From positions 62,001-126,000 of the forward strand of contig JAPOYJ010000011.1 in the NCBI GenBank assembly GCA_026706635.1: DNA of 64,000 bases, written 5' to 3'. This document shows, one piece after another, positions 1-64,000 of this stretch. The notes beneath the pieces are model-generated. The model had not been told where the DNA came from. It worked only from the letters and a program-made list of their open reading frames with translations, and ran no database searches. Every line of letters starts with the position of its first letter. Position 1 is the stretch's first letter. The position numbers and the translations under genes are program-made. Source of the stretch: Gemmatimonadota bacterium (GTDB taxonomy: Bacteria > Gemmatimonadota > Gemmatimonadetes > Longimicrobiales > Gaopeijiaceae).

Positions 1-756
1 GGGTATTTTCTCGGCGTGCTGAAACGGTCGGTCTGGAATGCATGTCGCGGGTTGCGGTGGATTCTGACTGAGATTGAGATGCCCGATGGCCTTGCGGGGA
101 AGCTATATGGACAAGCGACGGGTTTGATCGACTGCGGGATTCCAGCGTACGGTGTCCTTCCGGGTATAAGCAATGTATGCGAGAATCTGCGCGAGGACGT
201 TGCGTTAGTTTTGTCAACCGGATTGGCATCCGAGAGTCGGAAGATGGGCGGGAGCGCGATGTGGTCATTACATTGCTGGATGCAAGTCGCTTCCGACCCG
301 GCGATGGCATTTGTGGCTCCCCCGGAGCACCTGGTAAGGGAGATCGGGGTTGCCGTCGCCACCAGGCGGCGATCGGTCTTGGGACAAGCACTCTGCGCGG
401 CGAAGTGGGTATTCGAAAGCGGTAGCAAGGACATGCGAGATGCGGTCCGCGATCTGGTGCTGAAGGGCTTGGGCTACCTAGCCGAAGGGTTGCGGTACGA
501 TCGCGAGGATCCACTCGATGAGAAACTTGATGTTCCGCTCGCACGATGGCGTAGCATCCAAGTGGCGCGCGCGATGGCTGGGCAGGGTCTGGGCGGGCAT
601 CCCGTGGTCAAGCGGTGGTTGCAGTTGGGAATGGATGACCCGCTACCGGAAGTACGACATGTCGCGAACAGGTGGCGGGAGGGTGAGGGGATGGTGGACG
701 CGGGCGAGAGCGATGGACGAGGCGAGTTCGCGGATGAGGGTGCGGCCGATGCCTAG
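1..756 (+). CDS. C-terminal part of a protein of unknown function, truncated by the window edge
   Basis: The reading frame is open from base 1, so this is the C-terminal ~250 residues of a longer protein. A GTG at 16 could serve as a start, but nothing upstream marks it as one. The sequence is helical, with alternating short hydrophobic and charged stretches; its end (PLPEVRHVANRW) looks like a HEAT/ARM-type helix, only a weak resemblance. I recognise no catalytic motif. The stop codon overlaps the ATG of the following AlbA_2 gene by 8 bases, so the two are translationally coupled and probably one operon. Given the BREX genes downstream, a defence role is likely but not shown. Confidence 0.55.
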   Translation, partial: GYFLGVLKRSVWNACRGLRWILTEIEMPDGLAGKLYGQATGLIDCGIPAYGVLPGISNVCENLREDVALVLSTGLASESRKMGGSAMWSLHCWMQVASDPAMAFVAPPEHLVREIGVAVATRRRSVLGQALCAAKWVFESGSKDMRDAVRDLVLKGLGYLAEGLRYDREDPLDEKLDVPLARWRSIQVARAMAGQGLGGHPVVKRWLQLGMDDPLPEVRHVANRWREGEGMVDAGESDGRGEFADEGAADA

Positions 757-2476
757 AACCCACACCGATGTTGAAGGACTTCTGGATCGGCTCGACGAGC
801 TTTCCGCCCACGACCTCGAGTCCCAAACCCTCGACTTCAAGGAATGGGATCTTCACAGCCTGAACCAGTCGACCCGAACCGTCGTGAGCTCCGCCGTCTG
901 CATGGCCAACGGCGGCGGGGGAACGGTGGTCTTCGGCGTTGCCGACAAGCTGGTGGGCCGCGAATGCGCGATCCTCGGCGTCCCGCCGGAAGTCTCGGTG
1001 AACCGGCTCCGGGCCGCCGTCTACGACTCGACCGACCCGAAGCTGACCCCCGTCTTCCAGGAACTGCACGTCCCCGAGGGCACCGGCCGGCTGATTCTCA
1101 TGCATGTCCACCCCGGAATGCCTCCCTACACGGACACTGCCGGCCGCGGCACGATTCGCATCGGAACGGACTGCAAGCCTCTGACGGGCACTCTGCGGAG
1201 AAGGCTTCTGGAGGAGACCGAGGATCATGACTTCTCGACGGGCACGGTGGACGCGCCGATTCGGCGGCTCATTTCGCCCGTGGCGATGGAGTCGCTGCGC
1301 GATGCGGCCACCGCAGAGCGCGCCCCGCGGGAACTGCTCCGGTTGGGCGACGAGGATCTCCTGCGGGCGATCGGCGTGATCCGGGACAGCGTCGCCACGC
1401 GCGCCATGGTGATCGTCGCGGGTTCGCCGCACGCCATCCGGGAGCACGTTCCGAACTACGTGTGGACTCACGCCCGGATGTCCTCCGAGACGGACTACTC
1501 CGACCGAGTCGACGGCACGGACGCCGTTACCGTGGCCCTCGGCAGGATCCTCGACCGAATCATGGCCGACAATCCCATCGAGACCGTGCGGAGAGAGCCG
1601 TACCACTTCGAATACCGGACCTATCCCGAGGTCGCTCTCCGGGAAGCGCTGCTCAACGCCCTCTGCCACGGTGACTTCCGGGTCGCCGGGCCACGGCTGG
1701 TCAAGCAGTACCCGGACCGCATCGAGATCTCTAATCCCGGGGGCCTTGTGGGGGATCTGACCCCGGAGAACATCCTCCATCATCCCCCGGCCGCGCGCAA
1801 CCGGTGCCTCGTGGACGCGCTCGGCAGGCTGCGCCTCATCAACCGGATGAACCTCGGAATGGAGAGGATCTACTCATCGCTTCTCATGGAGGGTAAGCCG
1901 CCACCCGAAATCGAGGACATGGGAGACGCGGTGAGGCTGACGTTCCGCGCCTCGAAGCTGTCCGCGGCGTTCCGGGGATTCGTTGGCGAACAGGCGAGGA
2001 AGGGGATCGCTCTGACCGCCGACCACATGCTCGTCCTGCGGCACCTGCTGCGCCGGCCGGCGATCAGACCGGCGACGGCGGCTCGTCTCTGCCAGCGGCG
2101 ACTGGGCGAGGCGCGGGACGCGCTGGTCGAGATGGAAGGCGCCTTCGGCCTGCTCGAACGCGGTGCCAACGGCCGCGAGGAGCACTGGACGCTGGTGCCG
2201 GAGGTCAGGGCCGCGCTCACCAGAGTGAGGGAGCCGGACGATCGAATGCGAAGCTGGCGTGAGATCAAGGACGAGGTGCTACGGGAGATGCGGGCCCGCG
2301 CGGTGCGAGGGGAGGAGCCGCTGGCCAACGCCGTCGTGAGGCGGATGACTCGTCTCGACCGCCAGCAGGTCAATCGCCTGATTCACGAACTTGTGGAAGA
2401 GGGCGGCGTCCGAATCGACGGCCATGGCCGCGGCGCGCGATACGTGTACGTGGGTTCGCCGGTGGGAGGGGAGTGA
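749..2476 (+). CDS. AlbA_2 / HATPase_c_4 putative regulator (Schlafen/RecG-C-like), first of three paralogues
   Basis: 575-residue protein. Residues ~25-150 form an AlbA_2 (Schlafen-type, formerly AAA_4) nucleic-acid-binding domain, with the hallmark TLDFKEWD and a glycine-rich GGGGTVVFGV strand. A HATPase_c_4 (RecG C-terminal-like) domain follows at ~285-420, with REALLNALCHGDF as the ATP-binding N box. The last ~150 residues contain two winged-helix-like stretches, the second around DRQQVNRLIHELVEEGGV. I place the start at 749 because it overlaps the upstream stop and the protein then begins just before the domain; a longer in-frame extension to 518 is out of frame with the preceding gene and lacks domain support. 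Such proteins are usually annotated as ATP-binding transcriptional regulators and recur as BREX accessories. Confidence 0.82.
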   Translation: MPRTHTDVEGLLDRLDELSAHDLESQTLDFKEWDLHSLNQSTRTVVSSAVCMANGGGGTVVFGVADKLVGRECAILGVPPEVSVNRLRAAVYDSTDPKLTPVFQELHVPEGTGRLILMHVHPGMPPYTDTAGRGTIRIGTDCKPLTGTLRRRLLEETEDHDFSTGTVDAPIRRLISPVAMESLRDAATAERAPRELLRLGDEDLLRAIGVIRDSVATRAMVIVAGSPHAIREHVPNYVWTHARMSSETDYSDRVDGTDAVTVALGRILDRIMADNPIETVRREPYHFEYRTYPEVALREALLNALCHGDFRVAGPRLVKQYPDRIEISNPGGLVGDLTPENILHHPPAARNRCLVDALGRLRLINRMNLGMERIYSSLLMEGKPPPEIEDMGDAVRLTFRASKLSAAFRGFVGEQARKGIALTADHMLVLRHLLRRPAIRPATAARLCQRRLGEARDALVEMEGAFGLLERGANGREEHWTLVPEVRAALTRVREPDDRMRSWREIKDEVLREMRARAVRGEEPLANAVVRRMTRLDRQQVNRLIHELVEEGGVRIDGHGRGARYVYVGSPVGGE

Positions 2477-2862
2477 CCGAAATGTATCCGCCATACATTT
2501 TCCGATACATTTCTCCGCGAAATGTATCAAGAAATGTCTTTCAGACACATTTCCGGGCGAAATGTATCGCATCTTCCGCTTTAGAAGCGCGGCCGGAATG
2601 CGATTCTCCGAGATTCCCAGATACATTTCTCCCCGCGAAATGCGAACGAAATGCGCGAATCGCCATTCGACTCGCATTTCTCCCGCGCTCCATTGCTGGG
2701 AATGGGTCTCCGCGTCCGTTCCTGTCGCATTTCCGCCTCCGGTCTCCGAGAAACGGGTCGAAGAGCGTCGTTCCGGTCGTCTTCCGACGCGTTCCCCGCA
2801 CTCCGGGCACGGATGGCGCACCGACAGCGCCCCCCAGTCCCCGCTGAAGGAGGATCCGAAGA
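2477..2862. promoter_or_regulatory. Gene-free spacer with a palindrome array (GAAATGTATC / GATACATTTC)
   Basis: This 386-base gap inside the operon holds no convincing gene. GAAATGTATC occurs at 2479, 2519 and 2559, and its complement GATACATTTC at 2504 and 2620: five exact 10-mers in 151 bases. They form dyads: 2480-2487 with 2493-2500 (5-base spacer), 2504-2513 with 2519-2528 (perfect, 5-base spacer), and an imperfect one at 2531-2553, with centres ~26 bases apart. Degenerate GAAATGCG/CGCATTTC copies continue to ~2690. It could be an operator array for a dimeric regulator, perhaps one of the flanking AlbA_2 proteins, or a set of RNA hairpins. Function is inferred only. Confidence 0.6.
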
Positions 2863-4044
2863 ATGGACCTGAACGAGTTTCGCGAGAGAATCCGAGCCGG
2901 CGAGAGCGAGCGGCTGGAGTTCAAGCGGGAGGCGCGCGACCTGCGGGCGGTTGGCCGGGCCGTCTGCGCCTTCGCCAACTCGTCCGGCGGCACGGTCGTC
3001 CTCGGCGTGGACGACCGGGGCGGAATCGTGGGCGTGGACGAGGATCTGGACGGGCTGCAGGAACGCCTGAGCAGCTTTCTCCACACCGGACTGAGTTCCC
3101 CGGTTTCGGCCAGATGCGGCTGTCTGGAGACTCCCGCCGGCTGGGTGCACTGGATCAGGGTCCCCCACCAGCAGCGGGGGTTCGAGCCCATGCGCCACAG
3201 GGGCCGCTACTGGGTGCGCTGCGGCCGGAGCAGCGTCGAGCCTTCGCCCTCCGGGCTGGAGGAGCTCCTCCATGTCTTCGGGTTCGTGATGACCGAGGAC
3301 CAGGTGATTCCGTCGGCGGAGGAGCATCACATCGACCTCGCCGTGTTCATTGCCCACCTCCGGGCCATGGGGTTCAAGCCCGACAAGGGGCCGCAGCCGT
3401 CCATGACCGACGACCTTCGCAATCGCGGCGTGACCTCGGAACTGGACGGAGTCATGCGTCCGACCCTCTACGGCCTGTTGGCGTTCGGCAAGCATCCGCA
3501 GCAATACCCTCAGATGGGGAACTTCGTCGTGCGTTGCGCCGCCTACCTCGGCGACCACCAGGGATCCGAGGTCATTTCGGCCAGCGAGAGCCGGGGACGC
3601 CTGGAGGAGCAGGTAAATCGCGCGCTGGAGTGGGTCCGATCCTTCGGCTGGCGCGAGGAATACCGGGGTCTCTACCGCCGCAACGTGCCGTTGGTCCCCG
3701 AGGACGCCCTCCGCGAGGCGCTGGTGAACGCGGTCGTGCACCGGGACTACTCGATCACCGGCTCGCCGGTATCGCTGGACGTGCTGCGAGACCGGGTGCT
3801 GGTGACCAGTCCGGGAGCTCTTCCGAATCACATGACCGTGGAGAGCGTTCGCGCGGGCGGTCGGCCCCGGTCCCGCAACGAGCTCATGGTCAACGCGATG
3901 GTCGTGGCCAGGTTGATGGAGAAGCGCGGAAGGGGGTGGCTGCTGATGAGTGAGGCGATGGCGGAGTTCGATCTGCCCGAGCCGGGGATCGAGAACGATC
4001 CCCCGGGACGCACCGTGCGGGTGACGCTGAGGCGCGTACCATGA
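2863..4044 (+). CDS. AlbA_2 / HATPase_c_4 putative regulator, second paralogue (short form)
   Basis: 393 residues. The AlbA_2 domain spans ~1-130 (LEFKREARDL, then SSGGTVVLGVDD) and the HATPase_c_4 domain ~230-390, with REALVNAVVHRDYS as the N box. It ends directly after the ATPase domain and lacks the winged-helix tail seen in its two neighbours, so it is a short form. A strong Shine-Dalgarno AAGGAGG (2847-2853) lies 9 bases before the ATG, fitting independent initiation after the palindrome-rich spacer. Its last codons overlap the next gene by 4 bases (ATGA), so those two are coupled. It probably works with the adjacent paralogues; the substrate or operator is unknown. Confidence 0.82.
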   Translation: MDLNEFRERIRAGESERLEFKREARDLRAVGRAVCAFANSSGGTVVLGVDDRGGIVGVDEDLDGLQERLSSFLHTGLSSPVSARCGCLETPAGWVHWIRVPHQQRGFEPMRHRGRYWVRCGRSSVEPSPSGLEELLHVFGFVMTEDQVIPSAEEHHIDLAVFIAHLRAMGFKPDKGPQPSMTDDLRNRGVTSELDGVMRPTLYGLLAFGKHPQQYPQMGNFVVRCAAYLGDHQGSEVISASESRGRLEEQVNRALEWVRSFGWREEYRGLYRRNVPLVPEDALREALVNAVVHRDYSITGSPVSLDVLRDRVLVTSPGALPNHMTVESVRAGGRPRSRNELMVNAMVVARLMEKRGRGWLLMSEAMAEFDLPEPGIENDPPGRTVRVTLRRVP

Positions 4045-5723
4045 CACCCCTCCTCTCTCCCGCCGAGCTCCAGACCATCCTGTCCCGCGGCGAAAGCCAG
4101 TTCGTCGAGTTCAAGTCCGCGTGGGACCGCACCACCGTACCGCGCAAACCCCTCGCGCGCCGCACCCTGCGCGACAAGATCGCCGACGCCGTCGCCGCCT
4201 TCGCGAACGCCGACGGTGGCCTTCTGCTGGTCGGAGTCGACGACGACGGGGCCGCCACCGGCCACGGCTATCCGGACCATGTCGTGGACGACCTCTTCGC
4301 GGTCCCCCGCCGCAGGCTGACCCCGGCCGTCGCTTGCCGCACCGAACGGATTGCCGTCGACTGCCACGAGGTCCTCGTGTTCCAGGTCCCCATCGCCCCC
4401 GAAGCCGTCATGATCGACGGCAACGGCTTCCCGTATCGGGTCGGCGCCCGGATCATCCGGGAGCCGCAGGAGATCATCAACCAGCGGAAGCAGGCGTATC
4501 GGCGCGTCGGATACGAGCCGCGTTTCCGGCCGGAGGCCAAGGTTGACGATCTGGACCTGGCGCTGGCCGAATCGTTTCTGAAGGACACGCCCGTCGGGGA
4601 CCGTCCCGTCATCGAGGCCCTCGACTACTACGGCCTCATCGAGATGGACGCCCGCGATTGGCGAGTGACCAACGCGGCCCTCCTGCTCTTCGCCCGCCGC
4701 CCGGCGCTTCGCTGGCATCCTCGTGCAGGGCTGCGGGTTTTCCGGGTGGCAGGAACGGAGATCAGGTACGGACGCCGCCGGAACGTGACGCAGATCGGGC
4801 GGGCCGACCCTCCGCTGGCCTTGGCCGTCCACGAGATAGTGGAGCTGGCGCGGCACCAGGTGCGCAGGTCCGAGAAACTGGTCGGTCTCCACTTCGAGGA
4901 CATCACCGAGTACCCCCACTTCGCGTGGCAGGAATCGTTGGTCAACGCCATTGCCCACCGCGACTACGAAGTGCAGGGCCGCGAAACCGAAATCTGGTTC
5001 TTCGAGGACCGGCTCGAAGTGTCCAGCCCGGGAGAGCTCCTTCCGCCCGTCACCGTGGACACGCTGCGAGAGGGCCACAGGGCTCATGTGACCCGCAATC
5101 CGATGCTGGTCCGGGTTCTCGCCGACACGGAGATCATGCGGGACGAGGGGGAGGGGATCGTGCGGGTGTTCCGGGAGATGGAGGACAGCTTCCTCGGCGA
5201 ACCGGAGTTGACCTCCGCGAACGGCCTGTTCACGATCACGCTTCTCAACGAGCCCGACTGGGAGGCGCACGGACCGGGGTGGAGGCACTTCGTCGACGGG
5301 CTTCGCGTCGCGGACGATCAGAAGAGGATGCTGCTCCTGCGGCCGTACGGGTTCACCCAGGCCGACTACGAACGGCTGAACACGGTGACGCCCGAGGAGG
5401 CGGCTCGGCGGATCGCGGATCTGGTAAGCGGAGAACTCGTGATCGGCCTTCCCGCTCCAGAGGATGTGGGGCCGACGTTCGTGGTGCGGCCGGACAAGGA
5501 GAAGATGGGCCTCTTCCTGAACGACCGGATCCTGAAGCTCCGGGAGCACTTCCAGAAGCAGCCCTGGCTCAAGAATGCCGACTATCGCGAGGTCTTTGAC
5601 GTTGACCGGCGAAAGGCGACCAGGGAGCTCCGCCAGCTCGCGGAGGTCTTCGGTCTGCTGCGGATGGAAGGGACCCGCCGGGGTGCCCACTACCGCCCAA
5701 CGTCCGCGCTCGGAGCGAGCTAA
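4041..5723 (+). CDS. AlbA_2 / HATPase_c_4 putative regulator, third paralogue
   Basis: 560 residues. The N-terminal AlbA_2 domain (~10-135) starts with QFVEFKSAWD and contains GGLLLVGVDDDG. The HATPase_c_4 domain (~265-400) carries WQESLVNAIAHRDYE and the G-box-like RDEGEGIVRVF. A winged-helix-like tail (~485-555) contains NADYREVFDVDRRKATREL. The start overlaps the previous stop by 4 bases. It diverges clearly in sequence from the two preceding paralogues, so the trio is not a recent duplication. It ends 264 bases before the pglZ start, in a gap rich in ATGACC half-sites. It is probably an accessory or regulator of the BREX locus; the family assignment is firm, the role is inference. Confidence 0.82.
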   Translation: MTPLLSPAELQTILSRGESQFVEFKSAWDRTTVPRKPLARRTLRDKIADAVAAFANADGGLLLVGVDDDGAATGHGYPDHVVDDLFAVPRRRLTPAVACRTERIAVDCHEVLVFQVPIAPEAVMIDGNGFPYRVGARIIREPQEIINQRKQAYRRVGYEPRFRPEAKVDDLDLALAESFLKDTPVGDRPVIEALDYYGLIEMDARDWRVTNAALLLFARRPALRWHPRAGLRVFRVAGTEIRYGRRRNVTQIGRADPPLALAVHEIVELARHQVRRSEKLVGLHFEDITEYPHFAWQESLVNAIAHRDYEVQGRETEIWFFEDRLEVSSPGELLPPVTVDTLREGHRAHVTRNPMLVRVLADTEIMRDEGEGIVRVFREMEDSFLGEPELTSANGLFTITLLNEPDWEAHGPGWRHFVDGLRVADDQKRMLLLRPYGFTQADYERLNTVTPEEAARRIADLVSGELVIGLPAPEDVGPTFVVRPDKEKMGLFLNDRILKLREHFQKQPWLKNADYREVFDVDRRKATRELRQLAEVFGLLRMEGTRRGAHYRPTSALGAS

Positions 5724-5966
5724 TGAGCGTGCAGGGATCAGGTATGACCGTCGGTCATGTAAATCGTAACGTGTTGCAGTACAGTCTTTTACCGAAGATA
5801 TGAACTTCAGCATCGTGAATATGACCACTGGCGTGGCCGCGTTTTCGGTTGCCATCCGGTGGAATCAGCGTCGCGCGGCTCCACCGGCTATGACCACCAC
5901 TCACCGAGTTATGACCACCCGCCACGATCACCACAACCTGTTGTCGACAAATCTCTTACGAGACAT
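5724..5966. promoter_or_regulatory. Spacer before pglZ with repeated ATGACC half-sites
   Basis: No gene is supported here. ATGACC occurs at 5744, 5821, 5890 and 5911, and its complement GGTCAT at 5753. The first pair forms the perfect dyad ATGACCGTCGGTCAT (5744-5758). Three of the copies continue as ATGACCAC. The composition is more AT-rich than the flanks. Direct plus inverted copies ahead of pglZ suggest an operator region for a promoter serving pglZ and brxL. Confidence 0.4.
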
Positions 5967-5987
5967 ATGCCCCCGAGGTCCGCACTT

Positions 5988-8333
5988 ATGACGGAACACG
6001 GCACCCAGGGCTCCCCCCCCACCCCCCTCGACCACCTCGCCCGCTCCCTGCGCGCCCGCGCCTCGGTCCCGAGCGGCCAGGCCGCCCCTGCCGCCATCCT
6101 GTGGACCGACCCCGGAGCCGAATGGCGCGGACTCCTCCCTGAAGCGCTCATCCGCATCCCCGAGCTGCTCGTCCTCGGCGACTACAGTCTGGACGACCGC
6201 ACCGGCCCTGCCATCTGGCTTCGCTGCGTGGTCGACGGCACGATCCCAGCTCCCGGGCTCCCCGCCGACGCCATCCCGATCCTCTACCTCCCCGGAGTCG
6301 AACGTGGCGAGCTGCGCGCCGGCGAGGACTGCCACGACCGGCTCAAGCCACTCGTCGAGCTCATGTATCGCGGCGTCCTCTGGCACAACCCCAAGGGCCG
6401 CGACTGGACGGTCACTGCGTTCCTGACCTCATCCGGCGGCCCGGATCTAGACATCGCCCCCGACCGGGGAACGGCCGCTGCGCTGCGCGCTGCGCTTGAT
6501 CGCGTCGCAACGACTCCTGTCGCACAGCTGCGCGGCCGCCGCCTCGATGCCGCCGACTTCAACCGCATGGCTGGCGTCGATGTGTTCCGCGATGTCCTGC
6601 GCTGGATGGGCGACCCCGGGCGCATGCGATCCGGGCCGGGCGAGAACCGCTGGAACGCCTTCCGCGCGGAGTGCCGGAGCGATCTCCGGTTCGACCCCGA
6701 GACGGAGGCGGACGTGTCGGCCGGAGCCATGCTCGGCGAGGCGTCGGGCCCCTGGGCCAAGGTGTGGGCCCGGTTCGCCGAAGCGCCGGATGCCTTTCCG
6801 GGAGTCCCCGAGTTGCTCGCGCGAAGCCGGCCCGCCGGTGAGCTTCCCCTCGACCGTGATCGCTGGCCCGACCTCAACGACGAGGACGAGGAGGTGGTGC
6901 GGAGCGCGCTGGCCGGTCTTCTGGGCATGTCCCACGCCGATGCGTCGCGGGCCGTCGCACGGCTGGAGGAAGACCACGGCCACCGTCGGCGGTCGGTCTG
7001 GGCTCGCCTGGGACGGTCTCCGCTCGCCGAAGTGCTTAAGCCGCTGGCCCGGCTGGCCGGGATCGCCGACAAGGCGATCGGTGGGGCAAGCCCGGACGAT
7101 GCGGCCGAAGTCTATGCCGAGCGCGGATGGCTCGCCGACGCGGGTGCCCGAGAGGCTCTGTCCCTGGCGCCCGCCGAGCACGAGGAGACGGTCGCCGCCG
7201 CCGTGCGGCACCTGCTCGAGCCCTGGCTGGACGACTCCGCCCGCGCCTTCCAGTCCGCGGTGGATCGCCAGCCGCTCCCGTCGGCCGGTGACCAGTCGGC
7301 GGTCACGGCCAGCGAAGACGAATGCATCCTTTTCGTTGACGGCCTCCGCTACGAGCTTGGACAATCACTGGCCGAACGGCTGGAGGCGCGCGGATGCCGT
7401 ACGGAGACCGGCCGCCGTTGGGCCGCGATCCCTACGGTAACCGGCACCGCCAAGCCCGCCGTAACGCCGGTAGCGCGCGATGTCGCCGGCGACCGGCTCG
7501 GTGCCGACTTCCGTCCCGCCATGCGGGGCTCCGGCCGACCCGCCCTGGCCGGGGACCTTCGCAAGGCGATGGAAGGGCGGGGCTATCAGATTCTCGGTTC
7601 GGGCACCCTGGATATTCCGCTGAACGCCGGTGCGCGCGGCTGGCTGGAGACCGGTGAGATCGACAAGCACGGTCACCACCACCGTGCGGCGTCGTTTGCC
7701 CGCCAGGTCGAAGAGGAGCTGGACCGGCTGGCCGGCCGGATCACCGGGCTGCTGAAGGCCGGATGGAGTTCGGTCCGCGTGGTGACCGACCACGGGTGGC
7801 TGCTGCTTCCCGGCGGCCTGCCTCTGGTCGCCCTGCCCAAACACCTCACCGAGTCCAAGTGGGCGCGGTGCGCCGTCGTCTCCGCTGGCTCCACACCGGA
7901 CGCGCCTCTTCATCCCTGGCACTGGAACCCGCGGGAGTGGTTCGCCTCTCCGCCCGGGATCGCCTGCTTCAGCCGGACGCCGGAGTACGCGCACGGCGGC
8001 CTCAGCATCCAGGAATGCCTGATCCCGGACATTCGTGTCGAAGGGACGGCTGGCGGCGGCGCGACCGCGAAGATCCTATCCGTCTCCTGGGTCCGGTTCC
8101 GTTGCAAGGTCGTCGTCGAGGCCCGGGGCGGCCCCGTCACGGCCGATCTGCGTCTCGGCGGTCCGGCGGGCGATTCGGTTGCGTCCTCGCCCAAAGCCAT
8201 CGACGACGACGGACTTGCCAGCCTGGTCCTTGCTGGCGACGAACATGAGGGCGCGGACCTAGTCGTCGTGGTTCTGGGTGCCGACGGCCGCGTCCTCGCC
8301 CAACAACCTACCCGCACCGGAGAGAACACATGA
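5988..8333 (+). CDS. pglZ: BREX system alkaline-phosphatase-like protein PglZ (type B)
   Basis: About 781 residues. The N-terminal region matches the PglZ type B pattern: a conserved ILW-D-W block, LGDYSLDDRTGPAIWLRCV, then ILYLPGV. The phosphatase-like core holds ILFVDGLRYELG (~450) and VVTDHGWLLLPGG (~600), the metal-site-like aspartates of the PglZ fold. PglZ is a core component of every BREX system, acting with PglX and BrxC in host methylation and phage exclusion. I chose the ATG at 5988; the in-frame ATG at 5967 is a reasonable alternative, and the extension to 5859 is a translated low-complexity leader. brxL follows with a 4-base overlap, the typical BREX type 1 order. Confidence 0.9.
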   Translation: MTEHGTQGSPPTPLDHLARSLRARASVPSGQAAPAAILWTDPGAEWRGLLPEALIRIPELLVLGDYSLDDRTGPAIWLRCVVDGTIPAPGLPADAIPILYLPGVERGELRAGEDCHDRLKPLVELMYRGVLWHNPKGRDWTVTAFLTSSGGPDLDIAPDRGTAAALRAALDRVATTPVAQLRGRRLDAADFNRMAGVDVFRDVLRWMGDPGRMRSGPGENRWNAFRAECRSDLRFDPETEADVSAGAMLGEASGPWAKVWARFAEAPDAFPGVPELLARSRPAGELPLDRDRWPDLNDEDEEVVRSALAGLLGMSHADASRAVARLEEDHGHRRRSVWARLGRSPLAEVLKPLARLAGIADKAIGGASPDDAAEVYAERGWLADAGAREALSLAPAEHEETVAAAVRHLLEPWLDDSARAFQSAVDRQPLPSAGDQSAVTASEDECILFVDGLRYELGQSLAERLEARGCRTETGRRWAAIPTVTGTAKPAVTPVARDVAGDRLGADFRPAMRGSGRPALAGDLRKAMEGRGYQILGSGTLDIPLNAGARGWLETGEIDKHGHHHRAASFARQVEEELDRLAGRITGLLKAGWSSVRVVTDHGWLLLPGGLPLVALPKHLTESKWARCAVVSAGSTPDAPLHPWHWNPREWFASPPGIACFSRTPEYAHGGLSIQECLIPDIRVEGTAGGGATAKILSVSWVRFRCKVVVEARGGPVTADLRLGGPAGDSVASSPKAIDDDGLASLVLAGDEHEGADLVVVVLGADGRVLAQQPTRTGENT

Positions 8334-10393
8334 GCGCACCCGAGTTCCAGATGGACGCCCTGGACCGCACCGCCAACGAGGCCTTCCCCGGCTACCTGGT
8401 GCGGAAGGACCTGGTGCGGCGCTACGCGCGCCAGTACCCCGTCCCCACCTACGTCGTCGAGTTCCTGCTGGGGCGGTACTGCGCAAGCGTCGACCAGGAG
8501 GAGATCGACGAAGGCCTGGAGATCGTGAAGAAGCAGCTCGAAGGGCGCACGGTCCGCGCCGCCGAGCGGGAGATCTTCAAGATGAGGGCGCGCGAGGAGG
8601 GCTCGGTCCGCCTCATCGACATCCTGCGTGCCCGCCTGGATGCGAAGAACGACTGCTACCTCGCCGAACTCCCCAGCCTCAGCCTCCGGGACATCCGCAT
8701 CGAGAGCGGGTTCGTCACCGACCACCAGCGGATGCTCGCCGACGGGCTCTACGCCGAGGTGACACTGGAGTACGACCCGGTGATCGCCCAGGAAAAACAG
8801 GGACGCCCGTTCAGCGTCGCGGCGATGCGCCCCATCCAGATGTCGAGCCCGTCGGTCCTCAGGGTGCTGGCCAAGGGACGGCGCCGCTTCGACATTGCGG
8901 GTTGGACCGCCTTCCTCCTCCGTTCGACCGGCCTGGAGCCATCCGCGTTGGATGAACGGGCCAAGCGCGTCGCACTCCTGCGCCTGATCCCCTTCGTCGA
9001 GCGCAACTACAACCTCGTCGAACTCGGTCCCCGCGGGACGGGCAAGAGCCACGTCTACCAGCAGCTCTCCCCGCACTCCCACCTGCTCTCGGGGGGCAAG
9101 GCCACCGTCGCGAAGATGTTCGTCAACATGGCCAACGGGCAGCGCGGCCTGGTCTGCCAGTACGACGTGGTGTGCTTCGACGAGGTCGCCGGCATCTCGT
9201 TCGACCAGAAGGACGGCGTCAACATCATGAAGGGCTACATGGCGTCGGGCGAGTTCAGCCGGGGCAAGGAGAGCATCCGCGCGGAGGGGTCGCTGGTCTT
9301 GGTCGGCAACTTCGACGTTTCGGTGGAGCAGCAGCAGCGCATCGGCCACCTGCTGAGCCCGTTGCCGAAGCAGATGCGGGACGACACGGCCTTCCACGAC
9401 CGGATCCACGGCTACGCCCCCGGCTGGGACTTCCCCAAGCTGAACCCCAACGAGCACCTCACCGACCACTTCGGCCTCGTCAACGACTTCCTGAGCGCGT
9501 GCTGGACCAAGCTGCGGGACACGACGCGTCTGCCGCTCCTGCAGAATCGGGTGTTCTGGGGCGGCGCGCTCTCCGGACGGGACATCGAGGCGGTCCACAA
9601 GACGGTCTCCGGGCTCATCAAGCTGCTGTTCCCGGATGGCGGGATCGAGGTGGACGACGAGGATCTGGAGTGGATGGTGCGACTGGCTCTGGAGTCGCGG
9701 CGGCGCGTGAAGGAGCAGCAGAAGCGGTGTCTCAAGGCCGAGTTCCGGAGCACCCACTTCTCGTACACGCTCGGTGTGGACGGCACGGAGCAGTTCGTGG
9801 CGACGCCCGAGCTTCGCAGCGACGAGGCGATCGACAGCGACCCGCTGCCTCCCGGGCAGGTGTGGGCGATCGGGCCGGGTGTCGAGAGTACCGGGCCGGG
9901 GCTCTACCGGATCGAGGTGGTGGTGGGACCTGGGGCGGGGGGAGCGAAGATCCTGAACCAGCCGGTGCCGCCGGCGTTTCGGGAAAGTGTCCGGGTGGGG
10001 GAGCAGAATCTGTACACGGGAGGGAAGGCGTTGGTGGGGGACCGCGACGCGCGGGCGCACCAGTACACGGTTCAGATGCAGCCGCGGGACAACGACAAAT
10101 CGGGGACTGGGCTGGGGCTGCCGGTCTTGGCGGCGATGGTGGGAGGGTTGCTGGACCGGAAAACGCGCGGGGCCACGATCATCGTGGGGCCGCTGAACCT
10201 CGGGGGATCGCTGGAACAGATCGCGGACCCTGTGGCGATGGCGGAGCTCGCGGTGGACAAGCAGGCGACCGTTCTGCTGATGCCGGTGGGCGCGCGGAGG
10301 GAGCTGATGAAACTCGACGACGATGTGTGGACGAAGGTGAATATCGAGTTCTACCGGGACCCGCAGGACGGGGTGTTCAAGGTGTTGGAATGA
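8330..10393 (+). CDS. brxL: BREX system Lon-like AAA+ protein BrxL
   Basis: 687 residues, the normal BrxL length. An N-terminal domain (~1-200) precedes an AAA+ module with Walker A GPRGTGKS (~233) and Walker B VVCFDEVAG (~280). A C-terminal Lon-protease-like domain (~540-687) contains NDKSGTGLGLPVLAAM at the place of the Lon catalytic serine region. BrxL is a hexameric DNA-binding AAA+ factor required for exclusion in type 1 BREX and is the usual last gene of the operon. It starts on the pglZ stop (ATGA overlap) with GGAGAGA upstream. A new promoter begins ~20 bases after its stop, so the BREX operon probably ends here. Confidence 0.92.
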   Translation: MSAPEFQMDALDRTANEAFPGYLVRKDLVRRYARQYPVPTYVVEFLLGRYCASVDQEEIDEGLEIVKKQLEGRTVRAAEREIFKMRAREEGSVRLIDILRARLDAKNDCYLAELPSLSLRDIRIESGFVTDHQRMLADGLYAEVTLEYDPVIAQEKQGRPFSVAAMRPIQMSSPSVLRVLAKGRRRFDIAGWTAFLLRSTGLEPSALDERAKRVALLRLIPFVERNYNLVELGPRGTGKSHVYQQLSPHSHLLSGGKATVAKMFVNMANGQRGLVCQYDVVCFDEVAGISFDQKDGVNIMKGYMASGEFSRGKESIRAEGSLVLVGNFDVSVEQQQRIGHLLSPLPKQMRDDTAFHDRIHGYAPGWDFPKLNPNEHLTDHFGLVNDFLSACWTKLRDTTRLPLLQNRVFWGGALSGRDIEAVHKTVSGLIKLLFPDGGIEVDDEDLEWMVRLALESRRRVKEQQKRCLKAEFRSTHFSYTLGVDGTEQFVATPELRSDEAIDSDPLPPGQVWAIGPGVESTGPGLYRIEVVVGPGAGGAKILNQPVPPAFRESVRVGEQNLYTGGKALVGDRDARAHQYTVQMQPRDNDKSGTGLGLPVLAAMVGGLLDRKTRGATIIVGPLNLGGSLEQIADPVAMAELAVDKQATVLLMPVGARRELMKLDDDVWTKVNIEFYRDPQDGVFKVLE

Positions 10394-10410
10394 GGGGGGC
10401 AACGGAGGTC

Positions 10411-10438
10411 TTGACCTCTAGCGGATTCGGTGTATATT
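10411..10438 (+). promoter_or_regulatory. Sigma-70-like promoter before the 97-residue orphan gene
   Basis: TTGACC (10411-10416) and TATATT (10433-10438) are separated by 16 bases, a near-consensus housekeeping promoter and the clearest I found. It lies 78 bases upstream of the ATG at 10517, just after the brxL stop. A short inverted repeat (ACCGGTG...CACCGG) sits in the leader. Confidence 0.55.
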
Positions 10439-10516
10439 CGGCAACCGGTGCCCACCGGCTTCGAGATCGCGGAGATCGAGGACACCGACAACAGCAACGC
10501 GCTGAGGAGGCATGAA

Positions 10517-10810
10517 ATGGCATCAAAGCACGACCAGACGGCACGACGACTCGCAAGGCGAGAAGGCGTGGACTACAACCAGGGCCAAGGCGCGGACATC
10601 ATTAGCAACCGTCGCGCGATCGAAGTGGAAACCGCTTCTACAGCTCGTGATGGGCTGCGACAACTTCAGGGCCACAGGAAGCCGGTGTACATCGCCGGGG
10701 CGGACGAAGAGGCCACCAAGGTCGCTCTGGAGGCTGCCGAAGGGACTACGGTGGGCGTGATGGACTCGGACGGGAATATCGTGAAGTCATCCAGTCGAAA
10801 ACGGAGCTAG
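10517..10810 (+). CDS. Small basic orphan protein of unknown function
   Basis: 97 residues. The start at 10517 follows GAGGAGG (10504-10510) at a good distance; an overlapping ATG at 10512 is in another frame. The N-terminus is strongly basic (KHDQTARRLARREG), followed by a hydrophilic core with GADII, an EVETAS segment and KPVYIAGADEEAT. It ends VGVMDSDGNIVKSSSRKRS. The NRRAIEVET stretch faintly recalls nuclease-fold proteins that use a D/E-x-E motif, but the protein is too short to call. It has its own promoter. It lies between brxL and a second orphan, so it belongs to the accessory island. I do not recognise a characterised family. Confidence 0.65.
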   Translation: MASKHDQTARRLARREGVDYNQGQGADIISNRRAIEVETASTARDGLRQLQGHRKPVYIAGADEEATKVALEAAEGTTVGVMDSDGNIVKSSSRKRS

Positions 10811-10835
10811 CAGATGCCTGAGAGGATAGCCTAAA

Positions 10836-11111
10836 ATGGGCGGGAGTCGGCTCGACGACGATGAATTCGATCGGCGGCTAAGCAAAGACGTCAAGGACAA
10901 CTGGGCGGGAATCCTCGTCGACCGGATCATCGAATCGGTTGAGGTCCTGCAAAGCGAGTTTCGTCGCATGGCCCAAAAGCAGCCCGAGATCAGGGCGCGC
11001 TCGACCAATGTCGAGCCCCTTGTCAAGCGGATTCTGCAGGATAGTAGAGACCTGAAAGAGATCTTGGTAGAGCACGGCCAAATACCTGTGTTGAGCGGTC
11101 GGTCTAGGTGA
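10836..11111 (+). CDS. Small helical hypothetical protein
   Basis: 91 residues, rich in charged residues and predicted largely helical (FRRMAQKQPEIRARS, then VKRILQDSRDLKEILVEHG). GAGGAT stands ~10 bases ahead of the ATG. It follows the previous small gene by 25 bases and probably shares its promoter. Its 3' end overlaps by 8 bases the convergent stub of the ATPase partner gene on the other strand. No family recognised; it could be a small partner of the preceding orphan. Confidence 0.55.
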   Translation: MGGSRLDDDEFDRRLSKDVKDNWAGILVDRIIESVEVLQSEFRRMAQKQPEIRARSTNVEPLVKRILQDSRDLKEILVEHGQIPVLSGRSR

Positions 11112-11235
11112 TATCGCACCGCAGCTCTCCGACGCCGAGAGCAGCAGTGCGCCGAAACAACTTGGTCAGGGCCTCTTCGATGTCCCTGTCCGCAACGAGC
11201 GCGACAAGCTTGTCAGGTCCAGCTTCGTGCCTCAC
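11104..11235 (-). pseudogene. N-terminal stub of an ATPase-partner gene (DUF4276-like), truncated
   Basis: A GTG overlapping the stop of the upstream ATPase (GTGA) opens a 43-residue frame: a start segment, then DKLVALVADRDIEEALTKLF and RRTAALGV. This resembles the first strand and helix of the DUF4276-type partners encoded after AAA_21 ATPases in predicted defence modules; those are usually ~200 residues. Here the frame stops after 43 codons, at the 3' end of the convergent small gene, so the rest appears deleted. The stub may still be translated. The family call rests on a short stretch plus context. Confidence 0.45.
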
Positions 11236-12497
11236 CCAACCACGCCCTTGGCGAAGAGCACGTCCATATTGATCGATCCATGCCAATCCGCGAGCATCGG
11301 ATGCTCGTTTCCCCGAATTATGTCCGTCGCGCCCTCCAGATCCTTCTCGAAGCACAGTACCTCGCGTGGATCCACCAACGCGAGGAGCGTCTGCGAATGC
11401 GTGGCCACGAGCACCTGGGCATCATACGCCGACGACAGCGAATCGCGGATTCCGTCCACCGCCAGCGGGTGGACCCCGTTCTCCGGCTCTTCGAGCAGAT
11501 AGACTTCACGGTTGTCGGGCAGATACGCGAGTACGGTCAACGCCAGGAGCCGCATGGTCCCGTCCGACGCCATCCAGGACGGCACGTCCACACCGGTATC
11601 GTACCGCAGTCGCAAGTACGCATGCCGGTCCTCCGGCCGGTCGATTACGTCAATGCCCCGAAGATCCGCGAGTACAGTCCGGACATGGCCGAGCCATTCC
11701 TCGAAGTCGGCTGGGTGCTCATCCTGGAGCCGCTTGATGACCCATGGCAGGTTGGAACCGTCGATTGCGAATCCGTTTCTACCGTATTCAGGGGGACTCG
11801 CTCCGCGCATCTTGACGCTGTCAAGGAAGACCGGCTTCACACCGTTCTCCAGCTTTCGCTTCACGAGAGTGGCCATCGGGAACTTCTCGGGGGACTCGGG
11901 CAGGTTACCTAACGTGGAGCGGTGGGGGCCGAAGGCGATGGTTGTCACCCATCCCTTCCCCGCTTTGCTCTCGGTCTCGACGCTGAACGCGTCCGTTCCC
12001 TTGGCCGATTTACTGAGTACAGACCTGTTTCCGTGCTTCCCCCCGCCCACGAGTATCGTGGAGGGAGGCGCTGGCGGAAAGGGGAACCTCCGCTGGACCA
12101 TTCGCCGGCGCTTGCGCGCGGGCATCAGCAGCCCTCGCTCCGACGCGATACGCATTCCCCGTTCATCTTCGCTGATCCTTACCTCATAGCGAAAGACTCG
12201 AAAGCCCTTCTCGGCTGGCAGTCGCTTCCGCAGCTCCTCCGGCACCTCCAACTCGATCGCCAACTCGAAGCGCAGGTCCTGCTCGGGCCGCCCCCAGACC
12301 AGATCCTGGAAATTCGCGGTACGGCTCCCGACTGCCCTCTCCAGCCCGTCCCGAACCAAGTCACCTAGGAAGGCGATGGCGTCGAAAAGGGTGCTCTTAC
12401 CGCTGGCTTTGGGGCCGATCAACACGTGGAATCTGTCGAGCGAGACATCTACATACCGCAGACAACGGTAGTTGAGTGCCTGGATCCGACAGATCAT
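11232..12497 (-). CDS. AAA_21 / RecF-SMC-like ATPase, likely defence-related
   Basis: 421 residues from the ATG at 12497, which has AGAGGAT just upstream; an extension to 12542 is possible. The N-terminus (ALNYRCLRYVDVSLDRFHVLIGPKASGKST) carries Walker A at ~30-37. An ABC-like signature region contains MASDGTMRLLALTVLAYL, Walker B is YLLEEPENGVHP (~333) and the H-loop VATHS (~366). This is the head-only RecF/OLD-type ATPase used by many anti-phage systems together with a toprim or nuclease partner. The next gene, in GTGA coupling, is such a partner but truncated. Whether the ATPase acts alone or the system is dead is open. Confidence 0.8.
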   Translation of the reverse strand: MICRIQALNYRCLRYVDVSLDRFHVLIGPKASGKSTLFDAIAFLGDLVRDGLERAVGSRTANFQDLVWGRPEQDLRFELAIELEVPEELRKRLPAEKGFRVFRYEVRISEDERGMRIASERGLLMPARKRRRMVQRRFPFPPAPPSTILVGGGKHGNRSVLSKSAKGTDAFSVETESKAGKGWVTTIAFGPHRSTLGNLPESPEKFPMATLVKRKLENGVKPVFLDSVKMRGASPPEYGRNGFAIDGSNLPWVIKRLQDEHPADFEEWLGHVRTVLADLRGIDVIDRPEDRHAYLRLRYDTGVDVPSWMASDGTMRLLALTVLAYLPDNREVYLLEEPENGVHPLAVDGIRDSLSSAYDAQVLVATHSQTLLALVDPREVLCFEKDLEGATDIIRGNEHPMLADWHGSINMDVLFAKGVVG

Positions 12498-12649
12498 GAG
12501 GATCCTCTCGCCTTGGGACGCGGTTGCGATGCGGGGACTCAAGCATTCCCCATCCCTCCCCGACTGTCAACCGCGACCGCCGAGACGCTGTAGCGATGAG
12601 CGACCGACCCGCGCTTGACAGGTAAGATCGACATAGCCATTATAGCCAG

Positions 12650-12949
12650 ATGAAAAAGGCTAGCGTCAGCGAGGCGAAGAACGGGCTCAGCGGACTGCTG
12701 AGCGAGGTTCGGCGTGGGGAGTCGGTGCTGATCACGCACCGCGGGCGGCCCGTTGCGCGGATCGAACCGTGCCGGGTTCCCGGCCCGGACGCCGAGGACG
12801 CCATTTCCGAGCTCCTGCAGCGGGGCGTCGCGGCCCCGCCTCGCGCGCCACTTGATGTCGAGCGCTTCCTGGGTGTCCCCGCCGCCCGGCTGACCGGGGG
12901 AGTCAGCGCTAGCGAGATCGTCGTGACCGAGCGCAGCGGGCACCGTTGA
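12650..12949 (+). CDS. Phd/YefM-type antitoxin
   Basis: 99 residues. The N-terminus is the classic Phd fold: MKKASVSEAKNGLSGLL, then RRGESVLITHRGRPVARIEP, which binds operator DNA and keeps the toxin in check. Upstream is a short AT-rich stretch with ATAGCCATTATAGCC, a plausible autoregulated promoter/operator. The stop overlaps the toxin start by 4 bases (TTGA), the standard arrangement for co-translated toxin-antitoxin genes. Confidence 0.85.
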   Translation: MKKASVSEAKNGLSGLLSEVRRGESVLITHRGRPVARIEPCRVPGPDAEDAISELLQRGVAAPPRAPLDVERFLGVPAARLTGGVSASEIVVTERSGHR

Positions 12950-13365
12950 AGTACTGGGACTCGTCGGCTCTGGTGGCCCTCGTCGTGGACGAGCCGCGAA
13001 GCGCCGAGCGCCGGGCGAGGATCCGCCGGGATCCGGTGATTGTGACGTGGTGGGGCAGCCGGATCGAATGCGCATCGGCACTGAACCGCCTGGAACGTGA
13101 TCATCGCTTCGAGGATGACGGGCTCGACCGTTCGATGGGCCAGCTCGGGATGCTGGCTGCGAGTTGGCTCGAGATCGAGCCCCTGGAGCAGGTGCGCAGG
13201 CGCGCGATCAGGCTGCTTCGGCTTCATCCGCTCCGCGCGGCGGACGCGTTGCAGCTGGCGGCGGCGCTCACCGCTTCGGACGAGGACCCCCAGCGGCTGG
13301 ATCTGGTCAGCAGCAATGATCGTCTTTCGGCCGCGGCGCGCCGCGAGGGGTTCAGGGTTCTGTGA
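12946..13365 (+). CDS. PIN-domain toxin, VapC-like
   Basis: 139 residues from a TTG that overlaps the antitoxin stop. Four acidic PIN positions are visible: YWDSSALVAL (first Asp), IECASALNRLE (Glu), RAADALQLAAAL (Asp) and SSNDRLSAAA (Asp). PIN toxins are Mg-dependent RNases that cut tRNA or rRNA when the antitoxin is degraded. All expected acidic residues are present, so it looks intact. Its place between the BREX locus and the ArdC fusion gene fits a defence or mobile island. Confidence 0.85.
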   Translation: MKYWDSSALVALVVDEPRSAERRARIRRDPVIVTWWGSRIECASALNRLERDHRFEDDGLDRSMGQLGMLAASWLEIEPLEQVRRRAIRLLRLHPLRAADALQLAAALTASDEDPQRLDLVSSNDRLSAAARREGFRVL

Positions 13366-13478
13366 GTTGCGCGGCGACCGGTCGGGTGCGGCGGTGATGG
13401 TGGTTGGGGGCGGAGGTAGCCGCTGACGCGACGACATGTATCGGCGATGAAGAGGAGGAGACTTCGGGTGGTGAGGCT

Positions 13479-14747
13479 GTGAGCGCCCGACCGGTAAACC
13501 CGGACTTCTTCAAGGACCTCACCGCCCGGATCCTTGCGGCCCTCGAGGAAGGCGTGGTCCCCTGGCGACGGCGGTGGCGTTCGTTGACGCCGACCCGGTA
13601 CGTCGGACTCCCCTTCACGGGAACCAACAATCTCGTGCTCTCCCTCGCGGCTGACGTCAAGGGCCACCGGAATCCGTTCTGGCTGACGAAGGCCCAGGGA
13701 CGCCGTTGCGGCGCAAAGGTCCTGGACGGCGAGAAAGGCACGCGGGTGCTGCGGCCGCTCCCGTTCCCGGTCCCGGATCGTGCCTTCCCGCTCATGGAAT
13801 CCTACGAGGTGTTCAACGGCGAGCAGTTCGACCGGCTGCCGCCCAGGTTCCGGGTCGATATAAAGAGTCCCGCTCCCGGTCCGCGAGGCAGGATCGACAT
13901 CGCCGAAGACTTCTTCGCGCCGGTCGGCGCGGAAATCGTGCCGGGCGGCGACCGCGCGGTATACAATCGCAGCAGGGGCGTGCGGGAGCTTGCGGAGCGG
14001 CCTCTGGACGATCGCGCCTGGATCGTGGTCTACCTCGACATCGTCGACATCGGGCCGCATCCGCTGGTCGGGGCTGTCGGAGTGGACACCGGGGGAACCA
14101 AGCGCGTGCTGGGGCTGCGCCACGCCGGAGGCGACGCCGCCGACCGGGCGGCGGCCGCCGAGGAGCTGCTGCGGGACGTGGTGAACCGGGGCGTCCGCCC
14201 GGACCGGCGACGCCTCGTAGTGACCGACGGATCCACGCAGCTGAGGGACGCGGCGGTCGCGGTGTTCGGCCCGGACACGTACGTGCAGGCCTGCCGGCTA
14301 CACCGCGAGCGCGAGGTCCTGTCGCAGGTGCGCGAGAAGGAGGATCGCGACAAGGCCAGGAAGGCGCTCCGCGAGGCATGGGTGGGGGGGGCCGGGGTTG
14401 GACCGCGGCGCCTGAAGGAACTGGCGGAACGGATTGAGCGAGCCGGATGGGAGGAAGCCACGACCCGGCTCCGTGCCGGATCCGGCGACCTCTTCACCGT
14501 GGACCGATTTGGACTCGACTCCGGGCTGGCCGGGAGCCTCGTCACGACGGGCGTGATCGACAGCGCGAGCTCGGGACTGCGGCGGCAGATCTGCGGCGTG
14601 CCGAGCTGGGGCGACGGCGAGGGGGCGCTCGCGTGGGCGGCCGCGTCCTTCCTCGAGACCGAGCGCGGGTTCCTGAAGGTCCGAGGCCACCGGCGCCTTC
14701 AGCATCTCAAGGACCACCTGGACCAGATCGAGATGCCGTTCGGCTAG
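13479..14747 (+). CDS. Fusion of ArdC antirestriction N-domain with a Mutator/IS256 transposase core
   Basis: About 422 residues from GTG 13479; the frame stays open to a TTG at 13404. Residues ~7-170 match the ArdC N-terminal ssDNA-binding region: DFFKDLTARILAALEEGVVPW, NPFWLTKAQGRR, GEKGTRVLRP, YEVFNGEQFDRLP and the later AEDFFAPVGAEI. Where ArdC continues into its HExxH metalloprotease domain, the sequence switches at ~177 to a Mutator-family DDE core: VYLDIVDIG (first Asp), LVVTDGSTQLRDA (second Asp, ~249), CRLHRERE, and GVIDSAS where the family has (N)PIES, so the third acid is Asp (~361). It ends FLETERGFLKVRGHRRL. The transposase's own N-terminal DNA-binding region is missing. No terminal repeats seen. 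Domain matches are from memory. Confidence 0.72.
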   Translation: MSARPVNPDFFKDLTARILAALEEGVVPWRRRWRSLTPTRYVGLPFTGTNNLVLSLAADVKGHRNPFWLTKAQGRRCGAKVLDGEKGTRVLRPLPFPVPDRAFPLMESYEVFNGEQFDRLPPRFRVDIKSPAPGPRGRIDIAEDFFAPVGAEIVPGGDRAVYNRSRGVRELAERPLDDRAWIVVYLDIVDIGPHPLVGAVGVDTGGTKRVLGLRHAGGDAADRAAAAEELLRDVVNRGVRPDRRRLVVTDGSTQLRDAAVAVFGPDTYVQACRLHREREVLSQVREKEDRDKARKALREAWVGGAGVGPRRLKELAERIERAGWEEATTRLRAGSGDLFTVDRFGLDSGLAGSLVTTGVIDSASSGLRRQICGVPSWGDGEGALAWAAASFLETERGFLKVRGHRRLQHLKDHLDQIEMPFG

Positions 14748-14912
14748 CCCGGTTGCGGCACCCCACGGGGAAACAGGGCGGCTCGCGTTCCGAGGTGTGA
14801 TCCACCTTGACCGCCCACGCAGCCACCTGCATGATACCAGCCGCTTCAAGCGCGGCTACGAGCGGGAGTCCAGCGAATCGGTCGCGTCCTCGCCCCAATG
14901 GCATGGTGCCCG

Positions 14913-15710
14913 ATGAACCGGATTCGAGGCAGAACGGCCGTCGTCACCGGCGCGACGGCGGGTATCGGCGAGGCGTGCGCATGGGCGCTGGCCAAGGCGG
15001 ATGTGCGGCCGGTGCTCGTGGGAAGGCGGACCGATCGGCTCGAGGCGCTGGCCGCGCAACTTCGCCAAGCAAACGGTGTCGAGGCGCTCTGGCACACCCT
15101 AGACGTGCGCGACCGCGCTGGCGTGGAGGCCTTCGCGGGGTCCCTGAAGGAGGACGGCGTCAGCGTCGACATCCTGATCAACAACGCCGGGCTGGCCCGT
15201 GGTCTCGACCTTTTCCACGAGGGAAGCCACTGCGACTGGGACGAGATGATAGACACCAACATCAAGGGTGTGCTGAACATGACGAGGGCGCTGCTTCCCG
15301 AGATGGTGGCCCGCGACGAAGGGCACGTCGTGAATGTGGGTAGCATCGCCGGACACGCCGCATACCCTAGGGGCAACGTCTACTGCGCCACCAAGCACGC
15401 CGTGCGGGCTCTGACCGAGAGCGCCAACCTGGACCTGGTGGACACCCGGGTGAGGATGTCGTCGATCGATCCCGGACTCGTCGAGACGGAGTTCTCGCTC
15501 GTGCGCTTCCGGGGAGACCGGGAGAGGGCCGGGCGAACCTACGACGGGGTCGACGCGCTCCGGCCAGGAGATGTCGCCGAGGCGGTCATGCACGTGCTGA
15601 ACGCGCCCCCTAGGGTGAATGTGCTCAATATGGTGGTCCTCCCAACCGTGCAGAGGTCCCCCTATCTGATCTCGCGGGCCCGTCCTGCGAGCGCGGACTC
15701 GGGGAGCTAG
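14913..15710 (+). CDS. Short-chain dehydrogenase/reductase (SDR)
   Basis: 265 residues. It has the classical SDR pattern: TAVVTGATAGIGEA for NAD(P) binding, a VGRRTDRLE stretch suggesting NADP preference, LINNAGLARG, the catalytic serine in NVGSIAGHAAYP and the YCATKHAV Tyr-x3-Lys pair. The layout resembles YdfG-type 3-hydroxy-acid/serine dehydrogenases, but the substrate cannot be fixed from sequence. I chose ATG 14913; 14898 is an in-frame alternative. The next gene starts right after the stop. Confidence 0.85.
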   Translation: MNRIRGRTAVVTGATAGIGEACAWALAKADVRPVLVGRRTDRLEALAAQLRQANGVEALWHTLDVRDRAGVEAFAGSLKEDGVSVDILINNAGLARGLDLFHEGSHCDWDEMIDTNIKGVLNMTRALLPEMVARDEGHVVNVGSIAGHAAYPRGNVYCATKHAVRALTESANLDLVDTRVRMSSIDPGLVETEFSLVRFRGDRERAGRTYDGVDALRPGDVAEAVMHVLNAPPRVNVLNMVVLPTVQRSPYLISRARPASADSGS

Positions 15711-15714
15711 CGCA

Positions 15715-16689
15715 GTGCGGGCACCTGGGTACTCGAGCCCGGTACGGGTGACCGCTGCCTTCCACGTCCCGGTCGCGCTCCTCGCGATGGTCGGGGTGTT
15801 GCTGGAGCTACCCGGCGGTGGGGCGACGCCCGACCCGGCCTCGGCCCCGGCGCCCTGGGGATCGACCGGGCACGAGATGGCGGCGCGGGCCGCGGTGGCG
15901 GCGCTCCCGCCCAAGATGCCAGCCTTCTTCCTGGACGCCGGTCCCGAGCTCGTCTACCTGAACCCCGAGCCCGACCGGTGGCGGGTGCGCGAGGCCGTCG
16001 AGATGAACGAGGCCCACCGCTACGACCACTACATCGACATCGAGAATGTCCCCGAGGGTGCGCTCGACGCTCCTGACCGCTTCGCATACCTCCGCCTTCT
16101 GTACGAGGCCGGATTGGAGCGCCCCGAGCGCGACGCCGGATTCCTGCCATTTCGGATCGTGGAGCTCTACCAGCGCATCGAGAGCAGCTGGCGGCGTTGG
16201 CGGAGCGAGGACAACCCGGCGCGCCGCCGGTGGATCGAGACCGGGATCGTGCGCGACGCTGGCGTCCTGGGGCACTACGTCTCCGACGCCTCCCAGCCCC
16301 ACCACACCACGATCCACTTCGACGGCTGGGACCGCGACGCCCCCAACCCGGAGGGGTACTTGACCGAACGCGGCTTCCACGCTCGCTTCGAGTGGCGCTT
16401 CGTCGAGGCCCACGTCGCCTACGAGGATGTGCTGCGGCATATGGGCGGTGCGCCCGTCGAGGCGCTCGGCGCACCGCTGCGAGAGGCCGTGCTCGCCCAC
16501 ATCCTGGAGGCGCACGCCCTGGTCGGGACGCTCTACGCCCTCGACCGGGAGATCGGCTTCGACCCGGAGTCCCCCGCCCACCCCGAGGCGGTCGAGTTCG
16601 CCGCCGAGCGGATTGCCTCAGGGGCCCGCATGCTGACCGTCCTCTGGTGGTCGGCGTGGATGGGCAGCGAACCGTCCCCCGCTCCTTGA
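15715..16689 (+). CDS. Exported S1/P1-type nuclease / zinc phospholipase C-like protein
   Basis: 324 residues beginning with an export signal ([15 protein letters not shown]). The mature end starts near [14 protein letters not shown], where members use the N-terminal Trp and a His as zinc ligands. Further ligands are in [24 protein letters not shown] and the downstream FDGWDRD. The family cleaves single-stranded nucleic acids (S1/P1) or phospholipids; the [11 protein letters not shown] block is shared, so the substrate is not settled. The start is a GTG; a later GTG (VTAAFHVP) would also give a signal peptide. Likely periplasmic or secreted. Confidence 0.7.
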
Positions 16690-16813
16690 TCCGGAAGCGG
16701 CGTTCGGCAAATTACCTTCAACCGCCTTGCGGGCGTCGGTGCCTTGGTCGCCGGTCGCTCGCGGCCTCCGTCTCCGACCCGTTCGCCCCTCCCATGAGCC
16801 ACGGCACTCGCGC

Positions 16814-18691
16814 ATGAGCCACGCCGCCGCTGAGCAGCACGATGTAGTCATCGTCGGCGGAGGAGGCGCCGGACTCCGCGCGGCGATCGCGATCGCGGAG
16901 GAGAACCCGGCCTTCTCGGTGGCCTGCGTCTCCAAGGTCTACCCGATGCGCAGCCACACCGTGACCGCGGAGGGGGGCGCGGCCGGCGTCATCAAGCCCA
17001 ACGACAGCCTCGAAGACCACATCTACGACACGATCAGCGGCGCCGACTGGCTCGCCGACCAGGACGCGGTCGAGTACTTCGTCCACCGCGCACCCGAGGA
17101 GATGATCCAGCTGGAGCACTGGGGCTGCCCCTGGAGCCGCATGCCCGACGGGAGCGTTGCTGTGCGTCCCTTCGGCGGCATGAAGATCGAGCGCACCTGG
17201 TTCGCGGCCGACAAGACCGGCTTCCACATGCTGCACTCGCTCTTCCAGACCACCCTGAAGTACGGCAACATCGTCCGCTACGACGAACACTTCGCGACGA
17301 AGCTGCTCCTCGACGACGCGGGGCGCTGCCGCGGGTGCGCCGCCATCGAGCTCAGGACGGGCGCGGTGAGGGCCGTGCTTGGCAAGTCGGTCATCATCTG
17401 CACCGGCGGCGCGGGCAAGGCCTTCCCCTTCACGACCAACGGCGCCATCAAGACCGGCGACGGGATGGCGATGGCCTACCGGGCGGGCGTGGCGCTCAAG
17501 GACATGGAGTTCATCCAGTACCATCCGACTGGCCTTCCCGGGACCGGAATCCTCATTACGGAAGCCTCGCGTGGCGAGGGCGGAATCCTCGTCAACAAGG
17601 ACGGTCGCCGCTACCTGGAGGACTACGATCTGGGCGAGGCGCTGGATGTGAGCGATCCGCGGCATCCGCAGAAGCGCGCGATGGAGCTGGGTCCGCGCGA
17701 CAAGCTGAGCCAGTGCTTCGTCAAGGAGATGTGGGCTGGCCGCACGATCAGGACCAAGGACGGCGATGCGGTCCACCTCGATCTGCGCCACCTCGGGGAA
17801 GCCAAGATCGACAGGAAGATCCCGTTCGTGCGCGAGCTGGCCAGGAACTACGCGGGCATCGACCCGGTGCACCAGCCCATTCCGGTGCGCCCGGTCGTGC
17901 ACTACGTAATGGGCGGAATCGACGTGAACGGCGAGTCGGCCACGGACATTGCCGGGCTCTACGCGGCGGGCGAATGCGCGTGCGTTTCGATCAACGGGGC
18001 GAACCGCCTAGGGTCGAATTCGCTCACCGAGCTCCTGGTCTTCGGGGCCCAGGCGGGGAGGAACGCGGCTCGTTTTGCCATGGATAATCCAGAGCTGGAG
18101 GTAGGCGGGCTTGAATCGCAGGCCAGGGACGAGGGCGAGCGGATCCGGCGAGCGTACTTCAGCGCCAACGCCAGGAGCGCGGGATCTGCGGGCGGAGGCG
18201 GCGCGGGCGAGCGAATTGCGGTGCTCAGGAACGAGCTTCACGAAGCGATGGAGGAGGGTGCGGGCATCTACCGGGATCGGGAGTCGCTCGAGAAGACGTG
18301 CGACAAGATCGCCGAGCTCAGGGAGCGCTACGCCAACGTCACCCTGGACGACCACACGAACGGCTTCAACACCGAGCTCACCGCCGCGCTGGAGCTCTCG
18401 TCGCTCCTCGACGTAGCCGAGACAATCGCTCACTCGGGCCGCGAGCGGACGGAATCGCGCGGATCGCACCAGCGCCTCGACCACCCGGAGCGCAACGACG
18501 ACGACTTCCTCGCCCATTCGCTGGCGTTTCGTGCCGAGGACGGCCGCACGCCCAGGATCGAGTACCGGCCCGTGACGATTACCCGGTGGCCGCCGGGGGC
18601 GCGCACCTACGGCGCGGACTCGGGGCTGAAGCGCGAAGCGGAGGGAAGCGGCGCGGGCGGCCCGTCGGCCGCAGACGGCAACAATGAGTAG
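16814..18691 (+). CDS. frdA: Fumarate reductase / succinate dehydrogenase flavoprotein subunit
   Basis: 625 residues. FAD-binding [15 protein letters not shown] at the N-terminus, the FAD-linking histidine motif [13 protein letters not shown], the substrate-site region [16 protein letters not shown], and [10 protein letters not shown] followed by [19 protein letters not shown]. It interconverts succinate and fumarate at the membrane. The partner FrdB matches the E. coli fumarate-reductase type, so I name the operon frd; in an aerobe it may run as succinate dehydrogenase. ATG 16814 is used; an 87-base extension lacks homology. First gene of a four-gene operon. Confidence 0.9.
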
Positions 18692-18705
18692 CCCGAGGGG
18701 GTAGC

Positions 18706-19530
18706 ATGTCCAAGGAGCAAGCGTTGGAGTCCGCCGAGCACGCCGGATCCGGCGTGCGGGGCGCGGCTTCGCCTGAGGCGACCGCCGAACGGACCATCAC
18801 CCTGGAGCTCTTCCGCTACCACCCCGAGACCGACTCGGAACCTCGCTTTCAGTCGTACGAGGTGCCGTACAACGAAGACTGGGTGGTCCTGGACGCGATC
18901 AACTGGATCAAGGACCATGTGGACGGCACGGTGACGCACCGCTGGAGCTGCCGAATGGGGGTGTGTGGGAGCTGCGGAATGATGGTGAACGGCGAACCGG
19001 TGCTTACATGCGCGGCGTTTCTCAAGAGCTACTTCCCCTTTGCCGTCAGAGTCGAACCCCTGGTCAACTTCCCCGTGGAGCGCGACCTGGTCGTGTCGAT
19101 GGACGGCTTCATGGAGAAGCTCGAGGCCGTCAAGCCGTACATGATCCGAGATGACGTGAATGACACGTCAGGGGGCGAGTTCAGGCAGTCGCCCGCGGAG
19201 CTCGCGAAGTACAAGCAGTTCTCGATGTGCATCAACTGCATGCTCTGCTACGCGGCGTGCCCCGTGGTGGGCCACGAGGAGGAGTTCCTGGGGCCGGCTG
19301 CGCTCGCGCTCGGGCACCGCTACAACAAGGACTCGCGCGACCAGGGCTTCGCGGAACGCATGGACGTGATGCTCTCCGACGAGGCGATGTGGGGGTGCAC
19401 CTTCGTGGGCGAGTGCTCGGTGGTGTGCCCGAAGCATGTGGATCCGGCGGGCGCGATCCAGCAGGCGAAGGCGATGGGCGCGCAGGAGTACTTCAAGCGG
19501 TTCGTAATGCCGAAGGGGGCTGGCGCGTGA
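18706..19530 (+). CDS. frdB: Fumarate reductase / succinate dehydrogenase iron-sulfur subunit
   Basis: 274 residues. The [2Fe-2S] site is SCRMGVCGSCGMMVNG plus a later Cys (VLTCAAF), the [4Fe-4S] site CINCMLCYAACP, and the [3Fe-4S] site CTFVGECSVVCPKHVDP. NFPVERDLVVSMDGFMEKLEA and GPAALALGHRYNKDSRD follow E. coli FrdB closely. It carries electrons between the FrdA flavin and the membrane anchor. Start ATG follows GAGGGGG, 14 bases after frdA; its stop overlaps the frdC start. Confidence 0.9.
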   Translation: MSKEQALESAEHAGSGVRGAASPEATAERTITLELFRYHPETDSEPRFQSYEVPYNEDWVVLDAINWIKDHVDGTVTHRWSCRMGVCGSCGMMVNGEPVLTCAAFLKSYFPFAVRVEPLVNFPVERDLVVSMDGFMEKLEAVKPYMIRDDVNDTSGGEFRQSPAELAKYKQFSMCINCMLCYAACPVVGHEEEFLGPAALALGHRYNKDSRDQGFAERMDVMLSDEAMWGCTFVGECSVVCPKHVDPAGAIQQAKAMGAQEYFKRFVMPKGAGA

Positions 19531-19958
19531 GCGCTCGAACGGGTGGTTCCCGGGGCGGGAATGCGCCGATGAGCCAGGGCGGATACCGGCGCCCGCACCG
19601 GTGGGCGTGGTGGATGGAGCGGCCCGGGTACATGCGCTTCATGATTCGCGAGCTGACGAGCTTCTTCATGGCGGGGTACCTGGTGGTTTTCCTGGTAACG
19701 CTCTCCAAGGTTGGCGCCGGGGATGCGGCCTTCGCCGAGTGGGTCGACGCGCTGAGCGGCCCGGGGTGGGTGGCGGCCCACGTCGTTGCGCTCCTCGCCG
19801 CCGTGTGGCATGCGGTCACCTTCTTTGGCGCCGTCCCGCAGGCGATGCCGATCTTCCTGGGCGAGAGGCGGCTGTCCGCGCCGATCGCGATGATCGTCAT
19901 GGGGTACGGGCCGTGGCTGACCGTGAGCGCTGTCGTCGTGTGGTGGATCCTCCGATGA
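19527..19958 (+). CDS. frdC: Fumarate reductase membrane anchor subunit C
   Basis: 143 residues from GTG 19527, which overlaps the frdB stop (GTGA); ATG 19569 is an alternative. PHRWAWWMERPGYMRFMIREL is the FrdC signature near the N-terminus. Three hydrophobic segments follow, ending VSAVVVWWIL. It anchors the catalytic dimer and helps form the quinone site. It overlaps frdD by 4 bases, so all four subunits are tightly coupled. Confidence 0.85.
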   Translation: MSARTGGSRGGNAPMSQGGYRRPHRWAWWMERPGYMRFMIRELTSFFMAGYLVVFLVTLSKVGAGDAAFAEWVDALSGPGWVAAHVVALLAAVWHAVTFFGAVPQAMPIFLGERRLSAPIAMIVMGYGPWLTVSAVVVWWILR

Positions 19959-20347
19959 GCGGCAGCGACGGTCGGGGCGGGGGTCGGCGCGCGCGTCACT
20001 CCGGCGAGGCCTTCTGGTGGGCGCTCTTCTCGGCTGGCGGCGTGATGGCCGCGCTCTTCGTCCCGGCATTTGTGGTCGTGACCGGCTTCCTTCTGCCCGC
20101 CGGGGATCCCTCCGTGGCGGCGGCGCGCGCGGAGGCCTTCGGGCAGGCGGTCGGGTGTTGGCCGGTGAAGATCGCGCTGCTCGGCGTGATCGCGCTCTCA
20201 CTCTTTCACTGCGCGCACCGGATCCGCCACACCCTCATGGACTTCGGACTTCGCCGGTATTCGGGGCTCCTGAAGGTCCCGTGCTACGGGGGCGCGCTCG
20301 CCGCGAGCCTGTGGGCGGCGTGGGTGCTATGGGGGATCGCACCATAG
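19955..20347 (+). CDS. frdD: Fumarate reductase membrane anchor subunit D
   Basis: 130 residues, three membrane segments: FWWALFSAGGVMAALFVPAF, WPVKIALLGVIALSLFHCAH and a C-terminal LAASLWAAWVLWGIAP. AHRIRHTLMDFG is the conserved FrdD loop with the histidine and arginine near the quinone. It overlaps frdC. Its last 43 codons recur as a decayed copy ~1.4 kb downstream, beyond the CoA-transferase gene. Confidence 0.85.
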   Translation: MSGSDGRGGGRRARHSGEAFWWALFSAGGVMAALFVPAFVVVTGFLLPAGDPSVAAARAEAFGQAVGCWPVKIALLGVIALSLFHCAHRIRHTLMDFGLRRYSGLLKVPCYGGALAASLWAAWVLWGIAP

Positions 20348-20360
20348 GGACGGGCGTGAC

Positions 20361-21512
20361 GTGACGGACCAGCGCACCTTCGCTCCGCTGACAGGGGTAG
20401 CCGTCGCCGACTTCTCGCAGAATCTCGCTGGGCCGTACACCGCACAGATCCTAGGGGACCTCGGCGCGGACGTGATCAAGGTCGAGCCGCCGGGCGGCGA
20501 TCCCGCCAGGAGGTGGGGGCCTCCCTTTATCGGGGGGCAGAGCCACCTCTTCCAGGTGGCGAACCGCAATAAGCGGAGCGTCGTCCTGGACCTCAAGGAC
20601 GAGGGCGACCGGGTACGGGCGCTGGAGCTGGCGGCCGAGTCGGACGTCGTGATGCACTCGCTGCGCCGCGGAGCGCCGGAGCGGCTGGGAATCGACTACG
20701 AGAGCGTGCGCGCCCTGAACCCGGCGGCGATCTACCTGTCGGTGACAGCGCACGGCGACAGGGGGCCGCTGGCCGACGATCCCGGGTACGATCCGCTGAT
20801 GCAGGCGCGTTCGGGACTCATGTCGGTGACGGGTGACCCGAACGGACCGCCAGCGCGGGTCGGCACGTCGGTAGTCGATCTCGGAACCGGCGTGTGGGCG
20901 GCGCTGGCGGTCGTGGCCGCCCTCGCCGAACGCCGCGAGTCGGGGCGTGGATGCCGCATCGAGGCGTCGCTGCTCGACACCGCGCTGGCGTGGATGTCCT
21001 ACTACATCACGAGCTGCGCCGCCACCGGGGTCGCGCCCGAGCGGATGGGCAGCGCTCTCGCGATGATCGCGCCCTACGAGGCCTTCCCCACGAGCGACGG
21101 CCGCGTGATGATCGCCGCCGGATCCGACGCGGCCTTCCGGCGCCTCTCGGACGCCCTGGAGCTGGATCTGGCCGGAGACCCAGCCTACCGGGCGAACAGC
21201 AATCGGGTCGCCAGTCGCAAGCGTCTTGCCGAACTGATCTCCGAACGGACCCGCGCGCTCTCGACCGAGGCGCTGCTCCATCTGATGCGCGCGCACCGGG
21301 TTCCCGCCGCGCCGGTGCTCGGCGTCGACGAGGCGCTGCGCGATGCGCAGACGGTCGCCACCGGCATGATACGCCGCGCGCCGCACCCCTCGATCGAGGA
21401 GTACGTCGATGTGGCCATGCCGATCCGCTGGGACGGGCGCCGCACTGCGCTTCGGCGCTCTCCTCCCAAGGTCGGCGAGCACCAGGACGAGGTGTTCGGG
21501 CGCAAAATGTAA
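20361..21512 (+). CDS. CaiB/BaiF family III CoA-transferase
   Basis: 383 residues. LTGVAVADFSQNLAGPYTAQILGDLGADVIKVEPPGGDPAR is the family III N-terminal pattern; GRGCRIEASLLDTALAWMSYY and VPAAPVLGVDEALRD follow. The usual catalytic aspartate region is VGTSVVDLGTG. Members move CoA between carboxylic acids; the acids here are unknown. GTG start 13 bases after frdD, so it may be read with the frd operon. The stop codon (TAA) is supplied by the dispersed AT-rich element at 21508-21546, and a frdD fragment follows, so this gene sits between two frdD ends. Confidence 0.85.
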   Translation: MTDQRTFAPLTGVAVADFSQNLAGPYTAQILGDLGADVIKVEPPGGDPARRWGPPFIGGQSHLFQVANRNKRSVVLDLKDEGDRVRALELAAESDVVMHSLRRGAPERLGIDYESVRALNPAAIYLSVTAHGDRGPLADDPGYDPLMQARSGLMSVTGDPNGPPARVGTSVVDLGTGVWAALAVVAALAERRESGRGCRIEASLLDTALAWMSYYITSCAATGVAPERMGSALAMIAPYEAFPTSDGRVMIAAGSDAAFRRLSDALELDLAGDPAYRANSNRVASRKRLAELISERTRALSTEALLHLMRAHRVPAAPVLGVDEALRDAQTVATGMIRRAPHPSIEEYVDVAMPIRWDGRRTALRRSPPKVGEHQDEVFGRKM

Positions 21513-21546
21513 CCTCCGATTTACACAATGTAAACTGTGCTTTACT
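21508..21546. repeat. 21-bp-phased TGTAA dyad element, copy at CoA-transferase stop
   Basis: TGTAA-N8-TTACA at 21508-21525 and TGTAA-N8-TTACT at 21529-21546; the two units are exactly 21 bases apart. The first TGTAA contains the stop codon of the CoA-transferase gene. Confidence 0.6.
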
Positions 21547-21664
21547 GGTTTTTCGGACCGCGGAGTTCTGGGCGGCGCTGGTCGCCGCGAAATGACGGGG
21601 GGCGGCAGGCGGCACGGCGCACACGATCCGTCAGCGCCAGGGTGCGGCCTTCGCCGGTGGGTTG

Positions 21665-21795
21665 ACCGGATCCGCCACACCCTCATGGACTTCGGACCAT
21701 GCCGATGCTCGGGGCTCCTGAAGGTGCCGTCCTACGGCGCCGCGCTCGCCGCGAGCCTCTGGGCGGCGCTAGTGCTATGGGGAATACCGGGCTAG
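21665..21795 (+). pseudogene. Decayed duplicate of the frdD 3' end
   Basis: About 130 bases match 20217-20346 (end of frdD) with roughly 15-20 differences; the reading frame DRIRHTLMDFG through LAASLWAALVLWGI is preserved to a stop. There is no start region, so it cannot be a complete gene. The rest of the gap 21513-21933 holds the dyad element and no other gene I can support. It points to a duplication or insertion that placed the CoA-transferase between two frdD ends. Confidence 0.75.
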
Positions 21796-21933
21796 CTTGC
21801 CGCAGCCACGGGGCGGGCGGATGGCACGCTTGCGGAGACTCTGAAGGGCGTGCACAGCCCAGGGTAGGAAGACCTCCGATTTCACCGCCCGCCGAAGCAG
21901 TCCCAAGCCGAGCGAGGAGAGAGAGCGAACGAA

Positions 21934-22542
21934 ATGAAGAGAGTCAGATACTCGATCCTACTGGCCGTCGCCGCTGGCGCCCTGGCGTGCGACTCGACGG
22001 TTCCTCTCACCTTGGACCAGGCGACCGCCGTCGTGCGGATGGTGTTTCTCCTCTCCTACGGGCCCGACGGGGGCACGAGCGTGAAGGAGTGCCCGCTGGG
22101 CGGCGAGGCGAGGATCGCCTGGACGTCGGACCACAGGGAAAGCGGGGACACCACATGGTGGCGTCAGGACTTGGTCGTCACCCCGGACGGCTGTGAGATA
22201 GAGGCCGTTGGCGACACCCTCACTCTGGACGGAGATCCGAGCGTCGCCCTGAGATTTGAGGGGTGGGAGGTGGTGGGAGTGCCACTCGATGGCGGTGCCC
22301 GGGCCGGTTCGGGCGCCTCCTACGAAGGCGAGCTCACGGCAACGACGGCAACGGGCGCCGTGACGTGGCGGAGAAGCGACGGCAGCTCGGGTAGCTGCGA
22401 GGTGGACCTAGCCTTGGAGGCCCCGTTGCCTGCGGACACGTTGTCTGCGGACACGGACGAGGACGGTTTTGGGGACCTGACAGGACTCATCTGCGGGCAC
22501 GATGGCGTGATGCCGTTTCCCCTGATCACGGACGACGGCTAG
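21934..22542 (+). CDS. Lipoprotein of unknown function
   Basis: 202 residues. A short lipoprotein signal peptide (MKRVRYSILLAVAAGALAC) puts the lipidated Cys at 19; the mature part is acidic and mostly beta-like. The C-terminus has a D-rich segment (ADTDEDGFGDLTG) resembling a calcium-binding thrombospondin type 3 motif. GAGGAGAGAG precedes the ATG. Two cysteines (KECPLGG, TPDGCEIEA) might form a disulfide. No family recognised; probably outer-membrane or periplasmic. It is convergent with the permease gene. Confidence 0.6.
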   Translation: MKRVRYSILLAVAAGALACDSTVPLTLDQATAVVRMVFLLSYGPDGGTSVKECPLGGEARIAWTSDHRESGDTTWWRQDLVVTPDGCEIEAVGDTLTLDGDPSVALRFEGWEVVGVPLDGGARAGSGASYEGELTATTATGAVTWRRSDGSSGSCEVDLALEAPLPADTLSADTDEDGFGDLTGLICGHDGVMPFPLITDDG

Positions 22543-22551
22543 CACGCCCCC

Positions 22552-24345
22552 TCACGCCGATGGGGTCCCGGCCAAGTCGGCGACCCGCACGGTCACGACG
22601 TCGGTGTCGGCGTACTTGTGGTGCTGGACCGACGCCGCCAGATGGCGGAGAATTCGCAGCGAGAACTCGTCCGACACCGGGTCGGGGTCCATCTGGGCAC
22701 CGATCACGGCCATGTGGTCCTCGATGTTCCCCTCTCCCCCTGCGGCGAGGAACTCCAGTTCGGTGCTCGAACCGTCGCGCCGGGCGGTTAGCAGGAGTCT
22801 CCGCGGCGCAGGTGCGCCGTCTTCCGCGGCGGCGTCCGAGGCACCGTCGGAGTCCCCCTCGGTGTTCGACACCAGGAGCAGCAGCGTCTCCTCGGCGGCG
22901 AGCGCCACCCGGCGGGCGGTCTCGTCGCTCAGCTTCCCACGCCTCCCGAAGTCCTCGAGGAACCGTTGGATCCGAGGGAGCGCCTCCATCGCCAGCGGCG
23001 TCCGCATGCGCGCGCGCTTCCGGCCCGCGAGCTCGCCGAAGGCCGTCAGCCCCAGCGCGGCCATGCCTCCCGCCGTCATCCCGTTGCTGAGTAGCTCCTG
23101 CAGGACCGAAGGCAGCCCGTCGAGGGGAATCTGGCCGTACTGGCAGCCCACCCCGAACCAGAAGGAGAACCCGACTATCGTCGCCTTGCGGTAGTCCATT
23201 CCGTCCTGCACGACGATGCGCGTGCCCAGCATGAAGAGCAGGCTGATGATGGCGATGGCGTAGGCGCCGATCACGGGCTGCGGGATCGCGAGGAGGACCT
23301 GCGTGAACTTGGGCAGGAACGCCAGGGCGCAGAAGATCGCCCCGATCCAGACCCCCACGCGGCGCGAAGCGATGCCGGTGACCTCGGTGACCGACACGCT
23401 GCTCGAGTAGGTCGTGTTCGGTACCGTGCTGAGGAGCCCCGAGAGGAGATTCCCCAGCCCGTCCGCGGTCACCGCGCCCTGCACGGCCCGGTAGTCGGTG
23501 GCGCGCGGCTTGCGCCACGACACCCGCTGGATGCCAACGGCGTCGCCGATGGTCTCGATGGCCCCCACCAGCGTCACCAGCGTGAAGCCGGGCAACAGCA
23601 CCCAGAAGGCGGGGCCGAAGTCGAGCGAGAGCCCCGGCCACGATGCGACCGGCACCCCGATCCAGGACGCGGCAAAGAGCGCTTCGAAGCGCAGGATGTC
23701 CAGGAACCACGAGGCGATGCAGCCAGCTATGATCCCCGCAATCGGGCCGAAGAGCCGCACCGGCCCCTTGCCCAGCAGGACCACGATGAAGGTCACCACC
23801 AGCGTGACCAGCGCCGTGACCTGCCCGGTGAGCAGGGGGCTCCCCTCCGGCAGATCGTCGAGGAAGTCGAAGAGCAGCGGCATCACGGTGACCGAGATCA
23901 GCATGATGACCGTTCCGCCGACCGTCGGGGTCAGGATCCGGCGCAGCAGCGAGAGCCGTCGCGCAAGGATGAACTGGAAGACCGACGAGCCGATCACCAG
24001 CGAGGCGAGGAGGCCGGCGCCCCCCTGCTGGAGCGCGGCCACGGAGACCGCGATGAAGGCACCCGACGTGCCCATGCAGAGAATGTACCCAGCGCCGAAG
24101 GGCCCGACGCGGAGGACCTGGACGATCGTGACGGCGCCGCTGATTAGGAGGGCGGCGAAAGCCCCCCACGCGACATACCCCTCGTCCATGCCTGCCGCCC
24201 GGAAGACGATCGCGACGGTGAGCACAATCGCCCCGACCACCAGCGCCGAGAACTGGAGCGCGAGGGCTATCGCAAGCGAGCGAGGGGGGTTTTCGTCCGG
24301 CTCGTAGCGGACGCTATCGACGACCTGGGATGGGCTGGAGTCCAT
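22552..24345 (-). CDS. NCS2 nucleobase permease with C-terminal HATPase (RsbW-like) domain
   Basis: 597 residues. The first ~460 form a uracil/xanthine (NCS2) permease with about 12-14 membrane segments; the motif region TLVGAIETIGDAVGIQRVS and a following TADGLGNLLSGLLSTVPNT are typical. The last ~130 residues are soluble and look like an anti-sigma-type HATPase_c_2 domain: ARRVALAAEETLLLLV matches the N box, and FSLRILRHLAASVQHHKY the C-terminal helix. The substrate is probably a purine or pyrimidine base. The fused domain might sense nucleotide state or bind a partner; that is inference. Neighbouring genes do not fix the pathway. Confidence 0.8.
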   Translation of the reverse strand: MDSSPSQVVDSVRYEPDENPPRSLAIALALQFSALVVGAIVLTVAIVFRAAGMDEGYVAWGAFAALLISGAVTIVQVLRVGPFGAGYILCMGTSGAFIAVSVAALQQGGAGLLASLVIGSSVFQFILARRLSLLRRILTPTVGGTVIMLISVTVMPLLFDFLDDLPEGSPLLTGQVTALVTLVVTFIVVLLGKGPVRLFGPIAGIIAGCIASWFLDILRFEALFAASWIGVPVASWPGLSLDFGPAFWVLLPGFTLVTLVGAIETIGDAVGIQRVSWRKPRATDYRAVQGAVTADGLGNLLSGLLSTVPNTTYSSSVSVTEVTGIASRRVGVWIGAIFCALAFLPKFTQVLLAIPQPVIGAYAIAIISLLFMLGTRIVVQDGMDYRKATIVGFSFWFGVGCQYGQIPLDGLPSVLQELLSNGMTAGGMAALGLTAFGELAGRKRARMRTPLAMEALPRIQRFLEDFGRRGKLSDETARRVALAAEETLLLLVSNTEGDSDGASDAAAEDGAPAPRRLLLTARRDGSSTELEFLAAGGEGNIEDHMAVIGAQMDPDPVSDEFSLRILRHLAASVQHHKYADTDVVTVRVADLAGTPSA

Positions 24346-24558
24346 GGGCTCTACGGGGAGGCTCTCTCTTGGTGGGATCGGGCGGGGTAGCGGCGAAGCT
24401 CTCGCAACCTTTGCCGGGCGCTACTCTTGCGTCAAGCCGCACGGCGGTCTGTTGTTGGCGCGGCTCCGGTGCCATGCGTCCTTCGGCGGAGGTCTGTCCA
24501 CATACGGACTGCTAGGACTTGAGCGCGATCTGGCCTTGCCGTACCTTATCGGCCCGAC

Positions 24559-24631
24559 GCCCCCATCGTCTAGTGGCCTAGGATACCTGGTTCTCAGCCA
24601 GGAGACCGGGGTTCGATTCCCCGTGGGGGTA
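24559..24631 (+). tRNA. tRNA-Glu (CTC)
   Basis: Cloverleaf with acceptor GCCCCCA/TGGGGGT (terminal G-U), anticodon stem CCTGG/CCAGG enclosing loop TTCTCAG (anticodon CTC), and T-arm with TTCGATT. No CCA is encoded. Eleven bases before tRNA-Val. Confidence 0.95.
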
Positions 24632-24642
24632 CTTGGCACCGC

Positions 24643-24715
24643 GGTCGCTTAGCTCAGTTGGCAGAGCACTACGCTCACATCGTAGGGGTCGCTGGTTCGA
24701 GTCCAGCAGCGACCA
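24643..24715 (+). tRNA. tRNA-Val (CAC)
   Basis: Acceptor GGTCGCT/AGCGACC, D-arm AGCTCAGTTGGCAGAGC, anticodon stem CTACG/CGTAG around CTCACAT (anticodon CAC), T-loop TTCGAGT. No encoded CCA. Probably co-transcribed with tRNA-Glu. Confidence 0.95.
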
Positions 24716-24761
24716 TTTCAGGGTCCAGAGTCGTGCATGGGCAGGCCACGGCCACGAGCAT

Positions 24762-24777
24762 TGTAAATCGTGGATTA

Positions 24778-24779
<2 letters not shown>
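24762..24779. repeat. TGTAA dyad element, single unit at the lon stop
   Basis: TGTAA-N8-TTACT. Only one unit is present. On the minus strand it overlaps the lon stop codon (24778-24780). Confidence 0.45.
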
Positions 24780-27330
<2,551 letters not shown>

Positions 27331-27521
27331 GTCGCCGTAACCTCGCCGTCTTAGATTGTCTGTGGTGCGTCTCGCGGGTCGTCGCCTTCGCGATCCCCGC
27401 GGCGGTCTGTCCTTGCGACACTAGTATGGTGTCCGCGTCGCAATGCTGCCAGATGGCGACAGCGCATCGGCCTTATGACGTCGCGGGCGGCACCATGGGT
27501 TTTCGGCCAGGAGGTCAATCC

Positions 27522-28376
27522 ATGTCCTCAACCGGGGGCGGATCCGGAGCGGAGTACCGGATCCCGGCACATAGGCTGCCGAGCGGCTTCGTCGAGACGA
27601 TATCGCAGGCGCCGAGTCGCCCCTCGGAGCCTAGAGAGGCCGCCACCGTGGTGCTCCTGCGCGATGGGGACGAGGGACCGCAGGCGCTCCTCCTCCGGCG
27701 AAACCGCAGCGCCGGGTTCGTGCCCCGCGCGTGGGTCTTTCCGGGAGGGAGGGTGGATCCGGCCGACGGAGAGGACGCTCTCGCCGAGCGGTGGACGGGG
27801 CTCGGGCGCGAGGAGGCCGCCACGCGGCTGGCGCTTCCCCGGGATGCCAGTCCACCGGCGATCGCCTACTACGGGGCGGCAGTCCGGGAGGCGATCGAGG
27901 AGACTGGACTCTGGCCGGGCGTGACGCACGCAGGAGGCGCGTTGGGGTCCGACGCGGCGAAGGCGGGCCGGGAGCGCCTGCTGGACGAGGGTGCCACACT
28001 AGCCGAGGTGCTCGGCGAGATCGACGCTCGCCTGGACGGTGCCGCGCTCGAGTACATCGCCCACTGGGTGACTCCGGTCGCGGAACCCCGCCGCTACGAC
28101 ACCCGCTTCTTCGCGGCGAGGGTGCCCAGCGACGCGGTGGCGCATCACGACGAGCGCGAGATGACCGCCTCGGTTTGGCTCGCCCCCCAGGAGGCGCTCG
28201 CACGACACCGCGAAGGCCGCCTTCCCATGATCTTCCCGACGATCCGCACACTCGAGGGGCTGCGCGGCTTCGGCACTGTGGCCGAGCTGCTCGCGCACTT
28301 CCGGGGCCGTGCTATTCCACGTCAGCAGCCCGAGATCGTGCGCACCGCCGACGGGGTGGCGCTCCGGATGGAGTAG
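27522..28376 (+). CDS. NUDIX hydrolase, NUDT19-like
   Basis: 284 residues from ATG 27522, preceded by a textbook AGGAGGT seven bases upstream. The N-terminal AATVVLLRD and FVPRAWVFPGGRVDPAD fit the NUDT19/RP2p-type subgroup, where the Nudix box is interrupted: the glycine part (PGGRVD) is followed, after an insertion of ~50 residues, by AVREAIEETGLW with the metal-binding glutamates. Relatives hydrolyse CoA derivatives or nucleoside diphosphates; the substrate is not determined. It diverges from lon, with ~190 bases of shared upstream sequence. Confidence 0.82.
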   Translation: MSSTGGGSGAEYRIPAHRLPSGFVETISQAPSRPSEPREAATVVLLRDGDEGPQALLLRRNRSAGFVPRAWVFPGGRVDPADGEDALAERWTGLGREEAATRLALPRDASPPAIAYYGAAVREAIEETGLWPGVTHAGGALGSDAAKAGRERLLDEGATLAEVLGEIDARLDGAALEYIAHWVTPVAEPRRYDTRFFAARVPSDAVAHHDEREMTASVWLAPQEALARHREGRLPMIFPTIRTLEGLRGFGTVAELLAHFRGRAIPRQQPEIVRTADGVALRME

Positions 28377-28510
28377 CCCGCCGCGCAACTCCCGCAGGGG
28401 GTACCCCCTCGTCCTGGTGATCTGGGAGTGCGGGCCCCCTTGCACCCTTCGTGCTGCGAGGCGCTTTGCCACCTGGGCGCTTCGCCGGTATCAGTGCTCG
28501 TCCGGGCCTG

Positions 28511-28552
28511 TCCACGGACCGCCAGCGCTTCGCCGCTCTCGGTGCTCGCGCG
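28511..28552 (-). repeat. GAGCACCGAGAGCGGCGAAG repeat, inverted copy
   Basis: The 20-base core is exact on the minus strand at 28528-28547; TGTCCACGGA of the REP-like unit flanks it at 28510-28519. The wider gap 28377-28653 between the NUDIX and cyclophilin genes holds only this repeat tract and no gene I can support. Confidence 0.5.
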
Positions 28553-28653
28553 GGACAGCCCGCGACCGCCAGGTGTTGTCTTCGGCGGGGCTTATGCCCA
28601 GAATATCCCCGTCCTTCCGCCACCCCCTCACACCACCGATCCCGGAGCCAGCC

Positions 28654-29352
28654 GTGAATCAATCCCGTCCCATCCAGGCTGCATGCGTGCTCGCCGCCCT
28701 CTTCACCGTCGTCTGCACCTCGGAGGCGGCCCAGGAGCAGGCCGAGGAGCCCGCTGCGGAGGAAGCCGTCGCGAACATCCTCCTAACGCCCGCGGCGCTC
28801 GTCGAGACCGCCCCGCCGGTATTCCACACCCACTTCGAGACCAGCAAGGGCGACTTCACGATCGAGGTCCACCGGGAGTGGTCGCCCAACGGCGCCGATC
28901 GCTTCTACAACCTGGTGTCGGCGGGCTTCTACGACGACGTTCGCTTCTTCCGGGTGATGTCGGGCTTCATGGCCCAGTTCGGCATCAACGGCGACCCGGA
29001 GGTCGCGGCCGTCTGGCGCCAGCACCGGATCCAGGACGACCCGGTGATTCAGAGCAACACCCGGGGATTCATCTCCTACGCGATGGCCGGGCCGAACACC
29101 CGCACCACGCAGGTCTTCATCAACTTCGGGGACAACAGCCGCCTCGACAGCGATGGGTTCTCGCCCTTAGGGCGGGTCGTGGAGGGGATGGAGGTCGTCG
29201 ACCAGCTCCACGCCGGCTACGGCGATGTACAACCCAGGGGCAAGGGACCGAACACAGGCGACTTTCATAGGCGCGGCAACGCCTACCTGGAGGAGAGCTT
29301 CCCCGACCTGGACTACGTGGTGAAGGCCACCGTTTCGGTGCCGGAGCAGTAG
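28654..29352 (+). CDS. Exported cyclophilin-type peptidylprolyl isomerase
   Basis: 232 residues. A signal sequence (IQAACVLAALFTVVCTSEA) is followed by a ~40-residue linker and the cyclophilin fold: FETSKGDFTIEVHREW, APNGADRFYNLV-like start of the core, FRVMSGFMAQFG with the catalytic Arg, and a TTQVFINFGDNSRLD stretch. It speeds cis-trans proline isomerisation, here probably in the periplasm. I chose GTG 28654 for the signal peptide; an upstream in-frame ATG (28590) would add a proline-rich leader. Next gene is convergent. Confidence 0.85.
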   Translation: MNQSRPIQAACVLAALFTVVCTSEAAQEQAEEPAAEEAVANILLTPAALVETAPPVFHTHFETSKGDFTIEVHREWSPNGADRFYNLVSAGFYDDVRFFRVMSGFMAQFGINGDPEVAAVWRQHRIQDDPVIQSNTRGFISYAMAGPNTRTTQVFINFGDNSRLDSDGFSPLGRVVEGMEVVDQLHAGYGDVQPRGKGPNTGDFHRRGNAYLEESFPDLDYVVKATVSVPEQ

Positions 29353-29403
29353 CGCGGTCCTGCCTGTTCGGGCGCGGCGCGGCTGACGGCCGTCTGCGCC
29401 TTG

Positions 29404-31095
29404 CTACCTCGCGGGTCTCGCAGCCGACGTGAGCATCCCCACCCCCACCACCACGCCCGCGCCGACCACGTTCAGCCAGAGGAAGGCCACGTCCGTCCTC
29501 CACTCGACCACTCCGACCGCCGCCATCCCCGCCACCAGCCCGGCGAAGGCGCCCGCGCCCCGTGCCCGGGGGATCATCGCGAGGAGGAAGACGCCTAGGA
29601 TCGAGCCGTAGAAGTACGATCCCACCCGGTTCACGACCTCGATCAGCGACCCCAGCCCGACCACGTTGACCGCGACGATGCAGGCAAAGAGCCCCCACAG
29701 CCCGGTCGCCGCCCTCGACACCAGCAGGTAGTGCGCGTCCGAGTCCCGCCGCCGGAACCAGCGCCGGTAGAAGTCGATCACGGTGGTAGTGGAGAGGGAG
29801 TTGAGCTCGGAGGAGATGCTCGACATCGCTGCCGCGATGACCGCCGCGATGAAGAGCCCCGCTAGCCCGACCGGCATCTCGCCCAGAACGAAGCGCGGGA
29901 TGATGTAGTTCACGTCGCGCGGCGCTTCGCCGGTCACCTCCTCGGCCATCGCCAGCGCCTCGGAGCGCACCGCCTGCACGGCCTCGTCGCGCTGAAGGAA
30001 ATCCGCCATCGCGGCCCCCTGGGGCAGATTCGCGCCCGGAGGCTGGTTCACCGCGGCGCCTCCTACCCCCAGCCCCGCAGTGCGTCGCGCGGCGTCCCGG
30101 AGGACCAGCGCCTCCTCGTAGCGGCCTTGCAGCGCGGCGTACTCGTCGGGCAGGAGCTCCTGCACCGCCCTTTCGTGAGCCGTGTTGTAGAGGAGCGGCG
30201 GCGCCTGGATGTGGTAGTAGACGAAGATCATGACGCCCACCAGGAGGATCAGGGCCTGCAACGGGATCTTCCAGTACGCGCTCATCAGGAGCGAGGTGCG
30301 GGCCTCGTTCACCGACCTGGCGGCGAGGTAGCGCTGCACCTGGCTCTGGTCGGTGCCGAAGTACGAGAGCATCAGGAACGTCCCGGCGATCACCCCGGAC
30401 CAGAAGGTGTAGCGGTCGGTCAGGTCGAAGGAGAAGTCGAAGACTTGCAGTCGGCCCGTGGCGCCCGCGATCTCCAGCGCGTCGCTTGGCGAGACCGGGA
30501 GCTTGACCAGCACGACGACGACCATCGCCGCCAGCGCCGCGACGATCAGAACCATCTGCTTGACGTCGGTCCAGGTGACGGCCTGAATGCCGCCGATCAC
30601 CGTGTAGAGCACCGCCGGGACGCCGATGATCGCCACGCTACAGACGAGCGGCCAGCCGAAGATCGCCGAGAAGACGACCGCGGGCGCGCCGATGATCACG
30701 CCGCACGACATCCCCCGCGACAGCAGGAAGAGGAGCGCGGTCAGGGAGCGGGTCGGCGCGCCGAAGCGCCGCTCCAGGTACTCGTACGCCGTGTAGACCC
30801 CGGCACCGCGCAGGAGCGGCACGATCGTGACGCCCAGGATCACCATCGCCAGCGGCAGCCCGAAGTAGAACTGCACGAAGCGCAGCCCGTCGGTGGCGCC
30901 CTGGCCGGTAGTGCCGATCATGGTGATCGCGGAGAGCTGGGTGGCCATGACGGAGAGCCCCACCGCCCACCACGGCAGACTCCGGCGCGCCAGGAAGTAG
31001 CCTTCGATCTCCTGGGTGCCGCGCGAGCGGCGAATCCCGTCCACTACGATGTAGACCAGGTACGCGCCGACGATCAGCCAGTTGATGGGGTGCAT
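29404..31095 (-). CDS. Sodium:solute symporter (SSS family)
   Basis: 563 residues with about 13 membrane segments. SSS features are the N-terminal helix MHPINWLIVGAYLVYIVV, the unwound TM1 region LPWWAVGLSVMATQLSAIT, and a SISSELNSLSTTTVIDFYRR stretch that includes Na-site serines/threonines. A loop of ~100 residues between late helices is longer than usual. It imports a small solute with sodium; sugars, amino acids or sialic acid are possible. A cluster of phased TGTCA half-sites lies directly upstream (31116-31183), and it is downstream of the ETF-QO gene on the same strand. Confidence 0.82.
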   Translation of the reverse strand: MHPINWLIVGAYLVYIVVDGIRRSRGTQEIEGYFLARRSLPWWAVGLSVMATQLSAITMIGTTGQGATDGLRFVQFYFGLPLAMVILGVTIVPLLRGAGVYTAYEYLERRFGAPTRSLTALLFLLSRGMSCGVIIGAPAVVFSAIFGWPLVCSVAIIGVPAVLYTVIGGIQAVTWTDVKQMVLIVAALAAMVVVVLVKLPVSPSDALEIAGATGRLQVFDFSFDLTDRYTFWSGVIAGTFLMLSYFGTDQSQVQRYLAARSVNEARTSLLMSAYWKIPLQALILLVGVMIFVYYHIQAPPLLYNTAHERAVQELLPDEYAALQGRYEEALVLRDAARRTAGLGVGGAAVNQPPGANLPQGAAMADFLQRDEAVQAVRSEALAMAEEVTGEAPRDVNYIIPRFVLGEMPVGLAGLFIAAVIAAAMSSISSELNSLSTTTVIDFYRRWFRRRDSDAHYLLVSRAATGLWGLFACIVAVNVVGLGSLIEVVNRVGSYFYGSILGVFLLAMIPRARGAGAFAGLVAGMAAVGVVEWRTDVAFLWLNVVGAGVVVGVGMLTSAARPAR

Positions 31096-31115
31096 GAGTC
31101 AGCAGCTCATGTCTT

Positions 31116-31183
31116 CGACAGATTCCAGGGATTATCTGTCAGGACCCGTAGGACACCTGACAGATTGTACGGGTTATCTGTCA
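31116..31183. promoter_or_regulatory. Four TGTCA/TGACA half-sites at exact 21-base phase before the symporter
   Basis: CGACA at 31116, TGTCA at 31137, TGACA at 31158 and TGTCA at 31179 are each 21 bases apart. ATCTGTCAGG (31132-31141 area) and CCTGACAGAT form a perfect 10-base inverted repeat. The site is between the ETF-QO/small ORF pair and the symporter, so it is a likely operator for the symporter. Confidence 0.45.
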
Positions 31184-31204
31184 CAAATCACTCCGGTCTG
31201 GCCG

Positions 31205-31327
31205 CTAGCGGTGGTACGCCGCCTGAAGCAGCCAGAGCAGGGCTAGCGCCGCGAGCTGGACCACCAGCACCCGCCAGAGCGTGGAGCGGAAGCTTCGCCC
31301 ACCGCTATCCTCCGTACTCACACTCAC
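31205..31327 (-). CDS. Short single-span membrane protein
   Basis: 40 residues: a hydrophilic N-terminus (SVSTEDSGGRSFRST) then one membrane helix (LWRVLVVQLAALALLWLLQ) and AAYHR. The GTG start overlaps the ETF-QO stop (GTGA), the coupling used by real genes in this window. A companion to the symporter downstream is possible. No family known to me, and chance cannot be excluded at this size. Confidence 0.4.
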   Translation of the reverse strand: MSVSTEDSGGRSFRSTLWRVLVVQLAALALLWLLQAAYHR

Positions 31328-33018
31328 ATCCGGCGATAGCGCGGCCCGCTCCCCCCCTCCCGGGGAGACCACCGGGGCCCGAGCACATCGGTCGCCTTGC
31401 AGTCGATGCAGTTTGGGGCATTTACCCGCAGTCCGTCCTCGCCTCGCTCGTACACCCCGGCCGGGCAGAGGTGCACGTACATCTCCGCAACCTCGTCCGG
31501 CACATCGGCGTGGAGATCCAGGTGCGAAGGGATGTCGTCGCGCGTCTCGTTCCCGCTCCTGAAGACGGCGTCCGCCTTCGAGAGTGCGAGGGGGCCGCCC
31601 GCCTCGACGGGAGTGCCGAGCACCTTCGGCTCGTGGGCGTCGGGCGCTGTCGCGATCCTGCCCCTCGGGAGCCCACCCCTCGTCAGGGTGGCCAGCACGG
31701 CCTTGGCGCCACCTACCGCGAAGCCGCCCTTGAAGCCCAGGCGCATGTTGCGGGTGCGTCGGAGGTCGGCGACGATCGCGGACTCGTCCACCGCCTGGGT
31801 GTAGGCCCCCAGAGCTGCCTCCGAGGTGTCTCCAGCGCCGAGCGCCGCATAGATCGAGCGAGCCGCCAGGACGCCGGAGTGCATCGCGTAGTGGATGCCC
31901 TTGAGCGACGCCACGTCGACGTACCCCGCCGCGTCGCCGACGATGCAGAGGCCGCTGCCGTGGCGACGTTCGGGGAGCGAGTAGTAGCCCCCCTCCGGGA
32001 TCGTCCTGGCACCCCACTCCACCATCTCGCCCCCCTCCAGGACGCGGCGGAAGAGGGGGTGGTGCTTTAGGCGCTGCAGGAGGCCGTGCACGTCGAGACG
32101 CGCATTGCGGTAGTCGAGGCTGACCACCAGGCCGAGCGCCACCAGGTCGTCGGCGAGCGGGTAGGCGAAGGATCCGCCGAAGGCACCCTCCGCGAGCGGC
32201 CATCCCAGCGTGTGGACGATCCGGTCGAGCGCCTTCGGAACCTCCCAGAGCTCCTTCACCCCGAGCGAGTAGATCTGCGGATTCTCCGATCCGATCCTCT
32301 GCCACTCGAGGTAGGCCTGCGTCAGCGCCCCCCGCGTCCCCTCCGAGAGCACCGTCACCCGTGCGGTCACATCGACCGGCGGCATGTAGTCGGCACCGGG
32401 CTCGCCGTCTCGCCCAAGGCCCCGTGGTGCCGTCCGCACCCCGACCACCCCGTCGCCCTCCACGAGCAGCGCCTCGGCGGGGAATCCGGGGAGAACCGTC
32501 ACCCCCAGCCTCTCTGCCTGCTCGCCTAGCCAGCGGACCATCTCCGAGATCGACGCGATGTGGTTGCCGTGATTGCGCATCGTCGGCGGCGCCGGGATGC
32601 GGAGCGCCCGCCGCTCGGTGAGAAAGTGCACCGCCTCCTTCTCGACTGGGCGTCGTAACGGCAAGTCCGACCATGACATAGAAGGAAACAAGCTGCGCAG
32701 GACACCCGGATTCACGATCGCGCCCGAGAGGTTGTGCTCCCCGAGCCCGTCGGCCTTCTCCAGCACCCCGATCTCGATCTCGCCCACCCCGTCCCCGGCC
32801 TTCCGGCCCTCCTCCGCCAGGCGGGCCAGCTCGATCGCCCCGGCGAGGCCGGCCGGACCCGCTCCGACGAAGACCACGTCGAAGGGCACTGCCTCGTCGC
32901 CGGGCGGATCCGGGATCAGCAGCCGACCGGTGGGGAGCACCTCCTGGTGGCGAGCCGGGAGAATCGTCGCACTCGGTCCTGTCTCTGGCACTTGCTGGCA
33001 GTCCTCCGCATAGCCCAC
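31324..33018 (-). CDS. Electron-transfer flavoprotein:ubiquinone oxidoreductase, with an altered Fe-S site
   Basis: About 564 residues from GTG 33018; the frame is open to 33102. FAD site FDVVFVGAGPAGLAGAIELA, then EHNLSGAIVNP, GHHLASI-like SISEMVRWL, and GSFAYPLADD/GDAAGYVDVASLKGIHYAM. The C-terminal cluster region has CPAGVYE and NCIDCKATD. ETF-QO normally has CPA-VYE plus C-x2-C-x2-C (four ligands); here the last Cys is Thr, so only three remain. The enzyme passes electrons from ETF (fatty- and amino-acid oxidation) to quinone. No etfAB in the window. Either the cluster has a non-Cys ligand or is labile. Confidence 0.88.
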   Translation of the reverse strand: MGYAEDCQQVPETGPSATILPARHQEVLPTGRLLIPDPPGDEAVPFDVVFVGAGPAGLAGAIELARLAEEGRKAGDGVGEIEIGVLEKADGLGEHNLSGAIVNPGVLRSLFPSMSWSDLPLRRPVEKEAVHFLTERRALRIPAPPTMRNHGNHIASISEMVRWLGEQAERLGVTVLPGFPAEALLVEGDGVVGVRTAPRGLGRDGEPGADYMPPVDVTARVTVLSEGTRGALTQAYLEWQRIGSENPQIYSLGVKELWEVPKALDRIVHTLGWPLAEGAFGGSFAYPLADDLVALGLVVSLDYRNARLDVHGLLQRLKHHPLFRRVLEGGEMVEWGARTIPEGGYYSLPERRHGSGLCIVGDAAGYVDVASLKGIHYAMHSGVLAARSIYAALGAGDTSEAALGAYTQAVDESAIVADLRRTRNMRLGFKGGFAVGGAKAVLATLTRGGLPRGRIATAPDAHEPKVLGTPVEAGGPLALSKADAVFRSGNETRDDIPSHLDLHADVPDEVAEMYVHLCPAGVYERGEDGLRVNAPNCIDCKATDVLGPRWSPREGGSGPRYRRM

Positions 33019-33185
33019 CGTAACCTTGCCCGGCGAATCTAACCTATCGGAGCGCTCGCCCTTTCGCGCTCCGCCTGGGCAGGTCTCCCACGGCATTGTC
33101 ATTCCCCGCGCCCCGGCAGCCCGACGTTATCGCCGCGCGCACCCACGAAGCTGTACGCCGACGCCCGCCACAGCCAATCCTGAAC

Positions 33186-34823
33186 TCAATCGCACCTCGG
33201 GCCGTTCCAGGTGATTCCGTCCAGCCAATCATCGAACTCCCTCGTGTCGGGCGCGCAGAGGCCGTCGTTGTCGAACCAACTGAACAGCCACAGCAGCGAA
33301 AGATCGAGGAATTCCGGCGGAATCTCGCCGGTCAGCGAATTGCGGCCGAGATACAGCCGTCCGAGATTCGACAGGTTGCCCAGCTCTGGCGGAATCCCGC
33401 CGGTTAGCTGATTTTCTTCGAGATGCAGCTGTTCGAGATTCGAAAGCTTGCCGAGCTCTGGCGGAATCGCGCCGGTCAGCGAATTGTGGTAGAGAGACAA
33501 CTGTTCGAGATTCGACAGTTCGGCCAGCTCGGGCGGAATCTCGCCGGTTAGCGAATTCGCGTGGAGGGCCAGCCACTCGAGATTTGACAGGTCGCCCAGC
33601 TCGGGCGGAATCTCGCCGGTTAGCGAATTGCCACCGAGATACAGGACTTCGAGATTCGACAGCTCGCCCAGCTCGGGCGGAATCCCGCCAACTAGCGAAT
33701 TGCCACCGAGACCCAGGAATTCGAGATTCGGCAGCTCGGCAAGCTCGGGTGGAATCTCGCCGGTTAGTTCATTGCCGTCGAGAGACAACTGGCCGAGATT
33801 CGGCAGCTCGGCAAGCTCGGGCGGAATCTCGCCCGTCAACAAATTGGAGGTGAGAACCAGGACGACGAGATTCGACAGCTCGCCCAGCTCGGACGGAATC
33901 TCGCCAGTCACCTCGTTGAGGCTGAGATCCAGGAATTCGAGATTCGACATCTCGCTCAGCTCGGACGGAATCTCGCCCCGCAGCGAATTGTCGCCTCGCG
34001 AATTGTCCCTGAGGTTCAGCGTATCGACCCGGCCGCCCGCACCCGTGCCCACCCCGTACCACTCGTCAATGGGCCTGTCGGTTTTCCAGTTCGTGTTGTT
34101 GGTCCAGTTGTCGCCGTCCAGTTCGTCGTACAGGATCTCCAACACTGCCCGGTCGGCGGATCGGACAGTCACGGTAAAGGCCTGCGTCGCCGAGAGCCCG
34201 CCCGGGTCGGTCGCCGTCACCCTCACGTTGGCCGTACCCAGCGACACGCCGCTCACCGTGACCGCGCTCCCCGACACGGACGCCGTCGCCACCCCGGTGT
34301 CCGATGGGGTGGCCGTGTAGGTGAGCGCATCACCGTCTGGATCGCTGAAGTTGCCCGAGACATCCACTTGCGCCGCCTCCCCGACGACCACATCGATGTC
34401 CTCGATCGGTTCGCCGGCTACCGGTGCCCGGTTCGGCACCGTCACCGTGAAGGTCTGATCGGCGGAGAGTCCGCCGGGGTCCGTAGCGGTGACGTCCACC
34501 GTGGCGCTTCCCGCCGCAACCCCCGTCACCTGCGCCGTGGCACCCGACACGCTGACCGTTGCTATGCCCGTGTTCGACGAGCTCGCCGTGTACGTGAGTT
34601 CGTCTCCGTCCGGGTCGCTGAAGTACGCCGCGAGATCGACCGACTCGGTGCTGCCGACCTCGACCGTCAGGTCCTTTATGCTCTGGGCAACTGGCGACTG
34701 GGGCTCGTCGCACCCGACCACCCAGGAGGCGACTGCGGTCAGGGCGGAGATGCTCAGGGCGAGCCGGAGAGCGCCACGCGTTCCGTGGCGATGAGTAACT
34801 CGGTGGCGATAATCTACAGACAT
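33186..34823 (-). CDS. Leucine-rich-repeat lipoprotein with two Ig/cadherin-like domains
   Basis: 545 residues. A signal peptide ends in ASWVVGC, giving a lipidated Cys at 38. Two ~85-residue beta-sandwich repeats (AAYFSDPDGDELTYTA..., then GNFSDPDGDALTYTA...) follow, each closing with ATDPGGLSA-QTFTVTV. The rest is nine exact 24-residue leucine-rich repeats plus a partial one, of the plant-specific type (LTGEIPPELxxLxNLxxLxL). It ends with a Cys-containing cap (LCAPD...GPRCD). Start chosen at ATG 34823, where the signal peptide begins; a longer frame runs into repeat sequence. LRR surface proteins mediate protein binding, here perhaps to a host. Likely surface-exposed. Confidence 0.85.
   Translation of the reverse strand: MSVDYRHRVTHRHGTRGALRLALSISALTAVASWVVGCDEPQSPVAQSIKDLTVEVGSTESVDLAAYFSDPDGDELTYTASSSNTGIATVSVSGATAQVTGVAAGSATVDVTATDPGGLSADQTFTVTVPNRAPVAGEPIEDIDVVVGEAAQVDVSGNFSDPDGDALTYTATPSDTGVATASVSGSAVTVSGVSLGTANVRVTATDPGGLSATQAFTVTVRSADRAVLEILYDELDGDNWTNNTNWKTDRPIDEWYGVGTGAGGRVDTLNLRDNSRGDNSLRGEIPSELSEMSNLEFLDLSLNEVTGEIPSELGELSNLVVLVLTSNLLTGEIPPELAELPNLGQLSLDGNELTGEIPPELAELPNLEFLGLGGNSLVGGIPPELGELSNLEVLYLGGNSLTGEIPPELGDLSNLEWLALHANSLTGEIPPELAELSNLEQLSLYHNSLTGAIPPELGKLSNLEQLHLEENQLTGGIPPELGNLSNLGRLYLGRNSLTGEIPPEFLDLSLLWLFSWFDNDGLCAPDTREFDDWLDGITWNGPRCD
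33310..33990 (-). repeat. 72-bp tandem repeat coding for the LRRs
   Basis: Nine near-identical 72-base units plus a partial unit, each coding one 24-residue leucine-rich repeat. The constant part GGAATCTCGCC (plus-strand reading) recurs in every unit; the solvent-facing positions vary, so units can be gained or lost by slippage. Confidence 0.8.
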
Positions 34824-34890
34824 GGTAGCATGCTCCTTCGCCCTCGATGCCGAAGCTCGGCCATGCCAGGCGCACCCAGGGCCGTCAAAC

Positions 34891-34940
34891 AAGTCACATT
34901 GTAAACGCTAGTTGTCATTTTGTAATCTCCGCGTTACACC
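34891..34940. repeat. 21-bp-phased TGTAA dyad element upstream of the LRR gene
   Basis: TGTAA-N8-TGTCA at 34900-34917 and TGTAA-N8-TTACA at 34921-34938, 21 bases apart. Nearly the same 50 bases recur at 38741 and 42671. Confidence 0.65.
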
Positions 34941-34972
34941 GAGTCGGGCCGAGCGGAGCTGTCTCGGCACAT

Positions 34973-37753
34973 TCAAAACCGGAACTCGGCGCCAATGAAG
35001 GGGAAAAGCGGAATCTGTCGCCGATAATGGAAGTGGGACGGAGTTAGGGGACAGCCGAGGGTGCAGTATATGGGCCCTATCTCCCATCCGACGACGTTAT
35101 GCCGGTTCAGGAGGTTGGCAACGGTCAGGTACGGCACGATGGTTCCCCCGCCGAGCCACTGCACTTCGATGGCACGGCGCCAGCCCACATCGATCCGGGC
35201 GTAGTGCGGGAGCCTAGCGGAGTTGTATTTGGCAATTAGGAATACGGCTCGAGTTCCGCCGTCAAATTCCCCTGGCAGGTTCGCTCCCATACCCGGAACC
35301 ACTACCAGCCAAGGCGTATGCGGCTGCCCCGATCCCAGGACAACCCGGGCCGACCAGGAGGATGCACCGCGCCTGAAGGATGATGCCACCTCGAATTCGT
35401 GCTCGCGGTGGAAGCGGGGTGTGTAGGTGCGGGAGCCCACGGTCCGGGATGCGCGGGCCCAGCGATAGCTGCCCAGGAGCGAGAGCCCCCGATCGTCGAT
35501 CCAGCTCCACGTCGCCTCGATCCCGCGAGCGGTCCCAGTGGCCTGCTTCCACAGGGAGGGGTCCACGAGCACCGTGCCCGCGCCGGGGTGCGGTTCCAGG
35601 GCTGGTAGCCTGAGGTGGTCCAGGTGGCGCGTGTAGGCGTCCAGGCGGACCCGCAGCTTCCCCCGGACGCCCTCCCACCCTGCCGCGAGCTCGGTGCTGC
35701 GCGGAACCGGTGCCTCCCCGACGGGAAGGAGGAGGTCGTAGGCTACCATGCTCGCGAGGAGCGTCTCCTCGTTGCGCAGCGAGGCGAGCTCCTGGTACGA
35801 GCGGGACCCCGAGACTCGCGCGCTCCACCAGGACGCCGCGTAGCTCAGCTCGCCGAACGGAGCGAAGGTGTTCGCGAGTCCCTGGAAGCGGTCGACGCGC
35901 ACCCCGCCCCGGGCCGAGAACCCGCCCCGCAGCGGCACCGCAACGCTCGAGTACGCGGCCAGCCGCCAGCTGACGGCACTAACGGCGAGCTGCGGGAGAA
36001 CGCCCTCGAAGCCGCGGCTGTAGGACACGAGGTTGTAGGCATGGTCTCCCTGGAAGCGCGTCGCCTGCGCACCCGCCGCGATGGCACCGCCGCCCGCGTG
36101 CCATGCAGCCCGCACGTCGGCACGTGTTTCGCTCATCGAACCTTCTCCGAGGAGGCCGGTGTCGGCTTGTTGGTAACTCCCCTGGTGTCGTCGACCGTGG
36201 GTGTTCTGGATGAGGAGGTCGCCTGCGAACCGGCTGTGTCCCAGATTGGCATCGATGATCGCACCCCCTCCGACCCGGCCGCGGTAGTGGGCCGAGAAGG
36301 CAGTGGCCGCCAAGGTGAGTGACCGCCTATGTACGTATCCGGTTACTTCCTGGGGGTAGTTGATCGATTCGGAGTTGAGGTGGCCGCTTACCGAGAATCG
36401 GCGGACTCCGCCCAGGTCTTTGGTGGCCTTGGCGTGCAGATCATGAAAGGAATAGGACGGCAGATAGTCGCGGTGGAGCCCCTTGTCGAGCCTCGCGTCG
36501 CCATGCTCCCTAGGGAGCTGGCCTAGCAAGGCACCGGGGTGGGTGCGCCGGGCGCCGACCAGGTAGGACGCGCTCCCGCCGATCGGCCCTTCGACGGAGA
36601 ACCGGGTCGAGGCCAGACCCAGGGAGCCGGCGGTGTGCCTCCGGTCGCGGGAGCCGTCCCGGGTTGCGATGTCGACGGCACCAGAGAGCGACCCGATAGC
36701 GAGCTGGTCCGCACCCGGCCCCGCCAGCACCGTCGCCCTCCTGACGACCTCCGGGTTGATCGCGGAGATGAAGCCCCCGAAGTGGAAGGGCTTGAAGAGC
36801 CGGACACCGTCGAGGAGAACGGGCGTGCCGTGGCGGGAGCCGCCGCGAAGGTAGGGGAGAGAGGTGAAGTCGGAGGGAGCCGACATGGAGGGCGAGGACG
36901 CGGTTGCACGCCCCACGTCGGTGTCCAGCATCGCCGGAAGGCTCCGGAGGAGTGCGGTATCGATGACGAAGCCGTCGCGGAACGAAGGGAGCGGGTCCCC
37001 CGGGCGGCCGCCGCCGAGTACATCGAGAGCTTCGAGCCCGATCGGCGAGGGACGCAGCAGTGCGCGTACCGGCTCGGCGGGGAGCGCGTTGTAGGTGCGG
37101 GTCCAGCCGTAGCCCAGCGTTCGCACCTCGACCCGCACCGGCTCGGAAGCCGGGACCGCTGGCACGACGAATGCGCCGTAGCGGTCCGAGATCGCCGACG
37201 CCAGGACCGTATCGCGACTGGCCGGCGTCACGGTTACCCGGGCGAAGGCCACTGGCTCCAGGTGGACGCTGTCACGCACCACGCCGGTCAGGGTCGCCAC
37301 GGCGGAGATCCCGCTCGGGACGTCCCAGTACCCGCCGGGGAGCTCCGGTACCCGCCTGGGAACCACCACGACCTGAGACCCGAGCTCCACATAGCCCAGG
37401 TCGGTGCCCGCGAGGAGCTGGTCGAGGGCGCGGGCGGTGCTCAGCGCCGTGCAGTCGCAGTCGACGCGGTGGCCTTCGGGCAGCAGAGTAGGGCTGAATG
37501 CGATCGAGAGGCGGGAGCGCTCGGCGAGCCGGATGAGGGCGTCGGCGAGGGGCAGCCGACTCACCGCGAGGCGGGCTGGCGAGGCGAGGAGCGAGCCGGG
37601 TTCGGGATCGACGCCGACCTGGCCGCGCAGAAGCGCAACCTGCCGGGGCTCCTGCGCCGCAAGGGCGGCCGGGAGGAGAAGGGCGGGAATGCCGCAGGCA
37701 ATGCGCCGCGTGAGGAGAATCGGACGTCGTTTCTTTTCTAGTAATTTACACAT
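34973..37753 (-). CDS. TonB-dependent receptor (STN + carboxypeptidase-regulatory + plug/barrel), cassette 1
   Basis: 926 residues. Signal peptide, then an STN domain (~30-130; LADALIRLAERSRLSIAFSP), a carboxypeptidase-regulatory-like beta-sandwich (~150-235; GVVRDSVHLEPVAFARVTV), a TonB plug (~270-370; LPYLRGGSRHGTPVLLDGVRLF) and a ~550-residue barrel ending in ...FIGAEFRF, with the C-terminal Phe that outer-membrane insertion needs. The STN domain signals to an anti-sigma factor, here probably the FecR encoded upstream. The start ATG lies inside TTTACACAT at the end of an AT-rich stretch. Highly similar to the receptor at 38836-41745; the extracellular loops differ. Confidence 0.88.
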   Translation of the reverse strand: MCKLLEKKRRPILLTRRIACGIPALLLPAALAAQEPRQVALLRGQVGVDPEPGSLLASPARLAVSRLPLADALIRLAERSRLSIAFSPTLLPEGHRVDCDCTALSTARALDQLLAGTDLGYVELGSQVVVVPRRVPELPGGYWDVPSGISAVATLTGVVRDSVHLEPVAFARVTVTPASRDTVLASAISDRYGAFVVPAVPASEPVRVEVRTLGYGWTRTYNALPAEPVRALLRPSPIGLEALDVLGGGRPGDPLPSFRDGFVIDTALLRSLPAMLDTDVGRATASSPSMSAPSDFTSLPYLRGGSRHGTPVLLDGVRLFKPFHFGGFISAINPEVVRRATVLAGPGADQLAIGSLSGAVDIATRDGSRDRRHTAGSLGLASTRFSVEGPIGGSASYLVGARRTHPGALLGQLPREHGDARLDKGLHRDYLPSYSFHDLHAKATKDLGGVRRFSVSGHLNSESINYPQEVTGYVHRRSLTLAATAFSAHYRGRVGGGAIIDANLGHSRFAGDLLIQNTHGRRHQGSYQQADTGLLGEGSMSETRADVRAAWHAGGGAIAAGAQATRFQGDHAYNLVSYSRGFEGVLPQLAVSAVSWRLAAYSSVAVPLRGGFSARGGVRVDRFQGLANTFAPFGELSYAASWWSARVSGSRSYQELASLRNEETLLASMVAYDLLLPVGEAPVPRSTELAAGWEGVRGKLRVRLDAYTRHLDHLRLPALEPHPGAGTVLVDPSLWKQATGTARGIEATWSWIDDRGLSLLGSYRWARASRTVGSRTYTPRFHREHEFEVASSFRRGASSWSARVVLGSGQPHTPWLVVVPGMGANLPGEFDGGTRAVFLIAKYNSARLPHYARIDVGWRRAIEVQWLGGGTIVPYLTVANLLNRHNVVGWEIGPIYCTLGCPLTPSHFHYRRQIPLFPFIGAEFRF

Positions 37754-37796
37754 GAAGCAATCCTAACTTGCATCCACGGTACACTCGCTCACGGGA

Positions 37797-38591
37797 TCAC
37801 GGATCGGATGCGACCGCCACCTCCACCCACCGCGTGGGTGCCGAAATGCCGTCGAAGTAGCCGTATGCTCCGTTGCCCTCGATGCCGAAGCTCGGCCATG
37901 GAGGCTCCAGGGCGGGACCCACGTGCCTGAGCCAGCTGGTGTAGCTCGGGCCGAGAGCTTGTAGTCGCAGTCGCAAGCCCCTGAGCGAGATCTCTCCTTT
38001 CTCGTACCGCAAGTCGATCGAGTCGCCAAGCTCCCATAGTCTTCGCCCACGTACTCGCTCACCCTCATGTTCGAACGTCGACTCCAGGAACAGCGCAGCG
38101 GTCGCCGAGTCGACCTGGTACTCGAGGGGAACGAGCACAAACCCCGCTGTGTCGTCCGGCAAGTGGATCCACAAGGTGTCGCCCGCCGGATTCTCGATGC
38201 TCGGAATTGCCGGCACCGTCGCTTCACCGGAGAACGAACCCAGGGGCGTTGTTCCGCGGACCCGGTACCTTCCCGGCGCGACCGCCTCTGGAAGCTGCGC
38301 GCTCAGGCAGGTGCTGGCACTGTAGCGGGGTAGGGATCCGCACCCCTCCTCCGCTGGATCCGTTGCCGCGAACTCGACGGTCCAGCCCGGCCCCTCCAGG
38401 ATTGCGCTGACATCGGGTGGCGCTTCTTCCCATTCCCGATGGGGATGACCCGCCACCATCTTGGCCGACCGCTCCCCGGATTCGAGGAGTAGCGAGAGCG
38501 CGACCACATCCGGGTCCAGTTCGAATGGAAGCCTCATGAGGCACGCCGAGAGGCCCGCAGCCGCCAGGAGGGCCAACAGAGCTCGGACCAA
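37797..38591 (-). CDS. DUF4249-like lipoprotein, cassette 1
   Basis: 264 residues from a TTG at 38591, the position of a good lipoprotein signal peptide (VRALLALLAAAGLSAC). The frame is open to an ATG at 38768, but those 59 extra codons are translation of two dispersed repeats, so I reject them. The mature protein has HREWEEAPPDVSA and LEGPGWTVEF, and ends in a beta-rich region. It resembles the DUF4249 lipoproteins that follow TonB receptors in Bacteroidota; that match is moderate. It is probably the surface-side partner of the receptor 40 bases downstream. Confidence 0.65.
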   Translation of the reverse strand: MVRALLALLAAAGLSACLMRLPFELDPDVVALSLLLESGERSAKMVAGHPHREWEEAPPDVSAILEGPGWTVEFAATDPAEEGCGSLPRYSASTCLSAQLPEAVAPGRYRVRGTTPLGSFSGEATVPAIPSIENPAGDTLWIHLPDDTAGFVLVPLEYQVDSATAALFLESTFEHEGERVRGRRLWELGDSIDLRYEKGEISLRGLRLRLQALGPSYTSWLRHVGPALEPPWPSFGIEGNGAYGYFDGISAPTRWVEVAVASDP

Positions 38592-38644
38592 TACGTGCGA
38601 GCGCCGATAGCGGGCGGTCCAGCGCGGATGCAGCGCCCCTCGAA

Positions 38645-38680
38645 TGCCGGGGGAGGTTTGTCCACGGGCTGCCCGGGGCG
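38645..38680 (+). repeat. REP-like GC-rich repeat (TGTCCACGGGCTGC)
   Basis: Contains GGGGGAGG, TTTGTCCACGGGCTGC and CCGGGGCG. Same family as the copies at 42577 and 51648. It is in the untranslated leader of the lipoprotein gene. Confidence 0.6.
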
Positions 38681-38740
38681 GCTGCCCGACCGAGGATTCT
38701 GTCGACAGATCCGCCCGAGACGCACCCGGGATCGCGGAAC

Positions 38741-38790
38741 AAGTCACATTGTAAACGCCAGTTGTCATTCTGTAATCTCCGATTTACACC
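38741..38790. repeat. 21-bp-phased TGTAA dyad element upstream of lipoprotein cassette 1
   Basis: TGTAA units at 38750 and 38771 (21 bases apart), the second TGTAA-N8-TTACA. About 90% identical to the copies at 34891 and 42671. Confidence 0.65.
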
Positions 38791-38835
38791 AAGTCGACCG
38801 AGCGGAGCTGTCTCCGCAGGCGCGTTCAATAGCGT

Positions 38836-41745
38836 TCAAAACCGGAACTCCACACCGATGAAGGGAGTCAACGGCAGCTGTCGTTGATAGGAAGACCTGG
38901 GGACCGGGTCCTCGGGTTGCGGCACCGGGGGTTGCCAGCCCTGATTGTGCGGCCGGGCACGCCATTCCCAGATGGTGTTGTACTTCGGTGAACCGACCAC
39001 ATTGCGCCGGTTGAGGAGATTTGCCACGGTGACGTAGGGGATCAGCGACCCGCTGACCAGCCATGACACATCAATCTCGCGGCGCCAACCCACGTCGATC
39101 CGGGCTAGGTGCGGCAGCCTTGCGGAGTTGTATTGGCCCCCGAGGAGCACGGCTCGGGTGCCATGGGCAGGCACGCTCCGACCCGGAACTATGGCCAGCA
39201 ACGGTGTATGGGGCTGACCCGAGCCCAGTACAGCCCGGGCCGACCAGGTGTGCGCACCGCGCCTGAAGGAGCCTCCCACCTCGAATTCGTGCTCGCGGTG
39301 GAGGCGGGGTGGGTAGGTGCGGGTGCCCACGGTCCGGGATGCGCGGGCCCAGCGATAGCTCCCCAGGAGTGAGAGCCCTCGATCGTCGATCCAGCTCCAC
39401 GTCGCCTCGATCCCGCGAGCGGTCCCGGTGGCCTGTTTCCAAAGGGAAGGGTCCACGAGCACCGTCCCCGCGCCGGGGTTCGGTTCCGGAGCTGGCACCC
39501 TGAGGTGGTCCAGGGAGCGCGTGTAGGCGTCGAGGCGGACCCGCAGCTTCCCCCGGATGCCCTCCCACCCTACGGAGAGCTCGGTGCTGCGCGGAACCGG
39601 TGCCTCGCCTACTGGCAAGAGAAGGTCGTAGGCGACCATGCTCGCAAGGAGCACCTCCTCGTTGCGAAGCGAGGCAAGCTCCTGATGCGAGCGCGACCCC
39701 GAGACTCGCGCGCTCCACCAGGACCCCGCGTAGCTCAGCTCGGCGAACGGAGCAAAGGTGGTGGCGAGTCCCTGGAACCGGTCGATGCGCACCCCGCCGC
39801 GGGTCGCGAATCCGCCCCGCAGCGGTGCCGCGACGCTCGAGTAGGCGGCGAGCCGCCAGCGGTCGTCACTCAGGGCGAGCTCCGGGAGGAAATCGGCGAC
39901 CCCATGTGCGACCGAAGGGCCCCACGCATGTGCTACCGAAGGACCCCACGACCATCTATCGAACGACCATCTATCGAAGGTCAAGCCAGCTGCGGGGCTG
40001 CTGGTGTGGTCTACATGGAAGCGAATAGCCTGCGCACCCGACATTATTGCGGCGGCACCCGTGTGCCATGTAAGCCGCACGTCGGCACGTGTCTCGCTCA
40101 TCGAGCCTCCTCCGACCAGCCGGTAGTCCATCAACTTGCTTTGCATGCGCAAGTCGCTGGCGAATCGGCTCTGTCCCAGATTGGCGTCTATGATCGCGCC
40201 CGCCCAGAGCCGGTCGCGGTAGTGGGCCGAGAAGGCGGTGCTGCCTAGGGTTGCCGCGACTTCCTCGGCCAGATAGCGACTCAGCGACTCGGAGTTTAGG
40301 TGGCCGCTCGCCGAGAATCGGCGGATACCGCCCAGGTCGATGGTGACCTTGGCGTGCAGATCATGAAAGGAATAGGACGGCAGCACGTCGGAGAAGAGGT
40401 ACCTGCTGCCCGCAATGCTGCTCGCAAGCTCTGCATGCGTCTGCGCGGGGGGCCACCCGGGACCAGCTTCATGCTTCTTCGCGAGCCAGCCGGACAGGAA
40501 GGGTTGGGTGCGCCGGGCGCCGACCAGGTAGGACGCTCTCGTGCCAACCGGCCCTTCAACGGAGAACCGGGCCGAGACGAGACCCAGCGAGCCGGCGGTG
40601 CGCCTCCGGTCGCGGGAGCCGTCCCGGGTGGCGATGTCGATGGCGCCGGAGAGCGACCCGATGGCGAGCTGGTCCGCACCCGGCCCCGCCAGGACCGTCG
40701 CGCTCTTGACGACCTCCGGGTTGATCGCGGAGATGAAGCCCCCGAAGTGGAAGGGCTTGAAGAGCCGGACACCGTCGAGGAGAACGGGCGTGCCGTGGCG
40801 GGAGCCGCCGCGAAGGTAGGGGAGAGAGGTGAAGTCGGAGGGAGCCGACATGGAGGGCGAGGACGCGGTTGCGCGCCCCACGTCGGTGTCCAGCATCGCG
40901 GGGAGGCTCCGGAGGAGGGCGGTATCGACGACGAAGCCGTCGCGGAACGAGGGGAGCGGGTTCCCCGGGCGGCCGCTTCCGAGCACGTCGAGAGCTTCGA
41001 GCCCGATCGGCGAGGGCCTCAGCAGCGCGCGCACCGGCTTGGCGGGGAGCGCGTTGTAGATGACGGTCCAGGCGTAGCCGAGCGTTCGCACCTCAACCCG
41101 CACCGGCTCGAAAGCGGGGAGTGCCGGCACAACGAATGCGCCGTAGCGGTCCGAGACCGCCGACGCCAGGGTCTTTTCGCCACCGACCGGGGTCACAGTT
41201 ACCCGGGCGAAGGCCACTGGCTCCAGGTGGACGCTGTCGCGGACCACGCCGGTGAGCGTAGCCACGGCGGAGATCCCGCCCGGGATCTCCCAGTACGCGC
41301 CGGGGACCTCAGGTGCCTGCCTGGGAACCACTACGACCTGCGACCCCAGCTCCACGTAGCCCAGGTCGGTTCCCGCGAGGAGCTGGTCGAGGGCGCGGGC
41401 GGTGCTCAGCGCCGTGCAGTCGCAGTCGACGCGGTGGCCTTCGGGCAGGAGGGTGGGGCTGAATGCGATCTGGAGGCGGGAGCGCTTGGCGAGGCGGGTG
41501 AGGGCGTCGGCGAGGGGAAGCCGACTCACCGCGAGGCGGGCCGGCGCGGCGAGGAGCGAGCCTGGCTCGGGATCGACGCCGACCTGGCCGCGCAGGAGCG
41601 CCACCTGCCGGGTTTCCTGCGCCGCGAGGGTGGCCGGGAGGAGAAGGACCGCGAGCCCAGACGCAACCCCGCGTGTGCGCGGAACCAAGCTGGCAGCGCG
41701 GCGTGAGAGGGCGACGCCGCGGCGGGCGGGACCGCGAAGCCGCAT
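38836..41745 (-). CDS. TonB-dependent receptor (STN + carboxypeptidase-regulatory + plug/barrel), cassette 2
   Basis: 969 residues from ATG 41745, which follows the upstream lipoprotein stop by two bases. Same architecture as the receptor of cassette 1: STN domain (LADALTRLAKRSRLQIAFSP), regulatory domain, plug (LPYLRGGSRHGTPVLLDGVRLF), barrel and C-terminal ...FIGVEFRF. STN to plug is almost identical to cassette 1 at base level (e.g. 36710-36890 versus 40680-40860), so one arose by duplication. The barrel has longer loops, including a tract with repeated WSFDRW and WGPSVAH units. Outer-membrane uptake; ligand unknown. Confidence 0.88.
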   Translation of the reverse strand: MRLRGPARRGVALSRRAASLVPRTRGVASGLAVLLLPATLAAQETRQVALLRGQVGVDPEPGSLLAAPARLAVSRLPLADALTRLAKRSRLQIAFSPTLLPEGHRVDCDCTALSTARALDQLLAGTDLGYVELGSQVVVVPRQAPEVPGAYWEIPGGISAVATLTGVVRDSVHLEPVAFARVTVTPVGGEKTLASAVSDRYGAFVVPALPAFEPVRVEVRTLGYAWTVIYNALPAKPVRALLRPSPIGLEALDVLGSGRPGNPLPSFRDGFVVDTALLRSLPAMLDTDVGRATASSPSMSAPSDFTSLPYLRGGSRHGTPVLLDGVRLFKPFHFGGFISAINPEVVKSATVLAGPGADQLAIGSLSGAIDIATRDGSRDRRRTAGSLGLVSARFSVEGPVGTRASYLVGARRTQPFLSGWLAKKHEAGPGWPPAQTHAELASSIAGSRYLFSDVLPSYSFHDLHAKVTIDLGGIRRFSASGHLNSESLSRYLAEEVAATLGSTAFSAHYRDRLWAGAIIDANLGQSRFASDLRMQSKLMDYRLVGGGSMSETRADVRLTWHTGAAAIMSGAQAIRFHVDHTSSPAAGLTFDRWSFDRWSWGPSVAHAWGPSVAHGVADFLPELALSDDRWRLAAYSSVAAPLRGGFATRGGVRIDRFQGLATTFAPFAELSYAGSWWSARVSGSRSHQELASLRNEEVLLASMVAYDLLLPVGEAPVPRSTELSVGWEGIRGKLRVRLDAYTRSLDHLRVPAPEPNPGAGTVLVDPSLWKQATGTARGIEATWSWIDDRGLSLLGSYRWARASRTVGTRTYPPRLHREHEFEVGGSFRRGAHTWSARAVLGSGQPHTPLLAIVPGRSVPAHGTRAVLLGGQYNSARLPHLARIDVGWRREIDVSWLVSGSLIPYVTVANLLNRRNVVGSPKYNTIWEWRARPHNQGWQPPVPQPEDPVPRSSYQRQLPLTPFIGVEFRF

Positions 41746-41747
41746 CC

Positions 41748-42539
41748 TCACTGTGGGTCGCCCACGATGTGAACCCGCCGCGAGCGTGGCGAGATGCCGT
41801 CGAAGTACCCGTACACCCCTTCGCCCTCGATTCCGAAGCTCGGCCATGGAGGCAGGAGCAGCTCGCCGCCCGTGCGCCTGAACCAGGCAGTGTAGCTATG
41901 GCCGAGGGCCCGAGCCCACAGGTCGGTGGCAAGGTCCCGGTCAAGCCAAGGGTATTCCCAAGGGACGGAGTCCCCAAGCTCGGAGAAAAACGACCGCGTC
42001 GGAGCCCATGGGGGGCCAACAACGATGTCCAGCAGCAGCGCAGCGGTCGCCGAGTCGACTTGGTAGTCAAGTGAATCAAGTGGAATGAAGACCAGATCCG
42101 CGGCGGCTGGCACAGGGACCCGCAGGGTCTCCACACCCGGACTCGGCATCGCCGGCACCGTCGCTTCGCCGGCGAACGAACCCAAAGGGCCTGTGCCGCG
42201 GATCCGGTACACTCCCGGCGCGACTGCCTCCGGGAGCTGCGCGATCAGGCAGATGTCGCTGCCGTAGCGGACGTAGTCGAATCCGCACTCTTCCCACGTC
42301 GGAAGCGTTGCCGCGAACTCCACGGTCCAGCCTGGCCCCTCCAGGGTTGCGCCGATATCGGGTGGCGCTTCGTCCCATTCCCGATGGGGATGACGCGCCA
42401 CCATCTTGGCTGTTCGCTCTCCGGACTCGAGGAGAAGCGAGAGCACGACCACATCGGTGTCCAGGTCGTGCGGGTGGGTGAAGAGCTGGCACGCCGAAGC
42501 TACCGCCAAGACCGTCGCGGCCAGCAGCCCGCGCACCAA
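41748..42539 (-). CDS. DUF4249-like lipoprotein, cassette 2
   Basis: 263 residues from a TTG at 42539, at the same place as in the sister gene; the frame is open to an ATG at 42698 inside the dyad element. The signal peptide ends AVASAC. Conserved with the sister: HREWDEAPPDIGA, LEGPGWTVEF, LPEAVAPGVYRIRGT and the end WPSFGIEGEGVYGYFDGIS. It couples to the receptor start with two bases between. It likely forms a surface lid or partner for that receptor, by analogy to DUF4249 pairs. Confidence 0.65.
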   Translation of the reverse strand: MVRGLLAATVLAVASACQLFTHPHDLDTDVVVLSLLLESGERTAKMVARHPHREWDEAPPDIGATLEGPGWTVEFAATLPTWEECGFDYVRYGSDICLIAQLPEAVAPGVYRIRGTGPLGSFAGEATVPAMPSPGVETLRVPVPAAADLVFIPLDSLDYQVDSATAALLLDIVVGPPWAPTRSFFSELGDSVPWEYPWLDRDLATDLWARALGHSYTAWFRRTGGELLLPPWPSFGIEGEGVYGYFDGISPRSRRVHIVGDPQ

Positions 42540-42576
42540 TGCGCGCGAGCGCCGATAGCGGCTCCGTCCTAGCAGT

Positions 42577-42610
42577 CCGGGGGAGGATTGTCCACGGGCT
42601 GCTAGGGGCG
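42577..42610 (+). repeat. REP-like GC-rich repeat (TGTCCACGGGCTGCTAG)
   Basis: GGGGGAGG followed by ATTGTCCACGGGCTGCTAG and GGGCGGC. It lies upstream of lipoprotein cassette 2, at the same place as the 38645 copy relative to cassette 1. Confidence 0.6.
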
Positions 42611-42670
42611 GCTGCCCGATCGAGGATTCTGTCGACAGATCCGCCCGAGACGCACCCAGGATCGCGGAAT

Positions 42671-42720
42671 AGGTCATATTGTAAACGTTAGTTGTCATTT
42701 TGTAATCTCGAGTTTACACC
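42671..42720. repeat. 21-bp-phased TGTAA dyad element at the FecR stop
   Basis: TGTAA at 42680 and 42701 (21 bases apart), the second with N8-TTACA (42714-42718). It supplies the last codons and stop of the fecR frame (stop 42688-42690). Confidence 0.65.
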
Positions 42721-43743
42721 TAGTCGCCCCCCTTCGTCGCGGCCCCGGATTCGCACCACGCCTTCGCCGATGCTGCAGCGCGCGTCGATCACGCCGCACA
42801 CGACGGTCATCACCTCCTCGAGCGACTTCGACGAGAACCACATCGTCAGCGTCCTGTCGAGGAGTGCCGGATCCGCGATCTCCACCTCGATTCCATACCG
42901 TTCGCCTATCTCCCGCATCGCCGCCGCCAGCGGGGTGTCCTGCAGGGCCAGGAAGCCGCGCATCCACCCGGCCACCTCCTCAATCGGCGGCGCGCTTGTG
43001 ACCGGTCCGGGGATGCCCCGCGCCAGACGGGTCGTCCGCCCCTCTCCGACCTCGATCTCCTGGTCCGGTCCGGCCAGCGCGACTCTGCCCTCGACCACGA
43101 CGACGGCGAGCTCATCGGCGTGCGCGGAGAGGTGGAAGCGGGTTCCCAGGGCTCGCGCCGTCCCGGCTGGCGTCACCACCAGGAACGGCTGCTCCTCGTT
43201 CGTCGCGATTGCGAAGAACGCCTCCCCGTTGAGCGTGACCTGCCGTGCGAACGAACTCGGGGACTCGTCCGGGGAGGATGCATGGACGGTGGTCGCGAGG
43301 CGGCTTCCCGGACCGAGCCGGATCACGCTGCCGTCTTCAAGGCGCACCATGGCCGTCTCGCCCGAGGCCGTGAGGAACTCCTGCGGGGCCGAAGGGCCGT
43401 GCAGGGGCGGGGGGGCGGAGTCGGCGAGGGCGCTCCAGAGGGCGAAGCCGACGGCCGCTGCGGCCGCCGCCCATCCGCCGTAGCTGAGGAACCGGATGCG
43501 TCGCGGCCTCCGGGGTGCCTGCGGCCGGAAGCTGCGGGCGCGCGCCCTGAGGATCACCTGCTCGACGGAGGGTGGAGTGCCGGGATCGATCGCCAGCTCC
43601 GCCGCCCTCCCGGCCTCGATCAGGCGGCCCATCTCCGAGAGGGTGCGGTCCGCGTCGGCGGAGCGCTTCCGCCACGCGTCGACCGACCGGTCCTCGTCAT
43701 CGGTCGTCCGCCCTCGCAGGTAGCGGAAAAGCAGTTCGTCCAT
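42688..43743 (-). CDS. FecR-family anti-sigma factor
   Basis: 351 residues. N-terminal cytoplasmic ~80 residues (sigma-binding), one membrane span near GWAAAAAAVGFALWSAL (~90-107), then a periplasmic FecR domain (ETAMVRLEDGSVIRLGPGSRL, GEAFFAI) and a C-terminal STN-like segment (LAAAMREIGERYGIEVEIAD). In the Fec paradigm it relays the receptor signal to an ECF sigma factor. Here the sigma gene is ~100 bases upstream on the same strand, the two TonB receptors downstream. The last ~12 residues are coded by the dispersed dyad element, an odd feature that suggests a lost original stop. Confidence 0.85.
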   Translation of the reverse strand: MDELLFRYLRGRTTDDEDRSVDAWRKRSADADRTLSEMGRLIEAGRAAELAIDPGTPPSVEQVILRARARSFRPQAPRRPRRIRFLSYGGWAAAAAAVGFALWSALADSAPPPLHGPSAPQEFLTASGETAMVRLEDGSVIRLGPGSRLATTVHASSPDESPSSFARQVTLNGEAFFAIATNEEQPFLVVTPAGTARALGTRFHLSAHADELAVVVVEGRVALAGPDQEIEVGEGRTTRLARGIPGPVTSAPPIEEVAGWMRGFLALQDTPLAAAMREIGERYGIEVEIADPALLDRTLTMWFSSKSLEEVMTVVCGVIDARCSIGEGVVRIRGRDEGGRLGVNSRLQNDN

Positions 43744-43844
43744 TCGTCTCCCACCTGATGTGCGTCGTCGTCCGCCTGGGCGCGTCCGCCTGGGCGCGGA
43801 GCGCCTACACCCTGTAAGCGCACATCCCGCCCCGGGCTACCACC

Positions 43845-44432
43845 TCACCGATCGGTCACACCCGACTCGGCCACCGCACTTCGGATCGTCCGGAGCGCCG
43901 CGCTCATCTGGTTGGCGACCGTCTGAGCCGAGATGCCCATCGCCTCCGCCGCCTCTCCGTGCGAGAGGCCCCTGAGGAAGACGAGCTCGAAGACGTCGCG
44001 GCGCCTGTCCGGGAGCGATGCGACGGCAGCTTCGAAGGCCTCCGCGAGGATCGTGGCGTCCAGCTCCTCGGCCGGGGTCGCAGGGCCTGCCTGCGGTGAG
44101 AGCTGCTGGGCGGCCGCCCACCGCCGGCGAACGCCCTGCCTGCGCCTCTGGTCGATCACGAGGCTTCGCACGATACGGTACAGGTACGCGCGGACGGAGG
44201 CCCGGGGCTTCCAGGCGCGCCTGCGCCTCCATACCTGGATGAAGGCCTCCTGGACGATGTCCCGCCCGGTCTCGACCTCGCCGACCTGGCGCGCGGCGTA
44301 GCGGACCAGCTCGGGCCAGCACAGCTCCATCAACTCTCCCAGAGCGGACTCCGAGCCGTCGCGCATGGCGGCCATGAGCGGCGCCAGAGAGTCGTCTTCG
44401 GCGTTGGCGGTGACGGGGATCGTAGGAGGCAT
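43845..44432 (-). CDS. ECF-type RNA polymerase sigma factor
   Basis: 195 residues with sigma-70 region 2 (GRDIVQEAFIQVWRRRRAW, then SVRAYLYRIVRSLVIDQRR) and region 4 (LPDRRRDVFELVFLRGLSHG, then EAMGISAQTVANQM). No region 1 or 3, as in ECF factors. It likely directs transcription of the downstream receptor cassettes when released by FecR. I see no conserved -35/-10 pair repeated ahead of both cassettes. Confidence 0.9.
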   Translation of the reverse strand: MPPTIPVTANAEDDSLAPLMAAMRDGSESALGELMELCWPELVRYAARQVGEVETGRDIVQEAFIQVWRRRRAWKPRASVRAYLYRIVRSLVIDQRRRQGVRRRWAAAQQLSPQAGPATPAEELDATILAEAFEAAVASLPDRRRDVFELVFLRGLSHGEAAEAMGISAQTVANQMSAALRTIRSAVAESGVTDR

Positions 44433-44561
44433 GGGGCGTGGTTCTGTGCGACCTGAGCCAGCGGAGCTGTCCCTGAGGGAGAGCGTATTGCTCCCCCGAT
44501 CCTACCAGTTGTGCCTGATCCTACCAGTTCGACTCAGGAGGGGGCTCCGGTGCCTCGAACG

Positions 44562-44592
44562 CCGTGGGAGGGGCTGTCCACGGACCGCTAGC
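44562..44592 (+). repeat. REP-like GC-rich repeat at an XdhC stop
   Basis: CGTGGGAGGGGCTGTCCACG then GACCGCTAG. On the minus strand its CTAG gives the stop codon (44588-44590) of the small XdhC gene. Confidence 0.55.
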
Positions 44593-44899
44593 AGTTTGCC
44601 CTCTCGATGAAGACATCCATGGTTCCCCCGCACACGGCGGGGCTCCACGATGTTGGTTCGTCGAGCAGGTCGACGCGCACGGTGCGAGGGCGACCGCCCT
44701 GCAGGAGCTCCAGCGCGGCCTCGACCACCTCGCCCTCGCCGCAGCCGCCCCCGACGGTCCCACAGACGACGCCCCGCTCCCCGACGAGCATCCGTGCGCC
44801 GACCTTGCGCGGCGTCGAGCCCCTGGTCGCCACGACCGTCGCCAGGACGGCGGGCTCCCGCAGCTCGGTCAGTGCGGTCAGGATCTCGGTGTCCGTCAT
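44588..44899 (-). CDS. XdhC/CoxI-domain protein (small)
   Basis: 103 residues, essentially one XdhC_CoxI domain: VLATVVATRGSTPRKVGARML, GTVGGGCGEGEVVEAA, and the C-terminal VCGGTMDVFIE with a conserved Cys. XdhC proteins bind molybdenum cofactor, promote its sulfuration and insert it into xanthine dehydrogenase-type enzymes. Third gene of a three-gene minus-strand set with a larger XdhC and MocA. The terminal stop is supplied by a dispersed repeat. Confidence 0.82.
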   Translation of the reverse strand: MTDTEILTALTELREPAVLATVVATRGSTPRKVGARMLVGERGVVCGTVGGGCGEGEVVEAALELLQGGRPRTVRVDLLDEPTSWSPAVCGGTMDVFIERANC

Positions 44900-44930
44900 C
44901 GGCGTGTGCCTCGTCCGGGCTGTCCAGTCA

Positions 44931-45755
44931 CTAGTCGGCGAAAAAGCGTTCGACGATGCGCTCCTTCTCGGCGAGAGGCGTCCCCGTGCCCCCCGCTCCC
45001 AGCATGACGATCTCGGCGGCTATCGCGAGCGCTATCTCGGTGGGGGACTGGCCGCCAAGGTCGAGTCCGATCGGAGCACGCACGCGCCGCAGGTCGGAGG
45101 TCCCCAGGCCGTCGGCGAGCAGCTTCTCGTGGGTGGCCCGCACCCGGCGCCGACTGCCGATCATGCCAATGTAGCACGGTGCCTCCGGCATTCGGAGGAC
45201 CCGCACCAGGCATTCGTAGTCGAAGCGATGCCCCCGCGTCACCAGCACAACGCGGTCCTGGCGGGCGAGGGGCGTCTCGGCGAAGGGGTCGCGGAAGTCG
45301 ATCACCCTGAGATCGGCCGCATCGGGGAAGCGCCCCTCCGTCGCGTACTCCTCGCGGTCGTCGAGCACGACGACCCGCAGCCCGAGCATGGCCCCGAGCC
45401 TGGAGAGCGGCACCGCGATGTGCCCGGCACCGACGATCACCAGGGCTGGGGCGGGATGGTGGGCTTCGATGTAGACCGCTGCGGTCGCTTCTCCACCCTT
45501 CTCCTCATAGACGAAGTTCCGACTCAGCGCCGCCGTGGCCCCGCGTCCGGCAAAGAGGCCAACTAGTCCCCGCGCCACCACGCGGTCCAGCTCCGCGCTG
45601 CCAAGGGTGCCCCCCTGGCGGTCGCCCGACACCCACCAGCGCCTCCCGACGAGCGAGCTGTCCGAGGCGTCGACCACTACGGCCGTGTGGACGGACTCGC
45701 CCCCCCCGGTCGCCTCCAGGACGAGCGCCGCGACCTGGGACGGAGTCGGATTCAC
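44931..45755 (-). CDS. XdhC-family protein with Rossmann domain
   Basis: 274 residues. A weakly conserved N-terminal CoxI-like half is followed by the XdhC Rossmann domain: LVIVGAGHIAVPLSRLGAML, VVVLDDREEYA, RVIDFRDPFAETPL, VLVTRGHRFDYECLV and YIGMIGSRRRV. It probably binds molybdenum cofactor or its nucleotide and hands it to a hydroxylase. It overlaps mocA by 4 bases. No molybdenum hydroxylase is in the window, so the client enzyme lies elsewhere. Confidence 0.85.
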   Translation of the reverse strand: MNPTPSQVAALVLEATGGGESVHTAVVVDASDSSLVGRRWWVSGDRQGGTLGSAELDRVVARGLVGLFAGRGATAALSRNFVYEEKGGEATAAVYIEAHHPAPALVIVGAGHIAVPLSRLGAMLGLRVVVLDDREEYATEGRFPDAADLRVIDFRDPFAETPLARQDRVVLVTRGHRFDYECLVRVLRMPEAPCYIGMIGSRRRVRATHEKLLADGLGTSDLRRVRAPIGLDLGGQSPTEIALAIAAEIVMLGAGGTGTPLAEKERIVERFFAD

Positions 45756-46363
45756 TGCTGCCCCCCCATACGGGCCCGGTACTCCTCGGGCGTGTCCAGA
45801 TCGTCGACGATTCCCGGATCGTCGACCTCGACAACGAGCACCCGACCGGGGTCGCTCCGCACCACGGAGCGGGCACCCTCGGCGAGTCCCGGTGCCTGGA
45901 GCTCCACGGCGAGCGCCATGTCAAAGAGTACAGGGTGGCCCCGACGGCCCCTGTAGCTCGGAATGGCGATCGTGCGCACCGAGCGCCTCCACCCCTCGAC
46001 CAGGGCGCGTACCGTGGCGGGTGCCACCAGGGGATTGTCGACCGGGGTGCAGACGACCGCTGCGGGCTGCGCTTCCGAGGAGCCCAGATGGACGAGAGCC
46101 ACGCGGAGCGATCCGATCTGCCCGCCCTCGCCTCCCGGATTGACGAGCAGCCGCGCCGACCCGGCGGCCACCTCCTCGGCGAGTGGCCCGTCGCTGGAGG
46201 CGCCGACGACAACCACGGGATCGCAGCCACCCTCCGCCAGCGACGCCGCCAGGCGCGTCACGAAGGTCCGCCCGCCAGCGTCCAGCATCGCCTTGGGAGC
46301 CCCCATGCGACCGGCGGCTCCGGCCGCAAGCACCACCCCGGCAACCGGGCCCGGGCGCGTCAC
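45752..46363 (-). CDS. MocA-type molybdenum cofactor cytidylyltransferase
   Basis: 203 residues from GTG 46363. The nucleotidyltransferase signature is GVVLAAGAAGRMGAPKAML; metal and nucleotide contacts follow in AAVVCTPVDNPLV and GHPVLFDMAL. It transfers CMP to molybdopterin (MCD formation) or a related nucleotide. The frame extends to GTG 46390, but the added residues (MDKPPTSGA) are translation of a REP-like repeat, also seen at 53817, so I prefer the shorter start. First gene of the mocA-XdhC-CoxI set. Confidence 0.85.
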   Translation of the reverse strand: MTRPGPVAGVVLAAGAAGRMGAPKAMLDAGGRTFVTRLAASLAEGGCDPVVVVGASSDGPLAEEVAAGSARLLVNPGGEGGQIGSLRVALVHLGSSEAQPAAVVCTPVDNPLVAPATVRALVEGWRRSVRTIAIPSYRGRRGHPVLFDMALAVELQAPGLAEGARSVVRSDPGRVLVVEVDDPGIVDDLDTPEEYRARMGGQQ

Positions 46364-46373
46364 TGCGCCCGAC

Positions 46374-46408
46374 GTGGGAGGTTTGTCCACGGGGCTGCTA
46401 GGGGCGTA
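46374..46408 (+). repeat. REP-like GC-rich repeat at the mocA start
   Basis: GTGGGAGGTTTGTCCACGGG then GCTGCTAGGGGCG. Its minus strand would be read as MDKPPT at the start of the mocA frame. Confidence 0.55.
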
Positions 46409-46451
46409 GCCCGTCCCCTTCGCCCTACTGGAGGCAGGCTCGCTAGCGGGC

Positions 46452-46480
46452 CGCGGGAGGTCTGTCCAGGGGCCGCTAGA
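46452..46480 (+). repeat. REP-like GC-rich repeat (diverged) at a lipoprotein stop
   Basis: CGCGGGAGGTCTGTCCAGGG then GCCGCTAG. Its minus-strand CTAG is the stop codon (46476-46478) of the coiled-coil lipoprotein gene. Confidence 0.5.
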
Positions 46481-47255
46481 AGATCTCCCTCACCTCGGCG
46501 TTGCTCTCGTCGAGGACTACCGTTTCGTTCGCGCCCCTCGCCAGGGTCACCATCAGATTCCAGTAGAGCTCCTCGTGGGTACGGCGGTGCCTGGCGTGCA
46601 CCCAGTATGTGCCCGGCACGACATCCTTGTCCTCGAAGGGCGCAACGCCGTCGGCGCCTGTCGTGTCCGCGGCCTCGTCCAGCCCCGATGCTTCCACCTT
46701 GGCGGCGATCACGCCAGTGACGTCCCGGAAGGCCTCGTCGTCCCACTCCCTCTGCTGGGCCTCCAACATCTCCGCCTCCGCGGCGGTCGCACGGTCCAGC
46801 GAATCGAAGCGCTCGAAGAGCGACTCCTGTGTGCGCTCGGCCTGGGCCAGCTCGCGCTCCTGGCGCGTGTACTCCGCGTGGAGCGTTCGGTAGCGGTTCA
46901 TGGCGGGATTGAGCTCCGCCAGCTCATCGGTCAGCTTCTTGACCGTGTCGCGCAGGGTGTTCCAGCGGTCCTCCGCACCGCGCCACTCGTCCTGAGCCTG
47001 GTTCCGTGCATCCCAGGCGGCCCGCTGCTCCTCGTTGTACTCGGGCCTGAGGGTGGGGGCGAGCGCGGTCAGCGAGTCGAAGATCGCGTCCCGGTCGTAG
47101 GGCAGGAGGCGGACCTCGATGTCGTCGAGCCGCGTCGGCGCTCCCTCCGCATCCTCCAACTGCACCACCACTGCTACCTGAGCGGGGTCGCACGCCGCCA
47201 TCAGGCAGGTTGCGGCGAGAATTCCTACCGGGAAACGGGTGCTTCTCTTCTTCAT
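46476..47255 (-). CDS. Coiled-coil lipoprotein of unknown function
   Basis: 259 residues from ATG 47255. The signal peptide (RFPVGILAATCLMAAC) gives a lipidated Cys near 19, followed by a carboxypeptidase-regulatory-like strand set (VAVVVQLEDAEGAP, DDIEVRLLPYD). Residues ~70-170 are a long Glu/Arg/Gln-rich coiled coil, and a second small beta domain (GVAPFEDKDVVPGTYWVHARH) ends the protein. No family recognised; periplasmic, perhaps a spacer or adaptor. Stop supplied by a REP-like repeat. Confidence 0.65.
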   Translation of the reverse strand: MKKRSTRFPVGILAATCLMAACDPAQVAVVVQLEDAEGAPTRLDDIEVRLLPYDRDAIFDSLTALAPTLRPEYNEEQRAAWDARNQAQDEWRGAEDRWNTLRDTVKKLTDELAELNPAMNRYRTLHAEYTRQERELAQAERTQESLFERFDSLDRATAAEAEMLEAQQREWDDEAFRDVTGVIAAKVEASGLDEAADTTGADGVAPFEDKDVVPGTYWVHARHRRTHEELYWNLMVTLARGANETVVLDESNAEVREIF

Positions 47256-47328
47256 AGTGACTGCACGCTCCATGATTGCATATTGGCGGGCCGCAAAGCG
47301 CATCTCGCCGGCAGGGGTATTGCCCCCT

Positions 47329-48282
47329 CTACAGCCCGGGCCTCGCCGCAGTGGCGATTCCCCAGCGCGGCATGTAGATGAGCGGGTTTATCGGCTGGCC
47401 GTCCTGGTGAATTTCGAAGTGGAGGTGGGGCGCCTTGCAGGTTCCCGAGCACCCCACATGGGCGATGACCTCCTTGCGCTTCACCCTCTGGCCCCGATGA
47501 ACCAGCAGCTTGGAGGCGTGGGCGTAGCGGCTGATAACCCCGAAGCCGTGGTCGATCTCGACCATCTTGCCGTAGCCGAGCTTGCTGCCGGCGAAGGTGA
47601 CCACACCGGGTCCGCTGGCGACGATCGGGGTGCCCCGAGCGGCACTCATGTCGATCCCCCTGTGCGGCAGGTAGCTGCGGTGCACGGGGTGGAAGCGGCG
47701 GTGGCTGAAGACGCTCGAGAGGTGAAAGACGCCAACGGGAAAGATCGACGGCATCGCCTCGAAGCGCTCTCCCCCGCCCTCCATGAGCGTATCCGTCTCG
47801 TCGTAGCTCCCCTCGAGCACGCCGACCCGGCGCTCGAGCATGTCGAGATCGTAGCGGTTGGTGAAGGCGAGCTTCGACGCGCCGGGATCGAGCGACCAGA
47901 GCTCGTCCTCACCGACAGCTTCCAGCCCCGGACCGCCGACACCTACCTCCAGGACCTCGGGGTCAATCCCCATTCGCCCGACCAGGAGCCGTGCCCGGTT
48001 GGTGCGCTCCGATAGCTCGGCCACCCGCCCGTCGAACTCTCGAAGCCGCTGCTGGAAACTCGCCACCACATCCTCTAGCAGCCTGTTCTCGACGGCCAGC
48101 CTGGAGGCCCGCAGGCGGGCGCTCGAGTCGTAGACCAGGAAGGCCGCGGCACCGGCAAAGAGGGCCGCGAAGACGCACACGACCGCCAGCAAGGGGCGCG
48201 CGAACCGGCGTGGCACCGAGAACTGCCGCACCCCGCCCGCGTCGCCGCCGAGGAAGAGAATCGTCCACCGCGCACCTGTCAT
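47329..48282 (-). CDS. M23-family peptidoglycan endopeptidase-like protein, membrane-anchored
   Basis: 317 residues from ATG 48282. One membrane span (LLAVVCVFAALFAGAAAFLVY, ~30-52), a coiled-coil stretch, then a C-terminal M23/LytM domain with zinc ligands visible: HRGIDMSAARGTPI (His and Asp), GYGKMVEIDHGFGVISRYAHASKLL (HGFG, YAH) and PHLHFEIHQDGQ (H-x-H). All canonical metal ligands are present, so it may be active, cleaving peptide cross-links in cell-wall remodelling. It lies downstream of metG on the same strand, with ~70 bases between. Confidence 0.85.
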   Translation of the reverse strand: MTGARWTILFLGGDAGGVRQFSVPRRFARPLLAVVCVFAALFAGAAAFLVYDSSARLRASRLAVENRLLEDVVASFQQRLREFDGRVAELSERTNRARLLVGRMGIDPEVLEVGVGGPGLEAVGEDELWSLDPGASKLAFTNRYDLDMLERRVGVLEGSYDETDTLMEGGGERFEAMPSIFPVGVFHLSSVFSHRRFHPVHRSYLPHRGIDMSAARGTPIVASGPGVVTFAGSKLGYGKMVEIDHGFGVISRYAHASKLLVHRGQRVKRKEVIAHVGCSGTCKAPHLHFEIHQDGQPINPLIYMPRWGIATAARPGL

Positions 48283-48352
48283 ATCGGCAGTAGCGTACAG
48301 ACTGATTGGCCGGGAGTCAAGGGAGATAGCGACTTGTGGTCGGAAAGAGGCT

Positions 48353-49900
48353 CTAATCCGTCTCGATTCGGGGAAAAAGCGGGCCCTTCGCGGCAACGGG
48401 GAGCCCCCCCACCTCCACCGCCGGGAGCTCGGCGAAGGCGGGAATCCGCTGCAGTCCGAGCCTCGAAGCCAGCTCCTCGGCCCTCTGCGGAACCACGGGT
48501 GCGAAGATCGCCGCCAGCACCGCCAGCGTGTGCACCAGCGTGGCCAGGACGGCGTCGAGCTCCGGACCCCTCCCGCTCTCGCGGGCCAGCTTCCACGGCT
48601 CCGTCTCCTCGACGAAGGCGTTGGCGTCGCGGGCCAGCCCCATGGCGGCGCCGAAGGCATCGTGCAGGCGGTGCCGCTCGAAGCCCCGGTGGTACCCGGC
48701 GAGCGCCTCCTCCCTTCTCTCGGCCAGGCGGTCGGCGGGAGCGTCCGGCACCCTTCCGCCGCGGTAGCGCATCACCATCGAGATGGCGCGGTGGGCGAGG
48801 TTGCCCAGGATGTTGGCGAGCTGGTCGTGGCGCACCAGGAAGCGCTCGGGCGTGTAGGAGGCGTCGTGTCCGGTCGCCATCTCGCGCATGAGGTACCAGC
48901 GGAGCGCGTCGGCGCCGTAGATCCGGCCCAGCTCGAGCGGGTCGACGACGTTGCCGATCGACTTCGACATCTTCGTGTCGTCGACCACCCACCACCCGTG
49001 CGCCAGGATCCTCCGGGGGAGCGGCAGGTCGGCCCCCATCAGGAGGGTGGGCCAGTAGACGGCGTGGGTGGTCAGGATGTCCTTGCCGATCAGGTGCAGG
49101 TCGGCGGGCCAGCGGGCGGGCGGACCCTCGGGCAACGAGTCGCCGAAGCCGCGCTGGGCGGGGGGAGCGTCCGGGTCGATGGCGCCCGAGGCGGTGACGT
49201 AGTTGGTGAGCGCGTCCACCCAGACGTACGTCACCTGATCCGGGTCCCACGGGATCGGGACGCCCCAGTGGATGCGCGACCTGGGCCGCGATATCGACAG
49301 GTCCGCGAGGGGCTGGGAGAGGAATCCGAGCACTTCGTTGCGCCTCCCCGAGGGCACGATCCACTCGGGGTTCTCCTCGATCTGGCCGATCAGCCTCTCC
49401 TGGAAGCTGCTCATCCGGAAGAAGTAGTTCTTCTCGCGGATCCGCTGCACGGGCCCTCCGGCGATCGGGTCCACCCGCTCGGGGCCGATCTCCTTCTCGG
49501 TGAAGTAGCGCTCCTGCCCCACCGAGTACCACCCGGCGTACTCGGCTTCGTAGATGTGGCCGTTGTCCCGGAGCCGCTCCAGGAGCGCCCGCACGACGCC
49601 CGTGTGTTCGGGTTCGGTGGTGCGGATGAAGCGGTCGTGCGAGATCCCCAGCTCCTCCCACGCCGCAGCGAAGCGTCCCGCCATCAGGTCGCAGAGCTCG
49701 AGAGGGGACATGCCCTGGGCGCCCGCCGCCTCCTGGATCTTCTGGCCGTGCTCGTCGGTGCCCGTCAGGAAGAGCACTGAGTCGCCGCTCTGCCGGCGGT
49801 AGCGAGCGATCACGTCGCCCAGGATCGTCGTGTAGGCGTGACCCAGGTGGGGCTCGCCCGAGGCGTAGTAGATCGGGGTGGTGAGGTAGAAGGAGGCCAT
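48353..49900 (-). CDS. metG: Methionine--tRNA ligase
   Basis: 515 residues, the class I fold without the C-terminal tRNA-binding domain. ATP-site motifs are GEPHLGHAYTT (HIGH-like, ~15-25) and KMSKSIGN (310). It charges tRNA-Met in the cytoplasm. WYSVGQERYFTEKE lacks the zinc-knuckle cysteines of the longer E. coli type, so it belongs to the zinc-free subclass. The last base is 7 bases from the aryl-CoA ligase stop region, suggesting a joint minus-strand transcript. Confidence 0.93.
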   Translation of the reverse strand: MASFYLTTPIYYASGEPHLGHAYTTILGDVIARYRRQSGDSVLFLTGTDEHGQKIQEAAGAQGMSPLELCDLMAGRFAAAWEELGISHDRFIRTTEPEHTGVVRALLERLRDNGHIYEAEYAGWYSVGQERYFTEKEIGPERVDPIAGGPVQRIREKNYFFRMSSFQERLIGQIEENPEWIVPSGRRNEVLGFLSQPLADLSISRPRSRIHWGVPIPWDPDQVTYVWVDALTNYVTASGAIDPDAPPAQRGFGDSLPEGPPARWPADLHLIGKDILTTHAVYWPTLLMGADLPLPRRILAHGWWVVDDTKMSKSIGNVVDPLELGRIYGADALRWYLMREMATGHDASYTPERFLVRHDQLANILGNLAHRAISMVMRYRGGRVPDAPADRLAERREEALAGYHRGFERHRLHDAFGAAMGLARDANAFVEETEPWKLARESGRGPELDAVLATLVHTLAVLAAIFAPVVPQRAEELASRLGLQRIPAFAELPAVEVGGLPVAAKGPLFPRIETD

Positions 49901-49906
49901 GGGATG

Positions 49907-51448
49907 CTACCGGCGCCCGGCCCAGCCGCGCCTCAGGGCGCCCCGGTCCACCTTGCCCAGGTGGGTGCGGGGCAGATCGTCCAACAGATGCACCTCGCGG
50001 GGGTGCTTGTACGACTCGAGTCGCCCTCGCAGGTGTTCGCCGAGGGCCTCGGGAAGCTCGCCCGCGTCCGCCTCCGAGGCGGCCACCACGAATGCCACCG
50101 GCACCGTCAGACCGTTCTCGGCAGTGGCTCCCACCACCGCAGCCTCGCGCACTCCGGGGTGCTCGAGCAGCCTCTCCTCCGCCTCGCGCGGCGAGAACCA
50201 CTTGCCCGACACCTTGAGGAGGTCGTCGTCTCGACCCCGATAGGTGAAGAAGCCCTCCTCGTCCACGCTCATCATGTCGCCGGAGACGTACCACTCGCCG
50301 ACGAAGGCGCGGCGGGTCTCCCCGGGGCGGCGCCAGTAGGCGTGCGCGCGCGAATCGCCCCGCACCCGCATCCGCCCCACCTCGCCCGGGGCGACCTCCT
50401 GGCCATCTTCGTCGCAGAGCCGCACCTCGAAGCCTGGGACCGCGGTGCCGAGGGTGCCGGGACGCGCCTGGCCCGGCCGGTTGGAGATGAAGATGTGCCA
50501 CATCTCGGCCGTGCCCAGCCCGTCGAGGAGCTCCACTCCGAAGACCTCGTTCCAGCGCCGGTGGAGCGAGACCGGGAGCGCCTCGCCAGCCGAGGTGGCG
50601 AGGCGGAGGCTCCCGACATCGCGGAGTCCGGCGTCCGGGTGGGCGAGCATGTGGTTCACCATCGTGGGGACGTTGACGAGGATCGTGGGCCGGTGGCGCT
50701 CGATCTGACGGAAGATCTCGTCGGCCGTGGAACGCTCGGGGAAGAGCACAGCCGACGCGCCGACGGAGAGGGGAAAGAGAAGATTGGAGCCGGTCGCGTA
50801 GCCGAAGTAGAGCTTCGGCACCGAGAGCGTGATGTCGTCTGCTCGGTAGCCGATCACCCCCCTGGCGTAGCGCTCGGTGGTGTTGACGAAGGAGGCGTGG
50901 CTCTGCACGACGCCCTTGGGCCGCCCGGTGGTGCCGCCTGAGAAGAGCCAGATTGCGGGATCGTCGGAGTGTAAATCGTAGTTTACATAATGTGAAGCAG
51001 AGTTGTCTATCAGGGCGTCTCCCTCATCGGTTCCCACGACGAGCAGCTCCGGCGGGTGGCCGGCGAGGTGTGCGGCGCTCCTGAAGGTGTCGGCGTGGTC
51101 GGCGTGCACTATGGCAGCCCGGGCGCGGGTGTACTCGTAGAGCTCGCGCATGCGCTCCGCGCCCAGGTAGCAGTTGACCATGACGGCGACGGCGCCCCGC
51201 TTGAGGGTTCCGAAGAGCGCTGCCGGGAAGTCGGGGGTGTCGGGAAGGCCCACGAGCACCCGCTCCTCCGGACGGACGCCGAGCGACTCGAGGGCGTTGG
51301 CGAAGCGATTGGAGCGCAGCTGGAGCTCTCGGTAGCTAACTTCACCTTCGCTGGTCCGAAGCGCTGTCCGCTCGCCCATCCCGTCGCGGATGCGGTCGTC
51401 GAGGAAGTAGTCGGCGACGCCGATGCGGGACGGCTGGCGGGTCGGCAT
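49907..51448 (-). CDS. AMP-forming acyl/aryl-CoA ligase, benzoate-CoA ligase-like
   Basis: 513 residues. The ATP-binding SGGTTGRPKGV motif, LDGLGTAEMWHIF, a YWRRPGETRRAF stretch and YVSGDMMSVDEEGFFTYRGRDDDLLKVSG before the C-terminal lysine (HLGKVDRGAL) fit the benzoate-CoA ligase branch. It activates a carboxylic acid with ATP and CoA. Anomaly: the dyad element (50970-50987) sits in frame in the coding sequence and codes ASHYVNYDLHSDD in a variable loop before the ATP motif. Family members vary there. metG follows on the same strand. Confidence 0.83.
   Translation of the reverse strand: MPTRQPSRIGVADYFLDDRIRDGMGERTALRTSEGEVSYRELQLRSNRFANALESLGVRPEERVLVGLPDTPDFPAALFGTLKRGAVAVMVNCYLGAERMRELYEYTRARAAIVHADHADTFRSAAHLAGHPPELLVVGTDEGDALIDNSASHYVNYDLHSDDPAIWLFSGGTTGRPKGVVQSHASFVNTTERYARGVIGYRADDITLSVPKLYFGYATGSNLLFPLSVGASAVLFPERSTADEIFRQIERHRPTILVNVPTMVNHMLAHPDAGLRDVGSLRLATSAGEALPVSLHRRWNEVFGVELLDGLGTAEMWHIFISNRPGQARPGTLGTAVPGFEVRLCDEDGQEVAPGEVGRMRVRGDSRAHAYWRRPGETRRAFVGEWYVSGDMMSVDEEGFFTYRGRDDDLLKVSGKWFSPREAEERLLEHPGVREAAVVGATAENGLTVPVAFVVAASEADAGELPEALGEHLRGRLESYKHPREVHLLDDLPRTHLGKVDRGALRRGWAGRR
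50970..50987. repeat. TGTAA dyad element inside the aryl-CoA ligase gene
   Basis: A perfect TGTAAA-N6-TTTACA dyad (also TGTAA-N8-TTACA), followed 21 bases on by TGTGA at 50991. It lies in frame within the coding sequence. Confidence 0.55.
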
Positions 51449-51507
51449 CGACTACGTTCACCGACTAGGGGGTGGCGGTCAATGGACCCGACGATCGCGG
51501 GCGCTAG

Positions 51508-51596
51508 CAGTCCGCGGATAATCTCGCCCGAGCACCGAGACCGGCGAAGCGCCCCGCTGGCAAGGCGCTTCGCGGCGCGAATAGCAGCGCTATTCG
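51508..51596. repeat. GAGCACCGAGA repeat with two hairpins
   Basis: A copy of the GAGCACCGAGAGCGGCGAAG family (51530-51549, two changes), then a perfect 10-base hairpin (GCGAAGCGCC 51544-51553 with GGCGCTTCGC 51564-51573) and a perfect 8-base hairpin (CGAATAGC 51578-51585 with GCTATTCG 51589-51596). It lies between the divergent ligase and creatininase genes. Confidence 0.5.
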
Positions 51597-51647
51597 TGCA
51601 AGAAGCAACGCAGAGCGAAGCGGTCCAGCGCGGATGCAGCGCCCCTC

Positions 51648-51684
51648 GAATGCCGGGGGAGGTTTGTCCACGGGCTGCTAGGGG
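51648..51684 (+). repeat. REP-like GC-rich repeat supplying a start codon
   Basis: GGGGGAGGTTTGTCCACGGG then CTGCTAGGGGCG. It holds the ATG (51650) used to start the creatininase-family gene, in frame. Confidence 0.55.
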
Positions 51685-52504
51685 CGACCCGGCGGCGAGG
51701 GAGAAGGAGGTCGGCGAAGAGAGGGCGCGAGGGGGCACCCGGCTCGAGTGGGGCAGCGCCACCTGGCAGGAGCTGGCGGAGCTGGGGCTGGGGCCAGGGC
51801 GGGAGCGGACGGGCGTGGTCGCGCTCCTCCCCGTCGGAGCGGTCGAGGCGCACGGACCCCACCTCCCTCTCGGGACCGATGTGATCATCGCGGAGGCGGC
51901 CGCGCGGGCCGCGGTCCCGGGGATCGTCTCGCTTGGTCTCTGCCCCGCGGTGCTCCCGGCGCTCCCCTACACGGCGGCCCCCTTCGCGGCCGGCTTTGCG
52001 GGCACGATCTCGCCGAGGCGCGCCACCGTGGCCGCCCTCCTGGCGGATCTGGCCGCCTCGCTCGAAGGACAGGGGGGGGCCGCGCTGGTGGTAGTGAACG
52101 CGCACCTGGATCCCGACCACCTGGGGTCGATTCGCGACGCCGTGGAGGCTCACTCCGGGCCTATGCCCCTCATTCACCCCGACCTCACGGAGAGGCGGTG
52201 GGCGCTCCGCCTGGGCGACGAGTTCAGGAGCGGCGCCTGCCACGCGGGCCGCTACGAGAGCTCGATCGTCATGGCGGCGGCGCCGGAGCTCGTCCGCGAC
52301 GAGGCGCGGCGGGAGCTCCCCGAGAACCCGGCGTCGCTCTCGCGGGCGATTGGGGCGGGCAAGCGCACCTTCGAGGAGGCCGGGGTGGCCGATGCGTACT
52401 GTGGTGCGCCCGCGGCGGCCACTCGCGAGGAGGGCGTGGCCACCATCGCCGAGCTCGGGCGGATCGTGGTGGAGACGGTGGCGGAGCGGCTGGCAGCCCG
52501 GTGA
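51650..52504 (+). CDS. Creatininase-family hydrolase
   Basis: 284 residues. Metal ligands appear in VGAVEAHGPHLPLGTDVI (Glu, His, Asp). A VVVNAHLDPDHLGSI stretch and CHAGRYESSIVM match the later ligand and active-site regions, with NAHLDPDH instead of the commoner NGHGGN, as in MftE-like members. Relatives cut amide or peptide bonds (creatinine, mycofactocin maturation). Between the REP-derived ATG and the conserved part there is no other ATG, GTG or TTG in frame, so the first ~20 residues are repeat-coded. It overlaps the next gene by 4 bases. Confidence 0.7.
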   Translation: MPGEVCPRAARGDPAAREKEVGEERARGGTRLEWGSATWQELAELGLGPGRERTGVVALLPVGAVEAHGPHLPLGTDVIIAEAAARAAVPGIVSLGLCPAVLPALPYTAAPFAAGFAGTISPRRATVAALLADLAASLEGQGGAALVVVNAHLDPDHLGSIRDAVEAHSGPMPLIHPDLTERRWALRLGDEFRSGACHAGRYESSIVMAAAPELVRDEARRELPENPASLSRAIGAGKRTFEEAGVADAYCGAPAAATREEGVATIAELGRIVVETVAERLAAR

Positions 52505-53550
52505 CTGGCTCCGTGATCCCTTCCGCGGCTCTCCGGGAGGTGCCGCTGACCTTCACTCCCCAGCTGCGCCACTACCTGTGGGGCGGATGCAGGCTGCGCG
52601 AGCTCCTGGGACGCAATCTCCCGGATGGCCCGACCGCCGAGAGCTGGGAGGTATCCGGCCACGCGGACTCGCCCTCGGTGGTCGACCGGGGTCCGCTCTC
52701 GGGGACGAGTCTCCCGGAGCTGGTGGAGCGCCACGGAGTCGATCTCGTGGGGAGGCGCGGCGAGGCGGCCGTGCGGCGGGGCGTCTTCCCGGTGCTCGTC
52801 AAGCTCCTCGACGCCACCCATCCCCTCTCCGTGCAGCTCCACCCCGACGACGCCTACGCCAGGGCGCGGCTGCCCGGCGAGACGGGGAAGACCGAGCTCT
52901 GGCATGTGCTGCACGCCGAGGCGGGCGCCCAGGTCATCTGCGGCCTCCGCCCCGGCGTGGGGAGGAGCGGACTGGTCGAGGCGCTGGCCCGAGGCGCCCT
53001 CCGGGATGTGCTCGACCGTGTGAAGGTGCGGCGCGGCGACTCGATCATGGTGCACGCCGGGACCGTCCACGGGATCCTCTCGGGAGTCGTCCTGGTCGAG
53101 ATTCAGCAGACCTCGGACACCACCTACCGGATCTACGACTGGGACCGGGTGGGGGCCGACGGGAGGGCGCGCGAGCTCCACATAGACCGGGCGCTGGAGG
53201 CGATCAACTTCGACCCGGTCGGCTCCGGGCTGGTCGCGCCGAGGATCGTCGCCGAGGAGGCCGGGGTGCGGCGCGAGGAGGTCGGGCGCTCCGAGCACTT
53301 CGTCGTCGAGCGGGTCCGGGCCAGCGCGGGCACCGAATTCCAGAGCTCCCTCGTCGGCGAGACCTTCGAGATCTGGGGCGTAATCGAAGGGGCGGCCACG
53401 CTCGGGGCGGCAGCTGGAGGCAGCAGCGGCAGCGGCCGGAGACGGGTAGAGCTGGACCGGGCCCGATTCGCGCTGCTTCCGGCCACCTTCGGACCCTTCG
53501 CGCTGAGGGCCGCGACCGACATGGTGGCTCTGCGCTGCTATCTGCCCTGA
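52501..53550 (+). CDS. manA: Class I mannose-6-phosphate isomerase
   Basis: 349 residues from a GTG that overlaps the creatininase-family stop. The zinc-binding VQLHPDDAYA and the beta-jelly-roll segments PTAESWEVSGHADSPS, ELWHVL and DSIMVHAGTVHGIL are class I PMI features. It interconverts mannose-6-phosphate and fructose-6-phosphate for GDP-mannose and surface-glycan synthesis. A glycine/serine-rich insert (AAAGGSSGSG) lies near the C-terminus. Operon mate of the creatininase-family gene. Confidence 0.85.
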   Translation: MTGSVIPSAALREVPLTFTPQLRHYLWGGCRLRELLGRNLPDGPTAESWEVSGHADSPSVVDRGPLSGTSLPELVERHGVDLVGRRGEAAVRRGVFPVLVKLLDATHPLSVQLHPDDAYARARLPGETGKTELWHVLHAEAGAQVICGLRPGVGRSGLVEALARGALRDVLDRVKVRRGDSIMVHAGTVHGILSGVVLVEIQQTSDTTYRIYDWDRVGADGRARELHIDRALEAINFDPVGSGLVAPRIVAEEAGVRREEVGRSEHFVVERVRASAGTEFQSSLVGETFEIWGVIEGAATLGAAAGGSSGSGRRRVELDRARFALLPATFGPFALRAATDMVALRCYLP

Positions 53551-53564
53551 GCTGTCCGAGCATG

Positions 53565-53597
53565 CCTGGCAGCCCGTGGACAGACCCGCCACGGGAG
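53565..53597 (-). repeat. REP-like GC-rich repeat, inverted copy
   Basis: CAGCCCGTGGACAGACC then CGCCACGGG, minus-strand orientation, 15 bases after the manA stop. It could act as a transcript end. Confidence 0.5.
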
Positions 53598-53645
53598 AAT
53601 TGGCGCGGCATCCCCGCTGGAACGGCTCTGTTCGCTCGTCCGCAG

Positions 53646-53684
53646 TGTAAGGTATACCTGACAATATGTAATCCACGGTTTACA
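53646..53684. repeat. 21-bp-phased TGTAA dyad element
   Basis: TGTAA-N8-TGACA at 53646-53663 and TGTAA-N8-TTACA at 53667-53684, 21 bases apart, in the gap before tRNA-Lys. Confidence 0.65.
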
Positions 53685-53708
53685 ACACCCGTATCCGTGG
53701 GGACGGAG

Positions 53709-53781
53709 TGCCCCGCCAGGGACTCGAACCCCGAACCTGCCGATTAAGAGTCGGATGCTCTACCAGTTGAGCTAGCAGGGC
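53709..53781 (-). tRNA. tRNA-Lys (CTT)
   Basis: Minus strand: acceptor GCCCTGC/GCGGGGC, D-arm AGCTCAACTGGTAGAGC, anticodon loop CTCTTAA (anticodon CTT), T-loop TTCGAGT. 73 bases, no encoded CCA. Confidence 0.95.
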
Positions 53782-53805
53782 CAATCAGGGGTGAGCAAGC
53801 TAACC

Positions 53806-53880
53806 TGCAGCAGCCCGTGGACAAACCTCCCACGGCTTTCGAGCGGCGCTGCATCCCCGCGCGAGATTATCCACGGACTG
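53806..53880 (-). repeat. REP-like repeat pair, inverted
   Basis: CAGCCCGTGGACAAACCTCC (53811-53830) then ACGG, and ~30 bases on the short GCGAGATTATCCACGGACTG form. Two repeat families abut here, between tRNA-Lys and the Spy-like gene. Confidence 0.5.
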
Positions 53881-53909
53881 CTCCGAGGGCTCACCCGACC
53901 GGGCGCTGC

Positions 53910-54455
53910 CTACTGCCACCTCCTCATCTTCGGGCTCCGCATCCCACGGCCGCGCATCCACCCCCGGTGGCCGCCGCGCACTCCGCCACGTCGCATGCGG
54001 GGCCCGCCGCCCCGCTTCGCGGTCGCCTCCTTCAGCCCGGCCATCTGCTCCTCGGTGAGGATCGCGGCGAAGTGCTCGTGCAGCTTCTTCTCGTTCTCGA
54101 CCGACGCCTTTCGCATCTCCGCCAGCCTGTCGCGCGCGGCTCCGCCCTCCAGGAGCCCGGCCCTGGCTTCGGAACGCAGCCTAATCAACACTGCCGCGTG
54201 CTCCGCTCGCTGCTCCACGGCATCGACCCTCAGCTCCTCGAGCTGGCCTCTCTGGTCGTCGGTGAGATCGAGCCTGTCGCCGTGCCGCAGGACACGCTCC
54301 AGCATCGTGGCGTGTCCCATGCAGCCGCCGTGCATCGCACTCTTGCCGCGGTGCTGGGCCGCGAGCTCGGGCGCAGCGTAGGGGACCGGGGGTGCTAGCG
54401 CGGCCAGCGCGGCGGCGCCAAGGGCCAATCGGGTCGGTGCAAGTGGGTTCCTCAT
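53910..54455 (-). CDS. Spy/CpxP-like periplasmic chaperone or metal sensor
   Basis: 181 residues. After a signal peptide it shows two LTxxQ motifs (LTDDQRGQLEEL and LTEEQMAGLKEA) in a helical hairpin of Spy/CpxP type. The N-terminal mature part is His/Met/Cys-rich (HRGKSAMHGGCMGHATM) and the tail is a basic Gly/Arg-rich stretch (MRRGGVRGGHRGWMRGRGMR). Relatives bind misfolded proteins or act as heavy-metal sensors. It is divergent from the MBL-rhodanese gene. Confidence 0.75.
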   Translation of the reverse strand: MRNPLAPTRLALGAAALAALAPPVPYAAPELAAQHRGKSAMHGGCMGHATMLERVLRHGDRLDLTDDQRGQLEELRVDAVEQRAEHAAVLIRLRSEARAGLLEGGAARDRLAEMRKASVENEKKLHEHFAAILTEEQMAGLKEATAKRGGGPRMRRGGVRGGHRGWMRGRGMRSPKMRRWQ

Positions 54456-54562
54456 CGTTTCCTCCTGTTTTCCGGGGCTTCGGTGGTGTATCGTGGAAGG
54501 CGGCCCTCTTCCAGCCGCTCCATGGTAGTCGACAGACCACGTCTTCGTTTGGTTAGGGATAC

Positions 54563-55981
54563 TTGTTCTTCAGACAGATCGTAGACGCCAGGCTGGCCCA
54601 GCATGCGTACCTCGTCGGGTGCGAGCGGACGCGGAGCGCGCTGGTCATCGATCCCGAGCGCGACATCGACAGGTACGTCGAGGTGGCGCGGGCCGCGGGG
54701 CTGAGGATCACCGCGGTGGCCGAGACACACATTCACGCCGACTTCCTCTCGGGGTGCCTGGAGTTCGTGGAGCGCGAAGGGTGCCACGCCTACCTCTCGG
54801 GGGAGGGCGGCCCCGACTGGCAGTACGAGTGGGCAACCGGGCGAAGCGGGGTGACGCTGCTGAAGGACGGCGACCGCTTCGAGCTCGGGGGCGTCTCCCT
54901 GCGGGCCGTGCACACTCCGGGGCACACCCCCGAGCACATGAGCTTTCTGGTGACCGACCGCGCCGCGGGAGCGAGGGAGCCGATGGGGATGATCACGGGC
55001 GACTTCGTCTTCGTGGGCGACCTGGGGCGCCCCGACCTGCTCGAGTCGGCCGCTGGCCTGGAGGGCGAGATGGGGCCATCTGCCAGGAGGCTGTACGCAT
55101 CCGCTCTGGGGGTCTTCGAGCTGCCCGACTACCTCCGCATCTGGCCGGGCCATGGGGCGGGAAGCGCCTGCGGGAAGGCTCTGGGAGCGGTGCCGGACAG
55201 CACCGCCGGATACGAGAAGCGCCACAGCCCTGCGCTCGAGGCCGTCCGGGGCGGCGAGGACGCCTTCGTCGACTACATACTGGGGGGACAGCCCGAGCCC
55301 CCGCTCTACTTTGGCCGGATGAAGGAGCTGAACCGACGGGGGCCTCCACTTCTGGGTCCCCTTCCCGAGCCGCCGCTGCTGAGCGCGGCCGAGCTCGTTC
55401 GCCTTGCGGGGGAGGAGGACACGGTCGTCGTCGACACCCGCCCCAATCGGCTCCAATACTACGGGGGCCACCTGCCGGGGTCGATCTACGCCCCCCTGAA
55501 CGCCTCCTTCCCGACTCTGGCCGGATGCTACATCGAACCGGAGTCGCGCATCCTGCTCCTATGCGAGGACCACGAGATCGAGGAGGCCGTGCGGTGCCTG
55601 GTGCGTGTGGGGCTGGACAGGGTGGCGGGGTGGGCACCGCCCGGAGCGATCGCCGAGGTGGCCGCCGGTGGAGCTCGGCTCGCGAGCACCGAGGTGATCG
55701 ACTTCGCCGAGGTGCGCCGCCGGGCGGGGGACTCCCGCTACCAGGTGCTCGATGTCCGCCGGGCAGCCGAGTTCGCCGAGGCGAGCGTTGAAGGCGCCAC
55801 CAATATCGCGCACACCCGGCTTGCCGCGCGCCTCGAGGAGCTCCCCCGCGACCGGCATCTCCTCGTCCACTGCCTGAGCGGTGCCAGGGCCTCGGCTGCA
55901 TCGTCGCTGCTCGAGCGAAAGGGATTCGGCGTGAGCGCGATCAACGATCTCTTCGCGCCCGCGTACCGGGCGTCTGGGTGA
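54563..55981 (+). CDS. MBL-fold hydrolase with two rhodanese domains (persulfide dioxygenase-like)
   Basis: 472 residues from a TTG that begins the conserved FFRQIVDARLAQHAYLVGC. The metallo-beta-lactamase half (~1-245) has ETHIHADFLSGC, HTPGHTPEHMSF and GDFVFVGDLGRPDLL, the mononuclear iron-site pattern of ETHE1/BLH persulfide dioxygenases. Two rhodanese domains follow: ~275-360, with a Cys in the RILLLCEDHE loop, and ~375-470, with the loop LLVHCLSGARA. Likely function is sulfide/persulfide detoxification, possibly moving sulfane sulfur between domains. Not in an operon with other sulfur genes here. Confidence 0.82.
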   Translation: MFFRQIVDARLAQHAYLVGCERTRSALVIDPERDIDRYVEVARAAGLRITAVAETHIHADFLSGCLEFVEREGCHAYLSGEGGPDWQYEWATGRSGVTLLKDGDRFELGGVSLRAVHTPGHTPEHMSFLVTDRAAGAREPMGMITGDFVFVGDLGRPDLLESAAGLEGEMGPSARRLYASALGVFELPDYLRIWPGHGAGSACGKALGAVPDSTAGYEKRHSPALEAVRGGEDAFVDYILGGQPEPPLYFGRMKELNRRGPPLLGPLPEPPLLSAAELVRLAGEEDTVVVDTRPNRLQYYGGHLPGSIYAPLNASFPTLAGCYIEPESRILLLCEDHEIEEAVRCLVRVGLDRVAGWAPPGAIAEVAAGGARLASTEVIDFAEVRRRAGDSRYQVLDVRRAAEFAEASVEGATNIAHTRLAARLEELPRDRHLLVHCLSGARASAASSLLERKGFGVSAINDLFAPAYRASG

Positions 55982-56030
55982 CCGCGGCAACTTTGTCCGC
56001 AACCACCTCGGTGCCATCATAGTGGAGCCA

Positions 56031-56427
<397 letters not shown>

Positions 56428-56476
56428 TGGCAACTTGACCCGAGCCGCATGCACGGGGATCATTAGCAGCCGTTGT

Positions 56477-56550
<74 letters not shown>

Positions 56551-56567
56551 CTGGCCAGGAGCCCAAC

Positions 56568-56623
56568 AGTCCGTGGATATTCTCGCGCAAGCACCGAGAG
56601 CGGGGGAGCGCTCGGGCTGCTAG
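56568..56623 (+). repeat. AGTCCGTGGATA / GAGCACCGAGAG repeat copy
   Basis: AGTCCGTGGATATTCTCGCG then AAGCACCGAGAGCGGGGGAG and GCGCTCGGGCTGCTAG. It joins the features of both GC-rich repeat families and lies just before the leucine-dehydrogenase-like gene. Confidence 0.5.
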
Positions 56624-56642
56624 GCAAGATCGCGAGGCGACC

Positions 56643-57722
56643 TTGGACGACACGCTGACATCGCTGATCGAGGAGTGGGACGGTCTGGGTACGGTCGTCT
56701 CGCGCCACCGGGAGACTGGCAGCTGGATCTTCATCGCTCTCCACGACGCGACTCTCGGCCGCCCGACCGGCGGCTGCCGCCTCAGGGAGTACCCCTCTCC
56801 CGCCGAGGGGCTGCGCGACGCAATGCGTCTGGCCGAGGCTATGACCTACAAGTGGGCCTCGATGGAGATGCCCTACGGTGGCGGCAAGGCGGTGCTTGCC
56901 ACCTCGGGTCGGATCGGGGCAGATGCCCGGCGCACCCTGCTGGGTCGCTTCGGAGAGGTCGTCAACGCGCTGCGGGGCGGATTCCTGACCGGCCCCGATC
57001 TCGGGACGACGAGCGACGACATGTCGCAGCTGGGCAGGGTGACGCGCTGGGTCCACTGCGGGACGGGCGCCGCAGCCGGCGCCGACCCGGGCCGCTTCAC
57101 CGCGGCTGGCGTCCTCGCCGGCATCAGGGCGGGTGTGGCCCATCTGGACGGGTCGGCCGATCTCGTCGGGAAGTCGGTGCTGGTGCAGGGCGTCGGCGAT
57201 GTCGGAGGGCCTCTGGCCCGTCTGCTGCGAGACGCGGGCGCCACCGTGATGGCGTCGGACGTCGATGTCGATCTGGCGCACGAGGTGGCGGTCGCCTGCG
57301 ACGGCGCCGTCGTGCCGCCTCGCGACGTCTACGGCGTCGAGTGCGACGTGTATGCGCCGTGCGCCGTCGGTGCCACCCTGAACGCGACGACCATTCCCGA
57401 GCTGCGCTGCCGAGTCGTGGCCGGCTCGGCCAACAACCAGCTTGCAAGGCGCTCGGACGCCGATGCGCTCCACGAGCGGGGGATCCTGTATGCGCCCGAC
57501 TACGTGGTCAGCGGCGGGGGTGCGATGGGTTTCGGGCTGATGGCGCGGGGCCGTGTAGGCGCGGCCGAGGCCGAGGAGGAGGTGGCGCGGCGGATCGGGA
57601 GCGCCCTGGCCAAGGTCTTCGGCGAGGCCGAGCGCAGCGGGGCTTCCCCCGTCGTCGCCGCCCGGCGGCGGGCAGAGAGGGTTCTGGCGCGCGGGGCCAC
57701 GACCGGATCGGGGGGCGTCTGA
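56643..57722 (+). CDS. Leucine/phenylalanine/valine dehydrogenase-like enzyme
   Basis: 359 residues from a TTG. The substrate-site region [12 protein letters not shown] with the catalytic Lys, the [15 protein letters not shown] stretch, the dinucleotide site [18 protein letters not shown] and the later [12 protein letters not shown] and [11 protein letters not shown] fit the Glu/Leu/Phe/Val dehydrogenase family, closest to leucine dehydrogenase. It catalyses reversible NAD-linked oxidative deamination of branched-chain amino acids. TTG is the first good start after the repeat. It forms an apparent operon with the nitroreductase gene 17 bases on. Confidence 0.83.
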
Positions 57723-57739
57723 CCCGCCGGCCCGTCTTC

Positions 57740-58390
57740 ATGCCGCTGGAGGGCTACGCCGAGATCGCCGCTCCCGAGATGGTCAGGCGGGCCAGGCAGT
57801 TCCGCGAGGAGGCCGCACGGCGTCGCACGGTGCGCCACTACAGCTCGAAGGCCGTGCCGGTGGAGGTGGTCGAGGAGTGCGTGCGGGCTGCGGGCACGGC
57901 GCCGAGCGGTGCCAACCGGCAGCCTTGGCACTTCGTCGTCGTCTCGGACCCCGGAGTAAAGGCCCGCATCCGGGTGGCGGCCGAGGAGGAGGAGCGGGCG
58001 TTCTACAGCGGGGGCGCCCCCCAGGAGTGGCTGGACGCCCTGGCCCCCCTCGGCACCGACGAGAAGAAGCCCTTCCTGGAGTGCGCTCCATACCTGATCG
58101 CGATCTTCGCGCAGCGGTATCACCTGACCCCGGACGGCGACAGGCACAAGAACTACTATGTGCAGGAGAGCGTCGGGATTGCGACCGGCATCCTGATCAG
58201 CGCCCTGCACCGGGCGGGACTCGCCACCCTTACGCACACGCCCTCGCCGATGAACTTCCTGAACGAGATCCTGGGCAGGCCCTCGAGCGAGCGCCCCTTT
58301 CTGCTCCTGGTGACCGGGCTCCCGACCGACGCCGCCGAGGTTCCCGCGATCAGGCGCAAGCCGCTTCGCAGCATCGCCACCTTTCGCTAG
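57740..58390 (+). CDS. Nitroreductase-fold enzyme resembling iodotyrosine deiodinase
   Basis: 216 residues from ATG 57740. FMN-binding [55 protein letters not shown] and [14 protein letters not shown] occur in the order of the IYD/deiodinase branch, and the lid region is [20 protein letters not shown] (YxxGxPxEW-like). IYD removes halogen from iodotyrosine using FMN; bacterial homologues do this too. Substrate here is uncertain; ordinary nitroreductase is the alternative. Upstream neighbour handles amino acids. Confidence 0.75.
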
Positions 58391-58461
58391 AACGTCGCTT
58401 CGCGGTAGAATCCCTCGCACGGGATCGCACTCCGGCAGCCCGTGGAGAGTGGAGGACGGAC

Positions 58462-60372
58462 ATGGGGATTGACGTAGTGCCGAAGCGGTCGCCCGAGGAG
58501 ATGCGGGTCTTCACGCGGGCGCTCCTCAGGGACCTTCAGGCGCTGGAGCGGCTCCTGGCCGACGGCATGATCGAGTCCGGCGTCCGTCGCTTCGGCGCGG
58601 AGCAGGAGCTGTTTCTCGTAGACGAGGCGTGGCGTCCCGCGCCGGTGGCGATCGAGGTTCTCGACGACCTGGACGACAAGCCCTTCACCACCGAGCTGGC
58701 GCGCTTCAACCTCGAGGCGAACCTGTCGCCGAGGCTGCTAGGCGGCACCTGCTTCACCGACATGCACCAGGAGCTCGACGCTTACGTGGGACGCGTGAGC
58801 GACGCGGCGCGCCGCCAAGGGTGCGAAGTCGTCCTCACGGGAATCCTGCCGACTCTCTCGAAGTCGGACCTGTCCCTCGCCAACATCACCCCCAGAGCCC
58901 GCTACCACGCCCTGAACCAGGCGATGAACGCCGCCGGTCCGGGCGCCTTCCGGCTTCGCATTCGGGGCACCGACGAGCTGATCATCCAGCACGACTCGGT
59001 GATGCTGGAGGCGTGCAACACGAGCGCCCAGATTCACCTTCAGGTATCGGCCGAGGAGTTCGCCCACTTCTACAACGTGTCCCAGGCCGTGATCGGACCG
59101 ATCCTGGCGGCGTGCGTCAACTCGCCGCTCCTCTTCGGGCGCAGGCTGTGGGCCGAGACGCGGATCGCGCTCTTCCAGCAGTCGCTGGACACCAGGGGCA
59201 GCGACCTGCACATGCGCGAGATGAGCCCGCGCGTCCGCTTCGGCGGCAACTGGATCCGCCGCTCGGTGGTCGAGCTCTTCCAGGAGGACATCGCGGCCTT
59301 TCGGGTGCTCCTGGCCTCCGAGGTGGATGAGGACCCGTTCGCGGTGCTCGAGTCGGGGGGAGTGCCGAAGCTGCAGGCGCTCCAGCTCTTCAATGGGACC
59401 GTCTACCGGTGGAACCGGCCCTGCTACGGGATCTCGAACGGGAAGCCGCACCTGCGCATCGAGTGCCGCGCGCTCCCCTCCGGCCCCTCCACGATCGACG
59501 AGATGGCCAATCTGGTAATGTGGATCGGAGCGGTGCTTGGGGTGGCGAAACGCTACCCCGATCTGACCGGGCGTCTCGAGTTCGACGATGCGAAGAGCAA
59601 CTTCATGGCCGCGTCGCGCCTGGGGCTTCGTTCCGGGATGGTGTGGATGGACGGCGAGACTCGTCCCTCCGACCAGCTCATCCTCGACACCCTCCTGCCG
59701 CTTGCCCGGGAGGGGCTCGCCGCGTATCCCCTGGCGGACGGCGAGGTGGAGCGCTACCTGGACGTCTTCGAGGCTCGGGTGAAGGCGCGCACGACGGGAT
59801 CCGCTTGGATGCTCCGCTCCCTCGCCAATCTGAAGCAGGCCGGGAGCAGGAGCGAACGCCTGGCAGCTCTCACCTCGGCCACGGTGCGGCAGCAGAGGGC
59901 GCAGCTGCCGGTCGCCGAGTGGGAGGCCGCCCAGCTCCACGAGGCGGGGGGATGGAAGCACAACTACGTGCGCGTGGAGCAGTACATGTCCACCGCGCTG
60001 ACGACCGTCAACCAGGACGAGCTCGTCGAGATGGTGGCGTACCTGATGCACGTACGCGGCATCCGCCACGTCCTGATCGAGGACAACGAGCACAAGCTCG
60101 TCGGGATCGTCTCCTATCGGTCGATCCTGAAGCTCATGTCCAGCGGCAGAACGCGCGACGAGGTGGAGAACCTGCCGGTGAGCGGGGTCATGGAGCGAGA
60201 CCCCGTCACGATCACCCCGGAGACTCCGACGCTGGAGGCCATCAGGGTGATGCGCGACCGGCAGGTGTCGGCGCTGCCGGTAGTCAAGACCAAGCAGCTC
60301 GTCGGGCTTGTGAGCGAGACGGACTTCATGCCCATGGCCTACCACCTCCTCGAGGACGCGCTAGGGGCATGA
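58462..60372 (+). CDS. GCS2-type glutamate-cysteine ligase-like protein with C-terminal CBS pair
   Basis: 636 residues, ATG preceded by GGAGGA. The first ~450 residues form a GCS2-like carboxylate-amine ligase: RFGAEQELFLVDE (metal/ATP glutamates), FNLEANLSP, an arginine-containing PHLRIECRALPSGPS and GLRSGMVWMDG. Residues ~505-560 and ~575-630 are two CBS domains (VEQYMSTALTTVNQDE, then VMERDPVTITPETPTLEAI), each ending in a GIVS/GLVS strand. CBS pairs bind adenine nucleotides, so ligase activity may be gated by energy state. Amide product unknown. Confidence 0.8.
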   Translation: MGIDVVPKRSPEEMRVFTRALLRDLQALERLLADGMIESGVRRFGAEQELFLVDEAWRPAPVAIEVLDDLDDKPFTTELARFNLEANLSPRLLGGTCFTDMHQELDAYVGRVSDAARRQGCEVVLTGILPTLSKSDLSLANITPRARYHALNQAMNAAGPGAFRLRIRGTDELIIQHDSVMLEACNTSAQIHLQVSAEEFAHFYNVSQAVIGPILAACVNSPLLFGRRLWAETRIALFQQSLDTRGSDLHMREMSPRVRFGGNWIRRSVVELFQEDIAAFRVLLASEVDEDPFAVLESGGVPKLQALQLFNGTVYRWNRPCYGISNGKPHLRIECRALPSGPSTIDEMANLVMWIGAVLGVAKRYPDLTGRLEFDDAKSNFMAASRLGLRSGMVWMDGETRPSDQLILDTLLPLAREGLAAYPLADGEVERYLDVFEARVKARTTGSAWMLRSLANLKQAGSRSERLAALTSATVRQQRAQLPVAEWEAAQLHEAGGWKHNYVRVEQYMSTALTTVNQDELVEMVAYLMHVRGIRHVLIEDNEHKLVGIVSYRSILKLMSSGRTRDEVENLPVSGVMERDPVTITPETPTLEAIRVMRDRQVSALPVVKTKQLVGLVSETDFMPMAYHLLEDALGA

Positions 60373-60378
60373 CGGCGC

Positions 60379-61419
60379 GTGGGTGAGGCGCCCGCCCCCC
60401 CCTCGGGGGCGAAGGCCCGGGCACCGTGGACCGGTCGTCCGGACGATCGGGCGGACGGGAGGATCGGCTGGGTGGAGGGCGCGTCGCCCGGCCCGCTCCT
60501 CCTCTGCGTTGGTGGGGTGCACGGCAACGAGCCGGCCGGCGTGAGGGCGCTCGAGATGGCTGTGCCGCTGCTCCGGTCGCGAAGGACCAGAGTGGCGGGC
60601 GACTTCGTGGCGGTGGTCGGCAACGTGCAGGCGCTGGCGGCCGGTCGGCGCTACCTGGCGTACGACCTCAACCGGGTATGGACGGAGAGCAGGATCGGCG
60701 AGGCGGTCGCCCGCACCGAGGGGGACGGCCGAGCGGCCCGGAGGCCCGAGGACCACGAGGTCGTGCGGATGCTGGCCGTCCTGGAGGAGGTGGCGGCGCG
60801 CGCGCGAGGCCCGGTGCACGTCCTGGACCTCCACACCACCTCGAGTGGCGGCGGCGCATTCAGCACCTCGGCCACCACCCCGAGGCACAGGCGCTTCGGA
60901 GGCGCGATCCCGGTGCCGATGGTGCAGCACCTCAACCACAAACTCCAGGGGACGCTGACCACCTACCTGGACCGATTCGGGTACACGACCGCGGTCTTCG
61001 AGAGCGGACAGCACAGGGAGCCGGCCGCTGTCGACAGGGCCCTCGGGGCGATCTGGCTGGCGGTGCGGGCGTCCGGCCTCCTAGGGGCGGCCGACGCTCC
61101 CGAAGCTGCCGCCGCGTACAGGGAGCTTCAGGACGAGTGGCTGCACCTTCCGCGAGTCGTGGAGCTGACGTACCGGCATCCGATCGCCGAAGGGGACGGC
61201 TATCTCACCAACCCCGGCTTCCGCAACTTCCAGCCGGTCCGGGCGGGCGAGGTGATCGGGCGCGACCGCAACGGCGATGTCGTCGCCCCGCGAAGCGGCA
61301 GGATCCTGATGCCGCTCTACCAGCAGCTGGGCGAGGACGGCTTCTTCGTCGTCAACGACACCGTCGAGATGGAGGCTGAGACGCGCAGCGTGGTGTGCGT
61401 CGGGGCGGAGACGATCTAG
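60379..61419 (+). CDS. Succinylglutamate desuccinylase/aspartoacylase-family zinc hydrolase
   Basis: 346 residues from GTG, 6 bases after the GCS2-CBS gene, so the two are in one operon. Zinc ligands are in CVGGVHGNEPAGV (His, Glu) and VHVLDLHTTS (His); the C-terminal half has a barrel-sandwich region (QPVRAGEVIGRDRNGDVVAPRSG). Relatives release amino acids or acids from N-acyl compounds. A Glu in TTAVFESGQH is the likely catalytic base. With the ligase-like neighbour it may make and break an amide. The stop TAG falls in a diverged REP-like stretch. Confidence 0.8.
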   Translation: MGEAPAPPSGAKARAPWTGRPDDRADGRIGWVEGASPGPLLLCVGGVHGNEPAGVRALEMAVPLLRSRRTRVAGDFVAVVGNVQALAAGRRYLAYDLNRVWTESRIGEAVARTEGDGRAARRPEDHEVVRMLAVLEEVAARARGPVHVLDLHTTSSGGGAFSTSATTPRHRRFGGAIPVPMVQHLNHKLQGTLTTYLDRFGYTTAVFESGQHREPAAVDRALGAIWLAVRASGLLGAADAPEAAAAYRELQDEWLHLPRVVELTYRHPIAEGDGYLTNPGFRNFQPVRAGEVIGRDRNGDVVAPRSGRILMPLYQQLGEDGFFVVNDTVEMEAETRSVVCVGAETI

Positions 61420-61425
61420 CAGCCC

Positions 61426-61536
61426 GTGTGCGGTCGCTTCACGACTCGCCCCGTCTCGCGCAGGGTGAACCGGGCGGGCTACGAGGGGAGCCGCTGCATT
61501 CAGGGTGTCGAAGAGGTCGTGTGCAACGAAATGTAA
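61426..61536 (+). pseudogene. Possible SRAP (YedK/HMCES) start fragment
   Basis: GTG opens a 36-residue frame beginning CGRFTTRPVSRRVN, like the MCGRFT start of SRAP proteins, whose Cys2 crosslinks abasic DNA. The rest is not recognisable, and the stop is in the dyad element (TAA at 61534). Chance is a real alternative. Confidence 0.25.
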
Positions 61537-61570
61537 ACTACAGATTACATTATGTAAAGTGTAGTAGACA
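61532..61570. repeat. 21-bp-phased TGTAA dyad element, convergent gene ends
   Basis: TGTAA-N8-TTACA at 61532-61549, then TGTAA at 61553, 21 bases on. It sits between the convergent aspartoacylase-family and aminotransferase genes. Confidence 0.6.
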
Positions 61571-61579
61571 TAGTTGCGT

Positions 61580-62695
61580 TCAATCCAGCTCCCAAAGGAG
61601 CTCTCCGACCCGCTCCAGCGCCGGCGTCAGCTCCTCCTCGGGTAGACCGAAGCCGATCCTGAAGGTCCCCTCGAGACCGAAATGGGTACCCGGCACCAGG
61701 AGGAGGCTGTGCTCGACGCGGAGCCGCTCGGCCAGCTCGAGCGAGGGGACCCGTGCCCGGTAGCGCACCAGGCAGATGGCGCCGGCATCGGGCGGCGTGA
61801 AGGCGACCCGGTCGCCCAGCGAGTGCGCCCACTCGGTCACCACCTCGAGGTTCCGGCGGATGATCCCCTGCGTGCGCGCGAGGAGGCGACGGCGGGTGTG
61901 CGGCGTGAGCGCGATCCCGGCCAGCATGTCCGAGAGCGCGGTCGGGGCGATGGAGGTGTAGTCGGTGCGGGCCCAGAGGCGCTCCACCGTCTCGGGAGGG
62001 CCGGCCACCCACCCGAGGCGCAGCCCGGGCAGTCCGTAGGCCTTCGAGAGCGAGCCCGTCACGAGCAGCCTGTCGTAGCGCCCCCCGAAGGTGGGCAGGG
62101 CGTCGTCGGCGACCTCCGCTCCCTGGTACACCTCGTCGGCGAGGATCCACGCTCCATGGCGGTCCGCAAGCGCCGCGATCTCGTCGATCTCGCCCGCGGT
62201 GAGCGCCGCCCCGGTCGGGTTGTTGGGGTGCGTTGCCACGATGCAGCCGGCGCCGGCCTCGAGAGCCGACGAGAGCTCGTCCAGATCGGGACGCCACCCC
62301 TTCTCCTCCCGCAACCTGAAGCCCATGCAGCGCCCGCCGAAGCACTCGACAAGGCCGGGGAGCTGCATGTAGTTGGGGAGCATGGCGGCCGTGGCGCCGC
62401 CGGTGCGGGCCAGCTCCCAGAAGGAGACGAAGTTGGCCTCGGCGCCCCCGGCGGTGGCGAGCACCCCGGCGTCGGTCGCGCCGGGGTAGAGCGCGGCGAT
62501 CAGCGATCTCAGCTCGTCGGTGCCGTTGGACTGGGTGTAGACCAGCCGCGACGCGAGCAGCTCCTCCACCTGTCCCTCCTGGGCGAGGAGATCGCCCACC
62601 GCGAGCGGGTGCACCCCGCTCTCCGAGAGGTTGTAGCTGACCCGATGCTCGTAGGTGGACTGCCACCGCTCCATCAGGAAGGGAGTGAAGCGCAC
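61580..62695 (-). CDS. Class I/II PLP-dependent aminotransferase
   Basis: 371 residues from GTG 62695 (RFTPFLMERWQSTYEH, the normal start of this subgroup). YNLSESGVHPL and the PLP-binding GSLSKAYGLPGLRLGW (Lys) are visible, plus TATAGGAEAN-like LATAGGAEANFVSFWE and IVATHPNNPTG. Upstream frame extension is out of domain. It transfers amino groups using PLP; the amino acid is not clear. It is divergent from the M16 gene with ~110 bases between. Confidence 0.82.
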   Translation of the reverse strand: MRFTPFLMERWQSTYEHRVSYNLSESGVHPLAVGDLLAQEGQVEELLASRLVYTQSNGTDELRSLIAALYPGATDAGVLATAGGAEANFVSFWELARTGGATAAMLPNYMQLPGLVECFGGRCMGFRLREEKGWRPDLDELSSALEAGAGCIVATHPNNPTGAALTAGEIDEIAALADRHGAWILADEVYQGAEVADDALPTFGGRYDRLLVTGSLSKAYGLPGLRLGWVAGPPETVERLWARTDYTSIAPTALSDMLAGIALTPHTRRRLLARTQGIIRRNLEVVTEWAHSLGDRVAFTPPDAGAICLVRYRARVPSLELAERLRVEHSLLLVPGTHFGLEGTFRIGFGLPEEELTPALERVGELLWELD

Positions 62696-62805
62696 TATGC
62701 CCTCGATTTGGTCCAGGTGCGGGTTGGCGCGAAGATGTTCGCAGGGCCGCGGCGTCTTGCACGGCAAAGATGGCGCGAAGGGGGACCGACGGGAAAGGCA
62801 GGGGA

Positions 62806-64000
62806 GATGGTCGCAAGCCACGAGAGCACGCTCGCCAACGGCCTGAGGGTGGTGATCGCCCCGGACCGCACGACGCCGGTTGTCGCCGTCAACGTCTGGT
62901 ACCAGGTCGGGTCGCGGAGCGAGCCACCCGGGAGGACCGGCTTCGCGCACCTCTTCGAGCACATGATGTTCCAGGGGTCCGAGCACGTAGCCCGCAACGG
63001 GCACTTCCAGCACATCGAGACGGTGGGCGGTTCGGCCAACGCGACGACCTGGTTCGACCGCACCAGCTACTACGAGACCGTCCCCTCGCACCACCTCGAC
63101 CTGGCGCTCTGGCTGGAGGCGGACCGCATGGGGTGGCTGCTCCCGGCGATGAACAGCGAGAAGCTGGAGAATCAGCGCCAGGTGGTGATGAACGAGCGCC
63201 GCGAGCGCTACGACAACCAGCCGTACGGGGACTGGGACGAGCGCGTCCAGTCGCTCCTCTTTCCGGCCTCCCACCCGTACCACCACACCGTGATCGGCTC
63301 GATGGAGGACATCGAGTCGGCTACGCTGGAGGATGTCCACGACTTCTTCGAGACGCACTACCGGCCGGGAAACGCCATCCTCACGATTGCGGGCGACTGC
63401 GAGCCCGAAGGTGCGCTGGATCGGGTGCGGCGCTACTTCGGCGAGATCCGCGCCGGCCCGCCTTCTCCCCCCGTTCCGGGCGAGGAGCGGATACCGCTCG
63501 CCACCGGGGGGACGCGCCGCTCGGATGTCCAGGCGGCGGTGCCGCTGCCCCGGGTGTACCTGGCGTGCCGTGCGCCCGCCTTCACCACCGAGGCCTTCTA
63601 CGCCGGCGAGGCGGTGTCGAGCTGTCTCGGGTCCGGGCGGTCGTCGCGCCTCTACGAGCGGCTCGTGCGCACGGGGGTGGCCAAGTCGGCCTCGTGCCAC
63701 CACCTGCCCCTCACGAGCGGGTGCGCCATCATGCTGGCCGTGGCCACGGGGCTGGAGGACGCGGACGCCGCCGAGCTCGAGGAGGCTCTGGCGGCCGAGA
63801 TGGAGGGTGTTCGGGATCTGGGCGAGGAGGAGCTCCACCGGGCCGTCGTCGGTGCCGAGACCAGGAACCTGAGGGCTCTCCAGAGGGCCCAGCTGCGGGC
63901 CGAGATGCTCTCGTCGTACGCCGCGCACTTCGGGAGCACCTCGCGCCTCAACGACGACCTGAGGCGGCTCCGGAGGGTGACGCTCGACGAGGCGCGGGTG
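62806..64000 (+). CDS. M16-family zinc metallopeptidase, N-terminal part (window ends inside it)
   Basis: Open to the end of the window (~398 codons). ANGLRVVIAPDRTTPVVAVNVW begins the domain; the inverted zinc motif HLFEHMMF (HxxEH) is intact, with the downstream Glu in NEKLENQRQVVMNERRE. WFDRTSYYETVPSHHLDLAL and YRPGNAILTIAGDCEPEG follow. A second half, usually inactive, should lie beyond the edge. M16 peptidases process peptides in the periplasm or outside. Start ATG follows GGGGAG. Confidence 0.85.

Follow-up and report, generated by a model that had tools for sequence, protein, structure and literature searches.

Three stacked Schlafen genes and candidate operator arrays inside a type 1 BREX locus of a Gemmatimonadota bacterium

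The closest described relatives of the locus analysed here are the type 1 BREX systems with Schlafen-histidine kinase-wHTH accessories (Rakesh and Krishnan, PMC12839542), whose published catalogue covers at least 1017 taxa and treats Schlafen-HATPase-wHTH genes near BREX as backup RNase effectors. Our locus shares with these systems the domain order of the accessories, their position inside the BREX core and the proposed backup RNase role, but differs in that it stacks three lineages, has operator-like arrays and possibly a means of controlling pglZ-brxL; the words "operator" and "promoter" are absent from the main text of that paper. Similarly, the PrrC anticodon nuclease inside EcoprrI is a tRNA-cutting backup within a DNA-modification defence locus (PMC12707154), although PrrC belongs to a nuclease family other than Schlafen and has no array. 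RptR, from a type I R-M defence island, is also similar, as a repressor encoded inside the island that binds a short series of direct repeats, but it is a small dedicated repressor of its own promoter with no Schlafen or HATPase part reported (PMC12255303). Finally, the BrxR/CapW regulators are likewise DNA-binding regulators (a role that is predicted here) of a BREX locus, but they are WYL proteins that act ahead of the whole locus, whereas here Schlafen-HATPase proteins would act ahead of internal units. No WYL match was found among the open reading frames scanned, which covered the region upstream of brxA non-exhaustively. To our knowledge, BREX regulation beyond BrxR is poorly understood.

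The window, by which we mean the whole stretch of 64,000 nucleotides that was analysed (C81:62001-126000), comes from a draft genome of 2.8 Mb in 86 contigs whose nearest named relatives are Gemmatimonadota MAGs, some of them probably of sponge or coral origin, judging by their record titles. An earlier note on this DNA had placed a BREX locus at 749-10393, and these coordinates are exact. The BREX assignment holds because the contig to the left carries brxA, brxB, brxC and pglX; the note had named the absence of brxC and pglX upstream as evidence against BREX, and both are present. Reading rightwards, the contig order is brxA, brxB, brxC, a PD-T4-4-like ATPase gene, a PDC-M38-like ATPase gene with a DUF3226 gene, a ThsB-type TIR gene with an 8xMP membrane gene, pglX, a DSR2-like gene, slfn1-slfn2-slfn3, pglZ and brxL, so that the type 1 core order brxA, brxB, brxC, pglX, pglZ, brxL is present in full. 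PADLOC identified BrxA (4e-88), BrxC (E=0), PglX (E=0), PglZ (5.9e-256, PDLC02566) and BrxL (1.5e-275, PDLC02506), and brxB was assigned from its position and its matches to relatives. The locus is thus confirmed as a complete type 1 BREX, and cargo occupies two slots in it, brxC-pglX and pglX-pglZ. The features of the second slot and of the genes that follow it are, in window coordinates:

1-756, plus strand: 3' end of the DSR2-like SIR2 gene (PADLOC Dsr2, E 3e-144; Pfam SIR2_2, 4e-19; NCBIfam Dsr2)
749-2476, plus strand: slfn1, 575 aa, SLFN/AlbA_2, HATPase_c_4 and two tandem wHTH domains (Pfam, AF2 model)
2479-2733, no strand assigned: array 1, GAAATG half-sites in palindromic and tandem arrangement, with 11 exact copies and about 16 AATG sites
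2863-4044, plus strand: slfn2, 393 aa, SLFN/AlbA_2 and HATPase_c_4 without a wHTH tail (Pfam)
4041-5723, plus strand: slfn3, 560 aa, SLFN/AlbA_2, HATPase_c_4 and two tandem wHTH domains (Pfam, AF2 model)
5743-5990, plus strand: array 3, direct repeats (TATG-ACC) whose paired copies are spaced by 21 bp
5988-8333, plus strand: pglZ, open frame from 5859, likely start 5988 (PADLOC PDLC02566, E 5.9e-256)
8330-10393, plus strand: brxL, overlapping pglZ by 4 bp (PADLOC PDLC02506, E 1.5e-275; Pfam BrxL_ATPase and BrxL_N)

The gene upstream of slfn1 encodes 1300 aa (L003:854-4756), and its likely start, an ATG at L003:902, overlaps the pglX stop. We call it DSR2-like only, because its NCBIfam Dsr2 score of 495 bits falls under the 1400-bit equivalog cut-off, though the alignment spans 23-1227. 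The genes pglX, the DSR2-like gene and slfn1 are translationally coupled, and slfn2-slfn3 and pglZ-brxL form two more overlapping pairs. The overlapping or close junctions described earlier exist at DSR2-like/slfn1 (7-8 bp), slfn2/slfn3 (4 bp) and pglZ/brxL (4 bp), but not between slfn1 and slfn2 or between slfn3 and pglZ, where non-coding gaps of 386 bp and about 264 bp, respectively, intervene. The toxin-like cargo of the locus other than the Schlafen genes consists of DSR2-like, TIR and OLD-like genes. The TIR and 8xMP genes between brxC and pglX are a recurrent two-gene cargo in BREX loci of several phyla (L002:12128-13170, L037:790-1706, L095:3984-4900 and the start of L026). Just past the BREX locus lies an OLD/HEC-01A-like ATPase gene (window 11232-12542, minus strand; protein start M-I-C/R-RIQALNYRC), and the right edge of the defence region is marked by a Phd/YefM-PIN toxin-antitoxin pair followed by an apparent transposase gene (window 12650-13365, 13404-14747).

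All three slfn genes are intact and lie between the DSR2-like gene and pglZ, and Pfam confirms the three AlbA_2-HATPase genes that the earlier note had described before pglZ, with PF04326 SLFN_AlbA_2 (E 3.5e-15 to 7.4e-19) and PF13749 HATPase_c_4 (E 9e-18 to 4.7e-21) in each. The genome contains six AlbA_2 genes, three of them at this locus. Alignment with SLFN11/13/14 shows that the acidic triad of the Schlafen nuclease core (ES-xxx-EFK ... VDD) is kept in all three products, as E24/D29/D66 in slfn1, E14/E19/D51 in slfn2 and E18/E23/D68 in slfn3, the second position of slfn1 being a conservative change from E to D. RNase activity of the three Schlafens is plausible. The AF2 models of slfn1 and slfn3 (mean pLDDT 83.8 and 78.5) contain a Schlafen domain, a GHKL-like region and two C-terminal tandem winged helices, the latter absent from slfn2, which stops after the HATPase. 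In fold, both models match DIP2311 of Corynebacterium diphtheriae best over their full length (PDB 3lmm; E 1.7e-29 for slfn1 and 6.8e-25 for slfn3), an uncharacterised protein that is not known to belong to a BREX system; further matches were to SLFN11/13 for slfn1 and to SLFN12/13/14 for slfn3, and both models gave weak MarR-type matches. Putative recognition helices are DRQQV at 537-541 of slfn1 and residues 523-536 of slfn3 (DRRKATREL).

Whether the three genes form a unit was assessed in 17 class-level genomes with the PglZ family of the window and in 79 loci from 84,980 species genomes. Among the 65 complete pglX-pglZ intervals, 40 have no Schlafen gene, 19 have one, four have two (one of these, L036, being a split gene) and two have three. 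The idea that BREX often carries one such accessory is borne out by these 19 intervals and by the published catalogue (at least 1017 taxa; PMC12839542), and BREX with Schlafen cargo is ordinary in kind and unusual in number here. The two intervals with three genes are that of the window and that of a congener, G169 (L010/L043); the full trio with the DSR2-like gene occurs in the same order in these two species of the genus (L003, L043). The co-inheritance of the trio that the note had proposed to look for thus extends, in our sample, to one further genome. An independent stack of three, interleaved with TrlF, was found in a Thermoanaerobaculia genome (L129). In a tree of 55 genes, slfn1, slfn2 and slfn3 fall into three well-separated clades with 100/100 support and long stems, in keeping with the earlier view of them as divergent and not recently duplicated; recent tandem duplication is ruled out by the long stems. 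In other species and phyla, the same pglX-pglZ slot holds solo genes from every clade: slfn1 in L028 and L032, slfn2 in L040 and L054, and slfn3 in L026, L027, L053 and L097. Furthermore, L024 carries slfn1 and slfn3 without slfn2. Between the window and G169, identity is 97% for slfn2, 93% for slfn3, 92% for pglZ and within 92-97% for brxL, but just 67% for slfn1 and 84% for the DSR2-like gene, and the window slfn1 is sister to that of G139 in the tree. The contrast between slfn1 and its neighbours indicates that slfn1 was exchanged independently. Because its members occur alone in this slot elsewhere, and because slfn1 was swapped on its own, the trio is stacked cargo: three separate lineages gathered in the pglX-pglZ slot together with the DSR2-like gene.

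The possibility that such genes lie mainly away from BREX was answered differently for the three lineages, in that BREX slots hold most of the close full-length relatives of slfn1 and slfn3, and the relatives of slfn2 are mixed. Plasmids, viral contigs and 159 genomes from another phylum yielded almost no useful further relatives of slfn1 or slfn3. Most genomes of the genus have, away from BREX, a slfn3-like gene with a HATPase and a wHTH-like tail without AlbA_2 (L113:3204-4442, L114:2363-3826, L122:2377-3618), which in two cases adjoins a gene similar to the OLD/HEC-01A-like ATPase gene of the window (L113:1822-3165, L122:988-2313). L110 is a decayed BREX locus, with pglX in pieces and slfn3 split over two frames. 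At L030:5754-9828, a TrlF-family ATPase gene and then a short Schlafen-HATPase gene (about 425 aa) without wHTH lie between pglX and pglZ, and the same layout is suggested by size (2.6-kb spacing) in several other loci, for example L037, L046, L047, L081 and L101. No repeat array followed the short TrlF-linked Schlafens in those tested.

The two gaps between the Schlafen genes and their downstream neighbours come directly after the two wHTH-bearing genes, ahead of slfn2-slfn3 and of pglZ-brxL, and each contains a repeat array. These arrays are thus located at the boundaries of co-translated units, each directly after the gene of its presumed binder. Array 1, with a proximal block GAAATGTATC and a distal block GAAATGCG, contributes 11 exact GAAATG/CATTTC half-sites to its 386-bp gap, against 0.42 expected and a best of 3 in 2000 shuffles. 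Array 3 has pairs at 5799/5820, 5889/5910 and, at the pglZ start, 5966/5987; two pairs lie within the gap, a number reached in 0/2000 shuffles. The array 1 palindrome occurs nowhere else in the genome and the TATG pair of array 3 is likewise unique, so a dispersed repeat is ruled out. Arrays resembling array 1 lie after slfn1 in G169, G123, G139 (a genome without a match in the PglZ family search), L028 and, in another phylum, L032. TATG pairs 21-22 bp apart follow slfn3 in G169, G123, G044, L027 and L053, and were seen in 0/10 control gaps. As the 8-mer repeat test was too insensitive for the 7-bp slfn3 repeats, 6-mer and spacing tests were used. Overall, repeat excess was found in 16/16 gaps after wHTH-bearing Schlafens and in 3/17 controls (Fisher p 8e-7, an optimistic value as the loci are related); weak excess was seen in two gaps after slfn2 and in one between 8xMP and pglX. 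In L057 and L065, two additional lineages with a wHTH, the arrays differ greatly in sequence, and L025 retains remnants of both arrays, yet has no Schlafen gene there. No array accompanies a 41% identical slfn3 relative with wHTH that is flanked by what appear to be the hsdS and hsdM genes of a type I R-M locus (L132, L133, G520), nor the distant slfn1 homologues outside BREX (about 33% identity). A consensus sigma-70 promoter was not found in the arrays or gaps, which says little given that promoters of this phylum are ill-defined. In L039 (2349-2667), pglZ and brxL are separated by an unusually long gap with strongly repetitive sequence. Private operator-like arrays of wHTH-Schlafen genes are apparently undescribed in the open-licence literature searched.

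The sequence of each array can also be compared with the protein encoded beside it. The second helix of the last wHTH starts DR-x-x, and we compared x with the commonest bases after ATG in the array. Where x is H, these are CG (slfn1 of G169, G123 and L028; slfn3 of G123, L027 and L053); where x is not H, they are TA (slfn1 of the window, G139 and L032), AC (slfn3 of the window and G169) or AA (slfn3 of G044 and L097). In L036, where x is not H, the sites are too few and the flavour is merely not CG. The array types include TATGACC, TATGCGCG and TATGAA. Helix and flavour agree in 14/14 genes, and on the best tree each trait changes four times. As a pattern this agreement is strong, but its statistical weight is low, because there are few independent pairs among these related genes (two on well-supported branches, four in all, too few for significance). 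Array 1 of the window is itself mixed: its proximal block is TA-type and its distal block is CG-type, at odds with its own slfn1 helix, and the distal block is perhaps left over from an array like that of G169.

Taken together, this complete type 1 BREX holds in its slot a DSR2-like gene and three Schlafen-HATPase genes; we think it probable that the latter are RNase modules, two of which double as operator-binding regulators. Slfn1 and Slfn3 look like DNA-binding switches because each gene is followed by its own repeat array before the next defence genes, and we infer that they bind these arrays through their C-terminal winged helices. In a chain of two steps, the slfn2-slfn3 unit would then be under the control of Slfn1, and the pglZ-brxL unit under that of Slfn3. 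The default state would be repression of the effector units, lifted on infection, although we are guessing at both the trigger and the direction of this control. The operators could be released, and the Schlafen RNase switched on, by a phage cue that acts via the HATPase region. RNA cleavage with growth arrest would then serve as a backup to BREX restriction, much as PrrC does for EcoprrI. Lacking a wHTH, Slfn2 would serve solely as an effector. Elsewhere among type 1 BREX loci, pglZ has a separate promoter and pglZ-brxL its own transcript (PMC12707154), and in Salmonella growth is slowed by cassettes that drive pglZ-brxL (PMC9009780). For these reasons, a switch before pglZ-brxL makes sense.

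The three genes could instead be independent backup RNase effectors and nothing more, with wHTH domains that serve as phage sensors or oligomerisation parts and repeats of some other origin. We regard this as unlikely, but it agrees with the published treatment of BREX-associated Schlafen-histidine kinase-wHTH genes as backup effectors (PMC12839542), with the lack of a wHTH in slfn2 and with the further toxin-like cargo of the locus, and cleavage of RNA (tRNA or other) on BREX inhibition would fit the kept acidic triad. What it leaves unexplained is the occurrence of repeats in all 16 gaps tested after wHTH-bearing Schlafens, and the tracking of the recognition helix by array flavour. It is improbable that the arrays, as recombination or mobile-repeat sequences, promote the exchange of cargo and are not operators; the slot content is mosaic and the remnants in L025 look as if genes had been deleted between arrays, but the array motifs are unique in the genome, the arrays are both gene-specific and helix-specific, and the slfn3 repeats hold a 21-22 bp helical phase.

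The earlier note had suggested either a multi-component regulator or an added defence layer. In the sense of an obligate three-part complex or regulator, functional just as a trio, the former is disfavoured, with very little chance of being correct: the conserved order with the DSR2-like gene in two species and the 4-bp slfn2/slfn3 overlap speak for it, but the solo and paired genes in the same slot and the independent replacement of slfn1 do not. As a statement about regulation, it gains support from the tandem wHTHs of slfn1 and slfn3 and from the arrays, and "regulator" may be right for two of the three Schlafens. The added defence layer is supported by the acidic residues kept in the Schlafens and by the DSR2-like gene in the same slot. 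As remote as the obligate trio, in our judgement, is a transcribed slfn1 array yielding a structured RNA that restrains the Schlafen RNase, like the repeat RNA of type III toxin-antitoxin systems. Array 1 RNA does fold far better than shuffled sequences (z -4.96), but palindromic operators score likewise, array 3 shows no such structure (z -0.33), no known RNA family (Rfam) matched in the gaps, and the array lies downstream of slfn1, not upstream.

Beyond the probable operator-binding role of Slfn1 and Slfn3, we propose tentatively, and with more doubt than confidence, that the Schlafen-HATPase-wHTH protein is a sensor, an RNase and a repressor at once, which would gate pglZ-brxL via private arrays that co-evolve with its helix, stacking then amounting to a serial lock. 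If an internal cargo Schlafen is both the pglZ-brxL switch and an RNase, sensing, expression control and abortive infection would be joined in one protein. Furthermore, this would explain the frequent position of such genes directly before pglZ.

Follow-up and report, generated by a model that had tools for sequence, protein, structure and literature searches.

Fusion of an antirestriction domain to a transposase core

How does a bacterial gene come to carry the N-terminal domain of the antirestriction protein ArdC and the catalytic core of an IS256/Mutator transposase in a single reading frame, and is its product kept by the host? We addressed this question with one such gene located in a 64,000-nucleotide stretch of a Gemmatimonadota genome (this whole stretch is termed the window). 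The open frame runs unbroken on the forward strand from a first TTG at 13404 to a stop at 14747. However, sequence alignment shows that homology to related genes starts at a GTG at 13479, and because conservation begins there, the gene probably spans 13479-14747 and encodes a protein of 422 amino acids. Counting from TTG 13404, Pfam assigns residues 35-116 to ArdcN (PF08401, E 1.9e-14) and residues 194-395 to Transposase_mut (PF00872, E 2.5e-11, profile positions 149-348 of 379), with both matches above the curated cut-offs. Relative to the GTG start, the ArdC N-terminal domain, which is of the ssDNA-binding type, covers residues 10-91 (13506-13751, forward strand) and is followed by an IS256/Mutator catalytic domain that lacks the dimerisation, NDB and HTH domains (13980-14744, forward strand). 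The NCBIfam model transpos_IS256 also matches the window protein (E 1.3e-24), with a score of 86.9 bits that is under its 150-bit cut-off and an alignment that begins only at profile position 109 of 338. Thus, the proposal of a sequence-only reading that this is a genuine fusion, in which the transposase is missing its own N-terminal DNA-binding part, is borne out by matches of both halves within one frame. Neither a frameshift nor a contig end occurs at the joint in the orthologues described below, and the start of transposase similarity at about 13980 is close to the joint at about 14,005 placed by that reading.

The fusion gene is single-copy in its own genome, where the other matches are to a stand-alone IS256 transposase (contig C17), a partial copy of this transposase (C84) and an ordinary ArdC (C9) that is a distinct relative with 36% identity. 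AlphaFold predictions made from a four-row alignment gave mean pLDDT values of 38.3 for the window protein and 36.8 for the full-length orthologue from genome G020, which are too poor for use.

The window copy has lost the ArdC metallopeptidase

Orthologues with 78-80% identity to the window fusion are present in three Gemmatimonadota genomes of the same genus (G003, G014 and G020; public contigs JAJEBR010000047.1, JAPPGI010000052.1 and JAPPNM010000177.1). These genomes are publicly named as Gemmatimonadota metagenome bins, and our guess from their isolate codes is that they come from sponge samples. The orthologues are about 545-555 amino acids long and consist of the ArdC N-domain, an intact ArdC metallopeptidase and the IS256 catalytic domain. 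In the two orthologues that were scanned, Pfam detects MPTase-PolyVal (PF18818, E 3e-41 and 1.7e-43) with a HEAIH motif, as well as ArdcN (PF08401, E 1.4e-18 and 1.5e-18). Nucleotide alignment of the window copy with all three orthologues reveals two in-frame deletions, for which protein alignment gives lengths of 24 nt and 345 nt. The shorter one lies just downstream of the ArdC N-domain match at about 13785, while the longer one has left a scar at about 13968-13980 (forward strand) and takes out the HExxH zincin metallopeptidase (PF18818) that is present in the orthologues. As judged from these alignments, the window copy is a three-part protein after secondary loss of its metallopeptidase. 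The sequence-only reading took the transposase core to replace exactly the metalloprotease half of ArdC, an idea that is not supported because the relatives contain full-length ArdC together with the transposase core, so the protease was not replaced but was lost later.

One concern is that the fusion or its missing metallopeptidase could be a misassembly, given that the source assembly is a draft of 86 contigs and that the 345-nt deletion rests on one assembly. We regard this as very improbable given that three other genomes also carry the fusion and a fourth has a decayed form of it, that the deletion preserves the reading frame with little microhomology at its ends, and that a search of the window's own genome found no orphan metallopeptidase piece of the fusion gene. 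A separate matter is a +1 frameshift seen early in the ArdC N-domain of the G014 orthologue by nucleotide alignment, which may be real or may be an assembly error.

The transposase half is a domain-clean catalytic core

A profile built from the four genus cores gave ISCth4 (PDB 6XG8) as its sole meaningful match, beginning at ISCth4 residue 160. In ISCth4, residues 1-165 form the dimerisation, NDB and HTH domains, with the catalytic domain starting at residue 165 (PMC7780238). The transposase cut is therefore domain-clean, and in the orthologues the ArdC metallopeptidase sits where the IS256 dimerisation, DNA-binding and HTH domains would be. Alignment to ISCth4 identifies putative catalytic residues D187 (14037-14039), D250 (14226-14228) and D361 (14559-14561), all on the forward strand, which correspond to D175, D241 and E348 of ISCth4 (residues per PMC7780238), as well as a C272xxH275 motif (14292-14303, forward strand) that corresponds to ISCth4 C262/H265. 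None of these five residues varies among the four genus copies.

The third acid is an Asp and not a Glu, which we considered as the mark of a dead enzyme. We did not adopt this reading because the nearest stand-alone insertion sequence proteins (those of G042, G035, G246 and G000:C17) have the Asp as well. An IS256-like subclade in Gemmatimonadota (L002, L008, L009 and L115) carries Asp where the third catalytic Glu would be (TTNxID) and includes copies that resemble intact insertion sequences. The fusion core is 42-45% identical to the nearest stand-alone copies, G000:C17 and G042:C23, and differs from the insertion sequence proteins by a 3-aa insertion and by a change of the TTN beside the third acid to TTG in all four copies.

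The intact putative catalytic residues would be in keeping with an IS256-like element that can still move and for which ArdC serves as the DNA-binding part. So would the observation that local homology between G020 and the other copies is limited to the fusion gene itself, with different immediate flanks. Nevertheless, we consider continued mobility highly unlikely. The copies share a position beside brxL, each genome has a single copy, and, in agreement with the sequence-only reading, no terminal inverted repeats were found bracketing the gene in any of the four genomes; candidate 39-nt inverted-repeat ends are recognizable at the stand-alone insertion sequence in G042. Furthermore, the inverted repeats of ISCth4 are recognised by its N-terminal domains (PMC7780238). 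Since the fusion has neither these domains nor, as far as the search shows, inverted repeats, IS256-type transposition is not expected of it.

The fusion is rare and most simply has a single origin

Among 154 genomes of the order, the fusion is present only in the window genome, G003, G014 and G020, which corresponds to 4 of the 23 genomes of the genus with one copy in each. A class-wide search (394 genomes) added one further fusion that is broken, located at 9007-10804 of L029 (G091:C27) in a genome from another family. This copy has the same joint as the genus copies and shows decay in the form of stops in its N-part, replacement of the first and second acids, and an insertion. In a tree of ArdC halves the fusions, including that of G091, form one clade (support 99/95), and in a tree of transposase halves the fused cores form one clade together with a lone core, G014:C49 (96/96). 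The simplest reading of both half-trees is a single fusion event, with the exact placement of G091 and G014:C49 being unsure because of their long branches. The lone core in G014 (L031:2404-3177) is an IS256 catalytic domain without an HTH that is 46-49% identical to the fusion core and in which neither the second acid nor the histidine of CxxH is retained. We also evaluated it as a second fusion and rejected this as no ArdC was found nearby.

No mobile carrier of the fusion was found. Coverage of the query reaches 80% in none of 3001 matching plasmid records and in none of 56 phage records, with the listed matches being to the ArdC half. The fusion was likewise not found among IMG/VR viral contigs, where three matches involve ArdC only, and the core alone had no match to viral contigs. 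The distribution given here applies to the order and the class, as the scan of public contigs at large covered two short peptide patterns.

Linkage to a BREX locus is one inherited arrangement

The fusion gene was described by the sequence-only reading as lying next to a BREX locus, and this linkage is indeed conserved in four genomes, which represent four species of the genus. In the window, the order of genes is pglZ (5859-8333, forward strand, PADLOC E 5.9e-256), brxL (8330-10393, forward strand, PADLOC E 1.5e-275), an AAA_21 ATPase gene (11232-12542, reverse strand, best PADLOC match HEC-01A, E 1.8e-42), a Phd/YefM antitoxin gene (12650-12949, forward strand), a PIN-domain toxin gene immediately upstream of the fusion (12946-13365, forward strand) and then the fusion. 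Neighbourhood genes were called with a home-made ORF caller that missed or misplaced some genes. Located 5' of pglZ are three successive AlbA_2/HATPase_c_4 genes (518-5723), which have PADLOC matches to parts of pAgo models.

From brxL onward, G003 and G014 have the same gene order as the window, and in each of the four genus copies the fusion follows brxL at a distance of 1-3 kb on the downstream side. G020 has neither the AAA gene nor the toxin-antitoxin pair, and its fusion begins 1.1 kb past brxL; a fragment of brxL (aa 388-440) is also present in this genome directly upstream of the fusion (L074:8945-9103). A brxL gene of this type occurs in 6 of the 23 genus genomes, with two of these six having no fusion and a more distant brxL (83-88%). 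BREX loci without the fusion thus occur in the genus, and they occur in the family as well. In G091, the broken fusion is on C27 while its brxL genes are on C28 and C45. The BREX linkage of the four copies is one inherited arrangement and does not constitute four independent associations. Neither the window nor the G020 fusion protein matches any BREX protein family in PADLOC (0 families).

In a comparison of the window with G014 (L076), the flank containing BREX and the toxin-antitoxin genes (window 4387-13393) is 91-93% identical, with much of the BREX flank at 92-93%, whereas the core gene sdhA (16727-18691) is about 82% identical and the fusion 81-85%. Identity falls off abruptly where the fusion gene begins (13393-13479). 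Because identity of the flank exceeds that of both sdhA and the fusion, the BREX part has probably been exchanged between species, while the fusion appears from these identities to have diverged about as much as a core gene. On the right side, just past the stop codon of the fusion, the window has no sequence in common with the three relatives. G003 and G014 share their right flank (L075 and L076 downstream of 10762) save for an insertion of about 7 kb directly after the fusion in G014, and the right flanks of the window and G020 differ from that of G003 and G014.

Selection acts on the transposase core

Pairwise dN/dS values for the core are 0.14-0.28 by YN00 and 0.29-0.45 by NG86, which are rough values since YN00 and NG86 give differing results in this GC-rich genome. 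When compared with neutral simulations that use the observed substitutions, amino-acid conservation of the core is above the neutral expectation in all six pairs (z 2.6-4.3). The ArdC N-domain gives z values of 1.5-3.2 in pairs that involve the window copy and 0.0-1.8 among the other copies, with the ArdC half of the G003-G014 pair at z 0.0. For the window and G020 copies, 3.1 stop codons are expected under neutrality and the probability of observing none is 0.046. On the window branch, using codons where the other copies agree, pN/pS is 0.21 for the core and 0.43 for the ArdC N-domain. These substitution patterns indicate that the core is under purifying selection, with constraint on the ArdC N-domain being weaker and less clear.

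These values bear on whether the gene is instead an eroding relic, in which an ArdC gene of a mobile element was joined to an IS256 remnant and the resulting chimera drifts toward loss, with the window copy being carried by a selected BREX locus. We give this explanation serious weight, though short of an even chance. Erosion would account for the metallopeptidase deletion in the window copy, the frameshift in G014, the broken copy in G091, the lone G014:C49 core with its lost catalytic residues and no ArdC, the moderate NG86 values, the weak constraint on the ArdC N-domain, and the presence of the fusion in just 4 of 23 genus genomes. Against erosion, the core is constrained in every pair and on the window branch, the frame of the window copy survives two indels, and the putative D/D/D and CxxH residues are invariant in all four BREX-linked copies. 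The suggestion by the sequence-only reading that this is a domesticated gene is therefore only partly upheld. Purifying selection on the core and retention of its motifs speak for domestication, which the signs of erosion leave plausible but not proven.

A working model for the fusion protein

On balance we lean toward a domesticated DNA-processing protein that is kept by the host or by its BREX island. A complete ArdC, composed of an ssDNA-binding N-domain and a zincin metallopeptidase, has been joined in frame to an IS256 catalytic domain, most simply in a single event, and the window copy later lost the metallopeptidase by in-frame deletion. In our model, the fusion would no longer be self-mobile and would be retained by the host or by the island. 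The ArdC N-domain may tether the protein to (single-stranded) DNA, and an RNase H-like D/D/D core may cut or occupy the tethered DNA, the presumed target being DNA that enters the cell or is processed near BREX. The N-domain of R388 ArdC binds ssDNA non-specifically and the R388 protease is dispensable for antirestriction (PMC7213743), and the protease may be dispensable here too. It is reasonable to suppose that ArdC supplies DNA binding to the fusion. In its most likely form, the model has a protein of the host or its BREX island that is tethered to DNA and acts either as a nuclease or by occluding DNA. Weak constraint on the ArdC half in some pairs, the frameshift in G014, decay of the G091 copy, the presence of TTG for TTN and the inheritance of the BREX linkage as one arrangement all count against a functional reading. 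A more specific version, in which the fusion is a defence effector beside BREX whose ArdC N-domain recognises single-stranded plasmid or phage DNA that the IS256 core then cleaves, seems to us unlikely.

If the defence effector version were true, an invader's shield would have been turned into a targeting domain. More generally, a functional fusion would be a transposase catalytic domain that has its DNA-binding module swapped for an ssDNA-binding antirestriction domain beside a phage-defence locus, and its naturally occurring forms, some with the protease and one without, could be compared. If the gene is a relic, it would be a record of how such chimeras arise and erode.

Comparison with known systems

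The closest counterpart of the N-terminal part is ArdC of plasmids R388/pSa (PDB 6SNA and 6I89). The G003 orthologue matches residues 9-289 of 6SNA (E 1.7e-52) and has both the HExxH motif and the glutamate helix, whereas the window copy keeps the N-domain and lacks the metallopeptidase. ArdC in turn does not have the C-terminal IS256 catalytic domain of about 260 amino acids that is present in all genus copies. The genomic setting also differs, as the fusion is found on chromosomal-type contigs beside BREX and not on plasmid records. A similar plan is exhibited by polyvalent proteins (Iyer et al. 2017, PMC5512222), which have an N-terminal ArdC N-domain that is frequently accompanied by a metallopeptidase and other domains, and from which the fusion differs by its added IS256 catalytic core. 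The words transposase and integrase are absent from the main text of that catalogue (PMC5512222). With IS256 transposases such as ISCth4 (PDB 6XG8/6XGW/6XGX), the fusion shares the CxxH in the insertion domain, its putative RNase H-like core has acids that align with theirs, and it differs from them in having no dimerisation, NDB or HTH domains and no inverted repeats, and in its TTG and 3-aa insertion. As for BREX systems (PglZ/BrxL), the fusion is located near brxL in four genomes, and it falls outside the PADLOC models. The ArdC N-domain is already known as the header of multidomain conflict proteins, and we found no description in the open-access literature of its joining to a DDE transposase core. 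The fusion does not fit the description of a standard ArdC or of a complete IS256 transposase and is not among the known components of BREX, and the joining of an ArdC N-domain to an IS256 core is a new domain architecture.
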